Below are positions 1-64,000 of a stretch of DNA of 64,000 nucleotides, one piece after another (within the stretch, counting starts at the first letter, position 1; every line of letters begins with the position of its first letter). The DNA comes from Anaerolineae bacterium. Its GTDB lineage: Bacteria > Chloroflexota > Anaerolineae > Promineifilales > Promineifilaceae. The notes below the pieces were generated by a model that searched no databases, had not been told where the DNA came from, and was given only the letters and a program-made list of their open reading frames with translations. The DNA lies in NCBI GenBank assembly GCA_007123775.1, contig SLGK01000072.1, positions 1-64,000 on the forward strand, in the 5' to 3' direction. A program made the translations under genes and the position numbers.

Positions 1-2
1 AT

Positions 3-254
3 GTTCATACATTTACCAATTTGGGTTTTAATTATGGTCTGCTTGCTGGCTGTGGCGGTGAAGGTGGCGGTGGTGGCGTACCGATGGGTGTGTACTGCTA
101 TAATCCACAATGGCGTGATACCCTGGCTAATGGCCTTAATTGGAATCTCTATAACTATAATTACACTCAGATAAATAGTCTTGTACCACCTCATCAGTAT
201 TGTGTACTTGGAGGATTTACAACATACGGTAGTTACTCATATAAGTGCAACTAA
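3..254 (+). CDS. 3' end of an unknown Gly/Tyr-rich protein (partial)
   Basis: The frame is open from the window edge to a TAA at 252-254. A TTG at 21 is possible but has no ribosome-binding site, so I read this as the tail of a longer gene. The residues are low in charge: a Gly-rich run (GGEGGGGGVP) followed by a Tyr/Asn/Trp-rich segment with Cys residues near the end, as in secreted or surface proteins. No family is recognised. It lies 39 bp before the secreted protein at 294 on the same strand and could share its transcript. It may also be a chance open frame. Confidence 0.3.
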   Translation, partial: VHTFTNLGFNYGLLAGCGGEGGGGGVPMGVYCYNPQWRDTLANGLNWNLYNYNYTQINSLVPPHQYCVLGGFTTYGSYSYKCN

Positions 255-293
255 AGATCAGCAAGTGTACGTAGATTATAAGGGGAACCTAAA

Positions 294-863
294 ATGAGAA
301 TTTTGAAGAAAAAGAGCGCATATATAATTGCTATTTTGTTGGGTGTGCTGGGGGGAATTGTTGCTTCAATCTCGATAACAGCAACCGCTTCACCATCTTT
401 AACCGGTTCTATCCCCCCGCCGACACCACCACCGACACCAACCCCAGGCCCACCCCCCCCAATCATGACGCCTGAGCCACTAGACAACCCGATCAGCAGC
501 GAAGTTGAAGCGCTGGAGTGGGTTATCTATTATGATGCTGCCTGGAGTACCCATACAGAAGCCTGGGACGCCGACACGCTACACAGGGAACCAGGTCGTA
601 TTCAGATTCAAGCTTTTGATAGCCGTATGGAGGAGATAAGAGACGCCGGACGACCAGTTAATATCCCCTCTGAGTCACCCGCTGAGCGCGGCCCTGTATG
701 GCGGATAACGATTCAGGGTGAGGTGCGTGTATCTATGTTAGGTATGGGTGCCCCTAAAAATGCCACCTATGATGGAGTTACCTATGTTATCGCTAAAAAC
801 ACTGGTTATCTCCTGTCAATTCGACCCGGAAAAATGATAGATCCCGGCGAAGAGTGGGAATAA
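294..863 (+). CDS. small secreted or membrane-anchored protein with Pro/Thr linker
   Basis: 189 residues. The N-terminus has basic residues (MRILKKK) and then a hydrophobic segment at about residues 9-30, a signal peptide or anchor. A Pro/Thr-rich linker (about 40-65) follows, the usual stalk in this genome. The remaining ~120 residues are a globular, acidic domain without a recognised family. AGGGGAA about 8 nt upstream of the ATG serves as ribosome-binding site. A strong inverted repeat (914-948) follows and probably ends this transcript. Role unknown; exported location is inferred from the N-terminus. Confidence 0.6.
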   Translation: MRILKKKSAYIIAILLGVLGGIVASISITATASPSLTGSIPPPTPPPTPTPGPPPPIMTPEPLDNPISSEVEALEWVIYYDAAWSTHTEAWDADTLHREPGRIQIQAFDSRMEEIRDAGRPVNIPSESPAERGPVWRITIQGEVRVSMLGMGAPKNATYDGVTYVIAKNTGYLLSIRPGKMIDPGEEWE

Positions 864-913
864 GACGTAACTGTTGAGATATAGGTCTACTGAAATAATG
901 GATAAAGTTTGAG

Positions 914-948
914 GCAGAGAAGCAGAGATTTTTCCTCTGCTTCTCTGC
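914..948. terminator. 14-bp perfect hairpin between convergent genes
   Basis: GCAGAGAAGCAGAG (914-927) pairs perfectly with 935-948 around a 7-nt loop containing TTTTT. It lies between the plus-strand gene ending at 863 and the minus-strand exporter ending at 958, so it can act as a bidirectional terminator. The arm is made of the repeated word GCAGAGAA, the same design as the other word hairpins in this window. Confidence 0.6.
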
Positions 949-957
949 TCCTCTGTG

Positions 958-2814
958 TTACTTTTGCAGCGTTAACCCTAACGTAGGCAAACGGCCGTTT
1001 TTCCCCCGGACCGAAGCAAACTGCATCTCATACAGGCGATGGTATAGCCCTTGCCGGTTAAGCAGCAGCGTTTGGTGGTCCCCCTGCTCCACAATGCGCC
1101 CCTGGTCCAGGACCAGAATGTGATCGGCATTGACGATGGTACTCAGCCGGTGGGCAATCACAAACGAAGTACGGCCGGCCATCAGCCGCTCCAACGCTTC
1201 CTGAACCAACTGCTCGCTCTCGCTGTCCAGCGACGAGGTGGCCTCGTCCAGAATCAAAATGCGCGGGTCCTTAAGGATGGCGCGGGCAATGGCCACCCGC
1301 TGCCGTTGGCCGCCGCTCAGTTTGACCCCTCGCTCTCCCACCAGCGTGTCATAGCCGTCGGGCAGTTCGTTGAGGATGAAGTCGTGGGCATTGGCCGCCC
1401 GCGCCGCCGCTTCCAATTCCGCCTGCGTCGCATCTAGCTTGCCGTACAAAATATTGGCCCGCACCGTATCGGAAAAGAGAATTGTCTCCTGGGGCACAAT
1501 GCCGATCTGGTCACGCAGGCTGTGCAGCGTCACCTCGCGGATGTCGTGGCCGTCAATGGTGATGGCCCCGCCGCTGACGTCATAAAAGCGGGGAATCAGG
1601 TTAACCAGGGTGGATTTGCCCGCGCCGCTGGGACCAACCAGGGCAATTACTTGACCCGATTCGGCCGTAAAACTGACCTGACGCAAAACGGCCGTTTTCG
1701 CACTATACTCAAAGGAAACATCCCGGAAAGCAACGTGCCCTTCAACCGGCGGTAGGGGCTGTGCATCAGCGGCATCTTCAATATCAGGCCGCGTATCCAA
1801 CAGTTCAAACAATCGTTCCGCCGCCCCCAGCGCCGACTGAAATTGAGCATACAATCCCGCCAGCGACGAAATGGGCGTGGCCACCATGATGGTATAGACC
1901 AGATAAGCGACCAACCCCCCGGCCGTCAGCCGTCCGGCGATCACTTCCAGGCTGCCAAACCAAAGGGTGAAGGTAATAGAGGCAAAGGCCAGAAAACCGA
2001 TGATGGGGGCTAATACGGCCGTTACCCTGGCCCGCCACATCGCCGCTTCAAACGTCTCCTGCACACGCGCAGTGAAACGGCCGATTTCATGTGCCTCACG
2101 GGCAAACGATTTGACGATGCGAATGCCGCTGGTCGTCTCTTCCAAAACGTTGGCCGCCTCCGCCAGCTTATCCTGCACCAGTTTGGAGGCGGCCCGGATT
2201 TTGCGCCCCAGCCAGACCATCGTCAGCGTCATGATAGGGATGCCGGTCAGAATGAGCAGTGTCAGCCGCCAGTTGAGGTAAAAGAGGAAAATGGCCGATC
2301 CCAATAGCATCAACACCTGCCGCACCAGCGAAACCAGATTTTCCGTAATCGCCTGCTGCAACAGCGACACGTCGTTGGTCAGCCGCGAGACAATTTCGCC
2401 GGTGCGCCGGTCGGCGAAAAATTTGAGCGACAGCCGCTGCAAATGGGCATACAGTTCAATCCGCAGATCGGCAATGACCCGCTCCCCCACGTAGGCCACG
2501 GTCAGCCGGTGGGCAAAGCTAAAGAAGGCCTGGACCAGAAAGACAACCATCAGCCCACCCGCCAGCAGGTTGAGCATGGTCCGGTCCATGTCGATCAGGA
2601 CGGTATCGACCAGGCTTTGCACCACCAGGGGCAAAATCAGCCCCAGAGCCACGCTAAAAAGCAGGGTGATAAAAGCGACCGTCATCCATTTGAGATAGGG
2701 TCGCACGTAGGCCAGCAAGCGTTTGAACAGTTGCAGGCTTTCTTTATTGAGGGGAACGGCCGTTTTGTCAGGATCGCGCTCGTACTGCCGCCCCGCATGT
2801 CGTATTCGCATCAT
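958..2814 (-). CDS. ABC transporter, fused permease and ATPase (MsbA/LmrA type exporter)
   Basis: 618 residues, the normal length for a half-size exporter that works as a dimer in the cytoplasmic membrane. An N-terminal six-helix transmembrane domain (about 35-330) is followed by an ATPase domain: Walker A GPSGAGKS near residue 395, signature LSGGQRQR near 499, Walker B with DEATSSLD, and the switch His in VIAHRLST. The usual substrates of the family are lipids or drugs; which one is carried cannot be read from sequence. ATG at 2814 is followed by a second ATG; no strong Shine-Dalgarno is seen. It is not linked to the second exporter at 57.6 kb, which shares the architecture but has a different sequence. 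Confidence 0.9.
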   Translation of the reverse strand: MMRIRHAGRQYERDPDKTAVPLNKESLQLFKRLLAYVRPYLKWMTVAFITLLFSVALGLILPLVVQSLVDTVLIDMDRTMLNLLAGGLMVVFLVQAFFSFAHRLTVAYVGERVIADLRIELYAHLQRLSLKFFADRRTGEIVSRLTNDVSLLQQAITENLVSLVRQVLMLLGSAIFLFYLNWRLTLLILTGIPIMTLTMVWLGRKIRAASKLVQDKLAEAANVLEETTSGIRIVKSFAREAHEIGRFTARVQETFEAAMWRARVTAVLAPIIGFLAFASITFTLWFGSLEVIAGRLTAGGLVAYLVYTIMVATPISSLAGLYAQFQSALGAAERLFELLDTRPDIEDAADAQPLPPVEGHVAFRDVSFEYSAKTAVLRQVSFTAESGQVIALVGPSGAGKSTLVNLIPRFYDVSGGAITIDGHDIREVTLHSLRDQIGIVPQETILFSDTVRANILYGKLDATQAELEAAARAANAHDFILNELPDGYDTLVGERGVKLSGGQRQRVAIARAILKDPRILILDEATSSLDSESEQLVQEALERLMAGRTSFVIAHRLSTIVNADHILVLDQGRIVEQGDHQTLLLNRQGLYHRLYEMQFASVRGKNGRLPTLGLTLQK

Positions 2815-2826
2815 AGGAACGTAATG

Positions 2827-2875
2827 CGTAAAGCGTAAAACGTAATTATGCGATTGTTACGTTTTACGCTTTACG
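2827..2875. repeat. class A word hairpin (CGTAAA/TTTACG words)
   Basis: CGTAAAGCGTAAAACGTAA at 2827-2845 pairs perfectly (19 bp) with 2857-2875 across an 11-nt loop. It fills the gap between two minus-strand genes (OsmC and exporter). The same vocabulary recurs near 19.7, 51.8, 53.9 and 59.4 kb. Confidence 0.85.
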
Positions 2876-2882
2876 TTTTACG

Positions 2883-3308
2883 CTAGACTAGCGTGGCATC
2901 AACCACAATCTCCGGCCCGGCCAGGGCTTTGGAGACGGGGCAGTTTTCTTTGGCGGTAGTGACGTATTCCTGGAAAGCGTCGTTGTCAATATTGTCAACT
3001 TCTGACTCGTTGGTCAGCTCGATTTTGACAATGGTAGGGCCGCCTTCACCAACTTGCAGATGGACAACGGCCGTTGTTTCCACACTGGTGGGCGGATAGC
3101 CGTTGTTGGTGAGAACGGCCGCTAAGAACATCGAAAAACAGCCGGCATGGGCCGCGCCAATCAGCTCTTCGGGATTGGTCCCCGTCCCTTCGGCAAAGCG
3201 GGATTTGTGGCTGTAAGCCCCTTCAAATGCGCCGCTGCCAAAAGCCATCGTGCCGCTGCCCTCTTGCAATGTACCTTCCCATCTGGCCTGAGCCTGTCGT
3301 TTGATCAT
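2883..3308 (-). CDS. OsmC/Ohr-family peroxiredoxin
   Basis: 141 residues, full length for OsmC. The family reduces organic hydroperoxides with two cysteines, both visible here: Cys57 in HAGCFSM and Cys123 in ENCPVSKAL. The motif GTNPEELIGAAHAGCFSM is typical of the OsmC rather than the Ohr subgroup. AAGGAG lies 9 nt upstream of the ATG. Cytosolic homodimer in the family. It is separated by word hairpins from both neighbours and so is probably its own unit. Confidence 0.9.
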   Translation of the reverse strand: MIKRQAQARWEGTLQEGSGTMAFGSGAFEGAYSHKSRFAEGTGTNPEELIGAAHAGCFSMFLAAVLTNNGYPPTSVETTAVVHLQVGEGGPTIVKIELTNESEVDNIDNDAFQEYVTTAKENCPVSKALAGPEIVVDATLV

Positions 3309-3339
3309 GAGTTAAGTCTCCTTATGTTAAGCTGAAAAT

Positions 3340-3399
3340 AGTGCGTAGTACGTAGTGCGTAAGATAGAAACTTTTACGGACTACGCACTACGCACTACG
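3340..3399. repeat. class B word hairpin (TAGTGCG words)
   Basis: The left arm 3340-3362 repeats GTGCGTAGT; the right arm 3374-3399 repeats its complement ACTACGCAC. The arms pair with two mismatches. It lies between the FdhA-like gene and OsmC, both on the minus strand. Confidence 0.75.
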
Positions 3400-3401
3400 T
3401 T

Positions 3402-5573
3402 TTATAATACCTGCACCGGGTCCTTGATCGCCCCCCGGTTCAGCAATGCTTCCTGATAGCCGTCATCCCAACCTTTGGGCGGACTGGTTTTGCGGATGGA
3501 AACGGCCGTGTTTTTATAATCCGGTATTTTAGCCCGTTCATCAATGCGGTCCAATGTTAACAAATTGGCCGCTGCCTCGGCAAAATGAAAGGGGATAAAG
3601 ACGGTGCGGCGTGGCGATCGTTCCGTCACCAGCAGCCGCAATTTGATCGTGCCCCGGCGCGAGCTGACCGCTACCCAATCCCCCGTTTCTAGTTCCAATT
3701 CGGCGGCGTCAATGGGGTGCATCTCACAGGTCGCCTCCGGATAAATCTCTTCCAGGGCCGAACGGCCAGTCATCGTACTGCCGCTCCAATGGTACAACAC
3801 CCGCCCCGTGCTGAGGTTGAACGGGTAATCCTCATCCGGCTGCTCCGACTCGGTGCCGTATGCCACTTCCCAAAACTTACCCCGACCGCGCGGGAACTCT
3901 TCGGCAAACAAGAACGGCGTGCCCGGATGGTCAAAGCTGGGGCAAGGCCAATGCACACCCCCTTCCCGCTCAATCCGGTCATAATCAATGCCCCAAAAGT
4001 CGGGCGTTACCTGGCGCATCTCCTCCCATATTTCAGAAGGATGGCCGTACTCAAACCCGGCCGACAGTTTTGTCCCCAGCCGCTGCTCAATGCGCCGCCC
4101 CAGGTCGGCCAAAATATCCCAGTCAGGTCGGGAATTGCCGACTGGTTCCACCACCTTACGGCAGCGCTGAACGCGCCGGTCGGTGTTGGTGAATGTACCA
4201 TCCTTCTCGGCAAAGCTGGTGGCCGGCAAAATAACGTCGGCCATCGCCCCCGTCTCGTTGATAAAGATGTCCTGGCAGACCAAAAACTCCAACTGCTCCA
4301 GCGCGTGGCGGGCGTGTTCCAGATTAGGTTCGCTCATCATCGGATTTTCGCCCAGAACAAACATGCCCCGGATGGTATGCTGGGCCGCACCGTCCACCAT
4401 TTCGGTGGCCGTCAGCCCCGGCTTGGGGTTGAGCGTGGCCCCCCACATCTGCTCAAACTTGTGGCGAATGGCCTCATCGTCCACGCGCTGGTAGGCGGTA
4501 AAGACGTTGGGCAGGCCACCGCTGTCGGAGCAGCCCTGCACGTTGTTCTGGCCGCGCAGCGGATTCAGCCCCGTGCCCGATTTGCCCACGTGGCCACACA
4601 TCAGGGCCAGGTTGACCAGCGACAGGGTGTTGTCGGTGCCGTGGGTACTCTGGCTGATGCCCATGCCCCAGTAGATAGAAGCCCGTTCGGCCCCGGCGTA
4701 AATGCGGGCCGCTTCACGAATCGATTCGGCCGGGACACCGCTGACCTCTTCGGCCCACTCCGGCGTAAATTCTTCGAGCGATTCCAGGTATTCCTGGAAG
4801 CCTTCGGTCCGGCTCTGGATAAATTCCTCGTCGTATAGCCCTTCCTTGACGATGGTGTGGGCCATTGCCTGGAAAACGGCCACGTCGCTGCCGGGGTTTT
4901 GTTGCAGCCAGTGGGTGGCAAAGTGGGTCATGTCAATGCGGCGCGGATCGACGACGATCAATTTGGCCCCATTTTTACGCACGGCCCGCTTGAGGAAGTT
5001 GGCAATGACGGGATGGGTCTCGGTGGTGTTGGAGCCGGTAACGATGAACGCTTCCAGATTCTCCATTTCGGCAATGGAGTTGGACATGGCGCTGGAGCCG
5101 ATGGAGAGCTGCAAGCCGGTCACTGAGCCGGCGTGGCAGAGGCGGGCGCAATGATCGACGTTGTTGGTCCGAATCAAAGCCCGCATTACCTTTTGGAAAA
5201 CGTAGTTGTCTTCGTTGGTGGCTTTGGCGCTGGCGTAGCTGGCGATGGCGTCGCCACCGTGCTGCTGGGCAATACGGCTCAGCTCGTCGGCCACATAATC
5301 CAGGGCCTCATCCCAACTGGCCTCACGCCAGACCGGCTCCGCGCTGCGCCCCTCTTCACGATTGACTCGAATAAGGGGCTGCTTGACCCGGCCGGGATGC
5401 TTAACATAATCGGTGCCATAGCGCCCCTTGACACACAACATGCCGTAGTTGGGGGCGGCCTCAAAGGGGGCTTCCACTTTGTAGATGAAACCATCCTTGA
5501 CGCTCAAATTCATCTGGCAGCCCACCCCGCAGTAGGGGCAGGTGGTGCGGACTGTTTTGTCAGGGTGTAACAT
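3402..5573 (-). CDS. fdhA: molybdopterin formate dehydrogenase-type catalytic subunit (Cys form)
   Basis: 723 residues, close to E. coli FdhF. It oxidises formate to CO2, or runs in reverse, at a bis-MGD molybdenum or tungsten centre. The N-terminus carries a [4Fe-4S] site (CPYCGVGC at 12-19, a fourth Cys in MLCVKG near 47). The metal ligand is the Cys in CARLCHAG near residue 147, followed by the conserved His; there is no in-frame TGA, so this is not a selenoprotein. The C-terminal domain (from about 590, STGRVLYHWSG) binds the cofactor. There is no ferredoxin-like extension and no beta subunit nearby, so the electron partner is unknown. MoaA at 15.0 kb would serve its cofactor. Confidence 0.85.
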   Translation of the reverse strand: MLHPDKTVRTTCPYCGVGCQMNLSVKDGFIYKVEAPFEAAPNYGMLCVKGRYGTDYVKHPGRVKQPLIRVNREEGRSAEPVWREASWDEALDYVADELSRIAQQHGGDAIASYASAKATNEDNYVFQKVMRALIRTNNVDHCARLCHAGSVTGLQLSIGSSAMSNSIAEMENLEAFIVTGSNTTETHPVIANFLKRAVRKNGAKLIVVDPRRIDMTHFATHWLQQNPGSDVAVFQAMAHTIVKEGLYDEEFIQSRTEGFQEYLESLEEFTPEWAEEVSGVPAESIREAARIYAGAERASIYWGMGISQSTHGTDNTLSLVNLALMCGHVGKSGTGLNPLRGQNNVQGCSDSGGLPNVFTAYQRVDDEAIRHKFEQMWGATLNPKPGLTATEMVDGAAQHTIRGMFVLGENPMMSEPNLEHARHALEQLEFLVCQDIFINETGAMADVILPATSFAEKDGTFTNTDRRVQRCRKVVEPVGNSRPDWDILADLGRRIEQRLGTKLSAGFEYGHPSEIWEEMRQVTPDFWGIDYDRIEREGGVHWPCPSFDHPGTPFLFAEEFPRGRGKFWEVAYGTESEQPDEDYPFNLSTGRVLYHWSGSTMTGRSALEEIYPEATCEMHPIDAAELELETGDWVAVSSRRGTIKLRLLVTERSPRRTVFIPFHFAEAAANLLTLDRIDERAKIPDYKNTAVSIRKTSPPKGWDDGYQEALLNRGAIKDPVQVL

Positions 5574-5596
5574 AATTTACCTCGTCCCAGAAATTC

Positions 5597-6016
5597 TTAC
5601 AGAAAATGGTGGAGCAGGCTATACAGTCCTGCCCCTAAAGCTATGACTCCTATAGAGCAAAGCAGAGGTGTAATGATCCGGACCTGCCATAACCAAAACT
5701 TATTGGGTAAAGTTGAAAACCACCATTTGCCTAGTCCACCAATTGCCGTTGAAGTAAGCAGTTCAACATACTCATCAGCAGTCCTTGTCCAGGCAACTAT
5801 CGTATTAGCAACCCCCAAAATCACACAGGTTAGGCCAGCAAATGAAATAAAGAGTGCGTCGACAACTGGTTGCAGAACCCATCCACCACCTGGTGGGCTT
5901 ATCGGGATTTCTGTTTCAGGGCGGATAGCCAGATCGTAGACCATAAAACTAAAAAAGAAGACGAAGTAAACTGCTATTGTTGCGTAATTGAGTTGTTTGA
6001 ACGTTTTGTCGCTCAT
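5597..6016 (-). CDS. small membrane protein, unknown
   Basis: 139 residues from ATG 6016 (MSDKTFKQ). An upstream in-frame ATG at 6079 would add 21 residues with no membrane or domain features, so I prefer 6016. Three or four hydrophobic segments are visible (around residues 12-30, 50-75, 105-135). The stretch lacks the ACGGCCGT palindrome and is AT-richer than its neighbours, which suggests a younger or poorly expressed gene. No family recognised. Confidence 0.55.
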   Translation of the reverse strand: MSDKTFKQLNYATIAVYFVFFFSFMVYDLAIRPETEIPISPPGGGWVLQPVVDALFISFAGLTCVILGVANTIVAWTRTADEYVELLTSTAIGGLGKWWFSTLPNKFWLWQVRIITPLLCSIGVIALGAGLYSLLHHFL

Positions 6017-6099
6017 ATCTTTATCATTATCTAGCCTGGTACAACACGGCGCAAATAGACTGCTGCTACGACCTACCATGTTACTTGAATCAACGTGTA

Positions 6100-6321
6100 C
6101 TAGCCCTTGTCATAGGCATACATGTCGATGATCATGGAGCGCATGTAGCTACCTTTGGATGAGGCTTCACGCAGTCCCTCAACCACGTCGGCCGGGACGT
6201 CGTAATAGGTGTAACGGCCGGTGCGGTTAAACAATACCTCTAACGTTTGTTCATCCGGGTCGTAGCGAAAAGCACTGATCATGCTCGAATCGGCATCTTC
6301 CCAGGCTGGTTTTTGGCTCAT
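6100..6321 (-). CDS. KTSC-domain protein
   Basis: 73 residues. The SSMISAFRYDPDEQTLEVLF...YTYYDVPADVVEGLREASSKG pattern is the KTSC fold, named for a domain found alone or fused to lysyl-tRNA synthetase and other proteins; here the Cys of KTSC is replaced (GSYMRS). Molecular role unknown. CGGAG lies about 9 nt before the ATG. It is in tandem behind smpB on the minus strand, with a possible gene fragment in between. Confidence 0.7.
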   Translation of the reverse strand: MSQKPAWEDADSSMISAFRYDPDEQTLEVLFNRTGRYTYYDVPADVVEGLREASSKGSYMRSMIIDMYAYDKG

Positions 6322-6346
6322 GGTTAAAACTCCGTTGAATGTGATT

Positions 6347-6472
6347 TTAGAGCAGATTGTAACACAGAATTATCTCTGCCGGATGCAGGCGGTGACGGAA
6401 GTGGCCGACAAGGCCGGTCGGACGGCCGTACTCACCCACCAGGATCATGTCCACGTCCGCAATCTTTGTGCT
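6347..6472 (-). pseudogene. possible C-terminal remnant of a universal-stress protein
   Basis: Read on the minus strand, the gap between smpB and the KTSC gene holds an open stretch of about 41 codons ending at TAA 6347-6349. It contains ADVDMILVGEYGRPTG, which resembles the D-x-I-V-x-G-x-x-G-R segment near the C-terminus of UspA proteins. The ATP-loop N-terminal half is absent and there is no start signal, since the frame runs into the end of smpB. I read it as a decayed fragment; a chance resemblance is possible. Confidence 0.3.
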
Positions 6473-6930
6473 TAACGGCCGTATTTTTGACGTAGGGCAC
6501 GCTCCACCTGGCGATTGGCATCGCGTTTGGCCAGGTCGGCCCGCTTGTCGAATTTCTTCTTACCACGGGCCAGGGCAACTTCGATCTTAGCCAACCCGTC
6601 TTTCAGATAAAGGCGCACAGGCACCATCGTCAGACTTTTTTGGGCCATATCGTCCAAAATCTTGCGGATTTCGCGCCGGTGGAGCAGGAGCTTGCGCGGT
6701 CGAGTTGGTTCATGATTTTCCCGGTTACCATGTTTATACTCAGCGATGTGGGCATCTACCAACCACAACTCCCCAGCACGGGGCTGCACGTAGCTGCGCT
6801 TCAAATCGACACGATTGTCCCGGACCGACTTGATTTCAGTGCCGGTCAGGACTAACCCAGCCTCATATCTGTCCAGTAACTCATAGTCAAAGTTAGCGCG
6901 TTTGTTTTTGGCAACTACCTTAATGCCCAT
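6472..6930 (-). CDS. smpB: SsrA-binding protein SmpB
   Basis: 152 residues from ATG 6930 (MGIKVVAKNKRANFDYEL); a GTG at 6954 would add eight residues but the family begins where I place it. SmpB binds tmRNA and brings it to stalled ribosomes for trans-translation. The OB-fold core (GTEIKSVRDNRVDLKRSYV) and the basic C-terminal tail (RGKKKFDKRADLAKRDANRQ) are intact. I looked for ssrA on both sides and found no tRNA-like 3' end or tag sequence in the window. Confidence 0.95.
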   Translation of the reverse strand: MGIKVVAKNKRANFDYELLDRYEAGLVLTGTEIKSVRDNRVDLKRSYVQPRAGELWLVDAHIAEYKHGNRENHEPTRPRKLLLHRREIRKILDDMAQKSLTMVPVRLYLKDGLAKIEVALARGKKKFDKRADLAKRDANRQVERALRQKYGR

Positions 6931-7173
6931 TTGTCTCTCTTTTGATTTAATCACATGAAGCTACTCTCGTGACTAAATTGACGGTTCACCTGGTGATGAC
7001 TTTACCTAGAGAACGGATAACAGTCAATCAATTCAATGCACTTTTTCACGGAATGCGGGCTGCTTCCGGGTGTGGCAGGCGGCGAGTTTAACAAGAGACA
7101 ACATGCAGTGCGGCGCACCAGCAAACGAATGGAAATGGGGCGCTGGCTACCAATACCATCAACCAAAACAAAA
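6931..7173. other. smpB leader, no gene seen
   Basis: This 243-bp stretch lies between smpB and the terminator of the small peptide gene. It has open frames in several directions but none with a ribosome-binding site or a recognisable product. It must contain the smpB promoter, since the hairpin at 7174-7203 blocks transcription from upstream; I cannot assign a convincing -35/-10 pair. Confidence 0.4.
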
Positions 7174-7203
7174 AGCAGCGACGGTCTGTAAACCGTCGCT
7201 GCT
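7174..7203 (-). terminator. intrinsic terminator of the repeat-peptide gene
   Basis: AGCAGCGACGGT (7174-7185) pairs perfectly with 7192-7203 around a 6-nt loop. Read on the minus strand, the stem is followed directly by TTTTTGTTTTGG, a classic rho-independent terminator 33 bp beyond the stop codon of the gene at 7236-7418. Confidence 0.9.
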
Positions 7204-7235
7204 TTATTGAGCAACAGGGACAAAAATACTTTACA

Positions 7236-7418
7236 TTATCCGAGCCAGCTAACGCCAGCAATCCAGCTAACGCCATCAAGCCAGCCAGCGCCAGCAATCC
7301 AGCTAACACCAGCAATCCAGCTAACACCACAGAGCCAGGTCACACCATCCACTACTAATGGAGCTACTAACACCGTAAGTAAAACTAATGTACAGACTGC
7401 CGCAAACTTCTTAATCAT
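7236..7418 (-). CDS. small secreted Trp-repeat peptide
   Basis: 60 residues, minus strand. ATG 7418 is preceded by a perfect AAGGAGG (7429-7435) at good spacing, a consensus promoter (7535-7563) and an intrinsic terminator after the stop: the signals of a real, well-expressed gene. The N-terminus is a textbook signal peptide (MIKKF, then about 17 hydrophobic residues ending VAPLVVDG). After VTWLC come five tandem hexapeptides: GVSWIA, GVSWIA, GAGWLD, GVSWIA, GVSWLG. Trp recurs every six residues, and one Cys precedes the array. The unit is 18 bp in DNA. No family known to me; it could be a surface amphipathic repeat, a self-assembling peptide or a bacteriocin-like peptide. No immunity, export or maturation gene is adjacent. 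The overlapping plus-strand frame has no start signals. Confidence 0.75.
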   Translation of the reverse strand: MIKKFAAVCTLVLLTVLVAPLVVDGVTWLCGVSWIAGVSWIAGAGWLDGVSWIAGVSWLG

Positions 7419-7534
7419 TGTCTTGTGCCTCCTTATTAAGGTTATTGACAGCTAGTTGACAGACCAGAGATGTTAGCGGCAGTCACAGGGCAAGGTTACA
7501 ATCCAACTAGCAAATACTTGTTAAAATTGGCACA

Positions 7535-7563
7535 AGTGTACCCTCTACACTTTATCAAGTCAA
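7535..7563 (-). promoter_or_regulatory. sigma-70-type promoter for the repeat-peptide gene
   Basis: On the minus strand TTGACT (7563-7558) and TACACT (7540-7535) are separated by 17 nt. Transcription would begin near 7528, giving a leader of about 110 nt before ATG 7418. Confidence 0.65.
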
Positions 7564-7719
7564 TGAAGCAATAGTGAATTTGTACTAAAGTTAAAGCCAA
7601 TTTGCAGGAAAATAAAGGTTGCCGGGTCTTACTTTCAACGGTGAGCTACCCATTTAGGCAAAGGCCAGCTACAATTAGCATAACCAAGGCGAAAACAATA
7701 AAAGGAAGTATTGCGTGCT

Positions 7720-8835
7720 ATGCCAAACGATCTTGCATTATACAAAAAGGCGATAAGAGCCGGTCTGATGTTCAACAAGAAAGAAGATTGGTCGCAAGCT
7801 ATGCGAGCTTTCTCAATTGCTATTAACGAGTTTCCACGTCAGCCAGCACCCTACATTGGATTGGCCGAGGCATGCGCCGCGTTGAAGCAGTATGACAAGG
7901 CGTTGGATTGCTATAAACGAGCCGCTCGCTATTCAGACGGGAATATGGAGTGCATCAGGCGCGTGGCCGATATGCAAGAACGACAGGGACAATTGCGGGC
8001 TGCGGGCCAGACATACCTGGCGGCCGGGGAAATCCTGTTGAAGCGCAAAGACCTAGACGGGGCGATAGCCAATTGGGAACGAGCTATTCGGCTTGAGCCA
8101 AATTTGTTGACGGCCCACAAACGGTTGGCTATGGTCTTTCAACGACAGAAACAGCCAAAAGCGGCCGTACGCGAGTATCTGGCCATTGCCCGTATTCTGG
8201 ACAGCAAAGGGGACCATGAGAAGGCCCTGGATATGTGCCAGGCAGCACTGCGCCTTGATCCGGACAACGAAGACGTGGTTAAGGCCATAGCGCTCATTCA
8301 GCAAGGGGCTGCCTACTTTGAACAGGACGCCGCCACGGTCTCTGAGCAAGCAATAACTGAAGCCAACCTCCCGGACACGGCCGAAAATGAACTGGCCCAA
8401 ACGGTCCGCCAGATGGCAACCGTTTTTGCCGCAGAGCTAGAGCGGCAAGACAAACCCATGACGATCACGGAAGACCCGTCCGACCCGCTAATAGCGGCAC
8501 GCCGAACGGCTGATAATGAATTGGCTGATGAGATTTTGCGTGACGAAGATGATGAATCGTACCGTCCAGCCGCAGGGCAAATGAGCAAGCTGCAGCGGGA
8601 TGTGTACATTGGGCAGGCAATTGATTTTCAGGCGCGTGGACAAACGGATGAGGCTATCACCAGTCTGGAAAAAGCGGTTGGTGGGGGTTTGGATATGCCA
8701 GCCGGCTTTTTTGTGCTGGGACTGCTGTACCTTGACAAAGGCCAGCGGAAAAAGGCGCTTCAGGTTTTGCGCCCGGCGGCTCAAGATAAGAGGTACCGGG
8801 AAGCAATTCGCCTGGCTCTACAACGACAGGCATAA
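7720..8835 (+). CDS. TPR-repeat protein
   Basis: 371 residues from ATG 7720; AAAGGAAG at 7701-7708 favours this ATG over the TTG at 7711. It has five or more tetratricopeptide repeats: residues about 5-170 (WSQAMRAFSIAINEFPRQPAPYIGLAEACAALKQYDKAL and following), then a second group near 280-365 after an acidic linker with no repeats (about 195-275). No signal peptide, so cytosolic. TPR arrays hold protein partners; the partner is not evident, and the gene stands alone between a divergent small peptide gene and convergent tyrA. Confidence 0.75.
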   Translation: MPNDLALYKKAIRAGLMFNKKEDWSQAMRAFSIAINEFPRQPAPYIGLAEACAALKQYDKALDCYKRAARYSDGNMECIRRVADMQERQGQLRAAGQTYLAAGEILLKRKDLDGAIANWERAIRLEPNLLTAHKRLAMVFQRQKQPKAAVREYLAIARILDSKGDHEKALDMCQAALRLDPDNEDVVKAIALIQQGAAYFEQDAATVSEQAITEANLPDTAENELAQTVRQMATVFAAELERQDKPMTITEDPSDPLIAARRTADNELADEILRDEDDESYRPAAGQMSKLQRDVYIGQAIDFQARGQTDEAITSLEKAVGGGLDMPAGFFVLGLLYLDKGQRKKALQVLRPAAQDKRYREAIRLALQRQA

Positions 8836-8867
8836 TCGACCTCTGCCCCGAGCAGATGCTTAACCAA

Positions 8868-9740
8868 TCACAGCGATCGGCTATCCTCGGATTTGCGGCG
8901 TTGAAAGGCCAGATGATGCTGCTGAACTGTGCCCAACCAATCAGCTAATTGGGATTCATCGCCGTCCCGGAGAAGCTGTTGTAGTTGGTCAAGCCGTTGC
9001 CGGTAATGGCCTAGCTGGTCTAATACGGCCGTTTTGTTCGTCATCAATATATCCAGCATCATACGGGGGTCAGAACCCGCCAGGCGCGTCGTGTCCCGAA
9101 AGCCGGAGGCGCTGACCGGCCACAGCCGATCATCAGCTTGCGCGGTGGCCTGGTCCATTAAGACGGCCGCTAACAGATAAGGTAAATGGCTGACGCTGGC
9201 CACGAGCCGGTCATGCACCAACGGGTCTAACAACAACGGCCGTGCCCCTAGCAGATTGACCAAATGTTGCGCTACTGACAGGGCGGCCGGCGTCGTGCGC
9301 TCGTTGAGGCATAACACAAACGTCTGCCCCTGATACAGTGTGGCATCTGCCGCGGCAAAACCGGCTGTTTCCTTACCACACATAGGATGCCCGCCAATCG
9401 CCTCAAATACGGGCGGCAAGATAGTCATCGCCTGGCTAATCACTGCTTTCGTGCTGCCCAAATCCAAAACCATGCAACCATACGGCCGTAATGTGGGCAG
9501 TTGGTCCAACAGTTGCAAAATCGCTCTGACCGGCGTAGCCAATATGAGCAGATTCAGGTCATCGCTTATCTGCGCCACGCTTTCCGTAACCTGCGTAAAC
9601 AGACCACTCTGTTCGGCCAACTGGCGCGTCGTTTCGTCCTGATCAACCCCTACCAGCGACTCGACCTGGCCAGACAACGCCTGCGCCAGCGAGCCACCCA
9701 TCAAGCCCAACCCCACAATGCCTACCTTTTGGATCAACAT
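8868..9740 (-). CDS. tyrA: prephenate (or arogenate) dehydrogenase
   Basis: 290 residues from ATG 9740 (MLIQKVGIVGLGLMGGSLA); the longer frame would add 24 unlikely residues. It makes 4-hydroxyphenylpyruvate or tyrosine from prephenate or arogenate with NAD(P)+. The dinucleotide motif GLGLMGGS is at the N-terminus and the family signature GHPMCGKETAGF is near residue 125, followed by the helical dimer domain. No ACT or chorismate mutase domain is fused, so feedback control is not visible. trpF, another aromatic gene, is nearby on the opposite strand. Confidence 0.88.
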   Translation of the reverse strand: MLIQKVGIVGLGLMGGSLAQALSGQVESLVGVDQDETTRQLAEQSGLFTQVTESVAQISDDLNLLILATPVRAILQLLDQLPTLRPYGCMVLDLGSTKAVISQAMTILPPVFEAIGGHPMCGKETAGFAAADATLYQGQTFVLCLNERTTPAALSVAQHLVNLLGARPLLLDPLVHDRLVASVSHLPYLLAAVLMDQATAQADDRLWPVSASGFRDTTRLAGSDPRMMLDILMTNKTAVLDQLGHYRQRLDQLQQLLRDGDESQLADWLGTVQQHHLAFQRRKSEDSRSL

Positions 9741-9798
9741 AATAGCGATTATAATAGAGCCATGCCAAATGAGCGAGTGACTGCTGCTACGTGACCAA

Positions 9799-9842
9799 TG
9801 ACCGACGACCAAGGGCGGAGACCATTCTTCCGTCGTCGGTCA
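9799..9842. repeat. class C word hairpin (GACGGA-like words)
   Basis: TGACCGACGAC (9799-9809) pairs perfectly with GTCGTCGGTCA (9832-9842). It lies in the divergent gap between tyrA and the dehydrogenase gene at 9880. Confidence 0.7.
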
Positions 9843-9879
9843 ACTGTCTGCCGTCTTACGTTATACGAGGAGAAATTCT

Positions 9880-10770
9880 ATGAGCAACCAAGTCGGCTTT
9901 ATTGGCCTGGGCATTATGGGCCAGGGCATGAGCCAAAATCTACTCAAGGCCGGATTTGATCTGACCGTTTGGAACCGGACCGCCAGCCGCACAGAGCCAC
10001 TAACCGCCGCCGGGGCCAGGGCAGCCACCAGCCCGGCCGATCTGGCTGAGTCATGTGACATTATCGTTGTTTGCGTTAGTGACACGCCGGACGTTGAGGC
10101 AGTCATATTAGGCGAAGAGGGGCTTATTCACGGGGCCAGGCCGGGCACGCTGGTCATTGATTGCAGCACCATCAGCCCCCAGGCCACACGCCAGATGACT
10201 GACCAACTGGCCTCAAAGCAAATTCATCTGCTGGACGCTCCCATCAGCGGTGGCAGTGAAGGCGCGGCCAACGGCACGCTCTCGATCATGGTGGGTGGAG
10301 AAGCCGCTCAGTTTGAAAAGGCGCTGCCCATCCTGCAAGCGATGGGGCAAACGATTACCCACGTTGGCCCCACCGGGGCCGGGCAAACGGTGAAGTTGGT
10401 CAACCAGATTTTGGTGGTGGGCACGATGCTGGCCGTGGGTGAGGCGCTGCTGTTTGCTCAGGCCGGCGGTCTGGACCTGGAGAAAACGCTGGCGGCCGTT
10501 AGTCAGGGGGCAGCCGGTAGCTGGATGTTGAGCAATCGCGGACCGCAGGTGATTGAGCGAGATTGGCGGCCCGGTTTCACCATTGATTTACAGCAGAAGG
10601 ATTTGCGCCTGGTGCTGGAAGCGGCCGACCAGATGGGCGTGCCGCTGGTGGGTACGGGTCTGGTGTTTCAGCTTTACCGCACGTTGCAGCAACAGGGACT
10701 TGGGTCTGAGGGGAATCATGCCCTGGTTAAGGCGCTGGAACATTTGGCGGGGATGAAGGTGGCTGCATGA
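9880..10770 (+). CDS. NAD(P)-dependent beta-hydroxyacid dehydrogenase
   Basis: 296 residues. Member of the 3-hydroxyisobutyrate dehydrogenase / tartronate semialdehyde reductase family: Rossmann motif GFIGLGIMGQGMSQN at the start, substrate motif DAPISGGSEGAANGTLSIMVGG near 125, and catalytic Lys in GAGQTVKLVNQ near 170. The exact substrate cannot be told from these motifs. GAGGAG lies 8 nt before the ATG. The stop overlaps the trpF start by 4 bp, so the two are translationally coupled; the pairing with tryptophan synthesis is odd and probably only a shared transcript. Confidence 0.85.
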   Translation: MSNQVGFIGLGIMGQGMSQNLLKAGFDLTVWNRTASRTEPLTAAGARAATSPADLAESCDIIVVCVSDTPDVEAVILGEEGLIHGARPGTLVIDCSTISPQATRQMTDQLASKQIHLLDAPISGGSEGAANGTLSIMVGGEAAQFEKALPILQAMGQTITHVGPTGAGQTVKLVNQILVVGTMLAVGEALLFAQAGGLDLEKTLAAVSQGAAGSWMLSNRGPQVIERDWRPGFTIDLQQKDLRLVLEAADQMGVPLVGTGLVFQLYRTLQQQGLGSEGNHALVKALEHLAGMKVAA

Positions 10771-11465
10771 GCCGACAACCGGTTAAGGTCAAGATTTGTG
10801 GTCTGACAAATTGGGATGATGTGCAAACGGCCGTTTCTGCCGGGGCTGATTATCTGGGGTTTATTTTTTACCCGCCCAGCCCGCGGGCCATCACGCCCGA
10901 GGCCGCCAAAGCTATTGTGGCGCGGCTGCGGACCGGGGCCAACTGCCCGGCCCTGGTAGGGGTGTTTGTCAATGAAACGGCCCATTCGATGGCCCAAATC
11001 CTGGATGAATGCCAACTTGACCTGGCCCAACTGAGCGGTGAGGAAGTGCCTGGTATTGTTGGGGATGAAAGCTCGCCTATATACGGCCGTTGCTACAAAG
11101 CCCTGCGCCCCACCTCGCTAGAAGAGGCCGAGGCGGACGCCGAATGGTATCTGCCACCCCCATTCAGCAGCCAGCCGCCCGCCCGTCGCCCGGACCAGCC
11201 CGCGCTGCTGATAGACAGTTATCACCCTACCCTGCGCGGCGGTACGGGTGAGACGGGAGATTGGTCGGTTATGGCCAGGCTGGTGCAGAAGGTGCCTAAT
11301 GTGATGGTGGCGGGGGGGTTAACGGCCGTTAATGTGGCTGAGGCGGTGGTTCAGATACGGCCGTATGCGGTCGATGTGGCCAGCGGCGTTGAAGCCAGCC
11401 CCGGCCACAAAGACCCCGATCTGGTACGGGCCTTTATCCAGGCCGCCAAAGGGCAGCTCACATAA
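10767..11465 (+). CDS. trpF: phosphoribosylanthranilate isomerase
   Basis: 232 residues, a TIM barrel that converts N-(5-phosphoribosyl)anthranilate to CdRP in tryptophan synthesis. The catalytic Cys is in VKICGLT (Cys11); the catalytic Asp is in LLIDSYHP; the phosphate loops GGTGETGDW and VAGGLTAVNV are present. A short insertion (about residues 115-140, Pro/Arg-rich) makes it slightly longer than usual. The ATG overlaps the preceding TGA. No other trp gene is in the window. Confidence 0.93.
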   Translation: MSRQPVKVKICGLTNWDDVQTAVSAGADYLGFIFYPPSPRAITPEAAKAIVARLRTGANCPALVGVFVNETAHSMAQILDECQLDLAQLSGEEVPGIVGDESSPIYGRCYKALRPTSLEEAEADAEWYLPPPFSSQPPARRPDQPALLIDSYHPTLRGGTGETGDWSVMARLVQKVPNVMVAGGLTAVNVAEAVVQIRPYAVDVASGVEASPGHKDPDLVRAFIQAAKGQLT

Positions 11466-11512
11466 AGGCGTCCCAGCATGGTTCAAGTCAGCTTGACAAT
11501 TCGCTGACCGAT

Positions 11513-11606
11513 GACGGAGGACGAAGGACCGATGGGCCGATAGGCCAAGCGTAATTCCGTCACTTCGACAAGCTCAGTGCAAGCTCTTCGTCTTCGGTCC
11601 TCCGTC
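11513..11606. repeat. class C word hairpin with an embedded widespread 17-mer
   Basis: GACGGAGGACGAAGGACCGA (11513-11532) pairs imperfectly with 11587-11606. The loop holds CTTCGACAAGCTCAGTG (from about 11563), a short sequence I know as a recurring intergenic element in many bacterial genomes. The hairpin separates convergent trpF and the LCP gene. Confidence 0.65.
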
Positions 11607-11657
11607 TAAATCTGTAAAGTTGGCTGCCGGGGAGCAGTAAACCATGCTGGCGTCCCT

Positions 11658-12716
11658 TTACTCGTAAAACAGACGCCGAATCAATTCGGCTGCGGCCTGG
11701 TTGTTCATCACCTGGACGCTGGCCCCCTGTTCCGTGCGATGGCCAGAGACATAACGCTGGTCCAGCACCTCGTTCTGAATGGATTCACGCGGAACTTCGG
11801 CTGCAATTTGAGCCAATGAGATTAACTCTTGCAGGCTCAGGTCGGTGCGTACCCCTTGCTCTACCTGGCGATAGATGGTGGGCGCACGGCGAATCATCTC
11901 ACCGACGCCCAGCGAGAGTGCCTTTTGCCGGGCTGCTAACAGGATTTGCTGCTGGCGGCCGGCGCGACCGAAGTCGCTGTCCGTATAGCGCGTGCGTGCA
12001 TACTTAAGCGCGGTCTCCCCGTCCATGTGCCGCTGCCCGGCCTCAATGTAGAATGGGTCATAGCCATAGTTCATATCGGGGAACATCGTATCGTTGATGG
12101 TCACGGGCACGTAAATGTCAATGCCGCCCAGGGCGTTAATGCCGTTTATGAAGGCCGCGAAGTCAACCAGCACGTAATGATCGATGTGGACACCCAGATT
12201 GTATTCCACAGTAGACATAGCCAGGGCCGCCCCATTGGCTGGATTGTTGCCCGCTGAGCCATACACAAATGCGGTGTTGATCCGATCCCGGCCCCGCCCC
12301 GGAATAATGACGTACAGGTCACGGGGCAGTGACAGCATGGAGATGCGCTCGTTCTGGGGATCAATGGAAACGATCATCATCGAGTCAGTACGGGAAACAA
12401 AAGGCTGGCCCGGCCGACGGTCAATGCCCATGAGCAGAATATTGGTTCGTTCCGTTTTGAACTCGCTGGTAGGAATCAAGGTCGGTGTAGGGCCTATCTC
12501 GTCCTGCAAGAGTACTTCAGGTGGGGCAAGCTGGTCCAGTTCCAATTCCACATCGGCTACGCCAGCGGCCGCCAGCTCAAGTGGGTTTAACGGCCGATTC
12601 CACACCGCCTGAGCCGTCAAATAACCAAACGCAAGAACGGCCGTGCCCGATCCCACAAAAGCAATCGACAACAGTAAGCTTAACCAAATAGGTAAAACAG
12701 AATGGGTTGATTTCAA
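11658..12716 (-). CDS. LytR-CpsA-Psr (LCP) family cell-wall glycopolymer ligase
   Basis: 352 residues. LCP enzymes move undecaprenyl-linked polymers onto peptidoglycan or other surface acceptors, outside the membrane. One N-terminal membrane helix (about 12-35) is followed by a linker and the LCP domain (about 88-270): TDSMMIVSIDP, LPRDLYVIIPG, and RTRYTDSDFGRAGRQQQ with the conserved Arg/Asp residues. A C-terminal segment with little homology follows. TTG at 12716 is the likely start because GAGGAG lies 8 nt upstream and no ATG fits. The gene stands alone. Confidence 0.88.
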   Translation of the reverse strand: MKSTHSVLPIWLSLLLSIAFVGSGTAVLAFGYLTAQAVWNRPLNPLELAAAGVADVELELDQLAPPEVLLQDEIGPTPTLIPTSEFKTERTNILLMGIDRRPGQPFVSRTDSMMIVSIDPQNERISMLSLPRDLYVIIPGRGRDRINTAFVYGSAGNNPANGAALAMSTVEYNLGVHIDHYVLVDFAAFINGINALGGIDIYVPVTINDTMFPDMNYGYDPFYIEAGQRHMDGETALKYARTRYTDSDFGRAGRQQQILLAARQKALSLGVGEMIRRAPTIYRQVEQGVRTDLSLQELISLAQIAAEVPRESIQNEVLDQRYVSGHRTEQGASVQVMNNQAAAELIRRLFYE

Positions 12717-12889
12717 AGCCTATACTCCTCATTATCGAATTATGAATTAGGAAGGACAAATTATGAATTATTCCCTGCTATGTGCATCACCTTCTCATAT
12801 TTCGCCCAACAAACAGCTTGTATTATACTATACCAAAAAATGACCGCCCCGGTGAACAACCGGCGACAACCCTACTATTGGGATACAAA

Positions 12890-12927
12890 GTGGCAAGGTG
12901 GCGAAGTGACGGGTTGGCGAAGTTTTT
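12890..12927 (+). repeat. class F words (GTGGCGAAG)
   Basis: Tandem near-copies of GTGGCGAAG / GGTGGCGAAGT upstream of the SWIM gene. The same words recur at 45.75-45.79 kb, and their complement (CTTCGCCAC) at 14.91-14.94 kb. Only one arm is present here, so no hairpin forms. Confidence 0.5.
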
Positions 12928-12978
12928 GATGCGACCCCGCCGCGCCGTTACCATGCAGCTATGCAAGGAGAGCAAACC

Positions 12979-14790
12979 ATGTCTCACAAACCAATTGCCG
13001 AAGCAGATATTGAAGCGTTAGCCACAGGTCGCTCGTATGAGCGTGGTTATGATTATTATCACAGCGGCGCTATTTATGAGGTGGTGCGGCGCGGTAATGA
13101 ATTAACGGCCGAAGTTGAAGGTAGCCAGTATGACCCGTACACCGTGCGCGTTACGCTGGACGAGTCGGGTATCGTTGACACAGATTGTACCTGCCCTTAT
13201 GACTGGGGCGGCATCTGCAAGCATATTGTGGCCGTCCTGCTCCATTACGTCCACGAAACGGACGACATAACGGACAAACCGCCGCTGGCTCTGCTGCTGG
13301 CCGATCTTTCGGCCGATCAACTGCGCCAGTTGATTGAGCGAACAGCCGAATCAATGCCTGATCTGGTAGGCGTAATTGAGCGGGAATTGACCTGGTTGGG
13401 GTCGGAAACGGCCGTTTCTACCAGTCCCAACCCCTCCATCCCAATTGTTGACCTGACCAGTATTTACCGCGAAATAGCCAAAGACTTTCGTTTGGCTGCC
13501 CGGTCGGGCCGCTACGAATATGATTACTTTTACGATGACGATGATGACCTTTTCGACCCCAACGCCATTATTGAACCACATCTGGACCAGGCCAGAGCCT
13601 TATTAGAAGCTGGTCGTATAGAGCAAGCTGAAGCAGTGGCAACGGCCGTTATGGACGCCTACGAAGATGGCTTGAGCGAACTAGACGAATGGGTATACGA
13701 GTATAACGCCGATGTCATCCACGAAGCCGCCCTCGAAATAGCGGTTGTTTTAGCAGAGGTTCTTCTGAGCGGCACTCTATCTGAGACAGACTATGATGAG
13801 TGGGAAGAACAAATCATGGAGTGGGAAGGCGCATTTGGCGACATGACAATCCTCATGAACGCCCTGGAAGAAGGCTGGGATGATCGGACGCTGGTGGCCG
13901 CCATGCAGGGTGATTTGGAAGCCTACAGCCGTTGGCAAGACCCGGAAGAGATAATGTATTATGCCGAAGAGCTGAGTCGAGTCCGGCTACGCATCCTGGC
14001 CCGGCAAGAACGGTATACGGAATACCTCAATCTGGCGCAGGCCACCGGCCACTATACCTACTACGTCACGATGTTGGTTCAAACAGGCCAGGTAGACAAA
14101 GCCATCACCGAAGCCAAAAACCTACTAACACTGCCGACCCAAATTCTACATCTGGCACAGCAGATCGCGTCACAAAACAGCATCGAACAGGCAATTGACT
14201 TGGCTGCTCATGGCCTTACTTTATCGGTGACAGATAATATGGCCGGGCTGGCTGAATGGACTTGTCAGCAGGCACAGGCGCAAGGCGACCACGCCCTGGC
14301 GCTGCGTGCCGCCGAAACTGCTTTCCGGCACAATATTACGTTGAGCAACTATCAGCAAGTTGAAAAGATAGCAGGCACAGAATGGACAACAGTGAAAGCA
14401 CGCTTGTTGCAGCATACAGCCACAAGCAGCAGTTGGAACACGGCTGGCCTTGTAGATGTTTACCTTTTCGAAGGGATGCTGAATGAGGCTATGGCTACCA
14501 TTGACAAACAGCCATCTTTTTATCTGAGTGATGTTACGGAGAAAGTGATTGCAGCCACCCGTGACCAATACCCGGATTGGGGCATTGGCGTCTACAAACG
14601 GCTGGCTGAGCGCATTATGGACGAGGGCAAAGCCAAGTATTATCACACGGCTGCCTCTCACTTGAAGAAAGCGCATGATATTTATGCCCAACACGGCCGT
14701 TTAACTGAATGGTCCGCTTATCTGTCCGACGTATTAGACAAACACGGCCGTAAATACAAACTGGTCCCCCTGCTGCGTGACATTCGCTAA
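12979..14790 (+). CDS. SWIM zinc-finger protein with helical repeats
   Basis: 603 residues from ATG 12979, which has AAGGAGAG at the right distance; the in-frame ATG at 12961 does not. The N-terminal ~95 residues are a SWIM domain: two Cys in DCTCPYD, then Cys and His in GGICKHIV, a zinc site that binds DNA or protein. The remainder is acidic and helical, with alpha-alpha repeats resembling a TPR array from about residue 300. Proteins of this design often stand near SNF2 helicases, but none is here. Cytosolic. Function unknown beyond the domain. Confidence 0.8.
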   Translation: MSHKPIAEADIEALATGRSYERGYDYYHSGAIYEVVRRGNELTAEVEGSQYDPYTVRVTLDESGIVDTDCTCPYDWGGICKHIVAVLLHYVHETDDITDKPPLALLLADLSADQLRQLIERTAESMPDLVGVIERELTWLGSETAVSTSPNPSIPIVDLTSIYREIAKDFRLAARSGRYEYDYFYDDDDDLFDPNAIIEPHLDQARALLEAGRIEQAEAVATAVMDAYEDGLSELDEWVYEYNADVIHEAALEIAVVLAEVLLSGTLSETDYDEWEEQIMEWEGAFGDMTILMNALEEGWDDRTLVAAMQGDLEAYSRWQDPEEIMYYAEELSRVRLRILARQERYTEYLNLAQATGHYTYYVTMLVQTGQVDKAITEAKNLLTLPTQILHLAQQIASQNSIEQAIDLAAHGLTLSVTDNMAGLAEWTCQQAQAQGDHALALRAAETAFRHNITLSNYQQVEKIAGTEWTTVKARLLQHTATSSSWNTAGLVDVYLFEGMLNEAMATIDKQPSFYLSDVTEKVIAATRDQYPDWGIGVYKRLAERIMDEGKAKYYHTAASHLKKAHDIYAQHGRLTEWSAYLSDVLDKHGRKYKLVPLLRDIR

Positions 14791-14840
14791 CGGAAAATTG
14801 TGATCAAGCACACTACCCGATCTTAATTAAACAGAAAGAA

Positions 14841-14870
14841 TTGATAAAAATGCAGAGTATCTGCTACAAT
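14841..14870 (+). promoter_or_regulatory. sigma-70-type promoter of moaA
   Basis: TTGATA (14841-14846) and TACAAT (14865-14870) are separated by 18 nt. Transcription would begin near 14877, about 80 nt before the moaA ATG. Confidence 0.55.
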
Positions 14871-14880
14871 AGCTTAAAAA

Positions 14881-14937
14881 GGCAGAAGGTAGAAGGTAGA
14901 AGGTAGAAGTGCCTCGCCACTTCGCCACCTCGCCACC
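14881..14937 (+). repeat. AGAAGGT heptamer array plus class F words in the moaA leader
   Basis: Three to four tandem AGAAGGT heptamers (14883-14909) are followed by CTCGCCACTTCGCCAC-type words (14910-14937). The array lies between the putative promoter and the moaA ribosome-binding site, so it would be in the 5' leader. The units are too short and lack spacers, so it is not a CRISPR. Confidence 0.7.
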
Positions 14938-14956
14938 ACGAACAGAGGAAACCACT

Positions 14957-15937
14957 ATGTCACTCGACCGTTTCGGCCGTAACATCAACTATCTGCGTAT
15001 ATCCCTCACCGACAAGTGCAACCTGCGCTGCGTCTACTGTATGCCGGAAGATATGACCTTCCGACCGCGTCAGGAGTTGCTACAAGATGAGGAACTCTAC
15101 CGGTTGGTGCGGATTTTTGCCGAACTGGGTTTTGTCAAGTTCCGCTTTACCGGCGGTGAACCAACGGTGCGGTCTAATGTAGTTGAGATTGTGCGCCGCA
15201 CGGCCGAGACACCGGGCGTGCGTCAGGTAGCCATGACCACCAATGGGCTACTGCTGGACAAGCTGGCCCAACCGCTGGCCGAGGCCGGCTTGCAGCGGGT
15301 CAACATCAGCATTGACACCATCAACCCGGAGAAATTCCAAACGTTGACGCGCTGGGGTGAGGTGGAAGAGGTTTGGGCCGGCATTCATGCAGCTCAGGCG
15401 GCCGGGATTGAGATTAAGCTCAACGCGGTCGTGGTGCGTAACTACAACGACAAAGAGGATGTGGTGGACCTGGCCCGGCTGACGTTGTTCCAGCACTGGC
15501 AGGTGCGCTTTATTGAAATGATGCCCTTTGGCGATGTGGCCGATTTCCAACAGTCGGGCATTGTGCCGGAAGCGGAACTACGGGCCACCATTGCCGAATC
15601 GCTGGGGCCGTTGGAATTAGTAGATAACGGCCGTCTCGATGGCGAGGCCCGTCTCTACCGCCTGCAGGAGGGGATTGGCAACCTGGGCTTCATCAGTTCG
15701 GTGACGCAGCCCTTTTGCGCCAGTTGCACCCGCGCTCGTTTGACCGCAGACGGCCGTTTACGCCTCTGCCTCCTGCGTGAAAAAGAGGTCAACCTGATGG
15801 ACCCCCTCCGCAACGGTGCCAGCGACGAGCAGCTCAAAGCGATAATTGAAGAAGGTGTCTGGTGGAAACCCTGGGGCCACAAGCTGGACCAGGAAGTGAT
15901 TCCCCTCAACCGCGTTATGTCGGAGATTGGCGGCTAA
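14957..15937 (+). CDS. moaA: GTP 3',8-cyclase MoaA
   Basis: 326 residues. Radical-SAM enzyme for the first step of molybdenum cofactor synthesis. The SAM cluster is held by CNLRCVYC near residues 23-30; the second cluster by the C-terminal Cys in FCASC and a third Cys in LRLCL; the substrate-binding FTGGEPTVR motif is present. ATG 14957 has AGAGGA upstream; the longer frame reads through the heptamer array. Two molybdoenzymes in the window (FdhA, MsrP) need its product. The other moa/moe genes are not in the window. Confidence 0.95.
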   Translation: MSLDRFGRNINYLRISLTDKCNLRCVYCMPEDMTFRPRQELLQDEELYRLVRIFAELGFVKFRFTGGEPTVRSNVVEIVRRTAETPGVRQVAMTTNGLLLDKLAQPLAEAGLQRVNISIDTINPEKFQTLTRWGEVEEVWAGIHAAQAAGIEIKLNAVVVRNYNDKEDVVDLARLTLFQHWQVRFIEMMPFGDVADFQQSGIVPEAELRATIAESLGPLELVDNGRLDGEARLYRLQEGIGNLGFISSVTQPFCASCTRARLTADGRLRLCLLREKEVNLMDPLRNGASDEQLKAIIEEGVWWKPWGHKLDQEVIPLNRVMSEIGG

Positions 15938-15941
15938 AACC

Positions 15942-15974
15942 AGATTGGACCAATCTTGGAGATTGGTCCAATCT
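15942..15974. terminator. 13-bp perfect hairpin between convergent moaA and proA
   Basis: AGATTGGACCAAT (15942-15954) pairs perfectly with 15962-15974 over a 7-nt loop. The identical 13-mer pair occurs again at 54633-54692, so this is a repeat family (class D) used here as a possible terminator. Confidence 0.75.
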
Positions 15975-15983
15975 AAAACAGAC

Positions 15984-17252
15984 TCAATCCCGAATATGTC
16001 CATCCCCATAGCCAATCCATTTGTACGTCGTTAGCTCCTCCAGCCCCATCGGGCCGCGGGCGTGAAGCTTTTGCGTGCTGACGGCCACTTCAGCCCCCAA
16101 GCCAAACTGGCCGCCGTCGTTGAAGCGGGTGCTGGCGTTGACAAACACGGCCGAACTGTCAATCTCATTGACAAAACGGCTGGCGTTGGCCCAGTCGTTG
16201 GTCAATATGCTTTCCGAATGATCGGTGCTGTGGGTTTGAATATGCTGGATGGCCTCATCCAGGCCGGCCACCACCTTGACCCCCAGAATGAGCGACAGCC
16301 ACTCCTGGTCAAAGTCATCCGGGCCGGCCGCCATCACCTGCGCCCCGCCGCTATCCCCCTGCAAAATCGAGTGAGCCTCGCCTTCGGCCCGCAGCGCGAC
16401 GCCACTTCGGGCCAGCCTGGCCGCTACCTGGGGCAAAAATTGTGAAGCAACGGCCGTATGCACCAACAGCGTATCCAGGGCGTTACAGACACTCGGCCGC
16501 TGCACCTTCGCATTCTCCACGATGTCCACCGCCCGATTCAAATCCGCGCTCTCATCCACAAAAATGTGGCAAATGCCGATGCCGCCGGTAATGACCGGGA
16601 TGCTGCTCTGCTCGCGGCAGAGGCGGTGCAGGCCGCTGCCGCCGCGGGGAATAATCATGTCCACGTATTGGTCCAGGCGCAGCAGTTGGGCCACCAGCTC
16701 GCGGTTGGGGTTGTTGATGTACTGTACGGCCGTTTGCGGCAGCCCGACTTTTTCTAAGGCCGACTGAATGGCCTGTACCAGGGCCACATTGCTGCGTAAC
16801 GTCTCGCTGCCGCCGCGCAAAATGGTGGCATTGCCCGTCTTGAGGCAAAGCGTAGCCACGTCAATCGTCACGTTAGGCCGCGCCTCGTAAATGACGCCCA
16901 AAACCCCCACGGGAATGCGACGGCGGCTGAGGCGCATCCCGTTGGGCAGCAGGCGGCTCTCCAGTTCGGTCCCTACCGGGTCGGGCAGGGTGGCAATGCG
17001 GCGCGTGTCGGCCGCCAGGGCGGCGATGCGGGCCTCGGTCAGCAGCAGCCGATCCAGCAGGGCGTCGCTTAAACCTTTGTTACGGCCGTCGGCAATATCC
17101 TGCCCATTGGCCGCCAAAATCTGCTCGCGCTGGGCCTCAATCTCCTCAGCGATGGCCAGCAGCGCCTCATTCTTGCGGGCTGTACTCAGCGTAGCCAGCA
17201 CCCGCCCCGCCGCCCGCGCCGCCCGGCCCATTTCGGTCAAATAATCACTCAT
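15984..17252 (-). CDS. proA: gamma-glutamyl phosphate reductase
   Basis: 422 residues from ATG 17252 with AAGGAG upstream. It reduces glutamyl-5-phosphate to the semialdehyde in proline synthesis. Aldehyde-dehydrogenase fold; the catalytic Cys lies in [15 protein letters not shown] near residue 250, and the substrate-binding pieces [15 protein letters not shown] and [17 protein letters not shown] are typical. It is read after proB on the same strand with a class C word hairpin in the 106-bp gap, so proBA forms an operon in the order B-A. Confidence 0.95.
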
Positions 17253-17267
17253 CTCAAGCTCCTTGGT

Positions 17268-17352
17268 AGACCACGGACGGAAGACCGAGGACGGAAGACG
17301 GAAGCGCATTCCTCCGTCCTCCGTCCTTCGTCTTCCGTCCTTTGTCCTTCGT
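17268..17352. repeat. class C word hairpin between proB and proA
   Basis: The left arm (about 17273-17309) repeats GACGGAAGA and GAGGACGGA; the right arm (about 17313-17352) repeats their complements TCCGTCCT and TCTTCCGTCC. Pairing is long but imperfect. It lies inside a presumed operon, which argues against a simple terminator role. Confidence 0.7.
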
Positions 17353-17358
17353 CTCCAT

Positions 17359-18459
17359 TCATAGTAAAATCAAATCGTTACGATGGACAGCCACTGGACC
17401 ATAAGCATACCCCAATCGCTCGCTGATTTCATCCGATTGGCAGCCCTGGATTTGGGCCAGGTCGTGACTGCTGTAGCGGCTGATGCCGCGGGCTATCTCC
17501 TCTTGCGCCGGGCTGAGGATGCTGATGGTGTCGCCGCGTTGGAATGTGCCGTGTACGGCCGTAATGCCCGCCGGTAAGAGGGAACGGCCGTTAGCCACTA
17601 ACGCCTGCATCGCGCCCCCATCCACTACCACCTGCCCCGCCGCTTTTGGCCCGGCCAGAATCCAGCGCTTGCGGTTTTCCAGCGGGTGGGCCAGCGCTTT
17701 GAAGCGCGTGCCTACACTTTCACCCTGGGCGATACGGCCGATCACGTTGTGCGCCCGGCCGGCGGCAATGACCACATCCACGCCGGCGCGGCGGGCAATG
17801 TCGGCCGCTTGCAGCTTGGTGGCCATGCCGCCCACCCCCAGGCCGCTGATGCTGCCCCCGGCCAGTTGGCGCAGTGTCTCGTCAATGGCCACCACTTCGC
17901 GGATCAGTTCGGCATCGGGGTTGGTGCGCGGATCGGCCGTGAAGAGGCCCGGCTGGTCGGTCAGCAGCATCAGTAAGTCGGCCTCAACCAGCACCGCCAC
18001 CAGCGCCGACAAATTATCGTTGTCGCCCACCTTGATTTCCGAGGTGGCCACGGCGTCATTCTCGTTGATCACGGGGATAATGCGGTAATTAAGCAGGGCT
18101 TGCAACGTATCCCGCGCATTGAGAAAACGGCCGCGATCCTCCACATCGGCGCGGGTCAATAGCACCTGACCCACATCCAGCCCATAAATCTCAAATAGTT
18201 GCTCCCAGGTCTGCATCAGCCGGCTCTGGCCTACGGCCGCCAGCATTTGCTTGTTGGTCACGGTGGGCGCCAGGTCGGGAAAACCCAGCCGCGCCCGCCC
18301 CACGGCAATGGCCCCGGAGGTGCAAATGATGATATCCCGTCCCGCCTGGTGCAGCGCCGCGCACTGTCGCACCAGCTCCACCAGGTGGGGCCGGTCCAGA
18401 TAGGGCGTACCGCCGGTGAGGACGCTGGTGCCTAGTTTAATGACAATTCGTTGGTACAT
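17359..18459 (-). CDS. proB: glutamate 5-kinase with PUA domain
   Basis: 366 residues. It phosphorylates glutamate to glutamyl-5-phosphate, the first and feedback-controlled step of proline synthesis. Amino-acid-kinase domain at 1-260 ([61 protein letters not shown]) and a C-terminal PUA domain (about 280-360), the usual two-domain bacterial form. It heads the proBA operon. Confidence 0.96.
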
Positions 18460-18466
18460 ATTTTCG

Positions 18467-18505
18467 TAGTGCGTAATGCGTAGATGGTTTACGCACTACG
18501 CACTA
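18467..18505. repeat. class B word hairpin
   Basis: TAGTGCGTAATGCGTA (18467-18482) pairs with 18490-18505 with one mismatch over a 7-nt loop, in the divergent gap upstream of proB and fba, where no terminator is expected. Confidence 0.8.
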
Positions 18506-18552
18506 AGCCTTCTTTCAAGTATAATCATTTGTAGGTCGATGTTGTAAATCGG

Positions 18553-18573
18553 CGCGAACGATTTGACAAATCG
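18553..18573. repeat. AACGATTTG palindrome upstream of fba
   Basis: AACGATTTG and CAAATCGTT flank a single A, close to the fba start. A close relative (AAACGATTT/AAATCGTTT) stands at 61289-61309 before the Avd gene. It could be an operator or a repeat family member. Confidence 0.5.
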
Positions 18574-18610
18574 TTTTACAGGTATTTACTCAAATTGTAG
18601 GAGGAAACTC

Positions 18611-19684
18611 ATGTCAAAGCTAGATTTAGCCCCCGGCGTTGTTACCGGGGATACGGTACAAGACGTTTTTGCCCACGCCAAAGCCAATCAGTACGCACTG
18701 CCGGCCGCTAATGTGGTGGGCACCAACAGCGTGAATGGCGTTCTGGAAACAGCGCGTGAACTCAACGCCCCTGTCATTTTGCAATTCTCCAATGGTGGTG
18801 CCAGCTTTTTTGCCGGTAAAGGGTTATCCAATGAAGGACAGCGGTCTGCCATTGCTGGTGGTATCTCCGGGGCACGCCACGTCCATGAGGTAGCAGAGCT
18901 ATACGGGGCGCGGGTTATCTTGCACACCGACCACGCCGCCAAGAAGCTGCTGCCCTGGATTGATGGCTTGCTGGATGCTGGCGAGGAATTTTACCGTGTC
19001 CACGGCCGTCCCCTTTACAGCAGCCACATGCTCGACCTTTCCGAAGAACCGATTGAAGAGAATATCGAAATCTGCAAGCGGTATCTGGAGCGGATGAGCA
19101 AGCTGGATATGACGCTGGAAATTGAGCTGGGCATCACCGGTGGTGAGGAAGATGGCGTGGATAACACGGATGTGGACGTTTCGCGCCTGTATACGCAGCC
19201 GGAAGAGGTGGCCTATGCTTATGAAGAGCTGATGAAGGTGAGCGATAAGTTCATCATTGCGGCCGCCTTTGGCAACGTCCACGGCGTGTATAAGCCGGGC
19301 AACGTCGTGCTACGGCCGAAAATCCTCAAAAACTCCCAGGAGTATGTGCAAGAGAAATTCGGCACGGGGCCAAACCCGATCAGCTTCGTCTTCCACGGCG
19401 GTTCTGGCTCTAGTCTGGAAGAAATCCGGGAAGCCATCTCTTACGGTGTCATCAAAATGAACATCGACACCGACTTGCAGTGGGCTTTCCTGAGCGGCGT
19501 ACGCGGCTATTACGAAGCCAACCGGGATTATCTGCAAACTCAGATCGGCAACCCCGAAGGCGAAGATTCACCCAATAAGAAGTATTACGATCCGCGTCGC
19601 TGGCTGCGTGTGGCTGAAGAGTCGTTCAACGCCCGGTTGAAGCAGGCTTTTGAAGATTTGAACAACATTGATACGTTGGCGTAA
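18611..19684 (+). CDS. fbaA: class II fructose-bisphosphate aldolase
   Basis: 357 residues from ATG 18611 (AGGAGG 8 nt upstream). Zinc-dependent aldolase of glycolysis and gluconeogenesis, subgroup A by length and by GGEEDGVDN. The metal-site His/Asp are in LHTDHAAKK near 105, with further His in AFGNVHGVYK and FVFHGGSGS; the phosphate loop follows (YGVIKMNIDTDLQ). Standalone gene between word hairpins. Confidence 0.95.
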   Translation: MSKLDLAPGVVTGDTVQDVFAHAKANQYALPAANVVGTNSVNGVLETARELNAPVILQFSNGGASFFAGKGLSNEGQRSAIAGGISGARHVHEVAELYGARVILHTDHAAKKLLPWIDGLLDAGEEFYRVHGRPLYSSHMLDLSEEPIEENIEICKRYLERMSKLDMTLEIELGITGGEEDGVDNTDVDVSRLYTQPEEVAYAYEELMKVSDKFIIAAAFGNVHGVYKPGNVVLRPKILKNSQEYVQEKFGTGPNPISFVFHGGSGSSLEEIREAISYGVIKMNIDTDLQWAFLSGVRGYYEANRDYLQTQIGNPEGEDSPNKKYYDPRRWLRVAEESFNARLKQAFEDLNNIDTLA

Positions 19685-19691
19685 TGAGTAA

Positions 19692-19743
19692 AGCGTAAAA
19701 CGTAACGGGCTGTACAGCCACCCATTACGTTTTACGCTTTACG
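19692..19743. repeat. class A word hairpin
   Basis: GTAAAGCGTAAAACGTAA pairs perfectly (18 bp) with TTACGTTTTACGCTTTAC after a ~20-nt loop, filling the gap between fba and the next plus-strand gene. Its right arm ends about 10 nt before that gene's ATG. Confidence 0.85.
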
Positions 19744-19753
19744 TTTTTGAAGG

Positions 19754-20956
19754 ATGCGAAAAGCGTTATCCTGGTCGATTCCGCTGGTGCTGGTGGGCAG
19801 TGGACTGTTGTTGCTTATATGGAGCCAACGGCCGTTTACTCCCACGCCATCCCCCACACCCACAGCCACCATTCGGCCTACAATCACGCCCGAACCACTC
19901 GTGCCTACCCGCACACCGACGCCTGTCGCTGAAACGGCCGTTGGCACAGAAGTTGAAGCAGAAACGGCCGTTCAGCCTACCAACACCCCACTTTCCACTC
20001 CCCAACCCCCAACCCCCACGCCCCAACCCTTCGTCAACCCGCCCCTGCTTGAGCGATTTGGCGTCAGCGGCGGCGTGGGCAGCATCATTGCCGCCTGCGA
20101 GGCTGGGCTGCCCATTCCTATCTACCTCAACTGGAATCTGGCCGTGGAGCGGCCCGAAGCGGCCCAAGATATGATCTTTTGGCAGATGGTGCGCCTGTTA
20201 GAAGGGGAGATACGGCCGAGTTGGGAAGAGATAGAAACGGCCGTTTTAGCCAACCCTGGCGGCGTTTGGATCGTGGGCAATGAGCCAGACGTCAAATGGC
20301 AAGACAACACCCCGCCCGACCAATACGCCCATCTTTACCACCAGGTCTACACCTTTATCAAGGGGCTAGACCCCACCGCCCAAATTGCCGTGGCCGGTAT
20401 TGCCCAGCCCACACCGCTGCGCCTGGCCTATCTGGACATTGTGCTAGAAACGTATGAAACCCACTACGGCGAACCAATGCCGGTCGATATTTGGACCGTC
20501 CACAACTTTATTTTGCGTGAGGAGTTTGACAGTTGGGGCGTAGAAATTCCGCCGGGAATGAGCGACGAACTGGCTATTCAATTTGAGATTGAAAACCATG
20601 ATGATCTGGACATCTTCCGGCAGCATTTGCATGATTTTCGGGATTGGATGGCGGCGAATGGGTATCAGGAACGGCCGTTAGCCCTGACCGAATATGGTAT
20701 TCTGATGCCCGTCGATTTTGGCTACACACCAGAGGTCGTGGCCCAATTCCTGCTCGACACTTTTCCCATTTTGATGCACGAAAGCAGCCCCAATGGCTAC
20801 CCGGCCGATGCCAACCGGCTGGTACAGTGGTGGTTTTGGTATAGCGTCTACGACAGCCCCGACTATTACCCGACCGGCAACTTGTATGACCGGGAGGCAA
20901 ATGAGCTAACGCCGATTGGTCGGGCGTTTGCTGATTATGTTAATAATCTTCCGTAG
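19754..20956 (+). CDS. membrane-anchored clan GH-A-like glycosidase domain protein
   Basis: 400 residues. A membrane helix at 5-25 is followed by a Pro/Thr-rich stalk (about 26-95) and a TIM-barrel-like domain. Two glutamates stand where clan GH-A enzymes have acid and nucleophile: the E of VGNEPDV near 175 and the E of ALTEYGI near 312. Trp/Tyr-rich loops (VQWWFWYSVYDSPDYYP) support a sugar-binding role. Substrate unknown; it may be a non-catalytic relative. The stalk contains ETAV twice, each coded by a copy of the ACGGCCGT palindrome. No classical ribosome-binding site; GAAGGA lies just before the ATG. Confidence 0.65.
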   Translation: MRKALSWSIPLVLVGSGLLLLIWSQRPFTPTPSPTPTATIRPTITPEPLVPTRTPTPVAETAVGTEVEAETAVQPTNTPLSTPQPPTPTPQPFVNPPLLERFGVSGGVGSIIAACEAGLPIPIYLNWNLAVERPEAAQDMIFWQMVRLLEGEIRPSWEEIETAVLANPGGVWIVGNEPDVKWQDNTPPDQYAHLYHQVYTFIKGLDPTAQIAVAGIAQPTPLRLAYLDIVLETYETHYGEPMPVDIWTVHNFILREEFDSWGVEIPPGMSDELAIQFEIENHDDLDIFRQHLHDFRDWMAANGYQERPLALTEYGILMPVDFGYTPEVVAQFLLDTFPILMHESSPNGYPADANRLVQWWFWYSVYDSPDYYPTGNLYDREANELTPIGRAFADYVNNLP

Positions 20957-21019
20957 TACGAAGTGCGTAGTGCGTAATGCGTAAGAGATCGCCCCTACGC
21001 ACTACGCACTACGCACTAC
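20953..21019. repeat. class B word hairpin between convergent genes
   Basis: Left arm 20953-20984 (GTAGTGCG words) and right arm 20996-21019 (three CGCACTA words). The right arm overlaps the stop codon of the helicase gene on the other strand. Confidence 0.8.
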
Positions 21020-23030
21020 CCAACATATGCAACTGTTCGGCCAGGTGGGTAGCGGTGATAAGCTGGGCGGACCGATAGGTTTGGGCTAGTTGGGGCAGAT
21101 TTAGCTGGTGGATAACGGCCTTTTTCGCCACATCCGCCGGTAAAAAAGAATGAAAACGGCCCATTTGCAGCCGGTCGGCCAGAGAATCGGCCTGTTGCCG
21201 TGCCACCCGCGCCGCTGTCGTCCCATCCCAAGGGGGTAAGGCGGTCAGCGTTTGGGGCAAAAAAAGGCAATATTCGTTGATTGTTTCGGCCATGATGCCC
21301 TGCGCTTGCCAAACGGCCGTTAACACCATCCCCCACACCGTTCCCCAAAAATGAAACAACAAGCAGCCATCCCCTGTGGGCAGGATGGGTAGCTGGTCGG
21401 GTGGCAGCCCCAGCGAGCGGGCCACAGCCTGAGTCACAGCAAAGGGAATGGCAGCCTGGGCTGTATGAAACCGGAGCGATCCCTCGGCGATTTGGTCAGG
21501 GGCCGCCGCCAGACCAAAGCGATATTTCTCACGCCAAACGACGCGCATAGTCCGACCGCCAAACAGCAGGATTTGACCCACTTCATACGGCCGTTCCGTG
21601 TGGGCCACGATGCGTCCGGTATAAGCATCAACGGCCGTTATCGACAACGGATCGGCCCCGATATTGCTGTAAATTTCATGCTCGTCCAGCAACTCTTGCA
21701 GCTTGGTGTCCGGCTTCCATTCCCCCAGACGGCCAGAGCGCAAATAGCCGTTAAAGGCCAGCTCCCGCACAATCAGCTCCGCATCATTGGCCGGAAAAGT
21801 GGCCGGGGCCAGCCGGGTTATATCGGCCAGCCGAATGCTGCCGGTGGGACTTTGTTTGCACAGGCTAAAAATCTGCTGCACTAAAACGGAGGGGCGGAAG
21901 GTGTAAACGGCCGTATCCGTCACGCTAACTTCATCTCTGGCCAGGGCTAGTAGGGCCTCAAAGCGAGCATATTCCCCCGGCGATTGGGGCAGGCAAAGCA
22001 CCTGCATCCGGTCTGTGCGCCGCCCGCCCCGGCCGATGCGCTGCAAAAAGGCGGTCAGATCGGGCGGGCAGCCGCGCAAAATCACATCATCCACGCTGCC
22101 AATGTCGATGCCCAACTCTAACGTGGAGGTAGCGATGCAAATGGCGGTGGCCGCAGCGGCGAAACGGCTCTCTACTTCTTCGCGCAGTTGGGCTTCCAGG
22201 TTGCTGTAATGGACAAAAATGTCGGCGTGGTGGGGCAGGTGTTGGCGTAGATAAACGGCCGTTTGTTCCACCTCGGCCCGCGTATTGCAAAAAAGAAGGG
22301 ATTTGGCCGCAGCCCGTTGGCCCAGGGCTTCACTGAGATCGGCCAGGTCGTATAACGGCCGTATCTCGGCCACAATTTCGCGGCTGCCGGGGACGCTGAT
22401 AATCGTCTCGTCGTATAAATAGCGGTCGGCCACGCCCATCGGGTCCGGCACAGTGGCAGACAGGGCGACGCGCTGCATGGCCGGGGCATCGGGCCGGGCA
22501 TAGTGGCGGATGCGCTCGATGCGCTCTAGCAAACAGCGCACATGGTCGCCCCTGGGTGTGTTGTCAAAGAGGTGGATTTCGTCGAGGATAACGGCCGTTA
22601 CCTGCGTAAAGAGGCGTGGGGCGCGGGTCAACAGACTGTCGGTTGATTCGGGGGTGGTCAGCAAAATGGCGGGCGGGCGAGTGGTGTCCAGCGGACCAGT
22701 ATCTCCCATCTTCATCGCCAGCCGAATCCCTGTATCGGCCAAAATGGGGCGCAATCGCTCATACAAATCCCGCACTAACGCCCGCGTGGGGCAAAGGTAG
22801 AGCAGGCGCAAACCGGGCTGGCGCAGATCGGTCCAATGGCGTTCTAGCAAGGGGGCCAGGGCCGCTTCGGTTTTGCCAGAGGCGGTGGCGGCAATTAGCA
22901 GCGCATCTTGCCTGGCCTGTATGGGGGAGATGGCTTGCTGCTGGATGGGGGTGAAACGGCCGTAGCGGGCAAAGAAGAGGGGCCAGGTGTGGGGGATGAG
23001 GGCTTTGACGGTGTGGGGGGAAAAGGTCAC
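21009..23030 (-). CDS. Lhr-like DEAD/DEAH superfamily 2 helicase
   Basis: 673 residues. Motif I TASGKT near 50, motif II DEIH near 150, SAT (ALSATV), and motif VI QRIGRGGR; then a long C-terminal region (360-673) like Lhr/BrxHI helicases. Such helicases unwind DNA or RNA:DNA duplexes with ATP. GTG start at 23030, 3 bp after the endonuclease stop, so it is translated with the genes upstream. It is the last gene of the operon with the BrxC/BrxD-type ATPases; BREX type 2 loci pair a BrxD ATPase with a BrxHI helicase of this kind, which supports a defence role. Four or more ACGGCCGT copies mark it as resident, unlike the two genes before it. Confidence 0.82.
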   Translation of the reverse strand: MTFSPHTVKALIPHTWPLFFARYGRFTPIQQQAISPIQARQDALLIAATASGKTEAALAPLLERHWTDLRQPGLRLLYLCPTRALVRDLYERLRPILADTGIRLAMKMGDTGPLDTTRPPAILLTTPESTDSLLTRAPRLFTQVTAVILDEIHLFDNTPRGDHVRCLLERIERIRHYARPDAPAMQRVALSATVPDPMGVADRYLYDETIISVPGSREIVAEIRPLYDLADLSEALGQRAAAKSLLFCNTRAEVEQTAVYLRQHLPHHADIFVHYSNLEAQLREEVESRFAAAATAICIATSTLELGIDIGSVDDVILRGCPPDLTAFLQRIGRGGRRTDRMQVLCLPQSPGEYARFEALLALARDEVSVTDTAVYTFRPSVLVQQIFSLCKQSPTGSIRLADITRLAPATFPANDAELIVRELAFNGYLRSGRLGEWKPDTKLQELLDEHEIYSNIGADPLSITAVDAYTGRIVAHTERPYEVGQILLFGGRTMRVVWREKYRFGLAAAPDQIAEGSLRFHTAQAAIPFAVTQAVARSLGLPPDQLPILPTGDGCLLFHFWGTVWGMVLTAVWQAQGIMAETINEYCLFLPQTLTALPPWDGTTAARVARQQADSLADRLQMGRFHSFLPADVAKKAVIHQLNLPQLAQTYRSAQLITATHLAEQLHMLGSA

Positions 23031-23033
23031 TGC

Positions 23034-24368
23034 TTAATCCGATGTTAACCAACGTGTGGCAAATTCCCCCAGATTTTTAACCCAGGCATCGGCCGGCTCA
23101 TCAATGGGTGCTTGCTCACGGCGCATCTGGCAGAGTGATTCGGTAAAGGCTAATAACCAGTCCCAACTCAACGGATCAATATCATCATCCACCAACGATA
23201 AATGCTCAGTGGCCCATGATCGAAAGTCAATGATAAAAACCTGAACATCATGTATTTCAGCGATTTCCTGCATCCGTCGGCTAATTTCTGATTTCATTGT
23301 TGGTGCTTGATCAACCACAAAACCGACAATTTCTGTTTCCAGATGATCCCGAAGTTTTTCGTTTAATTCCTCCAATTCATCGCGCAAATAAGGTTTGCCA
23401 TATTTGGCATCCCACGCCTCAATAATCTCAAAAGATGAGCCATGCACGGTTACTTCGACATCCCCGATATTGCCATGTTTTTTGTTAGCCGAGCGCATTT
23501 GTGACAGTGGCTTCAAATCACCATCGAGCAAATTCCACTCTGCTTTGGCCTGAAACAAGCTGTGCATAGCAATTTCAAGCAGGCGAGCAGAATAGTCTGA
23601 TGCGTCAATGAAGTTGTCCATAAACTCTATGATAGATTCGGCTGGTGGTTGGCTGGCAATGACCGATTTGATTTGTGTAACTGTGTTTGCTGCTGACTTT
23701 TGGAAGCGGTCTGACTTGTTTAGCAGCAGGGCTAATAGATGGCGCAAGGCCGACTCCGCATCCATCTCACCTTGTTCTAGCAAATCAACTAACGTCAGCC
23801 ACTCCTGGCGTGCCCCACGAATGGCTGCTTTGTACAGTTGAGAATAGGGGTAATTTTCGGCCAGCGACCGAGTCATCATGACCCCATCCGCGTTGGTGCG
23901 TAAAAGATCGTAGCGTCTCAGAACTGGCGTGATGTAGCTTTTGTCCAATGAGCGCATTGGCAGCCCTTCTTGCCAGGAGAATCTGGTTTCTCCATAGCTG
24001 TTGCCACCTTTATGAAGCCGAATGCTTTGCGTGGGCGCAATTGTTTTGAGGCAAAGCTGCAAGACAGTCAAGCCAACAATAGCTCGTCCCACCTCGCTCG
24101 TGAGTGATTCGACAAGCGTGGTTAAAAGGGTTAATTGGGATGGGGGCAACTGCCCTAGTTCAGCATCTGGTTTCTGGCAGGTTTCGATTAAGTTGGGCAA
24201 GAAGCCAGAATCAAAAGCCGCACGAATCTCTTTTAGTCGTTTTTGGGCAGCTTTACTCAGTTTGCCTTCGGGGAAAATTTGGGCAGCACCAGTCTCATAG
24301 ACCAGTTCGCTTCGATCATGGAAAACTTTTAGATGGGGTTCTGTAGGTGACTGTTTGTTGATAGACAT
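23034..24368 (-). CDS. probable type II restriction endonuclease
   Basis: 444 residues from ATG 24368, 7 bp after the methyltransferase stop; a start at 24407 would overlap that gene. No family is certain. Candidate PD-(D/E)XK core near residues 305-325: GNIGDVEVTV, then EIIEAWDAKYGK, with E/D and K in the right order. A KGGNSYGE segment near 125 is typical of some endonuclease DNA-contact regions. Its position directly behind a cytosine methyltransferase gives the main argument. Composition is AT-richer than the surroundings and lacks ACGGCCGT, a sign of recent gain. It could instead be a non-nuclease partner of the methyltransferase. Confidence 0.6.
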   Translation of the reverse strand: MSINKQSPTEPHLKVFHDRSELVYETGAAQIFPEGKLSKAAQKRLKEIRAAFDSGFLPNLIETCQKPDAELGQLPPSQLTLLTTLVESLTSEVGRAIVGLTVLQLCLKTIAPTQSIRLHKGGNSYGETRFSWQEGLPMRSLDKSYITPVLRRYDLLRTNADGVMMTRSLAENYPYSQLYKAAIRGARQEWLTLVDLLEQGEMDAESALRHLLALLLNKSDRFQKSAANTVTQIKSVIASQPPAESIIEFMDNFIDASDYSARLLEIAMHSLFQAKAEWNLLDGDLKPLSQMRSANKKHGNIGDVEVTVHGSSFEIIEAWDAKYGKPYLRDELEELNEKLRDHLETEIVGFVVDQAPTMKSEISRRMQEIAEIHDVQVFIIDFRSWATEHLSLVDDDIDPLSWDWLLAFTESLCQMRREQAPIDEPADAWVKNLGEFATRWLTSD

Positions 24369-24375
24369 GAAGTTT

Positions 24376-26340
24376 TCAGGCCGACAAGGATTTGTGCAAT
24401 TGTACACTAACTGGCGTTAAGGTAGGAAAGGCATAAGGAACTAAGAAATGGTCGGCAGGAATTTGAGGGTTAGTCGTGGCATTTCTGACCTCGTAACCGG
24501 TTTTTTTGAGCATTTTAGCCATAGGCAATACATTACCCAGTTCTATGTGCCACAACTCAGCTAATTGTTCGGCGGCAATTATTTGGCCTACGCCAATACC
24601 GGCTACCACTTTTTTTATGACTTGCCATTCAAGGGTCTGATTATCTGTTGATAGTTCTAAATGGCTTGTAAATCGGGGGTCATATTGATAATAGCCACAT
24701 AATTGAACCAGATCAGCTTTTATTTTTAACTCGTTGAGTTCGTACTCAAATGCTTTCCACAAGCTGGTAAAGTTTGTCAGAGAAGCCGGGCCTTGCAGAA
24801 TAACTTTGTTGGCATCAAGCTGCCATGTTGTCCCTGGTGTTGGTTTAACGGTGATCCGCATTTCTGGCGAAGGTGCGGGCTTGTTGTGGATTATGTTAAA
24901 CAGCCATTGTTGACTATCTGGCACAAATTGGACTGTTAGTAGATTTCCGTTTGTATTTTGTCCATTTGTTTCTGTCCATTTGAATTTTGTAGATAGTTGG
25001 GCTGTGTAGGTCCGCGAAACGGCTGTTTTTTGCTCAACAACCTGTAATTGACTAATCGCCTTTTTTGCTTTTGCTTTATAACTTTGTGTTAATTGCCGTT
25101 TTCGCTTTCGGAAGCCTAACTCTTCATAGGGTTGCAACAAAGGCAAATCAAACGGCAGATCAACACCAAACAGTTGTTGCAAAATAGATACCGCCAGAAT
25201 ACGAGCAATTTGGGGTGGTACAGAGTTGCCAATCTGATGAATAGATGCCTGTTTTCCACCCAAGATTTGATAGGTGTCAGGAATTGTTTGCAGCCGTTTT
25301 AGTTCAGCAATTGTAAATGGTCGGCTATCCCAATGGAAAGGGCCAGTATATTGCCCACCTTGTGCTTTAATTGTTCGCACCGGACGAGTAGGATCAGCTT
25401 TGTATAAAAAATCAGAAAATTTAGATCGCCAGGCAAAAACCGGTTGTGGATGCCCCATTTTTTCTGTGTAAAAACTATAATTCAAGCCAGGGGGAATATC
25501 TTCTAAAAGGTGACCAAAACGCCCGCCAATAGATTGGTTTTCATATTGAGATTTAGCACTCAAATTGCTTATGGCTTTGGCCGCACTGTAAAAGGGGAAT
25601 TTGTCTGGTGAATCAGGACCATGTGTGGGGCGCGGAAACAGGTATTCTCCTTCTTTCACCCCAACAATAAATAACCGCTCTCGGTGCTGTGGTACACCAA
25701 AATCGGCCGTATCAAGTATCCTGAAAAATATCTTGTAGCCAGCAGCAGCAAAAGCCTGTTGTATGGCCAGCCAGGCTTCTCCATTTTGAGAGCCAGTAAT
25801 TCCATAGACGTTTTCAAACAAAAAGCCACGCGGCGATAGTTGCTCAAGCAGCCTCACATATTCGGTAAACAACATGCCGCGATCATCATCTGTGCCTTGT
25901 GTTCCGGCTGCTCGCCTACCGGCGGCTGAGAAGGTTTGGCACGGTGGGCCACCAATAATAAAGTCAATCTCAATATTGTCAGGAGGATGGTAATGGCGAA
26001 TATCTTGGCATAATGCTTCAGAGTCGGCGAAGTATTGATCAGGTCCACAATTGGCATTGAGTGTTTCAATAAATTTTGGTTCAAACTCAACCATTGTTTG
26101 GATAGAGAATCCGGCATCATGAAACCCAATGTCTAGCCCACCACCACCTGAGAAGAGGCTCAGGGTACGAATGGTTTGTAAGTTATTGTCTATTGCCCAT
26201 CTTCGCAGTGATTGACCAAATAAATCGGGCCAACCGGGTATATATTCAAATTGCAAGGCATGGGCCATTGCCCTGACTGTGCTGGTTGATTTGACTGCTT
26301 TATTCAGATCGGAAAATAAGGCTAGTTGTTGCACAGGCAT
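24376..26340 (-). CDS. DNA cytosine-C5 methyltransferase with long C-terminal extension
   Basis: 654 residues from ATG 26340 (AGGGG just upstream). It methylates cytosine in DNA with SAM. Motif I TLSLFSGGGGLDIGF near 65, the catalytic Cys in GGPPCQTFS near 135, ENVYG (VI), QHRERLFIVG (VIII), the target-recognition region, and IGNSVPPQIA (X) near 380. About 250 residues follow motif X with no known domain; the usual family ends there. The unit with the probable endonuclease downstream makes a type II restriction-modification pair; target sequence unknown. AT-rich, without ACGGCCGT. Confidence 0.9.
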   Translation of the reverse strand: MPVQQLALFSDLNKAVKSTSTVRAMAHALQFEYIPGWPDLFGQSLRRWAIDNNLQTIRTLSLFSGGGGLDIGFHDAGFSIQTMVEFEPKFIETLNANCGPDQYFADSEALCQDIRHYHPPDNIEIDFIIGGPPCQTFSAAGRRAAGTQGTDDDRGMLFTEYVRLLEQLSPRGFLFENVYGITGSQNGEAWLAIQQAFAAAGYKIFFRILDTADFGVPQHRERLFIVGVKEGEYLFPRPTHGPDSPDKFPFYSAAKAISNLSAKSQYENQSIGGRFGHLLEDIPPGLNYSFYTEKMGHPQPVFAWRSKFSDFLYKADPTRPVRTIKAQGGQYTGPFHWDSRPFTIAELKRLQTIPDTYQILGGKQASIHQIGNSVPPQIARILAVSILQQLFGVDLPFDLPLLQPYEELGFRKRKRQLTQSYKAKAKKAISQLQVVEQKTAVSRTYTAQLSTKFKWTETNGQNTNGNLLTVQFVPDSQQWLFNIIHNKPAPSPEMRITVKPTPGTTWQLDANKVILQGPASLTNFTSLWKAFEYELNELKIKADLVQLCGYYQYDPRFTSHLELSTDNQTLEWQVIKKVVAGIGVGQIIAAEQLAELWHIELGNVLPMAKMLKKTGYEVRNATTNPQIPADHFLVPYAFPTLTPVSVQLHKSLSA

Positions 26341-26387
26341 CTGACCCCTGATTGAGTGGTATTGTCCAGATTTGTTGTAACTGCTAA

Positions 26388-26456
26388 CCACGAAGACACA
26401 AAGAACACAAAGTTTTTCTGGTTTTTCTTCGTGAGCTTCGTGTCTTTGTGGTGAAA
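26388..26456. repeat. class G word hairpin upstream of the methyltransferase
   Basis: ACCACGAAGACACAAAG (from 26388) and a degenerate complement CTTCGTGTCTTTGTGGT (ending near 26454) flank a T-rich loop. This stands between ATPase A and the methyltransferase. It marks the upstream border of the restriction-modification pair. Confidence 0.65.
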
Positions 26457-26523
26457 TCCCAGAGAGACTGAGTAATCACGATTTGTTAGTTTATACCACA
26501 GGGTATGCCAATTTATCAATCAT

Positions 26524-27918
26524 TCAGCGCACTTGATCACGCAGTTCATCAAGCAGCGTCGCCACGTCGTAGTGGTGATGGAGGTAGAGCAGGTCGAACA
26601 GCTCGACGGCCATCCGCACGGTGCTACGCATGGAAAAACGGCCGTTTCTCATCCCCTGAGCCAATAATTCAGCCGCGCCGCGCCGGACCTGGGTTTGGCG
26701 TTCAGTGAGTTCGTAGGCGTAGGCCTGGGTATGGTAGCTCAAGATACGCTGCAAGAATTGGCCTACTTCTTGCGGGGGCACCTCCGGCTCCAGGTAGAAG
26801 ATTTCCTCCTCTTGCAGCCAATCACGCAAAGGGATGCGGTTGTCGCTGCGGGTGACAGTGAAGAGGAAAAAGAGGGATTGGTTTTGGTCGTAGCCGAGGG
26901 GGTAGTCACGCCAACGGTGCTGGGGGAACTGGTCGGGCTGGATGGCTTGCTGCCGCTCGCGCAGGGCGGTGTAGATCATGGCCTGGAAGAAGAGGCTGGC
27001 TTTGGGGCGTTGATACGGCCGTAACAACGAAAAACTCTCCGCCTCATCGATCAGCAGGCAGAGGCCGCTGTACCCTCCCAGCCGAGCCAACGCGCTCAGG
27101 CCGCTAAACAGAAAAGCCATCTGCCGCGCATTGTGGCCGATTTTGTAAATGGTGGGGAATTTCAGGCCGCGTGGCAGCCCTTTGTTCATCGCTTTGACCC
27201 GCCGGCCGCCCATGAGCCAGTTGAGCCACGCCTTGCGCTGGCGGGATGAGGCGGTGTTGGCATAGGCGGTCAGGCCAATCACCACCGGATCAATTTCGGC
27301 CGGGGAAAGGTCGCGTAAATGGGGGATGGTGCGTTGCAGATCGGCCGTTTTTTCTAGCAGTGGTCCTAGACCACGCTCGTCGGTATCGGGGTAGCGCAGA
27401 TGGTGCATCGCTTCCCGATAAATGGCAAAACCGCGATGGGGAGGTAGTTCTAGCAGGTCGAGGCTGACGGTGGCCACTAAAAAGTCACGCGACAAGGCTT
27501 CCTGGGCGGCCAGTTCAACCATGTGGCTTTTGCCATAGCCATATTCGCCCACAACGGCCCGCACCGCACCGCCTTGCTGATGGGCTTCATTCAATGCCTT
27601 GATTAAACTCGTTTGTTCCTGCCGTAAGTTGACGGTTAATTCGGCTACGTGCTGGGCCGGGGCAATGCCCACGCGCAGCGACTCGATCAACTGCCGGGCC
27701 TCCATCTGGTTGGTGGACATGGGCGGCGGTGGTTGATAGATAGTGCCGAAGATGGGGGATGGTTCGGCGAGGGAACGGCCGTTTTGCTCAAACTCATGGC
27801 GGGGGCGGCGAAAACGCAGTCCGTTGCCAAAACGGACCATCAATTCGGCCCCGTTTCGATAAACGGCCACTACCTGGCCCGGCCCGTATTGGGGATGTTC
27901 TACTTGTTGTCCGATCAT
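26524..27918 (-). CDS. BrxC/BrxD-type (former DUF2791) ATPase, with small N-terminal domain
   Basis: 464 residues from ATG 27918 (GAGG upstream), 7 bp after the stop of the other ATPase. Residues 1-45 (IGQQVEHPQYGPGQVVAVY) resemble the small CarD/UvrD-tail beta domain that touches DNA or polymerase. The P-loop is GEYGYGKSHM near 124 and Walker B GLCLLIDEAE near 290. Members of this ATPase group occur in BREX systems (BrxC, BrxD) and in other defence clusters. Intracellular. The paralogue upstream shares the P-loop type but not this N-terminal domain, so the two probably form a pair with distinct jobs. Confidence 0.75.
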   Translation of the reverse strand: MIGQQVEHPQYGPGQVVAVYRNGAELMVRFGNGLRFRRPRHEFEQNGRSLAEPSPIFGTIYQPPPPMSTNQMEARQLIESLRVGIAPAQHVAELTVNLRQEQTSLIKALNEAHQQGGAVRAVVGEYGYGKSHMVELAAQEALSRDFLVATVSLDLLELPPHRGFAIYREAMHHLRYPDTDERGLGPLLEKTADLQRTIPHLRDLSPAEIDPVVIGLTAYANTASSRQRKAWLNWLMGGRRVKAMNKGLPRGLKFPTIYKIGHNARQMAFLFSGLSALARLGGYSGLCLLIDEAESFSLLRPYQRPKASLFFQAMIYTALRERQQAIQPDQFPQHRWRDYPLGYDQNQSLFFLFTVTRSDNRIPLRDWLQEEEIFYLEPEVPPQEVGQFLQRILSYHTQAYAYELTERQTQVRRGAAELLAQGMRNGRFSMRSTVRMAVELFDLLYLHHHYDVATLLDELRDQVR

Positions 27919-27925
27919 ATTTACC

Positions 27926-29212
27926 TCAGTAAGGCGGTGTTTCCCCACCCATCAGCGCATCCACCTGGCCGCGCAGGACGGCCTGGGCTTCCTCTTCGGT
28001 GATGGTATGCTCCTGGCCGTGATGCTGGCGGGCCAGTTCCACCACGAAGGATTTGACAAAAAGGCGGCGATGGCTCACATCCAGGAAAATATCGCGGGCG
28101 ACGTTGGCCAGGATGACGGCGTTGGCCCGCTGCACCGTATGGTCTAGTTGGGTATCAAAAGCGGTTTCGTAGATGGGAATCAGCTTCTCGCCAATGGCCA
28201 GCATCAGGTCGTCTTCGTCCAGGTCGAGATGGTCCAGGCTAATGAGGGGGCTGAAATGGTTGACATGGCTGAAACGGCCGGGGGCACGCACCCGCTGCTG
28301 CAAGGCCGGGTATTTGGGCACGATGTCGCTGATAAATTGGGGCGGCACGGCGTAGACAAACATGGCTCCGGGTAGATCTTCACGGGTGCGGTCGATCACC
28401 TCGCGTAAGGTGTCGGTGGCTAGTTTTTCCGCTTTGCCGCCGACGCTGGCCATGCGGTCCACTTCGTCAAACAGCAAAATGAGGCCGCTGTAGGAAAGGG
28501 CACGGACAATCTGGCAAAGGGAACGCAACATGCGGAAGGCGTTGGGCTTGGTGATTTTGCCGGTCACGCCCACTTCGCGCAGGATTTTGGTGTCATCGGG
28601 GGAGGTGGGTTCGCCCATGAGCCAACGGGTGAGGGAGTCGAGCCGTTCGTCATGTTCCCGGATAAGATTGTCGAAGTAGGCAATAACGGCCGTTTGATAA
28701 GCCCCACTATCCACCGAGGTCGCTTCCAGGGTGTCAATCAGAGCGCGGTACAGGGGATTTTGCAGCGTTTCCAGGCTCAAGTCACTGCCCACAATGCGTT
28801 CCAGCGTACCCTGCAAGAAGCGGGTGAGGCCCGACTCATCCGACACACCGGCGGCCGGTTCGTGCCAGATGATGTTGCTGGCAACGGCCTGATAGACCAG
28901 CTTTTGGTCATTGTAGGGCGTTTCGGTCGGGCTGAGGTCTACCTTGACTACGGCAAAATTCCGCTCCCAGGCAACGTCACGCAGGCAGTAGAGGAAGTGG
29001 GATTTACCACTGCCATAATCGCCTACGACCATCTTGTAGGCTGCGCCCCCATCTTGCAAATAGGAGGAGAGGTAGAAGTCATCGAGGGCTTGCAGCAGAG
29101 ACTGGTTGCCCACGTTAAAATGCTGTACGCCTCGCGTGGGGGGTGTACCAAAGCTGCCTAGTATCTCGATAATGTGGCGTGCCAAAGGGCGGGAGAGGGT
29201 TGTATCAGTCAT
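27926..29212 (-). CDS. BrxD-like (former DUF2791) ATPase
   Basis: 428 residues, the usual size of BrxD. P-loop GDYGSGKSHF at 64-73, then the family motif VKVDLSPTETPYND, Walker B GLILLFDEVDRM near 248, and sensor region FVYAVPPQF. In BREX type 2 a protein of this kind accompanies the helicase BrxHI; here the methylase PglX and phosphatase PglZ are absent. Middle gene of the operon, with a class A-like hairpin before it and 7 bp after it. Confidence 0.8.
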   Translation of the reverse strand: MTDTTLSRPLARHIIEILGSFGTPPTRGVQHFNVGNQSLLQALDDFYLSSYLQDGGAAYKMVVGDYGSGKSHFLYCLRDVAWERNFAVVKVDLSPTETPYNDQKLVYQAVASNIIWHEPAAGVSDESGLTRFLQGTLERIVGSDLSLETLQNPLYRALIDTLEATSVDSGAYQTAVIAYFDNLIREHDERLDSLTRWLMGEPTSPDDTKILREVGVTGKITKPNAFRMLRSLCQIVRALSYSGLILLFDEVDRMASVGGKAEKLATDTLREVIDRTREDLPGAMFVYAVPPQFISDIVPKYPALQQRVRAPGRFSHVNHFSPLISLDHLDLDEDDLMLAIGEKLIPIYETAFDTQLDHTVQRANAVILANVARDIFLDVSHRRLFVKSFVVELARQHHGQEHTITEEEAQAVLRGQVDALMGGETPPY

Positions 29213-29227
29213 AGTTTTAGCAAATAA

Positions 29228-29284
29228 GCGTGAAACGTGAAGCGTGATACGTGATGGACAGACAATCGCATATCACGTTTCACG
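29228..29284. repeat. word hairpin with CGTGAAA words
   Basis: CGTGAAACGTGA (29229-29240) pairs perfectly with 29273-29284. The left arm goes on with GCGTGATACGTGAT. It resembles class A with T-to-G exchange in the word. It lies inside the operon. Confidence 0.75.
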
Positions 29285-29286
29285 GA

Positions 29287-30141
29287 TTAGTCAAAGGTAA
29301 TATCGCCGTAATATTCGCCATCTTGTGGGCCGCTAGGGAGCCACAGGCTGCGACTACTTTGTTCGGCCTGGCTTTTGGTGGCTACGCCGAGTTGGAGTTG
29401 GTAGGGCTGGCCTTCTACCGTCAGTCGGGTGGGGCCATCTTGCCGCAGCAGGACCAGATCGCGCACAAAAAGGGGGCGGTCGTAATCTTTGAAGGTGCTG
29501 CGGGAGGGAGCGTTCCAGAAGCGGTTGTTTTGCCGGTTGAGGGTGATTTGGGCGTGGACTTCGATAATGCTGATGCGCCCGCCTCCCGGCCGGCGGCTGC
29601 GTTTGTTAATGCAGTCTTGCCAGGCAGTGTGTAGTTCGGCCAGAAAGGCTTCGGTGTCGATGGTGCGGTTGATGATGCGTTTGACTTGCTGGTCGTAGGC
29701 TCGCAGGATGGCGTAGAAGGATAGGGCCAGCGGGCGGGTCAGGGCTTCTCTGCCGTAGAGCCATTGGCCTTTGCGAGCGTTGCTGTCTAGTTGCAGGGTG
29801 AGGCCGTTGACGACGAGGGTGGGCGGACGGCCGTCTACGGTTTCGCCTCGTTTGATAAATTGGTCACGCAGATCGCGGGCAAATTCAAAGGCCAGGTTAT
29901 CGAGGGCGGTTTGGGTAGTGGTGGTGAAGGTAGAAACGGCCGTATTCAACGTCTCATTCTCCACCTCAGCAGCGGCCGCTTCCAATTTAAGCAGCGCCTT
30001 CTGCATGGGCAGCGCGTCCGCCTTTTCCTCACTAGCTAGCTTGATAGCGGTACGCAAGGCATTCATCGTGCCGCGTAACGCCTTAAATTGCGGCTCCAGT
30101 TCCTCCTGAGCCGCTTGTAGTTGGGTAAGCAATTGGTCCAT
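29287..30141 (-). CDS. coiled-coil protein, first gene of the ATPase/helicase operon
   Basis: 284 residues from ATG 30141 (MDQLLTQLQAAQEELEPQ). The first ~110 residues are helical with heptad-like hydrophobics, probably coiled coil; the rest (RISIIEVHAQITLNRQNN..RPLFVRDLVLLRQDG) is a mixed domain I do not recognise. GAGGAG lies 13 nt before the ATG, rather far. By position it would be the partner or substrate adaptor of the two ATPases. It carries two ACGGCCGT copies and so belongs to the resident part of the operon. Confidence 0.6.
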   Translation of the reverse strand: MDQLLTQLQAAQEELEPQFKALRGTMNALRTAIKLASEEKADALPMQKALLKLEAAAAEVENETLNTAVSTFTTTTQTALDNLAFEFARDLRDQFIKRGETVDGRPPTLVVNGLTLQLDSNARKGQWLYGREALTRPLALSFYAILRAYDQQVKRIINRTIDTEAFLAELHTAWQDCINKRSRRPGGGRISIIEVHAQITLNRQNNRFWNAPSRSTFKDYDRPLFVRDLVLLRQDGPTRLTVEGQPYQLQLGVATKSQAEQSSRSLWLPSGPQDGEYYGDITFD

Positions 30142-30160
30142 AATTGTATAATAACTCCTC

Positions 30161-30215
30161 GCGCAAATGTAGGTCAAGCATCCCTGCTTGACCACGCAAA
30201 CAGGGATGTTTGCGC
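30161..30215. repeat. two adjacent hairpins with complementary loops in the operon leader
   Basis: GTCAAGCA-TCCC-TGCTTGAC and, a few bases on, CGCAAACA-GGGA-TGTTTGCG. Each stem is 8 bp and perfect, and the loops TCCC and GGGA are complementary, so the two could kiss. The whole is framed by GCGCAAA and TTTGCGC. It lies just upstream of the first operon gene. Confidence 0.7.
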
Positions 30216-30317
30216 TACAGATTCTCCTTCGTCTGCCGGTTTGTTCCGGCACATTTTATCTCTCGTTGGGTATAATTTCGCTGGATTTTACGTTGAATAG
30301 CCTGTTATGACAAAAAC

Positions 30318-30376
30318 AGTATTGCGTATTGCGTATTCCGTAGTTCTCTGGTTACGCAATGCGAAATACGCAAAAC
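30318..30376. repeat. word hairpin (GCGTATT words)
   Basis: Left arm ATTGCGTATTGCGTATTCCG (30320 on), right arm TTACGCAATGCGAAATACGC; pairing is imperfect. It separates the defence operon leader from the hydroxyacid dehydrogenase gene. Confidence 0.6.
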
Positions 30377-30430
30377 GCTTCATCAACCTTCATTCAGCAG
30401 ACTCAAAGCTGGCTCAAAGTCCCCAAGAGC

Positions 30431-31435
30431 TTAATATCCCGCCTCCCGATTCACCTGATTCAGCAGCGGCTCGCCCGTGATATAACGGCGCAGATTCTCA
30501 ACAAATAAATCAACCGCCCGCTGATCATAGTGGGCCGTAAAGCCACTGATATGGGGCGTCAGAATGACGTTTTCCAACGACCAGAGCGGACTGTCCGCCG
30601 GCAGTGGTTCTTCCTCAAACACATCCAGGCCGGCACCGGCAATCCAGCCCTTTTTCAGCGCTTTGACCAACGCTTTTTCATCAATCAGACCTCCCCGGCC
30701 TACGTTAACCAGGTAAGCATTGGGCTTCATCTCTTTCAACAGGTCCTCGTTGAATATATGGTGGGTCTTGGCCGTGAGCGGCAGCGTCACTACCACATAA
30801 TCACATTCAGACAGCATGGAGCGTGTCGCCTCGCCGGGGTAGATGCGGTCAGGTACGTCCCCACCGGGATCGCCGCTGCCCCTGATTATGTAACCCACAT
30901 CTTTGGGCTGCTTGACGTTGCGCTTTGTGACCAGCACCTTCATGCCAAATGCTTTGCCCAGGCGGGCCACCTCCCGGCCGATGCTGCCATAGCCCAAGAT
31001 ACCCAGCGTACGGCCGTTTAACTCATCCGGCAGAAATTTATCCCAACGCTGCCTGGGCCACTCGTTTTGGGCCTGGTAATGAAACCAGAGGCGCGTTTTG
31101 TTGGCCCAGGCCAGCAGTTGAGCAAACACATACTGAGCCATGTTGGTAGCGTGAATACCACTGGCGCTGGTAATAGCGATGTCGCTATCCCAGATGGGTT
31201 CGTCTACCAGGCTGTCTACGCCAGCCCAATGAACCTGCACCCAGCGTAAATTGGGAGCCTGTTCGGGCTGGGGCAGACCATTGACCGCGTAGTAAACCTC
31301 AGCCTCTGTAGTCCAATCATCGGGCCAGCGGCCGTCGGGCAGCGTGCGCTGTTCTAGCTTGATCTCGTCTGAGACCTGTCGAATTTTGTTGGTTAACGTT
31401 TCGGTAAAGGGGGCTGTTACCAAGACATGGGTCAT
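30431..31435 (-). CDS. D-2-hydroxyacid dehydrogenase family protein
   Basis: 334 residues. The NAD-binding motif is GILGYGSIGREVARL near 143; catalytic Arg, Glu and His appear in the family pattern (VNVGRGGLIDE; AGLDVFEEEP; LTPHISG). Substrate not determined; the group covers glyoxylate, phosphoglycerate and lactate-like acids. An insertion near 175-215 (RGSGDPGGDVPDRIYPGEAT) is longer than usual. AGGAG lies 9 nt before the ATG. It is a separate gene, not part of the operon below. Confidence 0.85.
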   Translation of the reverse strand: MTHVLVTAPFTETLTNKIRQVSDEIKLEQRTLPDGRWPDDWTTEAEVYYAVNGLPQPEQAPNLRWVQVHWAGVDSLVDEPIWDSDIAITSASGIHATNMAQYVFAQLLAWANKTRLWFHYQAQNEWPRQRWDKFLPDELNGRTLGILGYGSIGREVARLGKAFGMKVLVTKRNVKQPKDVGYIIRGSGDPGGDVPDRIYPGEATRSMLSECDYVVVTLPLTAKTHHIFNEDLLKEMKPNAYLVNVGRGGLIDEKALVKALKKGWIAGAGLDVFEEEPLPADSPLWSLENVILTPHISGFTAHYDQRAVDLFVENLRRYITGEPLLNQVNREAGY

Positions 31436-31569
31436 CGTACCATACTCCTGTTTGCGATATGGTGTGGCCTTTTGCCAAAGGCCACAGTGACGCGGGCTGA
31501 CTATCGCCTTACCCGATTGCTACTATAGCACAAATTGAAGGGGGTGGGCAGCAAGTAGAGGAGTTACCC

Positions 31570-31818
31570 ATGAACTATCGTTTATTATGGCTGCTGGCGC
31601 TGGGGCTGGCAGCAACTTTGACTATGGCGGCCCGCGGCCTGGCACCGGTTGACACGGCCGATGACACGGCCGTTACCGAGGTAGCCATCACCGTCTTACC
31701 GGCCGAACCAAGTCCCACGCCAACCGACTGTACCCCCTTGCCCATTGAAATGACGGCCGAAATTGTTAAGGACACAGAATATTCACGTTTCCAAAAACCA
31801 TGCTCTCTGCTAAAATGA
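31570..31818 (+). CDS. small secreted protein
   Basis: 82 residues. The start MNYRLLWLLALGLAATLTMAARG is a signal peptide with a possible cleavage after AAR/AR; the mature part is short, Pro/Thr-rich, with two Cys. GAGGAG lies 8 nt before the ATG. The tail sits in a hairpin shared with the next gene's start. No family; the peptide may be a truncated form of a longer exported protein. Confidence 0.5.
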   Translation: MNYRLLWLLALGLAATLTMAARGLAPVDTADDTAVTEVAITVLPAEPSPTPTDCTPLPIEMTAEIVKDTEYSRFQKPCSLLK

Positions 31819-31827
31819 GAGCATGGT
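31797..31827 (+). promoter_or_regulatory. hairpin that covers a stop and the next start codon
   Basis: ACCATGCTCTC (31797-31807) pairs perfectly with GAGAGCATGGT (31817-31827) over a 9-nt loop. The right arm contains the ATG (31823) of the next gene and its GAGAG, and the stop of the previous frame lies at 31816-31818. In RNA this would hide the start until a ribosome from upstream opens it. Whether it acts so is inference. Confidence 0.5.
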
Positions 31828-32260
31828 ATCTAAAGAACTGGCACAACAACTCAAAGAAGCGGGCCTGGTCTGGGAGGCTAAGACCCACGATTTCTTCGTC
31901 ATTCCGGAGCGGGGCATGGACGAGCATATCTTCGTCGTGACCGACGTCATGGCCCATCTGGAACTGCTTAAGGGCTGGCCCGTCGTCACCTTCCACGGCA
32001 CGGCCGAATGGGCGCTAGACTATATCCTGACCGCCGAGGTTATCTGGCTGCCCAGCGAAGCCCAAATTCGCGCCCGCCTGGAAAACGCGCTGCTCGGTGA
32101 AGCCGATCTCAAGCTGGTCTTAACGCTACAGCACCCTGGCTACCGCTGTGACATCATCTACGACAACCAGCCGCACAGTTTTACCAGTGTTTCCGCCAGT
32201 GATGCCTATGGCCTGGCGCTGCTCCACATCCTTGAGCAGCATAATCATAGCCACGACTAA
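31823..32260 (+). CDS. conserved hypothetical protein
   Basis: 145 residues, no signal peptide, mixed alpha/beta, ending in a His-rich tail (HILEQHNHSHD). No domain recognised; EAKTHDFFVIPERGMDEHIF and WALDYILTAEVIWLPSEAQIRARLE look like a folded cytosolic protein. The start lies within the hairpin 31797-31827. ATG spacing of 4 bp after the previous stop suggests coupling. Confidence 0.55.
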   Translation: MVSKELAQQLKEAGLVWEAKTHDFFVIPERGMDEHIFVVTDVMAHLELLKGWPVVTFHGTAEWALDYILTAEVIWLPSEAQIRARLENALLGEADLKLVLTLQHPGYRCDIIYDNQPHSFTSVSASDAYGLALLHILEQHNHSHD

Positions 32261-32308
32261 CGGGTGCTTTGTAACAGTTCCTAGCCAGAATCGTATACAG
32301 GATTAGAG

Positions 32309-32818
32309 ATGAGTAAACAAGTCAGCCCCATTACGCATCAATTAGGTGTAATACCATCGTTTATTGTGGGAGCCGGTCTATTTGTACTGGGTCTGTTGGC
32401 CATCAACCAGATCGTCAACACCTTCTGGCCTATTGACGTGCAGCGACTGGACCTGGTCCGCAGCGTCGCTCTGGATAGAGCGGACGCTGCCGCCCTATTG
32501 CAGGCGGCCAACACCGAAATCATCCTCGTCTTTTTGGCCGCTATCCTGGTTACAATAACCGGCCTGGTTCTGCCATTCACTTTCTTTCTGAACATGCGGT
32601 TTGGACGACGTGGCCGGCCGCGCCTCACGCCCCCTCCGTTTTTTATGACGCTGCGCCAGGCCATGTGGGTAGGCATCTGGGCCGCCTTTTGTGTCTGGCT
32701 GCAAATGAATCGTACCCTGGGCCTGGCCGTGGCTGTCCTGGTTGCCGTCGTCCTGGTCTTATTTGAATTGTTATTGCAGATCAGACAGCAGGCAAAAACA
32801 GTCCATCCGGGCGGGTAG
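32309..32818 (+). CDS. membrane protein, unknown
   Basis: 169 residues with about four hydrophobic helices (around 12-38, 72-95, 112-130, 135-155) and a basic loop (RFGRRGRPRL) that would face the cytosol. AGGA near the ATG. No family recognised. On the same strand as selA but with 48 bp between, so it could be in its transcript. Confidence 0.55.
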   Translation: MSKQVSPITHQLGVIPSFIVGAGLFVLGLLAINQIVNTFWPIDVQRLDLVRSVALDRADAAALLQAANTEIILVFLAAILVTITGLVLPFTFFLNMRFGRRGRPRLTPPPFFMTLRQAMWVGIWAAFCVWLQMNRTLGLAVAVLVAVVLVLFELLLQIRQQAKTVHPGG

Positions 32819-32866
32819 CACTTCCAATCGTGATCCAACGTGCGACTCGCCAGGCATAACAACAAC

Positions 32867-34279
32867 ATGTCTCCTAAAGCAACGACCGAACGGTCCCAAA
32901 AACTGCTGCGCGAACTTCCCAGTGTAGACCGGCTACTTAAACTACCGGTGGTGATCGAACTGGTCGCTGAATACGGCCGTACGCTCACTGTTGAAGCCCT
33001 GCGTCATACGCTGGAAACCAACCGGGCCGCCATTCTGAACGGGGCCAGCTACGTGCCTATGAACGCCATGCTGGCTGAAGCAACCCGTGAATGGTTGGCA
33101 ACATTATTGTCGCCCACGCTGCATCCCGTCATCAATGCCACCGGGGTTATCATTCATACCAATCTGGGACGCGCACCACTAAGTGACGCCGCTCGCAAAG
33201 CGGTTGAGGCCGTGGGCGGCAGCTACAGCACGCTCGAATATGATTTAAGCCAGGGCGAAAGAGGCTCACGCAGCCTTCACGCCGAAGCATTACTCACTCG
33301 GCTGACCGGTGCTGAAGCCGCGCTGGTGGTCAACAACAACGCAGCGGCCGTTTTGCTGCTGTTGACCGCCCTTTGTCAGGATAAAGAAGTGATTATCAGC
33401 CGGGGCCAACTGGTCGAAATCGGAGGTGGCTTTCGCATTCCTGATGTGTTGGCTCAGTCCGGCGCACGGCTGGTTGAAGTAGGCACCACTAACCGCACCC
33501 ATCTCTATGATTACGAGCAGGCTATTACGGAGAATACGGCCGCTATCATGGTCGCCCATTACTCCAATTACAAGGTGATTGGCTTTACCAGCGAACCAAG
33601 TCTGGCCGAACTCAGCCATCTGGCTCATCAGCACCATCTGCCCCTGTTTTACGACCAGGGCAGCGGCGCTTTACTCGATGTAACGCCTTATGGCCTGACA
33701 CCAGAACCGACAGTGCTAGATGGCCTGGCGGCCGGCTGTGATCTGGTCGCTTTTAGCGGCGATAAGCTGCTGGGCGGGCCGCAGGCGGGGATCATTTGTG
33801 GTCGCGGCGATTTGGTGACGCAGCTTAAGCGCCATCCGCTGGCCAGGGCGGTCCGGGCCGACAAGCTTTGCCTGGCAGGGCTGGCAGCCACCCTAACCCA
33901 CTACCTGACCAATACAGCGACAACGGCCGTTCCCGTGTGGCGCATGATTGCCCGGCCGGCCGCCGACATCCGCTCAGAGGCCGACACCTGGGCCGCCCGG
34001 TTACAGGAGCAAGGGATTCAAGCTCAGGTTAGCGACGGCCGTTCTACCGTTGGCGGCGGCAGTCTGCCCGGCACCAGCCTGCCGACCTGGTTGGTGGCCA
34101 TTGACCACCAGTCAGTCAGCGCCCTGGCTGAACAACTACGGCTGCATGAGCCAGCCATCGTCGCCCGTGTACAAGACAACAGACTGCTGATCGACCCGCG
34201 CACCGTTTTGGTCCATCAAGCAGAACCTTTGTTACAGGCCGTTATTCGAGCCGCAGCCCAACAGTTAGCTGTCGGCTAA
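32867..34279 (+). CDS. selA: L-seryl-tRNA(Sec) selenium transferase
   Basis: 470 residues from ATG 32867. PLP enzyme that turns seryl-tRNA(Sec) to selenocysteinyl-tRNA with selenophosphate. The PLP lysine is in AFSGDKLLGGPQAG near 294; the N-terminal tRNA-binding helices (LLRELPSVDRLLKLP) and TNLGRAPLSDAA region are typical. Its presence implies a selenocysteine system, but no selB, selD or tRNA-Sec gene is in the window and the formate dehydrogenase here has Cys. Confidence 0.93.
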   Translation: MSPKATTERSQKLLRELPSVDRLLKLPVVIELVAEYGRTLTVEALRHTLETNRAAILNGASYVPMNAMLAEATREWLATLLSPTLHPVINATGVIIHTNLGRAPLSDAARKAVEAVGGSYSTLEYDLSQGERGSRSLHAEALLTRLTGAEAALVVNNNAAAVLLLLTALCQDKEVIISRGQLVEIGGGFRIPDVLAQSGARLVEVGTTNRTHLYDYEQAITENTAAIMVAHYSNYKVIGFTSEPSLAELSHLAHQHHLPLFYDQGSGALLDVTPYGLTPEPTVLDGLAAGCDLVAFSGDKLLGGPQAGIICGRGDLVTQLKRHPLARAVRADKLCLAGLAATLTHYLTNTATTAVPVWRMIARPAADIRSEADTWAARLQEQGIQAQVSDGRSTVGGGSLPGTSLPTWLVAIDHQSVSALAEQLRLHEPAIVARVQDNRLLIDPRTVLVHQAEPLLQAVIRAAAQQLAVG

Positions 34280-34385
34280 CTGGTTGGCTAAGACTGTTAA
34301 CTTGTTATCAGTTCCAGAGCAACTGGTTTAACGGCAATTTGCGTAAATTGGATTAAGATAGAAGATTACAGGACAGGGTATTCCC

Positions 34386-35393
34386 ATGAGCCGTATTTTA
34401 GCGATAGAAACTTCCTGCGATGAAACGGCCGCTGCCGTTGTTGAAGGTGGCACACGCATTCTGAGCAACGTCATTGCCAGTCAAACAGACCTGCACGCGC
34501 AGTACGGTGGCGTTTTTCCCGAGGTAGCCTCGCGCAAACATATTGAGGTTATTTACGCCGTGGTGCATCAAGCAATGCAGCAGGCCCATATCGGCTTTGA
34601 AGATCTGGATGCCATTGCCGTGACTGAAGGACCGGGCCTGGTTGGTTCACTGCTTGTGGGCGTCAACGTCGCCAAAGGGCTGGCATTGGGCCGCGGCAAG
34701 CCGCTGATAGGGGTTAACCATATTGAGGGGCATATCTACTCGTTGTGGTTGACAGAGGCAGCGGCTGAAATTGAATTCCCGTTACTGACGCTGGTAGTTA
34801 GCGGCGGCCACACCGAACTGTATCTGATGCGTGATCATGGCCAATATGAGCATCTAGGCGGTACGTTGGACGACGCCGCCGGTGAGGCGTTTGATAAGGT
34901 AGGGCGGCTGTTAGGTTTGCCCTTTCCGGGCGGGCCAGCGATTGACAAAGCGGCAACGGACGGCAATCCGACCGCCTACGACTTTCCCCGTGCCGTCATG
35001 GAGCAGGAGTATGGCTATGATTTCAGCTTTAGCGGGCTGAAAACGGCCGTTATGCGCGTCACCCGCCGTTTTCAGCCAGAGCGACTGCCCGTTAACGATC
35101 TGGCGGCCAGCTTTCAGGCAGCCGTTGTGGATGTGCTGGTAACGAAAACAGCCCAGGCAGCCGCGGCCCATGAAGTTACGGCCGTACACCTGACGGGTGG
35201 GGTTTCGGCCAATCGCGGTTTGCGCCAGGCTATGTCAGCTTTGCCCGTGCCGGTGCGCTATCCGCCCCCCATTTTATGCACCGACAACGCGGCCATGATT
35301 GGGGCGGCCGCTCATTGGCATTGGTTAAACGGCCGTTTTAGTCCATTATCTTTAGACGTCACACCAAACCTCGCTTTGCTGGGTAGTTACTAA
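34386..35393 (+). CDS. tsaD: tRNA t6A biosynthesis protein TsaD
   Basis: 335 residues, full length. With TsaB, TsaE and TsaC it makes N6-threonylcarbamoyl-adenosine at position 37 of ANN-decoding tRNAs. ASKHA fold: LAIETSCDETAAAVVE at the start, metal site His in NHIEGHIYSLW, LTLVVSGGHTELY, FSGLKTAVMR and CTDNAAMIGAAAHW. A ribosome-binding site (AGGACAGGG) precedes the ATG. The partner genes are elsewhere. Confidence 0.96.
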   Translation: MSRILAIETSCDETAAAVVEGGTRILSNVIASQTDLHAQYGGVFPEVASRKHIEVIYAVVHQAMQQAHIGFEDLDAIAVTEGPGLVGSLLVGVNVAKGLALGRGKPLIGVNHIEGHIYSLWLTEAAAEIEFPLLTLVVSGGHTELYLMRDHGQYEHLGGTLDDAAGEAFDKVGRLLGLPFPGGPAIDKAATDGNPTAYDFPRAVMEQEYGYDFSFSGLKTAVMRVTRRFQPERLPVNDLAASFQAAVVDVLVTKTAQAAAAHEVTAVHLTGGVSANRGLRQAMSALPVPVRYPPPILCTDNAAMIGAAAHWHWLNGRFSPLSLDVTPNLALLGSY

Positions 35394-35476
35394 GATACTG
35401 TTCCACTTTAGACCATTTTTACATATAATGGAGTAATGGGTTACCCCATTCTGCATTGCCCTATCTTTGAAATCTG

Positions 35477-37621
35477 ATGATCGCGACCAGACCAACAGCC
35501 ACTTACCAGATAATGATGACCGACGCTGCTCCCATTAGTGATAGTAAACGACTGCAGACTATTTATGCTGTTCATGCTATTCTCAACCAGGTTGAATCCC
35601 CCGTATCGGATATTCAAACGTTACTTGGTCGCCTTATCGAGGTTGTCGTTCGAGAGTTGGGAGCCGATGAGGGAACCCTGGTTATATTCAACCAACGGCT
35701 CGAAGTAGTTTACGCCTGGCAGGCTGATCTGAATACCCCCCCCCGTTTCCTGGACGGGGTCATTGAGGACGACCTGTACATACAAGCCATGCGTGCCCAC
35801 GAAACCGTCATTATCGACGATACGCGAACCAATGACCGCTACTCACCTAGTGTTACGCTTGAAGCCAGTGAGAATCCCCGCTCCGTAATTTGTGTTCCCT
35901 TCACCAATCGCGGCCAATTGGCTGCGGCAGCCCTCCTGCGCAAAGCGGGTGTTGCCCAATTCAGTATACTCGACGCCAATCTGCTAACGACGATTGCCCG
36001 ACAGTTTGCCAATTTTGCCGAAAACGCCCGACTGTATACGCAATCTCAGAGACAGTTGAGAATCTCCGCACTGCTACAAGAAGCAGGGCAAATCATCAAC
36101 TCCACCCTCAATATTGATGAAGTCTTGCAGGCGTTGTTGTCCCAGATGAACCATCTGCTTAATGCCGAAGCCGTTTCGATTGCACTGGTAGACCAGCAGA
36201 CTAATGAACTGGTTTATCGTGTGGCCGCCGGTCACGGTAGCGACAAAATAAAGGGTTTGCGTTTGCCCTCTAATCAGGGTATATCCGGCTGGGTTATGAA
36301 AAACAATGAGCCTGTTTTGGTCTCTGACGCTACGGCCGATCCCCGCTTCAATCCTGAAGGGGACAGGCGTACAGGTTATACGACACGAACGATGATGTGC
36401 GCGCCCATCGCCTTCAAAGGACAAGTTCTGGGGACGATACAAGCTGTCAACCCCAGCGGCGGCCGCTTCACCGATCAGGACCTCTCTCTCCTGATTAACC
36501 TGGCCAATATTGCCAGCAGCGCTCTGGCCAACGCCCAGCAATTTGAACGTACGCAAGCGGCCGAAAAGCGGTATCTCAACCTTTTCCAGGATAGCATCGA
36601 TCCCATCGTTCTGACGGACGTCAATGGGCAGATCGTGGAAGCCAATCGACGGGCGATTGCCTTTTTTGGCTATAGTCGGACAGAATTACTGGACCGTTCA
36701 ATAGATATGCTTCATGTGCATGAAGGCACTGCCGCTAAGATTCTGTCCATTCCGGCCGAGGGCGTACGGCAGTTTACGGGCAAGGTTCAATCTTCATACA
36801 ATGTCAATGTGCCGGTTGAAGTCCATGCCAAACGAATTCAGTTTGGCCCTAACGAACTGCTGCAATGGATCTATCATGACATCTCTGAGCAGATCGAATT
36901 AGAGCAAATGCGCGAAGACCTGATCGCGATGCTGTTCCATGACCTGCAAAGCCCGCTGGGTAACGTCATCTCTAGTCTAAGCCTGATGAAAGATGAACTG
37001 CCGTCGGATAGCGATCCTTCCCTGCACCTGATGTTAGATATTGCCGCTCGCAGCAGCAGCCGGCTGCAAACACTGGTCCGCTCGCTGCTAGACATCACGC
37101 GGCTTGAAGCAGGCCACCCCGTCAGCGATAGAAGGGAAGTAAGTGTGCAACGGCTGGTACAAGATGTCTGGGAATTTGAAGAGCCAAACTTTGACCGGCG
37201 CGGTGTCTTTTTCTGCCACGAAATTGAAGAGAATGTGCCCTTAGCCTACGTGGAAGAGGATATGATCCGCCGCGTACTGGTTAACCTGGTCAGTAACGCA
37301 TTGAAGTTCAGTGCCGAAGGCGATTCGATCAGGGTGACGGTTGCTCATGGCTGGCAGGATGATGCCTCTAAAATATTGGTCTCTATAGCGGACCAGGGGC
37401 AAGGCGTGCCCCCGGAATACCGCGCTGCCATTTTCGACAAGTTCCACCGGGTTGCCGGCAAGGCGTCCGTATCTGGTCTGGGGCTGGGTCTGGCGTTTTG
37501 CCGCCTGGCAATTGAAGCGCACGGAGGTCGAATTTGGGTCGATGACGCACCCGGTGGTGGTGCTCGCTTTAACCTGACGTTGCCCGTCGCTGAGGAAATG
37601 CCGATCTACGAAGCGCCGTAA
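35477..37621 (+). CDS. GAF-GAF-PAS sensor histidine kinase
   Basis: 714 residues, no membrane helix, so a cytosolic sensor. Two GAF domains (about 25-165 and 190-340), a PAS domain (about 365-475), then HisKA with the phospho-accepting His in LFHDLQSPLGN near 487, and the HATPase: N box VNLVSNALKF, G1 ADQGQGVP, F box FDKFHR, G2 GLGLGLAFC. It autophosphorylates and passes the phosphate to an unknown response regulator; none is adjacent. A TATAAT is at 35424-35429 with a weak -35. The 2.5 kb gene carries no ACGGCCGT. Confidence 0.9.
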   Translation: MIATRPTATYQIMMTDAAPISDSKRLQTIYAVHAILNQVESPVSDIQTLLGRLIEVVVRELGADEGTLVIFNQRLEVVYAWQADLNTPPRFLDGVIEDDLYIQAMRAHETVIIDDTRTNDRYSPSVTLEASENPRSVICVPFTNRGQLAAAALLRKAGVAQFSILDANLLTTIARQFANFAENARLYTQSQRQLRISALLQEAGQIINSTLNIDEVLQALLSQMNHLLNAEAVSIALVDQQTNELVYRVAAGHGSDKIKGLRLPSNQGISGWVMKNNEPVLVSDATADPRFNPEGDRRTGYTTRTMMCAPIAFKGQVLGTIQAVNPSGGRFTDQDLSLLINLANIASSALANAQQFERTQAAEKRYLNLFQDSIDPIVLTDVNGQIVEANRRAIAFFGYSRTELLDRSIDMLHVHEGTAAKILSIPAEGVRQFTGKVQSSYNVNVPVEVHAKRIQFGPNELLQWIYHDISEQIELEQMREDLIAMLFHDLQSPLGNVISSLSLMKDELPSDSDPSLHLMLDIAARSSSRLQTLVRSLLDITRLEAGHPVSDRREVSVQRLVQDVWEFEEPNFDRRGVFFCHEIEENVPLAYVEEDMIRRVLVNLVSNALKFSAEGDSIRVTVAHGWQDDASKILVSIADQGQGVPPEYRAAIFDKFHRVAGKASVSGLGLGLAFCRLAIEAHGGRIWVDDAPGGGARFNLTLPVAEEMPIYEAP

Positions 37622-37734
37622 ATGCTACCCGTTCCCAACCTGCCCTTCGCACACCACCCGCTAACACTCCCCGCTGTTACCCAGCACCAAACGATGGATT
37701 TGCACGTTCACTTTAGTCGCGTAAACTCATAGTC

Positions 37735-38952
37735 ATGAGTGAACGCCTCTACTATGAAGATGCTTATCTGAAAGAATTTACCGCCCGCGTGGTGGCCCGC
37801 CATGAAATCGAGGGGCAACCGGCCGTTGTGCTGGACCGCACTTGTTTTTATTCGACGTCGGGGGGGCAACCACATGACCTGGGCTGGCTGAATGACACGG
37901 CCGTTACTAACGTTACCCTCCACCCCGAACATGGCCTGCTGCACTGGCTGGCCACACCACTCGAAGCTGACCTGGTAAACGGCCGTATCGACTGGGCCCG
38001 CCGCTTCGACCATATGCAACAGCATACCGGCCAGCACATCCTTTCCCGCTCCTTTATCGAAACAGCCCAGGCCGAAACGGTCGGCTTCCACCTGACACCG
38101 GACAACCTCACCATCGACCTCGACCGGGACACCCTCAGCCCCGACCTGATCACTGCCGCCGAATGGCTGGCCAATCAGATTGTATGGGCAGACCGGCCCA
38201 TCATTAGCCGCAGTGTCACTCTTGAGCAAGCTCGCCACCTGGCGCTGCGTAAGCTGCCCGAAATAGAGAATAAGGCAGTTCGGATCATTGAAATTAGCGG
38301 TTTTGATCTGACCGCCTGCGGCGGTACGCACGTCGCTCGCACCGGCGCGGTGGGGCTGATCAAGGTCACCAAGCAAGAGCGGCGCGGCAACCAGCAGCGC
38401 CTAACCTTTGTTTGTGGGCAGCGTGCCCTGGCCGACTATAACCACAAGCATCAGGTGGTAGATGATCTGATGACCCGGCTCACAACAGCCGCCGACGAAC
38501 TGGACCCGGCAGTAGACCGGCTGCAAGCAGAGCTGAAACTGGCTAACAGACGGCTCAAGAAGCAGGCCGAGCAGCTTGTGGCGGCTGAGGCAGAACGGTT
38601 ATTACAAACGGCCGTTACCCACAACCAGTATCGCCTGATTACCCGCGCCTTCACCAACCGTGAACCTGCCGAATTACGTCAGCTTGCCAGCCAATTGGCC
38701 CAGCACGACGCCGTCATTGTCTTGTTAGGTTTGGCAGGCCCCAAAACCCAGCTTGTTTTCGCCCGCGCCAGCAATACGCCGGGTAACATGAACCAACTGC
38801 TCAATGAAGCATTGGCGGTCATTGGTCCTGATGCGCGTGGCGGCGGCACACCCATAATGGCCCAGGGCGGGGGGCCGCCAGCCAACCCGGCCACCGTAAA
38901 GCAAGCCCTACAACGTGCCGAGCAGATTCTGTTAGACAAGCTGTCTCGTTAG
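37735..38952 (+). CDS. AlaX-type alanyl-tRNA editing protein (long form)
   Basis: 405 residues. It resembles the editing and C-terminal parts of alanyl-tRNA synthetase without the catalytic and anticodon domains. The trans-editing zinc site is HTGQH (near 98-102) plus CGGTH near 196-200; the domain begins with an N-terminal beta barrel (FYSTSGGQPHDLGWL). The C-terminal ~100 residues are a DHHA1 domain. It would hydrolyse Ser- or Gly-tRNA(Ala). Not clearly in an operon, but the Crp gene begins 14 bp after its stop. Confidence 0.88.
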   Translation: MSERLYYEDAYLKEFTARVVARHEIEGQPAVVLDRTCFYSTSGGQPHDLGWLNDTAVTNVTLHPEHGLLHWLATPLEADLVNGRIDWARRFDHMQQHTGQHILSRSFIETAQAETVGFHLTPDNLTIDLDRDTLSPDLITAAEWLANQIVWADRPIISRSVTLEQARHLALRKLPEIENKAVRIIEISGFDLTACGGTHVARTGAVGLIKVTKQERRGNQQRLTFVCGQRALADYNHKHQVVDDLMTRLTTAADELDPAVDRLQAELKLANRRLKKQAEQLVAAEAERLLQTAVTHNQYRLITRAFTNREPAELRQLASQLAQHDAVIVLLGLAGPKTQLVFARASNTPGNMNQLLNEALAVIGPDARGGGTPIMAQGGGPPANPATVKQALQRAEQILLDKLSR

Positions 38953-38966
38953 GCTACAATAGCAGC

Positions 38967-39683
38967 ATGACCTCTGAATACGATAATCAGGCTCAGGCCC
39001 TAAAATGGGTCCCTTTTTTCTCTAAACTTCTGCCTGAGGAAGCCAGCGACCTGGCTCGTCACCTGGTCAGGCGTCGTTTTAGCACCGGGCAGATTATTTT
39101 CCATCACGGTGATCCTGGCGGGTTGCTCTACATCATCGAAAAGGGCAAAGTCAAAATTGCCCATACCACGTCCGATGGTAATGAAGCACTGCTGGCTATT
39201 TTGGGAGCCGGTGATTATTTTGGCGAACTGGCCTTACTCGATGAATATCCCCGATCGGCTACGGCCGAAGCGTTAGCCCCTACCGAAACGCTCACCCTGG
39301 GCCGCGAAGTCTTTATGCGTTACATTCACAGCAATCCCGAGTTCGCGCTCCACGTGCTGCGCACGCTGGCGCAACATATTCGCCGCCTAAACAGTCAAAT
39401 TAGCGACACCTTCTTTTTGGATTTGTCCGGCCGGCTGGCCCGTACGCTGCTTTACCTGGCCGAACAGCATGGCAAGGTGACCAAAGATGGCATTGTCATT
39501 GACGTTTCATTGACCCAAACCGATCTGGCCGAGATGACCGGGGCTACTCGCGTCAGCATCAACAAAACGTTGGGACGTTTTCGTCAGGCCAAATGGATTA
39601 AGACCAAAAGCCGGCGCTTCATCATTCTTGACCAACAAGCACTAATCAAAACCACTCAGGTTTCAGGTGATACAGCGTTTTGA
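38967..39683 (+). CDS. Crp/Fnr-family transcription regulator
   Basis: 238 residues. Cyclic-nucleotide-binding fold at about 15-125 (GQIIFHHGDPGGLLYIIEKGKVKI, GDYFGELALLDEYPRSATAEA), a dimer helix, and a C-terminal winged helix-turn-helix (LTQTDLAEMTGATRVSINKTLGRFRQ). No N-terminal Cys cluster for iron-sulphur, so not an Fnr oxygen sensor; the effector may be a cyclic nucleotide. It follows the AlaX gene by 14 bp. Its targets cannot be assigned; I saw no clear TGTGA-N6-TCACA site in the window. Confidence 0.88.
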   Translation: MTSEYDNQAQALKWVPFFSKLLPEEASDLARHLVRRRFSTGQIIFHHGDPGGLLYIIEKGKVKIAHTTSDGNEALLAILGAGDYFGELALLDEYPRSATAEALAPTETLTLGREVFMRYIHSNPEFALHVLRTLAQHIRRLNSQISDTFFLDLSGRLARTLLYLAEQHGKVTKDGIVIDVSLTQTDLAEMTGATRVSINKTLGRFRQAKWIKTKSRRFIILDQQALIKTTQVSGDTAF

Positions 39684-39744
39684 CCTTCGTCGATGGTAGC
39701 TGATACACAAACGACGCCCAAGAACCCGCAACCAATTAGCGCCA

Positions 39745-41214
39745 CTAATCGTTGCAGAACCAGCTACTTGCGCCGCCGCCACTGCTGCTCAACGCGCTGG
39801 TCGTACACTGGGCGGACACAGCCTGGATACCAGTCGCGGGCAATGGCTTGGCCATCTTCACCGTGTAATAATAGCGCCAGGTACTGCCCGGCAAGTCTAC
39901 AAAGATTAGGCCAAAGTCTTCATAGTTTGGTGACAGAATCATCTGCCGGTGAATATCGCTGTTCATCCACCAGTTAAGCATGGCCTGATGGTTGCCGCTA
40001 AAGCCCCAGCCAATAATTTCACCCCCGATCTGCCAGTTGTAACCGGCCTCAGTCATTCGCTGGCGCGGCGTAGAGCCATCTGAGCCAATATGGCCGGTGA
40101 AATTGTTGAGGGCCATGTCCAGGCCGTGACGTCGAGCCGCCTGGTTGAGCCGCGTATCTATTTGATAAGGGGGCAGACCGTAGCTGGCCCGAGTCTGGTT
40201 GATTAAATCGGCCACGATTTGGGCCTCGCCAATTGGATTGAACTTTTCCCACTCGCTGCCTTCCGGACCCAGTCGCCATACCTCATTATCGACAGCCAGT
40301 AGATAAAGATCGTTGTAGACAGGATAGGACGTGGCTTGAACGGCCGTTTCATACCCCTCCTCAGGCTGCAAGGCCCAGCCCAACCGGTCTCGAACCTGCG
40401 GCCGTTCACGCCAGACGAGGCCGAAGCCCCGCTGCGGCTGGTACAAGCCAGCCGGTGGCTCCAGACCCGGATCATCAATCGGGTCGCCTTCCTCCCACTC
40501 ATTGACAAAAACCTGCCACTGAGGCTGTTGGCTATCGCCGTACAGCACATAGATCAGGTCGGTTTCTTCAACCCACAGCATGTAGCCCTGCTCAAACGGC
40601 TGGTGGGCTGCGTTTGAGATCAACGCGGGCGCAGTCGGGCAAATATCGGGGGATGGTGCGAAGAACCAGCCATCAGGACAGGTCAACTCAACCGTAACGT
40701 CAGCGTACACCATTACCGCGTCACCGTTAACGGCCGTTAACATAAAGCGGCTCTGGTTGCGGACGCTGAGCGCGATGGTGTAGGTCATCGCGCCAGCCGT
40801 TTCTACTTGCCAGAACTGGCCGAACTGTCCTGTTGGCAACAGATGAAAGAGCGTCACTTCGTCAGCCTCGGCTGTCAGCCAGGTCAGCGTAATAGTGTCA
40901 CCGGGATCGGCCAGGGTCACATTGCTGGCAAACTGCAAAATGACGGGGGGCGGCAAGGGCTTTTTGATAAGCGGCAGGTAAATCTGATAATTGGCCGTAT
41001 CGTCGCCAGGTGCCGCGGGCATGGAGGCGGCATAACCAATGACATACCAGTTTAGATACAGCAGCCCTATGGCTAACAGCAGGCTAACAAGAAGCCCAAC
41101 ACGGGCCGCCGTTGGCCCGCTCTTTTTTATCCGAGTGGAGGCGATGTCTGCGGTGGTAACGGCCGTTGCCAGACCACCACAGGGGTTAGGAGATTGCGGA
41201 ATGTTCGTTGTCAT
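39745..41214 (-). CDS. secreted or anchored protein with CAP (SCP/PR1) domain
   Basis: 489 residues from ATG 41214; the open frame reaches 41385 but the extra residues have no signal. A membrane helix (about 35-60, LLVSLLLAIGLLYLNWYVIGYAA) is followed by a beta-rich region (about 80-180), a middle domain and a C-terminal CAP domain (about 330-460: RLNQAARRHGLDMALNN, HIGSDGSTPRQRMTEAGYNW, GGEIIGWGF, HRQMILSPNYEDFGL). CAP domains bind lipids or act outside the cell; the role here is unknown. Convergent with the Crp gene. Confidence 0.75.
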   Translation of the reverse strand: MTTNIPQSPNPCGGLATAVTTADIASTRIKKSGPTAARVGLLVSLLLAIGLLYLNWYVIGYAASMPAAPGDDTANYQIYLPLIKKPLPPPVILQFASNVTLADPGDTITLTWLTAEADEVTLFHLLPTGQFGQFWQVETAGAMTYTIALSVRNQSRFMLTAVNGDAVMVYADVTVELTCPDGWFFAPSPDICPTAPALISNAAHQPFEQGYMLWVEETDLIYVLYGDSQQPQWQVFVNEWEEGDPIDDPGLEPPAGLYQPQRGFGLVWRERPQVRDRLGWALQPEEGYETAVQATSYPVYNDLYLLAVDNEVWRLGPEGSEWEKFNPIGEAQIVADLINQTRASYGLPPYQIDTRLNQAARRHGLDMALNNFTGHIGSDGSTPRQRMTEAGYNWQIGGEIIGWGFSGNHQAMLNWWMNSDIHRQMILSPNYEDFGLIFVDLPGSTWRYYYTVKMAKPLPATGIQAVSAQCTTSALSSSGGGASSWFCND

Positions 41215-41450
41215 GTCTAAACCATTGATTGTGCGATTGCGCCTGAGCGACTGGATGAACAATTGCCAAACTTGTTTGAGGTCAGTTTCAGAACGCGCCA
41301 GATTTGTTATAATTCGTAACACCACGACATCAGGCCAGCTAACGGCCTTACAGTTCGGGTTGGACATACTGCCTGGGCCGTGCATTGCACCTCAGCCTAT
41401 AGCATAACAATTAAAACGATTGCTTTCCGCAAATTTTGCGTATAAATTCA

Positions 41451-42356
41451 ATGAGAATAGCTGTACTATCAGACATTCATGGCAACATGCCGGCCTTGCG
41501 GGCGGCTGCGGCCGACATTAAACAGTGGCAACCAGACCTGGTTGTGGTCAACGGCGATATTGTTAATCGTGGTCCTTGTTCCTTATCTAGCTTCGAGTTT
41601 GTCCGCTATAAGGCGCAAGCGGAAGGCTGGCACCTGCTGCGGGGCAATCATGAAGATTTTATTCTCGGTTGTGCCAACCCCAGCCGGCCCAGTGCCGGCC
41701 CGCAATATGAGCTGATGCGCTTTGCCTTGTGGACCTACCAACAGCTTAAAGGCCAGGTGGCCGCGCTGGCGGCTCTACCCGACCGCTATAGCTGGACGGC
41801 ACCGGATAATAGCGAAATACGAGTTACGCACGGCTCAATGGCCAATAACCGAGATGGCCTGTATCCAAAATCCAGCGAGACGGAAATTCGGCAGAAAATG
41901 GCCCCGGCACCGGCCGTTTTTGTGACGGGCCACACTCACATTCCCTTCGTGAGGCAAGTAGACGAAACGCTGGTGGTTAATGTGGGATCGGTGGGTGCGC
42001 CTTTCGATGGGGATTGGCGGCCAAGTTACGGCCGTTTTCAGTGGCAGCCCTCAGGTTGGCAAGCGGACATCGTGCGGCTACACTATAACCAGAAAGAAGT
42101 TGAGCAAGATTATGTTGAATCTGGTTTTTTGGACGAGGCTGGCCCGTTTGCCCAACTGATGCTGGTGGAACTAAGAATAGCCCGTGGCCTCATTTTTCGC
42201 TGGATACGCCGCTACCAGGAACAATTACTGGCCGGCACCGTCGATATGGAAAGTAGCGTGCGCCACTTGTTGCAAGATGAGGCGCTACGGCCGTATACTG
42301 GCCCGCCAGGCTGGACAATACCACCGCCCAACGATTACCGTAACGAAAAGCTATGA
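41451..42356 (+). CDS. metallophosphoesterase
   Basis: 301 residues from ATG 41451. Calcineurin-like fold with the metal ligands in order: LSDIHGN, VNGDIVNRGP, LRGNHED, VTHGS and GHTHIPF. It acts on phosphomono- or diesters; substrate unknown (the set resembles bacterial YfcE/DR1281-like diesterases). The C-terminal ~60 residues are an extra helical part. No clear ribosome-binding site. Its stop overlaps the next start by 4 bp (ATGA), so the pair is coupled. Confidence 0.85.
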   Translation: MRIAVLSDIHGNMPALRAAAADIKQWQPDLVVVNGDIVNRGPCSLSSFEFVRYKAQAEGWHLLRGNHEDFILGCANPSRPSAGPQYELMRFALWTYQQLKGQVAALAALPDRYSWTAPDNSEIRVTHGSMANNRDGLYPKSSETEIRQKMAPAPAVFVTGHTHIPFVRQVDETLVVNVGSVGAPFDGDWRPSYGRFQWQPSGWQADIVRLHYNQKEVEQDYVESGFLDEAGPFAQLMLVELRIARGLIFRWIRRYQEQLLAGTVDMESSVRHLLQDEALRPYTGPPGWTIPPPNDYRNEKL

Positions 42357-43078
42357 GCCAACTAAACCCAAACACTTTCCGCTCTCCCAAAGCCCTCCGC
42401 GCCTGGAGCGTTCACCTCTTCACGGCAACCGGAGCTATTTGGGGACTTATGGCTATTATCGCTATCATTCAGCACCAGTGGCAGGCCGCTTTCTTCTGGA
42501 TGGGTGCGGCCGTGGTCGTAGACAGCGTGGACGGCACCTTAGCCCGCCGCTTCGAGGTCAAAGGCATGCTGCCTGACTTCGATGGAGCTTTGCTGGACAA
42601 TATCATCGACTACCTGACTTACGTTCTTATCCCGGCCTTATTCCTATACGAAGCCGGGCTGGTGCCGGACGCGCTGGCCCTGGCAGCGGCCGTTATCATA
42701 ATTCTGACCTCTGCCTATCAATTTTGCCAGACCGATGCTAAAACCGAAGACAACTTCTTCAAAGGGTTTCCCTCTTACTGGAACGTCGTTGTCCTTTATC
42801 TATTTCTGCTGCAAACCGGCCCCTGGGTCAATCTGCTCGTTATCCTAGGTTGCGCCATTATGGTCTTTGTGCCTACCAAATACGTTTACCCATCTCGCAT
42901 GAGCCGCTTTCAGAAAGTGACTTTGATTCTAACCGTTATCTGGGCAGCGAGTATCCTGACCGCCCTCTGGCAACATCCGGCCCTTTCCTGGCTGGTGTGG
43001 CTTTCCCTCCTCTACATCATCTACTACGTGGCCATTAGCCTGTACCTGTCCCGCCTATCATCGGCGGAGACTGACTAA
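42353..43078 (+). CDS. pcs: CDP-alcohol phosphatidyltransferase, phosphatidylcholine-synthase-like
   Basis: 241 residues, about seven membrane helices. The CDP-alcohol motif is complete (DSVDGTLARRF...GMLPDFDGALLD, with the metal-binding Asp residues). The segments SAYQFCQTDAKTEDNFFKGFPSYWNVV are characteristic of the Pcs family, which joins choline to CDP-diacylglycerol to give phosphatidylcholine. Gene symbol is given on family grounds. It is coupled by a 4-bp overlap to a metallophosphoesterase and lies 217 bp before an acyl-CoA ligase. Confidence 0.82.
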   Translation: MSQLNPNTFRSPKALRAWSVHLFTATGAIWGLMAIIAIIQHQWQAAFFWMGAAVVVDSVDGTLARRFEVKGMLPDFDGALLDNIIDYLTYVLIPALFLYEAGLVPDALALAAAVIIILTSAYQFCQTDAKTEDNFFKGFPSYWNVVVLYLFLLQTGPWVNLLVILGCAIMVFVPTKYVYPSRMSRFQKVTLILTVIWAASILTALWQHPALSWLVWLSLLYIIYYVAISLYLSRLSSAETD

Positions 43079-43295
43079 CTGGTGTCAAGACCGACGGGTA
43101 AAATATTGCCGATTGTCCCCAATTATGATACAAATTATAGGCGTACCGGAGCTAGACGTTTTGGAATAATCTAAAAAGTCAACCTCATTACTAAGGACAG
43201 CAGCCTATTTTGCCGTAGCAAGCCGAATAAATGCAACATATGGTCCCCAAGCCCTTGCTACACCATACTTACCTAATTACAACAGGAGGAGTGTA

Positions 43296-45074
43296 ATGAC
43301 CGCAGATACAATTCTTCACCGGCTTCATGAAAACAAGCGTGTCCGGCCAAATGCCCCTGCTTACTACCTGAAAACGGGCGACCATTGGGTTCCGACCTCA
43401 TGGCGAGAATATACCGATCAGGTACGGCAAGCGGCCAAGGCCCTGATCGCGCTGGGTGTTGAGCCAGGTGGGTCCGTAGCCATATTGGGGTTTAACCGGC
43501 CCGAATGGGTCATTATGGACCTGGCCGGTATGCTGGTAGGCGGCACGGCGACCGGTATTTATACCACCAATTCGCCAGCAGAGGTGAAGTATATCATCAA
43601 TCATTGTGAAGCCAGCGTCGTTCTGCTTGAAGACGAAAGCCAATGGGAAAAAGTTAAGGAAGTTTGGGACGAGCTTGATACGCTCAAACACGTCGTGATG
43701 TACCGGGGCGTTACCATAAGCGATGAGCGCGCTCTGTCCTGGGAGCAATTCCTGGCCAAAGGAGAAGGTATTGAGGACAGTCAAGTCGATGAGCGGCTTA
43801 ATAACCTTGATCCGCACAGTGTTTGTACCCTGATTTACACCTCAGGCACCACTGGCCCACCCAAGGGCGTCATGCTCAGCCACCACAATCTGGCCTGGAC
43901 GGCCCAGGTTGGCAAAGAGATGTTTGAGCTAACGCCGGAAGATTCCTCCCTTTCTTACTTGCCGTTGTCTCACATTGCCGAGCAGATTTTTAGCATCCAT
44001 GCACCCGTTACGGCTGGTTATCAGGTTTACTTTGCTGAGTCTGGGTTGAAAGTGGCCGACAACATCCGTGAGGTGCAGCCTACTATCGTCTTCGGCGTTC
44101 CCCGCGTATGGGAGCGCTTCCATGCCGGGGTACTGGCCCGTATGAAGGAAGCAGAAGGGGCCAAAGCCAAAATTGCAGCCTGGGCACAGACAGTTGGCCG
44201 TGAAGTCAGCGATCTGAAAAATCAGGGCAAAGAACCAACGGGCCTGCTGGCGCTGAAATACAAGATTGCTACCAAACTGGTCTTTTCAAAGGTAAAGCCC
44301 GCGCTGGGATTAGGGAATGCGCGCCATCTCGTTTCAGGCGCGGCTCCATTAAACAAAGAGATTATGGAGTTTTTCAGCGGCCTGGACTTGATCATCTATG
44401 AAATTTATGGTCAGTCCGAGGACTGTGGTCCAACCACCACCAATCGGCCAGGGGCTACCAAATTTGGGACGGTTGGCTTGCCCTGGCCCGGCAGCGAGGT
44501 CAAAATTGCCGAAGATGGCGAAATCCTGGCCAAGGGGCCGCACGTCTTTTTGGGCTATTACAAGGACAAAGCGGCCACGGATAGCACGTTGATTGATGGC
44601 TGGCTCTATTCGGGCGACCTGGGTCAGTTTGACGAGGATGGCTATCTGACGATCACTGGTCGCAAGAAAGAGATCATCATCACCTCTGGCGGCAAGAATA
44701 TCGCACCGAAGAATATTGAGGCTGCCTTGAAGAATCTGGACCTGATTTCTGAGGCAGTGGTCATCGGTGAACAGCGCCGTTATTTGACCGCTCTGCTAAC
44801 GCTCGAGGAAGGTCCGGCCACCGAGTTTGCTCAAGCCCACGGTCTGGATGTGAACACGTTACATGAAAGCCCGGTGCTGCATGAGCATCTGCAACGGGAA
44901 ATTGATGAGAAGGTTAATGCGTTGTTTGCCCGCGTGGAGCATGTACGCAAATTTACCGTGTTGGACCGTCAATTCGCGGTAGAAACTGGCGAGTTGACCC
45001 CCACTATGAAGATTAAGCGGCGCATCATTGACGAGAACTTCAAGGGTCACATTGAAGAGATGTATGTTGAGTAA
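43296..45074 (+). CDS. long-chain fatty acid-CoA ligase
   Basis: 592 residues. ANL superfamily: ATP loop LIYTSGTTGPPKGVMLSH near 181, AMP motif YGQSEDCG near 368, and the hinge DGWLYSGDLGQFDEDGYLTITGRKKEIIITSGGKNI. It activates fatty acids to acyl-CoA (eukaryotic-like FadD15 subgroup by its length). GGAGGA 8 nt before the ATG. Its neighbours suggest lipid metabolism. The 217-bp gap before it holds no further gene. Confidence 0.92.
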   Translation: MTADTILHRLHENKRVRPNAPAYYLKTGDHWVPTSWREYTDQVRQAAKALIALGVEPGGSVAILGFNRPEWVIMDLAGMLVGGTATGIYTTNSPAEVKYIINHCEASVVLLEDESQWEKVKEVWDELDTLKHVVMYRGVTISDERALSWEQFLAKGEGIEDSQVDERLNNLDPHSVCTLIYTSGTTGPPKGVMLSHHNLAWTAQVGKEMFELTPEDSSLSYLPLSHIAEQIFSIHAPVTAGYQVYFAESGLKVADNIREVQPTIVFGVPRVWERFHAGVLARMKEAEGAKAKIAAWAQTVGREVSDLKNQGKEPTGLLALKYKIATKLVFSKVKPALGLGNARHLVSGAAPLNKEIMEFFSGLDLIIYEIYGQSEDCGPTTTNRPGATKFGTVGLPWPGSEVKIAEDGEILAKGPHVFLGYYKDKAATDSTLIDGWLYSGDLGQFDEDGYLTITGRKKEIIITSGGKNIAPKNIEAALKNLDLISEAVVIGEQRRYLTALLTLEEGPATEFAQAHGLDVNTLHESPVLHEHLQREIDEKVNALFARVEHVRKFTVLDRQFAVETGELTPTMKIKRRIIDENFKGHIEEMYVE

Positions 45075-45175
45075 CCATCGGTAGCTTACGTGAAGAGTAC
45101 GTAATGCGTAAGGTTTAAGAGAATCTACGGAAACCTCTGGCAGTGATGTCAGGGGTTTCTTTCTTTGTGGTGAAG

Positions 45176-45763
45176 ATGAGTGATCAAGAACGCATAAACG
45201 GCCTGGGACGCACATTGAAGTTTCAGGTGGCGCTGCTGGGAAGCGTGGTGGCGTTATTCTGGTTGGTGGAAGCCGTTGATTGGCTGGTCTGGTCGTACTC
45301 ATTAAATCAGTGGGGTATTCGGCCGCGTCAGTTGGATGGGTTGTGGGGGATAGGGTTGGCTCCTTTTTTGCACGCTGGTTTTGGGCATGTGGCGGCCAAT
45401 ACGCTACCTTTTCTGGTGCTGGGTTGGTTTGTGTTGTTGCAGGGCATACGGCCGTTTCTGTTCGTCACTGCTACCATTATGCTGGTCAGTGGGTTGGGCA
45501 CCTGGCTCATTGCCCCACCCCATACGGTTCATGTAGGGGCCAGCGGCGTAATTTTTGGCTACTTTGGCTTTTTGCTGCTGCGCGGCTACTTTGCCCGCAA
45601 AGCGTCTGCGCTCTTTGTCTCGTTGGTGGTCATCCTGCTATATGGCGGGCTTATCTGGGGTATCTTGCCACAGGGGCCGGGCATTTCCTGGCAGGGCCAT
45701 TTGTTTGGCTTCGTTGGGGGTGGTCTGGCTGCTTATGGGCTGCGGAGTGAGGTGGCGAAGTAG
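45176..45763 (+). CDS. rhomboid-family intramembrane serine protease
   Basis: 195 residues, six membrane segments. The catalytic Ser is in GASGVIFG (Ser123) and the His in WQGHLFGF (His175); the HxGFGHVAANT helix (HAGFGHVAANTLPF) is conserved. It cuts membrane proteins within the bilayer. The start at 45176 follows weak ribosome-binding signals; 45143 is possible. No adapter nearby. Confidence 0.85.
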   Translation: MSDQERINGLGRTLKFQVALLGSVVALFWLVEAVDWLVWSYSLNQWGIRPRQLDGLWGIGLAPFLHAGFGHVAANTLPFLVLGWFVLLQGIRPFLFVTATIMLVSGLGTWLIAPPHTVHVGASGVIFGYFGFLLLRGYFARKASALFVSLVVILLYGGLIWGILPQGPGISWQGHLFGFVGGGLAAYGLRSEVAK

Positions 45764-45787
45764 CGGGGTGGCGAGGTGGCGGGATAC
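45745..45787. repeat. class F words at the end of the rhomboid gene
   Basis: GTGGCGAAGTAGCGGGGTGGCGAGGTGGCGG: words as at 12.9 kb, here overlapping the stop codon and continuing to the next, convergent gene. Confidence 0.5.
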
Positions 45788-45791
45788 GACG

Positions 45792-46442
45792 TTACACGGC
45801 TACCCGCGCCATCATGCCACGCACAAAATCTATCTCATCCTGATTGACGGTGTGGCCCATGCCGGGGTAAAGGCGCGTGGTGACGTTGGCTCCCATGCGC
45901 CGCATCACATCGGCCGTTTCTTGCACGCGCTCTTTGGGAATGTGAAAATCAGCGTCAGAACAGCCAAGGAATACGGCCGTTTCCGCCAGCGATCCCTCAT
46001 ACTCCCACACCGTACCCGGCGGGCCAATCAATCCACCACTCAAACCCACCACACCCCCATAGCGACGGGCATGGCGAACCACAAACTCCGCAGTTAGGCA
46101 GGCACCCTGCGAAAAACCAAGCAGCATCACACGCTCGTGGGGAATACCGGCAGCCACACACCGCGCCACCAGCTCTGCCAGCCGCGCCAGGCCAGAGTCG
46201 ATGCCCGGCTGATTGCTGGCAATAGCGGCCATAAAGCTGTTAGGATACCAGGTATAATTGGCCGCCTGTGGGGCCAGGTAGGCGAAATCATCCCGGTCCA
46301 ATTCTGGGGTCAGGGTCAGGATGCTTTCGGCCGTTGCACCCCTCCCGTGTACCATAATCATAGCTGCCGTTGCTTCCTCCAGAGAGCGGCCGGCCGCTAC
46401 GATTTTCTGGTTTTGATGAGGTCCGTCTGTTTTTTGTGTCAT
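45792..46442 (-). CDS. serine hydrolase, phospholipase/carboxylesterase type
   Basis: 216 residues from ATG 46442. Alpha/beta hydrolase of the YpfH/acyl-protein-thioesterase-like group: nucleophile in GFSQGAC near 108, His in GMGHTV near 195, with an Asp (GCSDADFHIP) between them. The oxyanion part MVHGRGATAES is at the start. Substrate unknown, short acyl esters are usual. Divergent from the desaturase-like gene with a 19-bp word hairpin in between. Confidence 0.85.
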   Translation of the reverse strand: MTQKTDGPHQNQKIVAAGRSLEEATAAMIMVHGRGATAESILTLTPELDRDDFAYLAPQAANYTWYPNSFMAAIASNQPGIDSGLARLAELVARCVAAGIPHERVMLLGFSQGACLTAEFVVRHARRYGGVVGLSGGLIGPPGTVWEYEGSLAETAVFLGCSDADFHIPKERVQETADVMRRMGANVTTRLYPGMGHTVNQDEIDFVRGMMARVAV

Positions 46443-46468
46443 TAAGAGAGTACAATAGAGGTATAGAG

Positions 46469-46513
46469 CGTAGTTGGTAGTGCGTAAAAAATGGTTACGC
46501 ACTACCAACTACG
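46469..46513. repeat. class B word hairpin, 19-bp perfect
   Basis: CGTAGTTGGTAGTGCGTAA (46469-46487) pairs perfectly with 46495-46513 over a 7-nt loop, in the divergent gap between the hydrolase and the desaturase-like gene. A terminator makes little sense here. Confidence 0.85.
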
Positions 46514-46588
46514 CATTACGAAAACAGTTTGATCGTTTTTACCCCTTGCGCCCCTATAAGTCAAGAGGTTAGCTCCAGAGGATTAAAT

Positions 46589-47662
46589 ATGCACCAGATA
46601 GACCCTGCTTTAGCCAAAGAATTGGACGAACAAAAACCGGCCACGCCCCCTGGCCTGCTAAGCAAGGCGGAGAAAGACCGTCTCATTGAGCGGGCTTTTT
46701 TGGGCCTGTACCGCTGGTACGTAGACCGCTCGCAAAAAACGCGCAATTGGAACCCGGATATGGATTTTGATTGGCGTAACTTTCGCACGGACCACTCCCG
46801 TCAGATGAATCTTATTCTGGAAGGCTTTTTTGCCGTGGAGCAGTACGTGCCCGATTATGTGACCACGCTACTACGCGTCATCCGCCGCAGCCACGGCCGT
46901 TCCCATTTCCATATCCGCTGGGGATCAGAAGAAGAAAAACATGCCGACCTGTGGGAAAACACCCTCCTCTTTTCCCGCTACCGCAGCCCGGAATGGATTG
47001 AGGAATACAAACACGTCCTGCGCGAACAGGCGTGGGAGCTGCCCTGGGATAACACCATGCACATGAGCTTTTACACCGTAATTCAGGAGCGGGCCACCCA
47101 GGTCAATTACCTCAACACGGGTCTGATTGCCAGCGGCAAGAGCGACGACGCCAACTTTGCTGGCGACGCAGACCCGGTGCTGGCCCGTGTGGCTCAGGTG
47201 ATTGCCATTGACGAAGCGGCTCATTTCAACTTCTTCATGGAAACGGCCCGGCTCTACCTCTACTACTACCCGGCCCAGGCGTTAGAGGCACTGCATGATG
47301 TCATCACCTATTTTGCCATGCCGGCCGGACACCTGATTCCCAATTACGACCGTTTTGCCGAACTGATAGCCAGTTCAGGCATCTACGGCGGCCGTGAACA
47401 TGTTCGGGATGTATTGGATGTGGCGCTCAAAAATCTGGGGGTAAACGGCCGTCGCGCCCTACGCCAGGGTATTACTCGCATTCGCCAGGTCCCCACGCTG
47501 GAAGGCGACACGATGCGCGATACGGCTATTTTTGATGTGCTGGATTATCAGCGGGTAGAAAAGAAGATTCAGAGTCTATTCGGCCGTATTCAGGCTTACG
47601 AAAAGCAGGTCGGCTTTGACGAGATCAACCCGACCCTTTTCGTACCCAGCGGCCTTCGATAA
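46589..47662 (+). CDS. ferritin-like diiron fatty-acyl-ACP desaturase-type protein
   Basis: 357 residues from ATG 46589 with AGAGGA upstream. Two diiron ligands are visible: E-x-x-H in SEEEKHADL near 115-118 and DEAAHFNF near 210, plus an early Glu (FFAVEQYVP near 84). This is the plant stearoyl-ACP desaturase / DesA1-like family, which inserts a double bond in acyl chains with O2 and reduced ferredoxin. Soluble. Its neighbours with lipid enzymes fit the role. Confidence 0.85.
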   Translation: MHQIDPALAKELDEQKPATPPGLLSKAEKDRLIERAFLGLYRWYVDRSQKTRNWNPDMDFDWRNFRTDHSRQMNLILEGFFAVEQYVPDYVTTLLRVIRRSHGRSHFHIRWGSEEEKHADLWENTLLFSRYRSPEWIEEYKHVLREQAWELPWDNTMHMSFYTVIQERATQVNYLNTGLIASGKSDDANFAGDADPVLARVAQVIAIDEAAHFNFFMETARLYLYYYPAQALEALHDVITYFAMPAGHLIPNYDRFAELIASSGIYGGREHVRDVLDVALKNLGVNGRRALRQGITRIRQVPTLEGDTMRDTAIFDVLDYQRVEKKIQSLFGRIQAYEKQVGFDEINPTLFVPSGLR

Positions 47663-47664
47663 GT

Positions 47665-47728
47665 GACAGAAGACAAAAGACGGAGGACGGACGGGTAGTT
47701 TCGGTCTTCCGTCCATCGTCTTCCGTCC
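47665..47728. repeat. class C word hairpin
   Basis: GACAGAAGACAAAAGACGGAGGACGGAC words in the left arm, GTCTTCCGTCC in the right arm, ending just before the next ATG; imperfect pairing. Between two plus-strand genes. Confidence 0.65.
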
Positions 47729-47746
47729 AAAAACAGCAAATAGACC

Positions 47747-48736
47747 ATGACTGATGTTTTGATTGTTGGGGCCGGACTATCTGGCCTGATGGCGGCTACA
47801 CAGTTGCAGGCTGCGGGCCAGGCGGTGTTGGTGTTAGATAAGGGCCGCGGCGTGGGCGGCCGGTTAGCCACACGCCGTATTGGGCCGGGTCGGGCCGATC
47901 ATGGGGCGCAATTCTTCACCGTGCGTGACCCCCAATTTGCCGCCTATGTAGCCGAATGGGAAGCTGAAGGGCTAGTCTACGTCTGGAGCGACGGCTGGTC
48001 GGCTGAAGCGGATGGCCATCCGCGCTATGTGGTACGCAATGGGATGACGGCGTTAGCCAAGCGGCTGGCCCAGAACCTGGACGTGCGGACAGAGGTAAAG
48101 GTGACAGCGGTCTCTGGCTGGCAAGGCCAGACAACGGCCGTTTCGTCCGGTTGGCAGGTAGTTACTGAAAACGGCCGTTCCTACCAGAGCCAGGCCCTCA
48201 TCCTGACGCCCCCTGTGCCCCAATCACTGGCTCTGCTAGACGCGGGCGGGGTGGTATTAGATGCGGCCGATCGGTCCACCCTGGAAGCCATTCGCTACGC
48301 CCCCTGTCTTTGTGGCCTCTTCTGGGTGGCAGGTGAAGCCACGTTGCCTTACCCTGGCGCGGTCCAGGGCGACGAAAACGACACCCTGGCCTGGTTGGCC
48401 GACAACCGGCGCAAAGGCATTTCGCCAGAGGCCCGACTCCTTACCTTCCATGCGGGCATCCCGTTCAGCCAACGTCATTATGAAGACCCATCCGAACTAG
48501 TTCTCCCCCTGCTGGCACAAGAGCTGGCTCCCTACTTGGCCGTCGACGCCACTATCCGTGAGGCTCAATTAAAAAGGTGGCGTTATGCACGGCCGCAGAC
48601 CCTCTACTCCGAACGTTGTCTGCCTGCGGCCGGCTTGCCCCGGCTCGTCTTTGCTGGCGACGCCTTTAACGGGCCTCGCGTTGAAGGAGCTGCTCTATCC
48701 GGCCTGGCCGCCGCTGCGAAGCTGCTAAATAACTGA
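47747..48736 (+). CDS. FAD-dependent NAD(P)H-type oxidoreductase, renalase-like
   Basis: 329 residues. FAD-binding VLIVGAGLSGLMAATQLQAAG at the start with the GG(RL)ATRR motif (GRGVGGRLATRR), then DHGAQFFTVRD; C-terminal FAGDAFNGPRVEGAALSGLAAA closes the flavin site. The renalase-like amine oxidase group has bacterial members that repair odd NADH isomers; the substrate here is not certain. Starts 84 bp after the diiron protein. Confidence 0.85.
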   Translation: MTDVLIVGAGLSGLMAATQLQAAGQAVLVLDKGRGVGGRLATRRIGPGRADHGAQFFTVRDPQFAAYVAEWEAEGLVYVWSDGWSAEADGHPRYVVRNGMTALAKRLAQNLDVRTEVKVTAVSGWQGQTTAVSSGWQVVTENGRSYQSQALILTPPVPQSLALLDAGGVVLDAADRSTLEAIRYAPCLCGLFWVAGEATLPYPGAVQGDENDTLAWLADNRRKGISPEARLLTFHAGIPFSQRHYEDPSELVLPLLAQELAPYLAVDATIREAQLKRWRYARPQTLYSERCLPAAGLPRLVFAGDAFNGPRVEGAALSGLAAAAKLLNN

Positions 48737-48853
48737 GCCGTAGCTGGCTTCTGAGTTTGGCGATGAGTGGAAAAGGTACAAAACGGCCGCGCCCTTCTGC
48801 GGCCCTGCGTGTGTCTCTGCGTTCCCCGTTTTCTGAGAAAGCAAACCGCGATT

Positions 48854-48881
48854 TTGCACAGCCCCCTATCTACGCTATAAT
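48854..48881 (+). promoter_or_regulatory. sigma-70-type promoter of rpsO
   Basis: TTGCAC (48854-48859) and TATAAT (48876-48881) spaced 16 nt, about 90 bp before the rpsO ATG. Confidence 0.65.
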
Positions 48882-48970
48882 CGTCTATTGGCTAGAAAGC
48901 GCGACGCCTTCGGCACGGCGGCTTTCCGGCTTGTTTATAAACGCCTTTACTTTAATTGTTGGAGGAACAG

Positions 48971-49240
48971 ATGTCACTAGAAGTGGCCGAAAAAGCCGAG
49001 TTAATTGACAATTTTGCCACCCATGAGGGCGATACAGGCTCTCCCGAAGTTCAAATTGCGATTTTTGATCGTCGTATCAAGCAGTTACAAGAGCATTTGA
49101 GAACGCACAAACATGACCAAAGCTCACGCCGCGGTCTGCTCAAGCTGGTCGGTAAGCGTCGTCGGATGCTTGCCTACTTGCGTAAGCGTCACCCCGAACG
49201 TTATCGCGAAATATTGCAACGTCTGGGGCTTCGTCGCTAA
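48971..49240 (+). CDS. rpsO: 30S ribosomal protein S15
   Basis: 89 residues, the standard length. Binds 16S rRNA early in 30S assembly. [19 protein letters not shown] and the basic [28 protein letters not shown] are canonical. GGAGGA precedes ATG 48971. It is followed by a terminator and then pnp, the classical rpsO-pnp order. Confidence 0.98.
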
Positions 49241-49258
49241 AAGTTATATTGTTTTGGG

Positions 49259-49285
49259 ATAGGGGCGAACGGGTTTCGCCCCTAT
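49259..49285 (+). terminator. terminator after rpsO
   Basis: ATAGGGGCGAA (49259-49269) pairs perfectly with 49275-49285 over a 5-nt loop and is followed by TTTGTTG. In the rpsO-pnp pair some read-through to pnp is usual. Confidence 0.8.
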
Positions 49286-49433
49286 TTTGTTGAGGCAGCG
49301 GGGCGATTTGGAATTGGGTATTGTTTCATACTGAGTAACGCCACCATAAACCGAGTTTGTCGATAACGCGGGTTCTAACAGCAACGAACGGTATGCGCCA
49401 ATCCCCAGTCCCTAATCGCCAACGCCTCTTTAT

Positions 49434-49526
49434 CAGTATTCAGTAACCAGTAACCAGTAGCCAGTAAGCGGTGTTCAGTCGAGTTGTACTGAATACTGAG
49501 TACTGCATACTGGGTACTGCTCACTG
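49434..49526. repeat. class E word hairpin (CAGTA words) in the pnp leader
   Basis: Left arm 49434-49470 repeats CAGTAACCAGTA-type words; right arm 49487-49526 repeats TACTGAG-type words. The innermost-to-outer perfect match is CAGTATTCAGTA (49434-49445) with TACTGAATACTG (49487-49498). It ends 24 nt before the pnp ATG, inside the leader. Pnp leaders often carry a stem that RNase III and Pnp use for autocontrol, so this may be functional or simply a repeat. Confidence 0.75.
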
Positions 49527-49549
49527 CAACCTGGAGGTTAAATAAACTT

Positions 49550-51745
49550 ATGTTACCAGATCATACCTTTTCCACGACCGTTGGCGGTAAGGAAGTAATC
49601 TTCAAGACAGGCAAGCTGGCCGAGCAGGCCGGCGGGGCCGTTGTCACCCAGTTAGGCGACAATATGCTCCTGACCACCGCCACCATGTCCAGATCGGCCC
49701 GTGAAGGGCTGGATTTCTTCCCGCTTAGCGTGGATTACGAAGAAAAAATGTACGCCGCCGGCCGTATTCCCGGCAGCTTTTTCCGGCGTGAAGGTCGGCC
49801 CACCACCGACGCTATTTTGACAGCGCGGCTGACGGACCGTCCATTACGGCCGTTATTCCCCGACGGGCTGCGGAACGAGGTACAGGTGATTATCACCACC
49901 CTCTCCTCCGACAGCATCCACCACATGGACATCATGGCCGTCAACTCAGCCAGCGCCGCCCTCATGATTTCCGACATCCCCTGGGAGGGTCCTATTGGGG
50001 CCGTGCGCGTGGCCTACATCGATGGGCAACTGGTCGCCAATCCCACCATCCCTGAGATGGAAAACAGCAGCCTGGACCTGCGCCTGGCCGCCACCCGTGA
50101 CGCCATCATTATGGTCGAAGCCGGGGCCAACGAGGTCACCGAGGAACTGTTCGTGGAAGCGCTGGCGTTTGGTCACCAGGCCATCCAGCCGCTGATTGAT
50201 GTACAGGAAGAGATGCGAGCCGCCATCGGCAAGGAAAAACGAGACGTAGCCATGGCCACGCTGGATGAAGGAATTGTCACGGCCGTTAAGAACCGCCTCG
50301 GCAGTCGCGTCAAAGAGCTGGTGGCCAACCACACCGACCGCAGCGGCCGCAGCGAAGCGATGCAGGCCCTGCGCGAAGAAGTCGTGGCTGAATTTTTGAC
50401 CCAAGACGAAACGGCCGATGTCAAAACCATTACCGAAGCGATCAACAAAGAGTACAAACAGGCCGTGCGTAACCAGATTCTCTACGACGGCGTGCGCCCT
50501 GACGGTCGGGGCTACAGCGACGTGCGCGAACTCTCTTCCGAGATTGGCCTCAGCCCCAAAGCCCACGGCTCCGGCCTCTTCCGGCGTGGCCAGACCCAGG
50601 TCCTCTCTATTGTGGCCCTGGGCACGCCCCGCGAAGCCCAGAAGCTGGACGGCCTCTATCCCGAAGAGTCCCGCCGCTATCTGCACCATTACAACTTCCC
50701 CCCTTTCTCCACCGGCGAAACCTGGTTCCTGCGCGGCCCTAAACGACGCGAGATCGGGCACGGTGCCCTGGCCGAAAATGCCCTGGTGCCCGTGATTCCC
50801 AGTGAAGAAGAGTTCCCCTACACCATCCGCGTCGTCTCCGAGGTGCTTTCCTCTAACGGCAGCACCAGCCAGGCCAGCGTGTGCGCCTCCAGCCTGGCCC
50901 TGATGGATTGCGGCGTACCCATTCGCAAGCCGGTCGGTGGTATCGCCATGGGCCTCATCAAAGATGGCGACCGCTACGCCGTCCTGACCGACATCCAGGG
51001 CATGGAAGACCACCTGGGCGATATGGACTTCAAGGTGGCCGGCACCAAAGACGGCATCACGGCCATCCAGATGGATATGAAGATCAGCGGCATCTCCCAG
51101 TCTATTATGGCCAGCGCTCTGGAACAGGCCCGCCAGGCCCGCGTACAGATCATTGACTCGATGCTAGAAACAATTCCCGGCCCCCGTCCCGAACTGAATC
51201 CGAACGCGCCGCGTATGGAAACAGTCAAGATTGATCCCGACAAGATCGGGGCCATTATCGGTAAGGGTGGCTCGACCATTCGCAGCCTGGAAGAGATGTA
51301 CGACGTCTCGATTGACATTCAGGAAGATGGTACCGTCTTTGTGGCCGGTGTGGACGGACCCAAAACCGACGAAGCGGTTCGCAATATCGAAACGCTGGCC
51401 AAAGGGCCGGAACTGGGCCGGATTTACACCGGTAAAGTGGTGCGTATTACCGACTTTGGCGCCTTTGTGGAAATCCTGCCCGGCACCGATGGCATGGTCC
51501 ACATTTCTCAGCTATCAGCCGACCACCTGAAACGGGTGGAAGACGCGGTACGCCTGGGTGACGAGGTGATGGTGATGATTACCGACGTAACCGGCGACGG
51601 CAAGATTCGCCTCTCACGCAAGGCGGTCCTGGAAGGGATGACGCTGGCCGAGGCTCAGGCCGATGACCGGCCGGGTGGCGGTGGCAGCCGTGGTGGCAAT
51701 CGCGGCGGTGGTAGCCGTGGCGGTGGCAATCGCCGGCGTAACTAA
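49550..51745 (+). CDS. pnp: polyribonucleotide nucleotidyltransferase (PNPase)
   Basis: 731 residues. 3'-5' phosphorolytic exoribonuclease, trimeric. Two RNase PH domains (1-230 and 310-560, with the all-helical linker), KH domain (KIDPDKIGAIIGKGGSTIRSL near 560) and S1 domain (YTGKVVRITDFGAFVEILPGTDGMVHIS near 625), then a Gly/Arg-rich tail (from about 705: GGGSRGGNRGGG). GGAGG precedes the ATG. Transcription is shared with rpsO. Confidence 0.98.
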   Translation: MLPDHTFSTTVGGKEVIFKTGKLAEQAGGAVVTQLGDNMLLTTATMSRSAREGLDFFPLSVDYEEKMYAAGRIPGSFFRREGRPTTDAILTARLTDRPLRPLFPDGLRNEVQVIITTLSSDSIHHMDIMAVNSASAALMISDIPWEGPIGAVRVAYIDGQLVANPTIPEMENSSLDLRLAATRDAIIMVEAGANEVTEELFVEALAFGHQAIQPLIDVQEEMRAAIGKEKRDVAMATLDEGIVTAVKNRLGSRVKELVANHTDRSGRSEAMQALREEVVAEFLTQDETADVKTITEAINKEYKQAVRNQILYDGVRPDGRGYSDVRELSSEIGLSPKAHGSGLFRRGQTQVLSIVALGTPREAQKLDGLYPEESRRYLHHYNFPPFSTGETWFLRGPKRREIGHGALAENALVPVIPSEEEFPYTIRVVSEVLSSNGSTSQASVCASSLALMDCGVPIRKPVGGIAMGLIKDGDRYAVLTDIQGMEDHLGDMDFKVAGTKDGITAIQMDMKISGISQSIMASALEQARQARVQIIDSMLETIPGPRPELNPNAPRMETVKIDPDKIGAIIGKGGSTIRSLEEMYDVSIDIQEDGTVFVAGVDGPKTDEAVRNIETLAKGPELGRIYTGKVVRITDFGAFVEILPGTDGMVHISQLSADHLKRVEDAVRLGDEVMVMITDVTGDGKIRLSRKAVLEGMTLAEAQADDRPGGGGSRGGNRGGGSRGGGNRRRN

Positions 51746-51747
51746 AG

Positions 51748-51817
51748 CGTAATGCGTAAAACGTAATGAGTAACTTCTGCTGCTACTTCTTACGTTTTAC
51801 GTTTTACTTATTACGTT
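51748..51817. repeat. class A word hairpin
   Basis: CGTAAAACGTAA (51755-51766) pairs perfectly with 51790-51801; the arms extend imperfectly to 51748 and 51817. Between pnp and the GNAT gene, both plus strand. Confidence 0.8.
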
Positions 51818-51823
51818 GGTTCC

Positions 51824-52723
51824 ATGAACGAAAGTGATTTCGTTTTTCGACGGGCACGAGCAGCCGATGAAACGGCCGTTCGTGCCCTGTCTGCTTTAAT
51901 CTGGGGGGGCGAGGATTACGCCGGGGGCAGTTTCCACGAGTGGTTGGCTGACGAGATGGGCCAGTTTACGGTCGTCTATGACGGCGACCGGCTGGCCGCT
52001 TTTGGCAAGTTAAGCTGCCTCAGCCCCGGCGAATGGTGGCTGGAAGGGCTGCGCGTTCACCCGGACTACCGGGGGCGCGGCCTGGCCCGGCTGCTCCACG
52101 ATCACGCCCTGACGCTGGCCGACGAGATGGGCAGCGGCACGCTCCGTTTCTCTACCGCCTCGACCACCCCGGCCACCCACCGCCTGGCAGAAACGACCGG
52201 TTTTACGCGGACCCAGGTGCGCCTTTGGGCCGGTGTAGAGCGGGCGGAAGGCGCGGTCCCGGCTGAGCCTGTGGCGTTATTTGTGCCGGTGGAACGGGCG
52301 GAGTTAACGGCCGTTACCACCCATCTGACCCAATCTGACCAATTCGCCGCCTGTACCGGCCTGTTCGAGCATGACTGGAAGTTGTGGCTCATTTTGCCCC
52401 GTCTGGAACAGCTTCAGTCCGAGCAGCGGCTGTTCCGCTGGCTGCGGCAGGGTCAGGCAGCCGGACTTGTTATCCGCACCCTGTCAGAGCGCAGCGCCAG
52501 CCTCAGCTATTTCCAGGCCGATCCGACCGACTGGTCCCACCTGCTGTCTGACGCCCGGCGCTGGCTGTTGGCCACCGGCGCGGACGAGGTTCGCACCAAG
52601 CCACCCAAATCGGCCACGATGCAAGCAGCTCTGCTGGCGGCTGCCTGGCAGGTGGATGAGGAATTTGAACTGTGGGGGTATGAACGGCCGTTGGGCACCG
52701 CAGCGCAAACAGCTACTGTCTGA
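51824..52723 (+). CDS. GNAT-family N-acetyltransferase
   Basis: 299 residues. The first ~150 residues hold one GNAT domain: acetyl-CoA motif LRVHPDYRGRGLARLLHDHAL near 85-105. The second half is a weak GNAT-like domain or an added helical part (WLLATGADEVRTKPP). Substrate unknown. It starts 7 bp after a word hairpin and has no strong ribosome-binding site (TTGGTTCC). Confidence 0.8.
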   Translation: MNESDFVFRRARAADETAVRALSALIWGGEDYAGGSFHEWLADEMGQFTVVYDGDRLAAFGKLSCLSPGEWWLEGLRVHPDYRGRGLARLLHDHALTLADEMGSGTLRFSTASTTPATHRLAETTGFTRTQVRLWAGVERAEGAVPAEPVALFVPVERAELTAVTTHLTQSDQFAACTGLFEHDWKLWLILPRLEQLQSEQRLFRWLRQGQAAGLVIRTLSERSASLSYFQADPTDWSHLLSDARRWLLATGADEVRTKPPKSATMQAALLAAAWQVDEEFELWGYERPLGTAAQTATV

Positions 52724-52946
52724 CAAAACCAATGCTTCAACAATCAGGGGAAGGGCTAACAACCGGATCAGCGTCGCTGTGCCAGATGACGCTGGCCTTC
52801 AGCTTGACAGGTTTGCCAGAGCAATGGTATACCTTATGGTAATGAGCATCGTTCTGCATGTGGCGGCGTTGTCACACCTGCTGCTGCATGAGCAAGCAGC
52901 GCGTAATGCGTAATGGGTTTACGCACCACGCACTAAAGGATCACAT
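52724..52946 (+). promoter_or_regulatory. leader with promoter and word hairpin upstream of the membrane protein
   Basis: No gene is seen in this 223-bp gap. TTGACA (52804-52809) and TATACC (52828-52833) are spaced 18 nt and are the best promoter. A short class B hairpin (GCGTAATGCGTAA and TTACGCACCACGC, about 52901-52933) lies just before the ATG at 52947. Confidence 0.4.
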
Positions 52947-53867
52947 ATGAATTTACATCTTGGTTTGGCCTTTCGCCTGTTGATACGAACGTCATCTATT
53001 CTATTGATTCGCATTGGTTACTATCTGCTATTTTGGGCCGCTTTGCTCATATTGTTAGGGATCATTGTGGGTATTAGTTACCTGGTTAGCCAATTGAATG
53101 AAACATTGGGCTTCTGGGTAGGTTTGATTGGCTACATTCTCCTCATTCCGGCCTATTTATGGGCCAACCGTTATATCTTTTACCTGCTAAAAGGGGCACA
53201 TCTGGCAGTGGTGGCGCAGTTATTGCAGCAGGGCAAACTGCCGGCCGGAACGACGCAGGTAGAGTGGGGCAAGCAGCAAGTCTTAGACCGCTTTGGCGAG
53301 GTCAGCGTCATGTTTTTGGTAGACCGCATGGTGCGGCGCGTCGTCAGCCGTTTTTCGCGTCAGGTGATGCGGGTTACGCGCTGGATACCGGGTAACTTCG
53401 GCCGTCGGATTAGCAGCATGGTTTCGCGCCTGCTCTATTACGGCACAAATTACATTGATGAAGCAATCCTGGCTCGCACCTTCTGGATAGACAAGGGCAG
53501 CGTATGGCATGGTGCCAGAGAGGGCCTGATTTTATACGCCATGGCCTGGCGCACGCTGCTGCCCAACGCCCTGGCCCTGATGCTGCTGAGCTATGTGCCC
53601 GTTATTGCCATTATCCTGATTCTGCTCATACCGGTTGGCCTGATTCTGTCGCTGGTATCGGGGACTGCGGCCGTATTTGTGGTTGTAGCCGCGCTGATTT
53701 TGGTCTGGTTCACCAAACAAGTAGTCGGTGATACCTTTGCCATGATCGCCATGGTGGCAGCCTACCACCGCGCTACTTATGATCTCGATCTGAGTACCGA
53801 AATTGAACGTCAGTTGGAGCAAATCAGCCCTCAATTCCGCGAGATTCAGCAGAAGGTTGGGTTATAG
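52947..53867 (+). CDS. multi-pass membrane protein, unknown
   Basis: 306 residues. Three N-terminal helices (about 20-100), a basic cytosolic stretch (100-170) and a second group of hydrophobic segments (about 190-275). No family recognised; distantly similar in layout to stomatin-free transport or glycerophosphoryl-type membrane proteins, but I cannot assign it. RBS AAAGGA before ATG 52947. Confidence 0.6.
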   Translation: MNLHLGLAFRLLIRTSSILLIRIGYYLLFWAALLILLGIIVGISYLVSQLNETLGFWVGLIGYILLIPAYLWANRYIFYLLKGAHLAVVAQLLQQGKLPAGTTQVEWGKQQVLDRFGEVSVMFLVDRMVRRVVSRFSRQVMRVTRWIPGNFGRRISSMVSRLLYYGTNYIDEAILARTFWIDKGSVWHGAREGLILYAMAWRTLLPNALALMLLSYVPVIAIILILLIPVGLILSLVSGTAAVFVVVAALILVWFTKQVVGDTFAMIAMVAAYHRATYDLDLSTEIERQLEQISPQFREIQQKVGL

Positions 53868-53911
53868 TTGGGGTTGTAAAAGCGGGGTCTTTTGGATTTC
53901 GTCGGGTTTAC

Positions 53912-53967
53912 CGTAAAACGTAAAACGTAATGCGTAAGGTCTCTCTGGTTACGTTTTACGTTTTACG
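53912..53967. repeat. class A word hairpin, 19-bp perfect
   Basis: CGTAAAACGTAAAACGTAA (53912-53930) pairs perfectly with 53949-53967 over an 18-nt loop. Between convergent genes (membrane protein and msrQ). Confidence 0.85.
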
Positions 53968-54004
53968 CATTACGCCCCTTGAATTCCCAAAAAGCCACAA
54001 AGCG

Positions 54005-54613
54005 TTAATTTTTCGTGCGCCAGGCGTAGAAGAGCCGGATGCCAAACAGCACAGCCAGGATCAGGGCAAAGATGATGGGCTGGGTGTAATATTGGCGCAC
54101 CAGCAAGGCATAGTGGACGATGGCCAGAATGGCCGCCAGATAGCTAAGGCGGTGCAGCAGTTTCCAGCGTTTGTAGCCCAGCCAGGTGATGCTGTGGTGA
54201 GTAGAGGTGAGGGCCAGCGGCACTAAAATGAGGAAGGCAACCAGCCCAACCTGCGTATATTCGTTGGTCCGCATCGCTTCAACCACCAGGTCCATTTCAA
54301 AGCCATAATCCAGCCCCACAAAGATGAGCAGGTGAATACCGGCGTAGAAAAAGGCGTAGAGGCCGAGCAACCGTCTGACGGGAAAAACCCAGTTCCAGCC
54401 AATGACGAGGTTGAGCGGCGTACAGGCCAGGGAAAGGATCAGCAGGACCAGGGCAGTTTTGCCTGTTCGTAGAGTGAGGGTGTGGATGGGGTTGATGCCG
54501 AGTGTGTTTTGCCAGTAACCCCAAAGTAGGGCCAGCAGGGGCAGCAGAGCCAGCAAATGTACGAGGCGGTTTAACCAGATTTGGTGGGGGGATAACGGCC
54601 GTTTACCTTTCAT
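54005..54613 (-). CDS. msrQ: heme-binding membrane subunit of methionine-sulfoxide reductase
   Basis: 202 residues, about six helices, ferric-reductase-like. It passes electrons from the quinone pool to MsrP. Conserved His residues that hold haem appear in AFFYAGIHLLIF and STHHSITWLGYKRWKLLHRLSYLAAI. The msrP gene lies just upstream on the same strand, so the two form the msrPQ unit, in the order P then Q, with a class D hairpin in the gap. Confidence 0.88.
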   Translation of the reverse strand: MKGKRPLSPHQIWLNRLVHLLALLPLLALLWGYWQNTLGINPIHTLTLRTGKTALVLLILSLACTPLNLVIGWNWVFPVRRLLGLYAFFYAGIHLLIFVGLDYGFEMDLVVEAMRTNEYTQVGLVAFLILVPLALTSTHHSITWLGYKRWKLLHRLSYLAAILAIVHYALLVRQYYTQPIIFALILAVLFGIRLFYAWRTKN

Positions 54614-54632
54614 AATTGCCCTAGCTACCTCA

Positions 54633-54692
54633 AGATTGGACCAATCTTACGCACCCAATTGCTGTATCGGCCAGAGCAAATTGGTCCAATCT
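54633..54692. repeat. class D hairpin copy between msrP and msrQ
   Basis: AGATTGGACCAAT (54633-54645) and ATTGGTCCAATCT (54680-54692), identical to the stem arms at 15942-15974 but with a 34-nt loop. Confidence 0.8.
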
Positions 54693-54702
54693 GGCTTACA
54701 GC

Positions 54703-55644
54703 CTAAAAATTCTCAGTCAAGTCCATCCCCTCATACAAAGGGGCCACTTCATCATACCCGTTAAACAAGAAGGTACGGCGGCGGCGCACCTCACCAATGC
54801 GCCGTTCAGTCGCCTGCGACCAGCGGGGATGGGGCACGTTGGGATTGACGTTGGCATAAAAGCCATACTCACGCGGCGAAGATCGCATCCAAAACGACTC
54901 CGGCTGGTCCTCAACCAGGTCAATTTTGACAATCGACTTGATGCTCTTAAAACCATACTTCCAGGGCACCACCAGACGAATCGGTGCCCCGTTTTGGGGG
55001 CTTAAATCCTTGTCGTAGAGACCGGTAGACAGAATAGTCAGCTCGTGCATCGCTTCGTCCAGGCGCAGCCCTTCCACGTAAGGCCACTCATACCAGTCGG
55101 TGCGCTGGCCGGGCATTTGCGCCGGGTCATAGAGCGTTTCAAAGCGAACGTAGCGGGCTGCGGGCAATGGCTCTACCTGCGCCAATAGTTTGTGCAGGGG
55201 GAAGCCCAGCCAGGGAATGACCATCGACCAGCCTTCGACACAGCGCAGCCGGTAGATGCGCTCTTCCTGATCAAACCGCCGCTTGAGGTCGTCTACGTCA
55301 TAGACGCCAGGGTTACGCACCAAACCACCCACCGCTACTTCCCAGGGAGAGGTAATTAAATCGCGGGCCAGTTCGGCAACGCCTTCTTTGTCACGGGTGA
55401 ATTCGTAGAAGTTGACGTAGTTGAGAATCTCTTGCTCGCTGGTGAGGGTGTCGGGAAGTGGGGTAGAGGTGGGGGCAGGAACGGCCGTTCCCTCTTCATC
55501 TACCGTTGGCGGCGGCGACCCACAAGCAGCTAACAGGGCTGCAGCCGACAAAGCCGCGCCCCCTTTCATAAACTGACGCCGGTTGATATATAGCGCTTCG
55601 GGTGTAATTTCTGAAGCAGGGATGGTGTTGCGGAATTTTGCCAT
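54703..55644 (-). CDS. msrP: protein-methionine-sulfoxide reductase, molybdopterin subunit
   Basis: 313 residues. It repairs oxidised methionine in exported proteins. The N-terminus is a Tat signal ([10 protein letters not shown]) that runs into a lipobox (LLAAC, Cys41), so it is probably a lipoprotein; E. coli MsrP is not. The molybdenum-binding Cys is in [16 protein letters not shown] (Cys135). A Thr/Pro linker separates the anchor and the domain. With msrQ downstream and a di-haem peroxidase upstream, all on one strand, it looks like an oxidative stress group. Confidence 0.92.
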
Positions 55645-55660
55645 GGGGGTACAGGACGTA

Positions 55661-55695
55661 GTGCGTAGTGCGTAATCAATCTACGCACTACGCAC
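55661..55695. repeat. class B word hairpin
   Basis: GTGCGTAGTGCGTA (55661-55674) pairs perfectly with 55682-55695 over a 7-nt loop, between the peroxidase gene and msrP on the minus strand. Confidence 0.85.
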
Positions 55696-55704
55696 CTATT
55701 CTAA

Positions 55705-56796
55705 TTAACTGCCAGAATACTCATACGGTCCGGGTGTATCAGGACCCGCTTCAGGGAATTCTGGTACTTCAATATAATCCCAGGGCAGTTCACCTGTCAA
55801 GGCTTCCAAGAAAGCCACAATATCAGTCACTTGTTCACCCGTCAATTCACGGCCAAGCTGGTAACGGGCCATAATCTCAACCATTTCACCCAGAGAGTCG
55901 ATACTGCCATCGTGCATGTAGGGGCCAGTCTCTGCGATGTTACGCAGGCTGGGCACTTTGAAGACAAACATGTCAGCTTCGTCACCGGTAATGATAAAGC
56001 GACCCTCATCGGTTATATCAGGATAGGGTTCTACCTGACCCATAACGGCGTAGCGCTCACCACCGATGGCCGGGCCATAGTGGCAGGAGGCGCAACCCAC
56101 GTTGACAAAGAGAGCCAAACCACGCTTCTCCTGGTCGGTCAGGGCATCTTCATTCCCTTCTAGCAGTTCGTCAAAGCGGTCGGGGGTCATCAGCTTGCGC
56201 TCAAACCCGCCAATGGCGCGACCCACGTTCTCATAGTTGATGGGATCGGGATCGCCAGGGAAGGCGGCCTCAAACAGCGGCGCATAGCCAGGGATGGTAC
56301 TCAGAACGAGAATTACATACTCCGGATCGGGCATACCCATTTCACCGGCATCCAGAATGGGGCCGAGGGCTTGCTCTTCCAGGTCGGCCGCACGGCCATC
56401 CCAGAATTGGGCGATGTGCAGGGCGGCATTGTAGACGGTGGGCGAGTTACGGCCAACGGGTTGGCCATCATGGCCCAACGAGAATTGCAGGCCATCCACG
56501 CCATATTGATCGAGAAAATGGCAAGAATTACAGCTCATCTCCTGGCTGATGGAAATGCGCTCTTCGTAAAAGAGCAGCCGGCCGAGATCAATCAACTCAT
56601 CGGTCAGCTCGTATCCCTCTGGCTCAACGACTTCGGGCAGCGGGCTGAATGCACTCAACAATTCAGGCCGGTATTCATCCATCGCCCGCGGCGCGTCGGG
56701 AACGGCCGTTGGCTCCGGGGCGGCGTCCTGACGACAAGCGACTAACAGCAGCAGGATCAGCACGGCCGACCCCAATGTTAAGACAATCTTTCTCAT
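55705..56796 (-). CDS. di-haem cytochrome c peroxidase (MauG/CcpA family)
   Basis: 363 residues. A lipoprotein signal (LILLLLVAC, Cys21) and two haem sites: CNSCH (89-93) and CASCH near 235. Between them the family residues WDGRA and the Gly-Arg-Lys pattern (GRAIGGFERKL). It reduces H2O2 with electrons from small cytochromes, outside the membrane; a MauG-like role cannot be ruled out. GGAGA lies before the ATG. It precedes msrPQ on the same strand. Confidence 0.9.
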   Translation of the reverse strand: MRKIVLTLGSAVLILLLLVACRQDAAPEPTAVPDAPRAMDEYRPELLSAFSPLPEVVEPEGYELTDELIDLGRLLFYEERISISQEMSCNSCHFLDQYGVDGLQFSLGHDGQPVGRNSPTVYNAALHIAQFWDGRAADLEEQALGPILDAGEMGMPDPEYVILVLSTIPGYAPLFEAAFPGDPDPINYENVGRAIGGFERKLMTPDRFDELLEGNEDALTDQEKRGLALFVNVGCASCHYGPAIGGERYAVMGQVEPYPDITDEGRFIITGDEADMFVFKVPSLRNIAETGPYMHDGSIDSLGEMVEIMARYQLGRELTGEQVTDIVAFLEALTGELPWDYIEVPEFPEAGPDTPGPYEYSGS

Positions 56797-57125
56797 GGTC
56801 TTCTCCTTAGGTAACTAATAATCTGTTTTGGGGATTATGTTAACCCCAAAATCAAACAAGGTACATTAAGTCATTAATTATAGGCATTTGTCAGATGCTT
56901 CAACCTGTACTACCTCATAAACTAGGCAGAACGTTTGTCACTTTTCCAGGCAAAATGCACGTTGCAAAGGCGGAGCCGGTCACAAGTTGAGTAGCACACT
57001 CGATTGAGATTAAGTGACTTGACATCTATGACGCACTGTGTTATATTACGGTCATGACGCGATGCGTCATTATAGATATTGAAAATGAACGGGGCGATCT
57101 GCCCGCTGATCTGGAGGTTTTAACC
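56797..57125 (+). promoter_or_regulatory. 329-bp gap with phasin promoter and operator
   Basis: No gene. A hairpin (TTTTGGGG at 56826-56833 and CCCCAAAA at 56844-56851) lies near the peroxidase start. At the right end TTGACA (57019-57024) and TATATT (57042-57047), 17 nt apart, form a strong promoter with +1 near 57054. ATGACGC-GAT-GCGTCAT (57054-57070) is a perfect 7-bp inverted repeat at the start point, with a further half-site ATGACGC at 57028-57034 between the -35 and -10: a likely repressor operator. Confidence 0.7.
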
Positions 57126-57524
57126 ATGACTAAAGAAGCTGTAATCAGTGTAGAAGTAGATGTAACCGAAGAACGCAATATGATCGTTGACGGTGCTCAA
57201 ACCGTCGTCCGCGCCGGTCTCGGCGTGGTTGGTATGGGGCAAGACGCCGCTGCCAGCGCGCAGGAAGAGATTGTGAAGCTGTTTGACAAACTGGTTGAGC
57301 GCGGCGAAGAGGTTGAGAAAGAACGTCGGCAGCAGTTTGACGAATTCGTCGAAGCGCGTCAGAAAGAAGCCAAAGAGCAGCGCAAAAAGGCTGAAAAGGA
57401 CCTGGAGAAGCGGATTGAGACCGTTTTGCACAGCCTGAATATCCCCACCCGCAAGGATGTGGAGAGCCTGAATCGGAAAATCAATACGCTGACCCGCAAG
57501 ATTAACGAATTGCAGAAAGCGTAG
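57126..57524 (+). CDS. phasin-type granule-associated protein
   Basis: 132 residues from ATG 57126 with GGAGG upstream; an in-frame ATG at 57054 coincides with the operator and is not used, I believe. Helical, with an N-terminal hydrophobic stretch (VVRAGLGVVGMGQDAA) and a highly charged coiled coil (EEVEKERRQQFDEFVEARQKEAKEQRKKAEKDLEKR), ending IPTRKDVESLNRKINTLTRKINEL, as in PhaF/PhaI-like phasins, which coat polyhydroxyalkanoate granules. No PHA synthase is in the window. Apparently under operator control. Confidence 0.75.
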   Translation: MTKEAVISVEVDVTEERNMIVDGAQTVVRAGLGVVGMGQDAAASAQEEIVKLFDKLVERGEEVEKERRQQFDEFVEARQKEAKEQRKKAEKDLEKRIETVLHSLNIPTRKDVESLNRKINTLTRKINELQKA

Positions 57525-57584
57525 TACGTATTGCGTAGGGCGTAGTGCGTAGGGCGTAGAATGACAAGTACGTACTACGCACTA
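57521..57584. repeat. class B word array between convergent genes
   Basis: GTAGTACGTATTGCGTAGGGCGTAGTGCG words, then TACGTACTACGCACTA (57569-57584) as partial complement. Between the phasin and the second exporter. Confidence 0.7.
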
Positions 57585-57587
57585 TCC

Positions 57588-59396
57588 CTATCTTTCACCC
57601 GTTTGCACGCGCCACAGGCTGGCGTAGACGCCGTCGGTTTGAACCAACTCCTCGTGACGGCCGTATTCCTTCACCTTGCCCTGCTCCAACACGTAAATCC
57701 GATCGGCATGGCGCACCGTTGACAGGCGGTGGGCGATGATGATAGTCGTCCGGCCCACCGTAATGCGGGCCATCGAGCGCTGAATGGCCGCCTCGGTTTC
57801 GTTGTCTACGGCCGACGTGGCTTCATCCAAAATCAGCACCGGCGGGTCTTTCAACACGGCGCGAGCAATCGACAGCCGCTGCCGCTGGCCGCCCGACAAC
57901 TTCTGACCTCGCTCCCCCACAATCGTATCGTACCCGTCCGGCAACTGTTGGATAAATTCATGGGCCTCGGCAATCTTGGCCGCTTCGACAATTTCATCTA
58001 GCGTGGCGTCAAAGCTGCCGTAGGCGATATTCTCGCGCACCGTGCCGTGGAACAGGTAGACGTCCTGGCTGACGAAACCAATGGCCCCGCGCAAATCGGC
58101 CAGACGCAGCTCACGAATGTTATGACCATCCAGCGTAATGCGCCCGCCTTGAATGTCGTAAAAGCGGAGCAGCAGCTTCACAATCGTCGTCTTGCCAGAG
58201 CCGGTCGAACCTACCAGGGCAATCGTTTCTCCGGCCGGGATGTGTAGCGAGATGTCGCGGATGACGGTCGGATTGTACCCTTTCAAACTCGGCCCATTCT
58301 CCCCATACTGAAAAACCACATGCTCAAAAGATACGTCTCCGGCTACCTCCTCAACCGGCAGGCTTTTGGTGCCGTCGATGATTTTGGTCTCCGTGTCTAA
58401 CAAATCCAGGATGCGTTCGGTGGAAGCCATCGCCCGCTGGTAGAGGTCGAGCGTGTTGCCCAGCCGGGTCAGGGGCCAGAGCAGCCGCTGGGTCATAAAG
58501 ACCAGGACGCTGTAGATACCAACGTTCAACTGGCCGTTGACCACCAGCGTGCCACCAAAAATCAGAATGGCGATGAAGCCGGTGACAATGACCATACGAA
58601 TGATGGGCACAAAGGCGGCGCTGAGGCTGATCGCCTCTTTGTTGCGGCTGCGGTAGGCTTCGCTTTCTTCTTCAATGCGGCTGAGTTCGTGGGATTCGGC
58701 CGTAAAGCTCTTAATGGTAGCAATGCCGCCCAAATTGTTGGCCAGCAGTCCGTTGAGAATGCCGACCCGTTCGCGCACGGCCGCATAGCGAGGAGCCAGC
58801 CGCCGCTGAAAGGCCATCGATCCCCAAAAGACGAAGGGCATGGGCAAGACGGCCATCCAGGCTACCGTCGGGGCCGTGACCATGAAGAGGGTGCCGATGA
58901 CAATCACGGTTGTGATCACCTGAATCAAATCGTTGGCCCCCACGTCGAGGAAGCGCTCCAACTGGTTGATGTCGTCGTTGAGAATGGACATAAGGCCGCC
59001 GGTGCTGCGGTCTTCAAAGTAGGCCATCTCCAGATTTTGCACGTGGTTGTAGGTTTCCAGGCGCAGATCGTGCTGGAGGGTTTGGGCCAGGTTGCGCCAC
59101 AGCAGGGCAAAGGCGTACTCAAAAGCGGATTCGAGTGCCCAGATAACGGCCGTTAACACCCCCAATACCCACAACTGCGTCACCACATCGGTAATACCCA
59201 GCCGGGCCAGATAAGAGGCTTCCTGTGAAACCACCACATCGACAGCCACGCCGATCAGCGCCGGCGGGGCCAGGTCAAACACTTTGTTGAGAACGGAGCA
59301 AATCGAGGCCAGCCAGATTTGTTTGCGGTGCGGTCCCGCATACCGAATCAGGCGCAGCAGGGGGTAGGGTTTGTCATCGTTAGTCGTCGTTGTCAT
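57588..59396 (-). CDS. ABC transporter, fused permease and ATPase (second exporter)
   Basis: 602 residues from ATG 59396 (AAGGTG upstream). Six-helix membrane domain (about 25-315) and ATPase domain: Walker [10 protein letters not shown] near 398, [10 protein letters not shown] near 500, DEATSAVD. Homodimeric or paired exporter; substrate unknown. It follows the globin gene on the same strand with a word hairpin between them. Confidence 0.9.
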
Positions 59397-59412
59397 CAAT
59401 TCACCTTGGAAC

Positions 59413-59474
59413 GTAAAGCGTAAAGCGTAAAACGTAAGGCGCAATCCCCTCACGCTTTACGTTTTACGTTTTAC
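59413..59474. repeat. class A word hairpin
   Basis: GTAAAACGTAA in the left arm (59413-59438 region) pairs with TTACGTTTTAC in the right arm. The right arm runs into the stop codon (59471-59473) of the globin gene on the minus strand. Confidence 0.75.
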
Positions 59475-59899
59475 TTTTTGTTCACCATCCAGCGGGAAAA
59501 GCCGTGGAGGAAGTCGTGGAAGCCGGGCAGATGCTCGGCCGGGAAATTATAGCGCTCTTCGGCATCGGCCAGGACCGCCTCGAAGCAGTCGAGCCAGACC
59601 TGCCGGGCTGCTTCGTCAATGGGAAAGGGCATATGGCGGGCACGCATGGCCGGATTGCCGTACCGTTCATGGTAGAGCGGTGGTCCGCCCAGCAGCCCCA
59701 CAAAAAAAGCGGCCGATTTCTCTGACGCCTTCTGCATATCCTGGGGGAACATAAAACGGATAGGGGACTGCTCCAGTTCGGCGTAAAAGTCGGCCGTCAT
59801 GCGAAAGATGTTGGCCTCGCCCATGTGGGTATAAATTTCGCGGCTGGGCGGAGCAGCCTGGTTGGGACCGCTGGGCGGGGTATAAGGTTGTTGGGTCAT
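59471..59899 (-). CDS. group II-type truncated hemoglobin
   Basis: 142 residues. The 2-on-2 globin core starts near residue 22 after a Pro-rich N-terminal tail; the proximal His is in RARHMPFPI (His89) and the GGPPLYHERYG and ARQVWLDCFEAVL segments are typical of group II (GlbO-like) proteins. It binds O2 or NO; the partner or role is not shown. No strong ribosome-binding site is seen before the ATG at 59899. Confidence 0.85.
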   Translation of the reverse strand: MTQQPYTPPSGPNQAAPPSREIYTHMGEANIFRMTADFYAELEQSPIRFMFPQDMQKASEKSAAFFVGLLGGPPLYHERYGNPAMRARHMPFPIDEAARQVWLDCFEAVLADAEERYNFPAEHLPGFHDFLHGFSRWMVNKK

Positions 59900-59943
59900 A
59901 AGTAAAGAGGTTAACGCAAAGGGGGCAGGAGGGCAAAGAATAA

Positions 59944-59979
59944 TTAACTGTTGAATTGTTGAATTGCTGAATTGTTAAT
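59944..59979. repeat. TTGAATTG word array
   Basis: Three to four tandem copies of a GTTGAATT-like 9-mer word ahead of the globin gene. Short tandem words without a second arm. Confidence 0.5.
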
Positions 59980-60002
59980 GATCGCCGCCAGTGGGGTAAG
60001 GA

Positions 60003-60057
60003 AACGTGTTCACAACACGTTCGGCATCGCCCGGATAACGTGCTTGCCACACGTTTC
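60003..60057. repeat. CGTGTT palindrome pair
   Basis: AACGTGTT-CAC-AACACGTT (8-bp perfect stem) followed 16 nt later by AACGTGCTTGCCACACGTT, a weaker palindrome of the same words. First of a nest of palindromes from 60.0 to 61.6 kb. Confidence 0.65.
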
Positions 60058-60087
60058 TCGTTTTAGCTGCTGAATTCCATTTAGCAG

Positions 60088-60093
60088 TATAAT
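60088..60093 (+). promoter_or_regulatory. possible -10 box before the reverse transcriptase remnant
   Basis: TATAAT at 60088-60093, only 6 nt before ATG 60100. No matching -35 is seen. If used, the message would be almost leaderless. Confidence 0.3.
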
Positions 60094-60099
60094 CGAACA

Positions 60100-60416
60100 A
60101 TGTTCAACCAACTAACCGCCTGGTCCAACCTGCTGCTGGCCTATCGCCGTGCCAGCCGGGGCAAACGCGGCCGGTGAGTGAGGGCATTCCCTTTTTAGGG
60201 TTTGTGATTTACCCGGACCGTATTCGCTTGAAACGGCGCAAGGGCATTGCCTACCGGCGCAAGTTTCGCGGGCTGCTAAGGCAGTATGCGGCCGGGGAAA
60301 TTGGGTTGGAGCAGGTGAATGCCTCGGTGCGGGGCTGGGTGAACCACACGCGCTTTGGCAATACGGTGGGGTTACGCAAAGGCTTGTTGTCACGAGAAAT
60401 TGTGCGGTCGCCGTAG
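60100..60416 (+). pseudogene. DGR reverse transcriptase, internally deleted
   Basis: The first 25 codons (60100-60174, MFNQLTAWSNLLLAYRRASR then GKRGR) match the start of diversity-generating retroelement reverse transcriptases (NLLLAYRRA.RGKRGR). They end in TGA 60175-60177. In another frame from 60174 come ~80 residues of the C-terminal part: GIPFLGFVIYPDRIRLKRRK, then YRRKFRGLLRQYAAGEIGLEQ, VRGWVNHTRFGNTVGLRKGLL, all typical of the family end. The ~200-residue fingers/palm portion with the YxDD active site is missing; the joint is near 60172. So the enzyme cannot work in this form. It is on the plus strand, opposed to template, Avd and target genes. Confidence 0.85.
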
Positions 60417-60439
60417 CGCAATTTGGCAAATTGCGTTAC
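60413..60439. repeat. CGCAATTT palindrome at the end of the reverse transcriptase remnant
   Basis: CGCAATTT (60417-60424) pairs with AAATTGCG (60428-60435), loop GGC; the longer stem overlaps the stop codon (TAG 60414-60416). It may act as terminator. Confidence 0.7.
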
Positions 60440-60506
60440 AAAAATAGCCGCGCCACAGGGACGAACCGAGGCAGCGCGGCCGTTGGTATATGCCCGGCCA
60501 GGTGGG

Positions 60507-60534
60507 TAGACCGGCTGAAGCCGTTACTACAAAC
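60507..60534. repeat. ACCGGCTGAAGCCGT palindrome
   Basis: GTAGACCGGCTGAAGCCGTT then ACTAC: imperfect stem of about 10 bp, a word I recognise as a common intergenic element. No gene in 60440-60690. Confidence 0.5.
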
Positions 60535-60653
60535 CTGGGCGCGGCCAGGACAAAACCCCGCCATTTCTCACCTCGGCGCGGAAGACGAGCAGTTGCTGCC
60601 AACTGCCACCCGCCACGCATTTCTGGTAGGGACACCTTTGGCAATCGCCTATC

Positions 60654-60686
60654 AAACCTGCGAGGTCTCGGAGACCTCGCAGGTTT
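60654..60686. repeat. 15-bp perfect hairpin beside the template repeat
   Basis: AAACCTGCGAGGTCT (60654-60668) pairs perfectly with 60672-60686, loop CGG. It stands 4 bp from the template repeat, on the side that corresponds to its 3' end on the coding strand. A stem at this place is typical of DGRs near the variable repeat, but this word is also a general intergenic repeat. Confidence 0.85.
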
Positions 60687-60690
60687 AGAC

Positions 60691-60781
60691 TGAGAAGTGT
60701 GGACACCCACCACCAACCGCAACCCGTTGTTGTCGTTGAAGTTGTTGTCGGGTTTGTTGTCGTTGCGGGCCGAACAAGCGT
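60691..60781 (-). repeat. DGR template repeat (TR)
   Basis: It matches the variable repeat at 61591-61681 without gaps, offset exactly 900 bp. Blocks 60701-60727 and 60765-60781 are identical. Between them (60728-60764) 12 bases differ: 11 of these are T on the plus strand, that is A on the coding (minus) strand of TR, and one is G on the minus strand. On the minus strand TR reads as a run of AAC and GAC codons (N, D, N, K, P, D, N, N, F, N, D, N, N), the typical form of templates whose adenines are randomised. Past 60781 the match continues only with a gap of about 6 bases, so TR is shortened at its 5' end. Confidence 0.92.
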
Positions 60782-60844
60782 GTCTGGGTTTTGCCCCACC
60801 GTCCGTAGACAGTCGGCAGCAGTCAAGCGCGGATTAATTCTTGT

Positions 60845-60907
60845 AGTGCCAGGCACGGGGCGGACGGTCCTGGTCAAATTGAGTCCTGCTGCCCCGTGCC
60901 TGGCACT
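60845..60907. repeat. 17-bp perfect hairpin (GGCACGGGGC word)
   Basis: AGTGCCAGGCACGGGGC (60845-60861) pairs perfectly with 60891-60907 across 29 nt. A sister copy is at 61454-61515. It stands just after the Avd gene on the minus strand. Confidence 0.85.
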
Positions 60908-60928
60908 GCCCTGCAAAGGGCTTGACCG

Positions 60929-61279
60929 CTAACGACTACCTACGCTCTTTAACCAGCCGCCCAATAAGCGGCCCACCTCGGCCACCATAGCGGCGGCGTG
61001 TTGGTATTGGCCGGGGGTAAGCCACTGCCAGCGTTCGACCAGGCGCAGGTAGAGGCGTAGCTTGCCCAGGGCCACGTCGGCCTCTTGCAGCTTGGCCAGG
61101 CGAGCCGCCCCGCGCATGGCGTTGGCCTCTTCCAGCCGTTCACGTAGATCAAAGGCGGCACCCAGGAGGCGCTGGGTGACGGTGTGGCGGTGGGCGCGGG
61201 GAAAGTGGTTGCTCATGGGCAACAGCCAGGTGAGCAGATCGAAGGTTTTAGTGAAAATGGGCATTTCGGATTGGGTCAT
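60929..61279 (-). CDS. avd: Avd-like DGR accessory protein
   Basis: 116 residues from ATG 61279 (MTQSEMPIFTKTFDLLTW); a longer frame to 61315 is less likely. All-helical, four-helix-bundle pattern: IFTKTFDLLTWLLPMSNHFPR, HRHTVTQRLLGAAFDLRERL, LQEADVALGKLRLYLRL, MVAEVGRLLGGWLK, as in bAvd/S23-like accessory proteins of DGRs, which bind the reverse transcriptase and template RNA as a pentamer. It lies between TR and the variable gene, on the same strand as both. No Shine-Dalgarno; a small AAACGATTT hairpin (61289-61309) covers the leader. Confidence 0.85.
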   Translation of the reverse strand: MTQSEMPIFTKTFDLLTWLLPMSNHFPRAHRHTVTQRLLGAAFDLRERLEEANAMRGAARLAKLQEADVALGKLRLYLRLVERWQWLTPGQYQHAAAMVAEVGRLLGGWLKSVGSR

Positions 61280-61288
61280 GAGGTTGTA

Positions 61289-61309
61289 AAACGATTTTCT
61301 AAATCGTTT
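61289..61309. repeat. AAACGATTT hairpin
   Basis: AAACGATTT (61289-61297), loop TCT, AAATCGTTT (61301-61309): 9-bp stem, in the leader of the Avd gene; relative of the palindrome before fba. Confidence 0.75.
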
Positions 61310-61338
61310 GGGCACGCCGCCCGCGAAAGATGGCAGAC

Positions 61339-61440
61339 GTTAGTAGGGGCAGACCCACGTGTCTGCCCTGACGTTCGGTACATATTAGCGCGTATTGGGC
61401 GCATCGCAAATGGGGCGCACACGTGGGTGCGCCCCTACCC
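61339..61440. repeat. long inverted repeat (ACCCACGTGT word)
   Basis: GTAGGGGCAGACCCACGTGT (from 61341) pairs with ACACGTGGGTGCGCCCCTAC (ending near 61439) with few mismatches, across about 60 nt. It lies between the variable gene end and Avd. Confidence 0.8.
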
Positions 61441-61453
61441 TGGTAGACAGGCG

Positions 61454-61515
61454 GTGCGAGGCACGGGGCAGCAGGATGGTTGTTAACCAGGATGGTTCCG
61501 CCCCGTGCCTTGCAC
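61454..61515. repeat. second copy of the GGCACGGGGC hairpin
   Basis: GTGCGAGGCACGGGGC (61454-61469) pairs with GCCCCGTGCCTTGCAC (61500-61515) with one mismatch; same element as 60845-60907. Confidence 0.8.
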
Positions 61516-61531
61516 CAGTAAAAAATCAGAG

Positions 61532-61548
61532 GGGCGGCTACGCCGCCC
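61532..61548 (-). terminator. hairpin after the variable gene
   Basis: GGGCGGC-TAC-GCCGCCC (61532-61548). Read on the minus strand it is followed after 6 nt by TTTTTT (61525-61520). It lies 36 bp past the stop of the variable gene: a likely terminator, and in the place of the hairpin that aids retrohoming in known DGRs. Confidence 0.6.
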
Positions 61549-61583
61549 AAGATCAGAGTACCAGAGATCAGAGAGACCAGAGA

Positions 61584-64000
61584 TCAGCGGTGAGAAATGG
61601 GGACACCCACCACCAACCGCAACCCGTCGGTGCCGTCGAAGTCGTAGACGGGGTTGCCGTTGTAGCGGGCCGAACAAGCGTTCTGATTACTGTAACATGC
61701 ACCACCGCGCAAAATCATCCAGTCTCTGTTGTCGCGGCTAATTGTCTCATAGTTTGCCTCAAGCTGGTAGGGGAATTTTTTACCGTGATAGCTGCGCGTC
61801 CATTCCCATACCTGGCCGCTCAGATCCAGGCAGCCGTAGGGGCCGGCCCCGGCCGGGAAGCTGCCCACGGCGCAGGGCTGGCCGATGCCGGCTTCTTTGT
61901 TGTTGGCCCGGTATAAATCGCCAGCCTGTTCCGCTGCGTCGCCCCAGGGGTAGGTGCGCCGGGAAAGTTCATTCTCTACCATCTGCGGCGGTTGGTAATT
62001 CTTTAGATTGGCGGCGGTCATCAGCAGCGGCGCGGCCGGTATTTCCAGGCCGCCGCGAGCCGCTTTTTCCCACTCTACTTCGTTGGGCAGCAGCACCCGG
62101 CAGCCGTCGGGCAGCCAACCTTTGTCTCGCCAACGCTGGTCCAGCCAGTTGGCAAAGGCCAGGGCGTCATACCAGTTTACGTAGACCACCGGCCAGTTGG
62201 CGGGCAACCTTTCAATACGGTCCAGAGTGTATGGTTTATGATCCTTTTTATCGGCCAGAAATTCGTGAAATTGGGCGGCGGTGACGGGGTAACGGCCGAT
62301 CCAGTAAGGTTTGTCCAGGCCATCGTAGACAACACCCTGCCCTTCCTCATCCCAATTCGCCAGCCAGAAGGGGCCGGCCGGGACAGCGCAAAAAACCATC
62401 TCGTCGCAGGTGAGAATGCCGGGCCGGTCATCGCCCAGGGCGGCCAGGGTTTCGCCAGCCAGGGCGCGGTCGCGGGGGGGCAGCCAGCCCCGGCTGATAA
62501 TGGCTTTGTGCCAGCGCAGCAGCCGCTGCCGCGTTTGCTGTTCGCTCTCGATTTGGGCCTCGTCAGGCGCGGTCAGTTCCGTTTCCAACAACGACTGTCC
62601 GGCCAAAAACGCGCCCCACAGCGCTTCTTCGTGGGCCGTGTCCGGGGCCGTCTCCGGGGTTCTTTCTGCGGGCGGGTCGCTCTGACAAAGGGCGCTGGCC
62701 AGCAGCCAGACGGAAGCGGGCAGCTTTTTCTTGACGCTGGCGGCGGCCAGCAGCAGGCTTTCGCGCCAGCGGGTGGGATCCTGGCGGGCAAATTGGGCCA
62801 GTTCGTAGGGAAAGCGCTGCTTCAACAGGTGCAGCCCGGCCAGATATTCTTGAAACGTGCGGTGGGGAAAGCGGTAAACGTGGTCGCTTTTATCGGCATT
62901 GAGGCCATGATCTTCCAGCAGGCCGGCCCGATCGCGCACGTAGTTGATAATCTCGTCAACGCTGGCCTGGCTCTGCCGTCCTTTGTGCTTGTGGAGCTTG
63001 CCGGCCAGGATTTCGCCGGGGATGTCGGCCGTTTGTTCCTGTTCCGGCTGGTCACGATGAGCTACAAAAGCAACTTCGGCCAGAGCGTCTAGCAGTCTGG
63101 GGGTGTCCATGCCCAGCTCATCATCCAGCGTCTGCGTCTCCTGGCCGGGCACAACTTTGGAGCGTCGCCACAAATCGAGCAGGAGAATAACGCTGAGTTC
63201 GTACAGCTCCTCGCGCCGCTGCGGCAGCGCGCCCCCTTCCCGGCCGCGATGGATATAGACCATCATCGTCAACAGCAGCGGATGGCGGGCCAGCTCGCGC
63301 AGGCTGCGGTTTTGTTCCACCTGCCGCACCAGACCAGCGGCATAATTTTTGGCGTTTTCCGGTCCCAGGGCGCCATCCTGCTGCCCCATAACCGTATACC
63401 ACTGCTCAATGAAGGCTTTGATCTGTTCATCGCTAAAGGGGAGCAGGCGCGTGACCTGGAAGCCGCTTAATTCCCAACCGCTGCCGTAAGCGTAGGGGCG
63501 GCTGGTAACGACAACACGCACGCGGGGGAAGTCGCGGGCAAATTGCTCAATGTATTGTTTGAGCGGATCGCGCACGCTGGCTGCTTTGTCTACTTCGTCC
63601 AGCCCGTCCAGCAGCAAGATGCCGCCTTCGCCCTGCAACTGCTGTTTAAGGTGGGGGGCGTAATCGGCCAGCCCTACCGCCTCACGGCTGAGGTCGGCAG
63701 CGACGTAGTCCCAAATCGTCTGCCGGCGGGGGAGGCCACGGGCAGCATATTCGCGCAGAATGACGCGCACGGGGCGCAGTCGTTGGGGGCTGAGGCCCCA
63801 CTGGTGCTGCCGCAGATGCTCCTGGGTCACGGCCAGATTTTCACCGTAGTCGCCGACCAGTCGCTCGCCGGCCAGGCAGAGGGTGAGGTAGTTGACCAGG
63901 GTTGATTTGCCGGAACCGGGCGCGCCCAGGATGACCAGGCGGCTGTTTTCTTGCCGACTAATGGCGGCCAGGGCCGGTTCGCGCTGGAGGCTTTCGCGCT
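61584..64000 (-). CDS. NACHT ATPase fused to an FGE/C-type-lectin-fold domain, DGR target (partial)
   Basis: The frame is open to the window end, so the N-terminus is missing; it is not a gene that begins at 63830. Read from there: P-loop GAPGSGKST (about 63900-63926), Walker B ILLLDGLDEVD (about 63590-63625), VVVTSRPYAY, then the helical tail of NACHT/STAND ATPases. The last ~260 residues are a formylglycine-generating-enzyme-like fold (RYPVTAAQFHEFL, LPNEVEWEKAARGG, YPWGD, PYGCLDLSGQVWEWT, LRGGACYSNQN), used as ligand-binding scaffold by DGR proteins. The end ACSARYNGNPVYDFDGTDG is the variable region. The design suggests an intracellular sensor whose binding face is diversified; NACHT proteins often trigger defence or cell death. 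Confidence 0.9.
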   Translation of the reverse strand, partial: RESLQREPALAAISRQENSRLVILGAPGSGKSTLVNYLTLCLAGERLVGDYGENLAVTQEHLRQHQWGLSPQRLRPVRVILREYAARGLPRRQTIWDYVAADLSREAVGLADYAPHLKQQLQGEGGILLLDGLDEVDKAASVRDPLKQYIEQFARDFPRVRVVVTSRPYAYGSGWELSGFQVTRLLPFSDEQIKAFIEQWYTVMGQQDGALGPENAKNYAAGLVRQVEQNRSLRELARHPLLLTMMVYIHRGREGGALPQRREELYELSVILLLDLWRRSKVVPGQETQTLDDELGMDTPRLLDALAEVAFVAHRDQPEQEQTADIPGEILAGKLHKHKGRQSQASVDEIINYVRDRAGLLEDHGLNADKSDHVYRFPHRTFQEYLAGLHLLKQRFPYELAQFARQDPTRWRESLLLAAASVKKKLPASVWLLASALCQSDPPAERTPETAPDTAHEEALWGAFLAGQSLLETELTAPDEAQIESEQQTRQRLLRWHKAIISRGWLPPRDRALAGETLAALGDDRPGILTCDEMVFCAVPAGPFWLANWDEEGQGVVYDGLDKPYWIGRYPVTAAQFHEFLADKKDHKPYTLDRIERLPANWPVVYVNWYDALAFANWLDQRWRDKGWLPDGCRVLLPNEVEWEKAARGGLEIPAAPLLMTAANLKNYQPPQMVENELSRRTYPWGDAAEQAGDLYRANNKEAGIGQPCAVGSFPAGAGPYGCLDLSGQVWEWTRSYHGKKFPYQLEANYETISRDNRDWMILRGGACYSNQNACSARYNGNPVYDFDGTDGLRLVVGVPISHR
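61591..61681 (-). repeat. DGR variable repeat (VR)
   Basis: Last coding bases of the NACHT-FGE gene. Compared to TR it changes codons at the residues Y, N, G, N, V, Y, D, D, G, T, D (of the stretch Y N G N P V Y D F D G T D), while P and F codons are kept because the template has no A there or it was not hit. The invariant GLRLVVGV end is GC-rich and identical in both, as in an initiation-of-homing site. Confidence 0.92.

Follow-up and report, generated by a model that had tools for sequence, protein, structure and literature searches.

The window, which is the whole stretch of 64,000 nucleotides of Anaerolineae DNA that was analysed, contains a DGR locus near its 3′ end. The locus comprises two remnants of a reverse transcriptase (RT) gene on the plus strand and a template repeat (TR), an Avd gene and a target gene with its variable repeat (VR) on the minus strand. 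Three complete DGRs of Chloroflexota (L053, L054 and L055) were used as the main comparison. The features are as follows.

60100 to 60174, plus strand: 5′ remnant of the DGR RT gene, 25 codons, of which about 23 are homologous; a TGA follows at 60175-60177.
60166 to 60172, plus strand: deletion join CGCGGCC, out of frame, with about 727 bp lost relative to L053 and L055.
60171 to 60416, plus strand: 3′ remnant of the DGR RT gene, the last approximately 80 codons (thumb/C-terminal region), without the palm.
60691 to 60781, minus strand: TR, with a variable core at 60708-60781.
60929 to 61279, minus strand: intact gene for the Avd accessory protein, above the cut-offs for NF033474 and PF22296.
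61532 to 61548, minus strand: hairpin GGGCGGC-GTA-GCCGCCC behind the VR, a 7-bp inverted repeat and candidate target-recognition stem-loop, with counterparts in L053-L055.
61591 to 61681, minus strand: VR, in the 3′-terminal part of the target gene.
61584 to 64000, minus strand: target gene for a NACHT plus FGE-sulfatase (C-type lectin) sensor; the 5′ end of the gene falls beyond the window, near 64595-64658.

The frame opened by the ATG at 60100 reads MFNQLTAWSNLLLAYRRASRGKRGR and then ends at the TGA at 60175. A different frame reads RPVSEGIPFLGF...REIVRSP, with its stop at 60414-60416. Against full-length DGR RTs of Chloroflexota genomes the C-terminal piece shows 82-83% identity, and the N-terminal piece is 78% identical to the same full-length RT over 23 aa. 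A profile built from ten DGR RTs was searched against the whole assembly and matched both pieces at the window locus. The best solved match to a full-length relative RT was PDB 8ub7 with its sister entries (E of 1e-49 in the sequence comparison and 2e-68 in the profile comparison), which represent the Bordetella phage DGR RT. Judged by these alignments, membership of both remnants in the DGR RT family is not in doubt. The first-pass annotation had described 25 N-terminal and approximately 80 C-terminal codons joined out of frame near 60172; the frames, the alignments and the profile all agree with that description, and the alignments speak against the refuting case it named, two pieces unrelated to RTs.

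The distance from the RT start to the PVSEG motif is 798 nt in L053 and L055 and 71 nt in the window. The 727 nt lost are not a multiple of three. Judged against intact relatives, RT residues approximately 24-265 are missing. D129, Y227, D229 and D230, which are invariant across ten relatives, fall within the lost part, and all three catalytic aspartates (D129, D229 and D230) are gone; the YxDD palm is absent, as the first reading had it. Both RT ends are in place and collinear with the relatives. The join reads GGCAAACGCGGCCGGTGAG, and the corresponding sequences in the relatives are GGCAAACGCAGCCACCC on the left side and CGCCCGGTGAG on the right. A homology of approximately 7 nt at most is possible at the join, the ancestral bases being judged from relatives only. 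Repeat collapse was considered as a cause of the join and rejected, since in the relatives the sequences around the two ends have nothing long in common.

A complete active DGR requires an RT with an intact palm (YxDD), an Avd, a TR/VR pair differing nearly only at TR adenines, and a C-type-lectin (FGE) target gene that carries the VR at its 3′ end. The first of these is lacking in the window and the other three are present, in line with the earlier statement that TR, Avd and the variable gene are intact. Avd scored 91.3 bits against NF033474 (cut-off 80) and 71 against PF22296 (cut-off 40). TR and VR differ at 14 positions, 12 of them on TR adenines (P about 6e-7); with the roles of TR and VR swapped, 1 of the 14 mismatches is at an adenine. 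Within the 74-nt core, 11 of 12 mismatches are at adenines. The in-frame translation of TR is ARNDNKPDNNFNDNNGLRL, and its code is rich in AAY, as is typical of DGRs. The target gene is intact as far as its start near 64595-64658 and its product is a NACHT-FGE protein of approximately 1000 aa, with an FGE domain (PF03781, 113.9 bits) and the VR within its last codons. Only two TR/VR mismatches are not at adenines, so rewriting of the VR may have continued until very recently, a point that counts against inactivation.

Two dispersed repeats were also seen at the locus. A palindromic, REP-like repeat, AACCTGCGAGGTCTCGGAGACCTCGCAGGTTT, lies directly behind TR (60654-60686) and has dozens of copies genome-wide. 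Inverted copies of a second repeat, GTGCCAGGCACGGGGC..., flank Avd (60845-60910 and 61450-61515), and further copies are present on contigs C27, C172, C18 and others.

The remnant had been noted to face opposite to TR, unlike the usual order. The first part is correct; the second does not apply to this lineage. The RT of the closest relatives is likewise on the strand opposite Avd, and in L054 and L055 it is opposite to TR. In the Avd tree, the window, L024, L025 and L055 form one clade (support 96/97), all members of which have the RT-opposite order, and the RTs of the other members are intact. RT and Avd are on opposite strands in 9 of the 32 rows of this tree, the window counted. Opposite orientation as a mark of rearrangement or damage was ruled out, this being the typical layout of the window's Avd clade.

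The locus is best explained, with a probability of about 0.8, as a Chloroflexota DGR inactivated by a single, recent internal RT deletion of approximately 727 bp, which would have left a frozen sensor. The RT would formerly have copied TR RNA with the help of Avd, making errors at adenines, and the cDNA would then have replaced the VR in the NACHT-FGE sensor gene. The deletion probably arose where a few bases match, through slippage or end-joining. As the palm domain is lost, mutagenic cDNA would no longer be made, and the sensor would therefore be frozen at its last variant and subject from then on to ordinary mutation. On this explanation TR, Avd and the RT ends would still be present solely because the loss is recent.

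The age of the break was estimated from the remaining codons. Compared over 77 codons with its three closest relatives, the C-terminal remnant has a dN/dS of 0.13-0.14, no higher than the 0.20-0.21 obtained for the intact RTs of L053 or L055 against L054. The C-terminal codons thus still look constrained, which argues that the break is recent. Under a rough Poisson model on the 77 codons, P was 0.07 if 10% of the branch had passed without selection and 0.004 if 20% had, a longer unselected share predicting more amino-acid changes than are seen; by this rough neutral reckoning, unconstrained drift would fit at most about 10-20% of the remnant's branch. The suggestion that the element had just died is therefore supported by one clean internal deletion, a remnant without excess amino-acid changes, and intact partners.

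So few amino-acid changes imply that the deletion either is recent or is not real in all cells. The second option would make the break an assembly or strain-collapse artefact: all cells, or some of them, would have an intact RT, and the assembler would have joined two places or picked up a minority deletion variant. The assembly is a draft (344 contigs, 5.3% contamination), a remnant free of decay is equally expected from an artefact, and published DGR loci have intact and broken variants together in one sample (PMC10907252). The join nonetheless lies inside a 134-kb contig, both ends come from one RT lineage, and the rest of the assembly yielded no stray piece of the RT middle. Assembly word sizes are usually far above the approximately 7 nt of homology at the join. 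We consider an artefact unlikely.

The first-pass annotation had also proposed that another RT in the genome acts in trans. The assembly (5.59 Mb, 344 contigs, 96.4% complete, 5.3% contamination) was searched for such a donor. PF00078 returned two RTs, neither of which qualified as a DGR RT. The first (L001 1468-2355, G000:C44) is free-standing and adjoins Cas1 (PF01867); the second (L002 1198-2352, G000:C229) scored best as retron type XIII, at 431 bits. Besides the two remnants, the DGR-RT profile gave a weak match of 99.6 bits to the C44 RT, compared with 494-664 bits for the full-length DGR RTs of the bacterial family. The middle of a DGR-type RT was found nowhere in the assembly with this profile, and family, profile and DNA searches of the 96%-complete assembly found no second DGR RT, so that the full-length gene looked for elsewhere in the genome was not recovered. 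The Avd profile matched the window Avd only, with no second Avd in the assembly, and the exact TR/VR pattern occurs genome-wide only at the window TR and VR, with no second copy. This leaves a donor no hiding place but the 3.6% of the genome that may be missing.

A full-length DGR RT supplied in trans from a missing part of the genome, a plasmid or a prophage would keep the DGR working and would account for the intact TR, VR, Avd and hairpin and for the constraint on Avd (dN/dS 0.09-0.12). Such activity has been proposed for Thiohalocapsa DGR 4 and 5 (PMC10907252). The published cases, however, have a sister DGR with a matching TR, whereas the window's genome has no second TR or Avd, and its assembly holds no DGR RT. 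Activity in trans is accordingly rated very unlikely. The chance is just as slim that the DGR is active without an RT of its own more broadly, through an unseen trans RT or because a few cells in the population still have an intact RT and pass on variants by recombination. That the 80-aa C-terminal piece has been kept for a new function as a small protein is barely credible: the piece is open, has a possible GTG start and a dN/dS of about 0.13, but a recent deletion accounts for that constraint, the palm domain is missing, no obvious ribosome-binding site is present at the join, and two further C-terminal remnants, L074 and L076 of the same family, are shorter, that of L076 with stops.

Recent inactivation by deletion is also supported by the RT genes of the wider bacterial family. 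DGR-RT profile matches were obtained in 35 of 52 family genomes, a few being other RT types. Counted by eye, about 33 family DGR RTs are full-length and about 13 are truncated, though not by the end of a contig; the number of remnants counted varies with the profile threshold and is affected by the use of draft assemblies, and none of the genomes listed is of the same genus as the window. Internal deletions like that of the window were found in L071 (residues 1-46 joined to approximately 313-345) and L072 (residues 70-94 joined to 292-344), and about ten more truncated RTs occur in the family. An FGE gene lies within about 1 kb of most remnants (e.g. L071, L073, L076-L081 and L088). No Avd match or TR/VR pair was found at remnant loci L071-L082 and L088, and a relaxed search found no TR/VR pair at L071, L073, L080 or L084. 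Among the remnants found, that of the window is alone in being accompanied by Avd, TR and VR together. These loci may form a decay series, drawn from different loci and not from one followed lineage, in which the RT breaks, Avd and TR are then lost and the sensor gene stays. The window locus has most likely been caught early in a process of decay seen often in its bacterial family.

Two further arrangements were observed in the family. At L084 5040-5387 (G021:C89) an orphan Avd was seen; in the 12 kb examined, neither an RT nor an FGE target accompanies it, and there is no TR/VR pair. The opening 37-57 codons of the RT gene occur twice more (L083 8116-8226 and 9543-9713, G012:C192) downstream of a complete DGR on the same contig.

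The complete DGRs L053, L054 and L055 have their parts in the same order as the window, with the RT on the strand opposite to the NACHT-FGE target, Avd and TR, and their RT C-termini are 76-83% identical to that of the window; they differ in having a full-length RT with YVDD where the window lacks approximately 727 bp. Degenerate DGR loci, with parts missing or pseudogenized and with intact and broken versions coexisting in samples, were described by Dore et al. 2024 (PMC10907252). The window has recognisable DGR parts and a pseudogenized RT and is a new instance of this already known phenomenon. The Thiohalocapsa PB-PSB1 loci of that study resemble it in having parts missing or the RT pseudogenized and in targets with sensor-like NTPase and C-type lectin domains, and NACHT-FGE-type sensors are described DGR targets in multicellular bacteria (PMC10907252). 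Damage in PB-PSB1 is by transposons and MITE-like arrays, and complete sister DGRs are present, whereas the window has a plain deletion and no sister DGR. Treponema denticola isolates have likewise lost the DGR core and kept FGE-type target genes, but there TR and RT are both gone (PMC4891356), whereas in the window the RT alone is broken. A TR-VR remnant without an RT was reported in a cyanobacterial study, which suggests that the machinery is removed once a good variant has been reached (PMC7517822).

Intact TR, VR and Avd, as this locus cautions, are no proof of an active DGR. The locus would mark an early and clean stage on the way to losing targeted hypermutation, in which the writer is gone and the template, helper and target are left. 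Together with the more eroded loci of the family, which have a target gene and an RT scrap but no TR or Avd, it suggests that the RT can break first while the sensor gene is kept.
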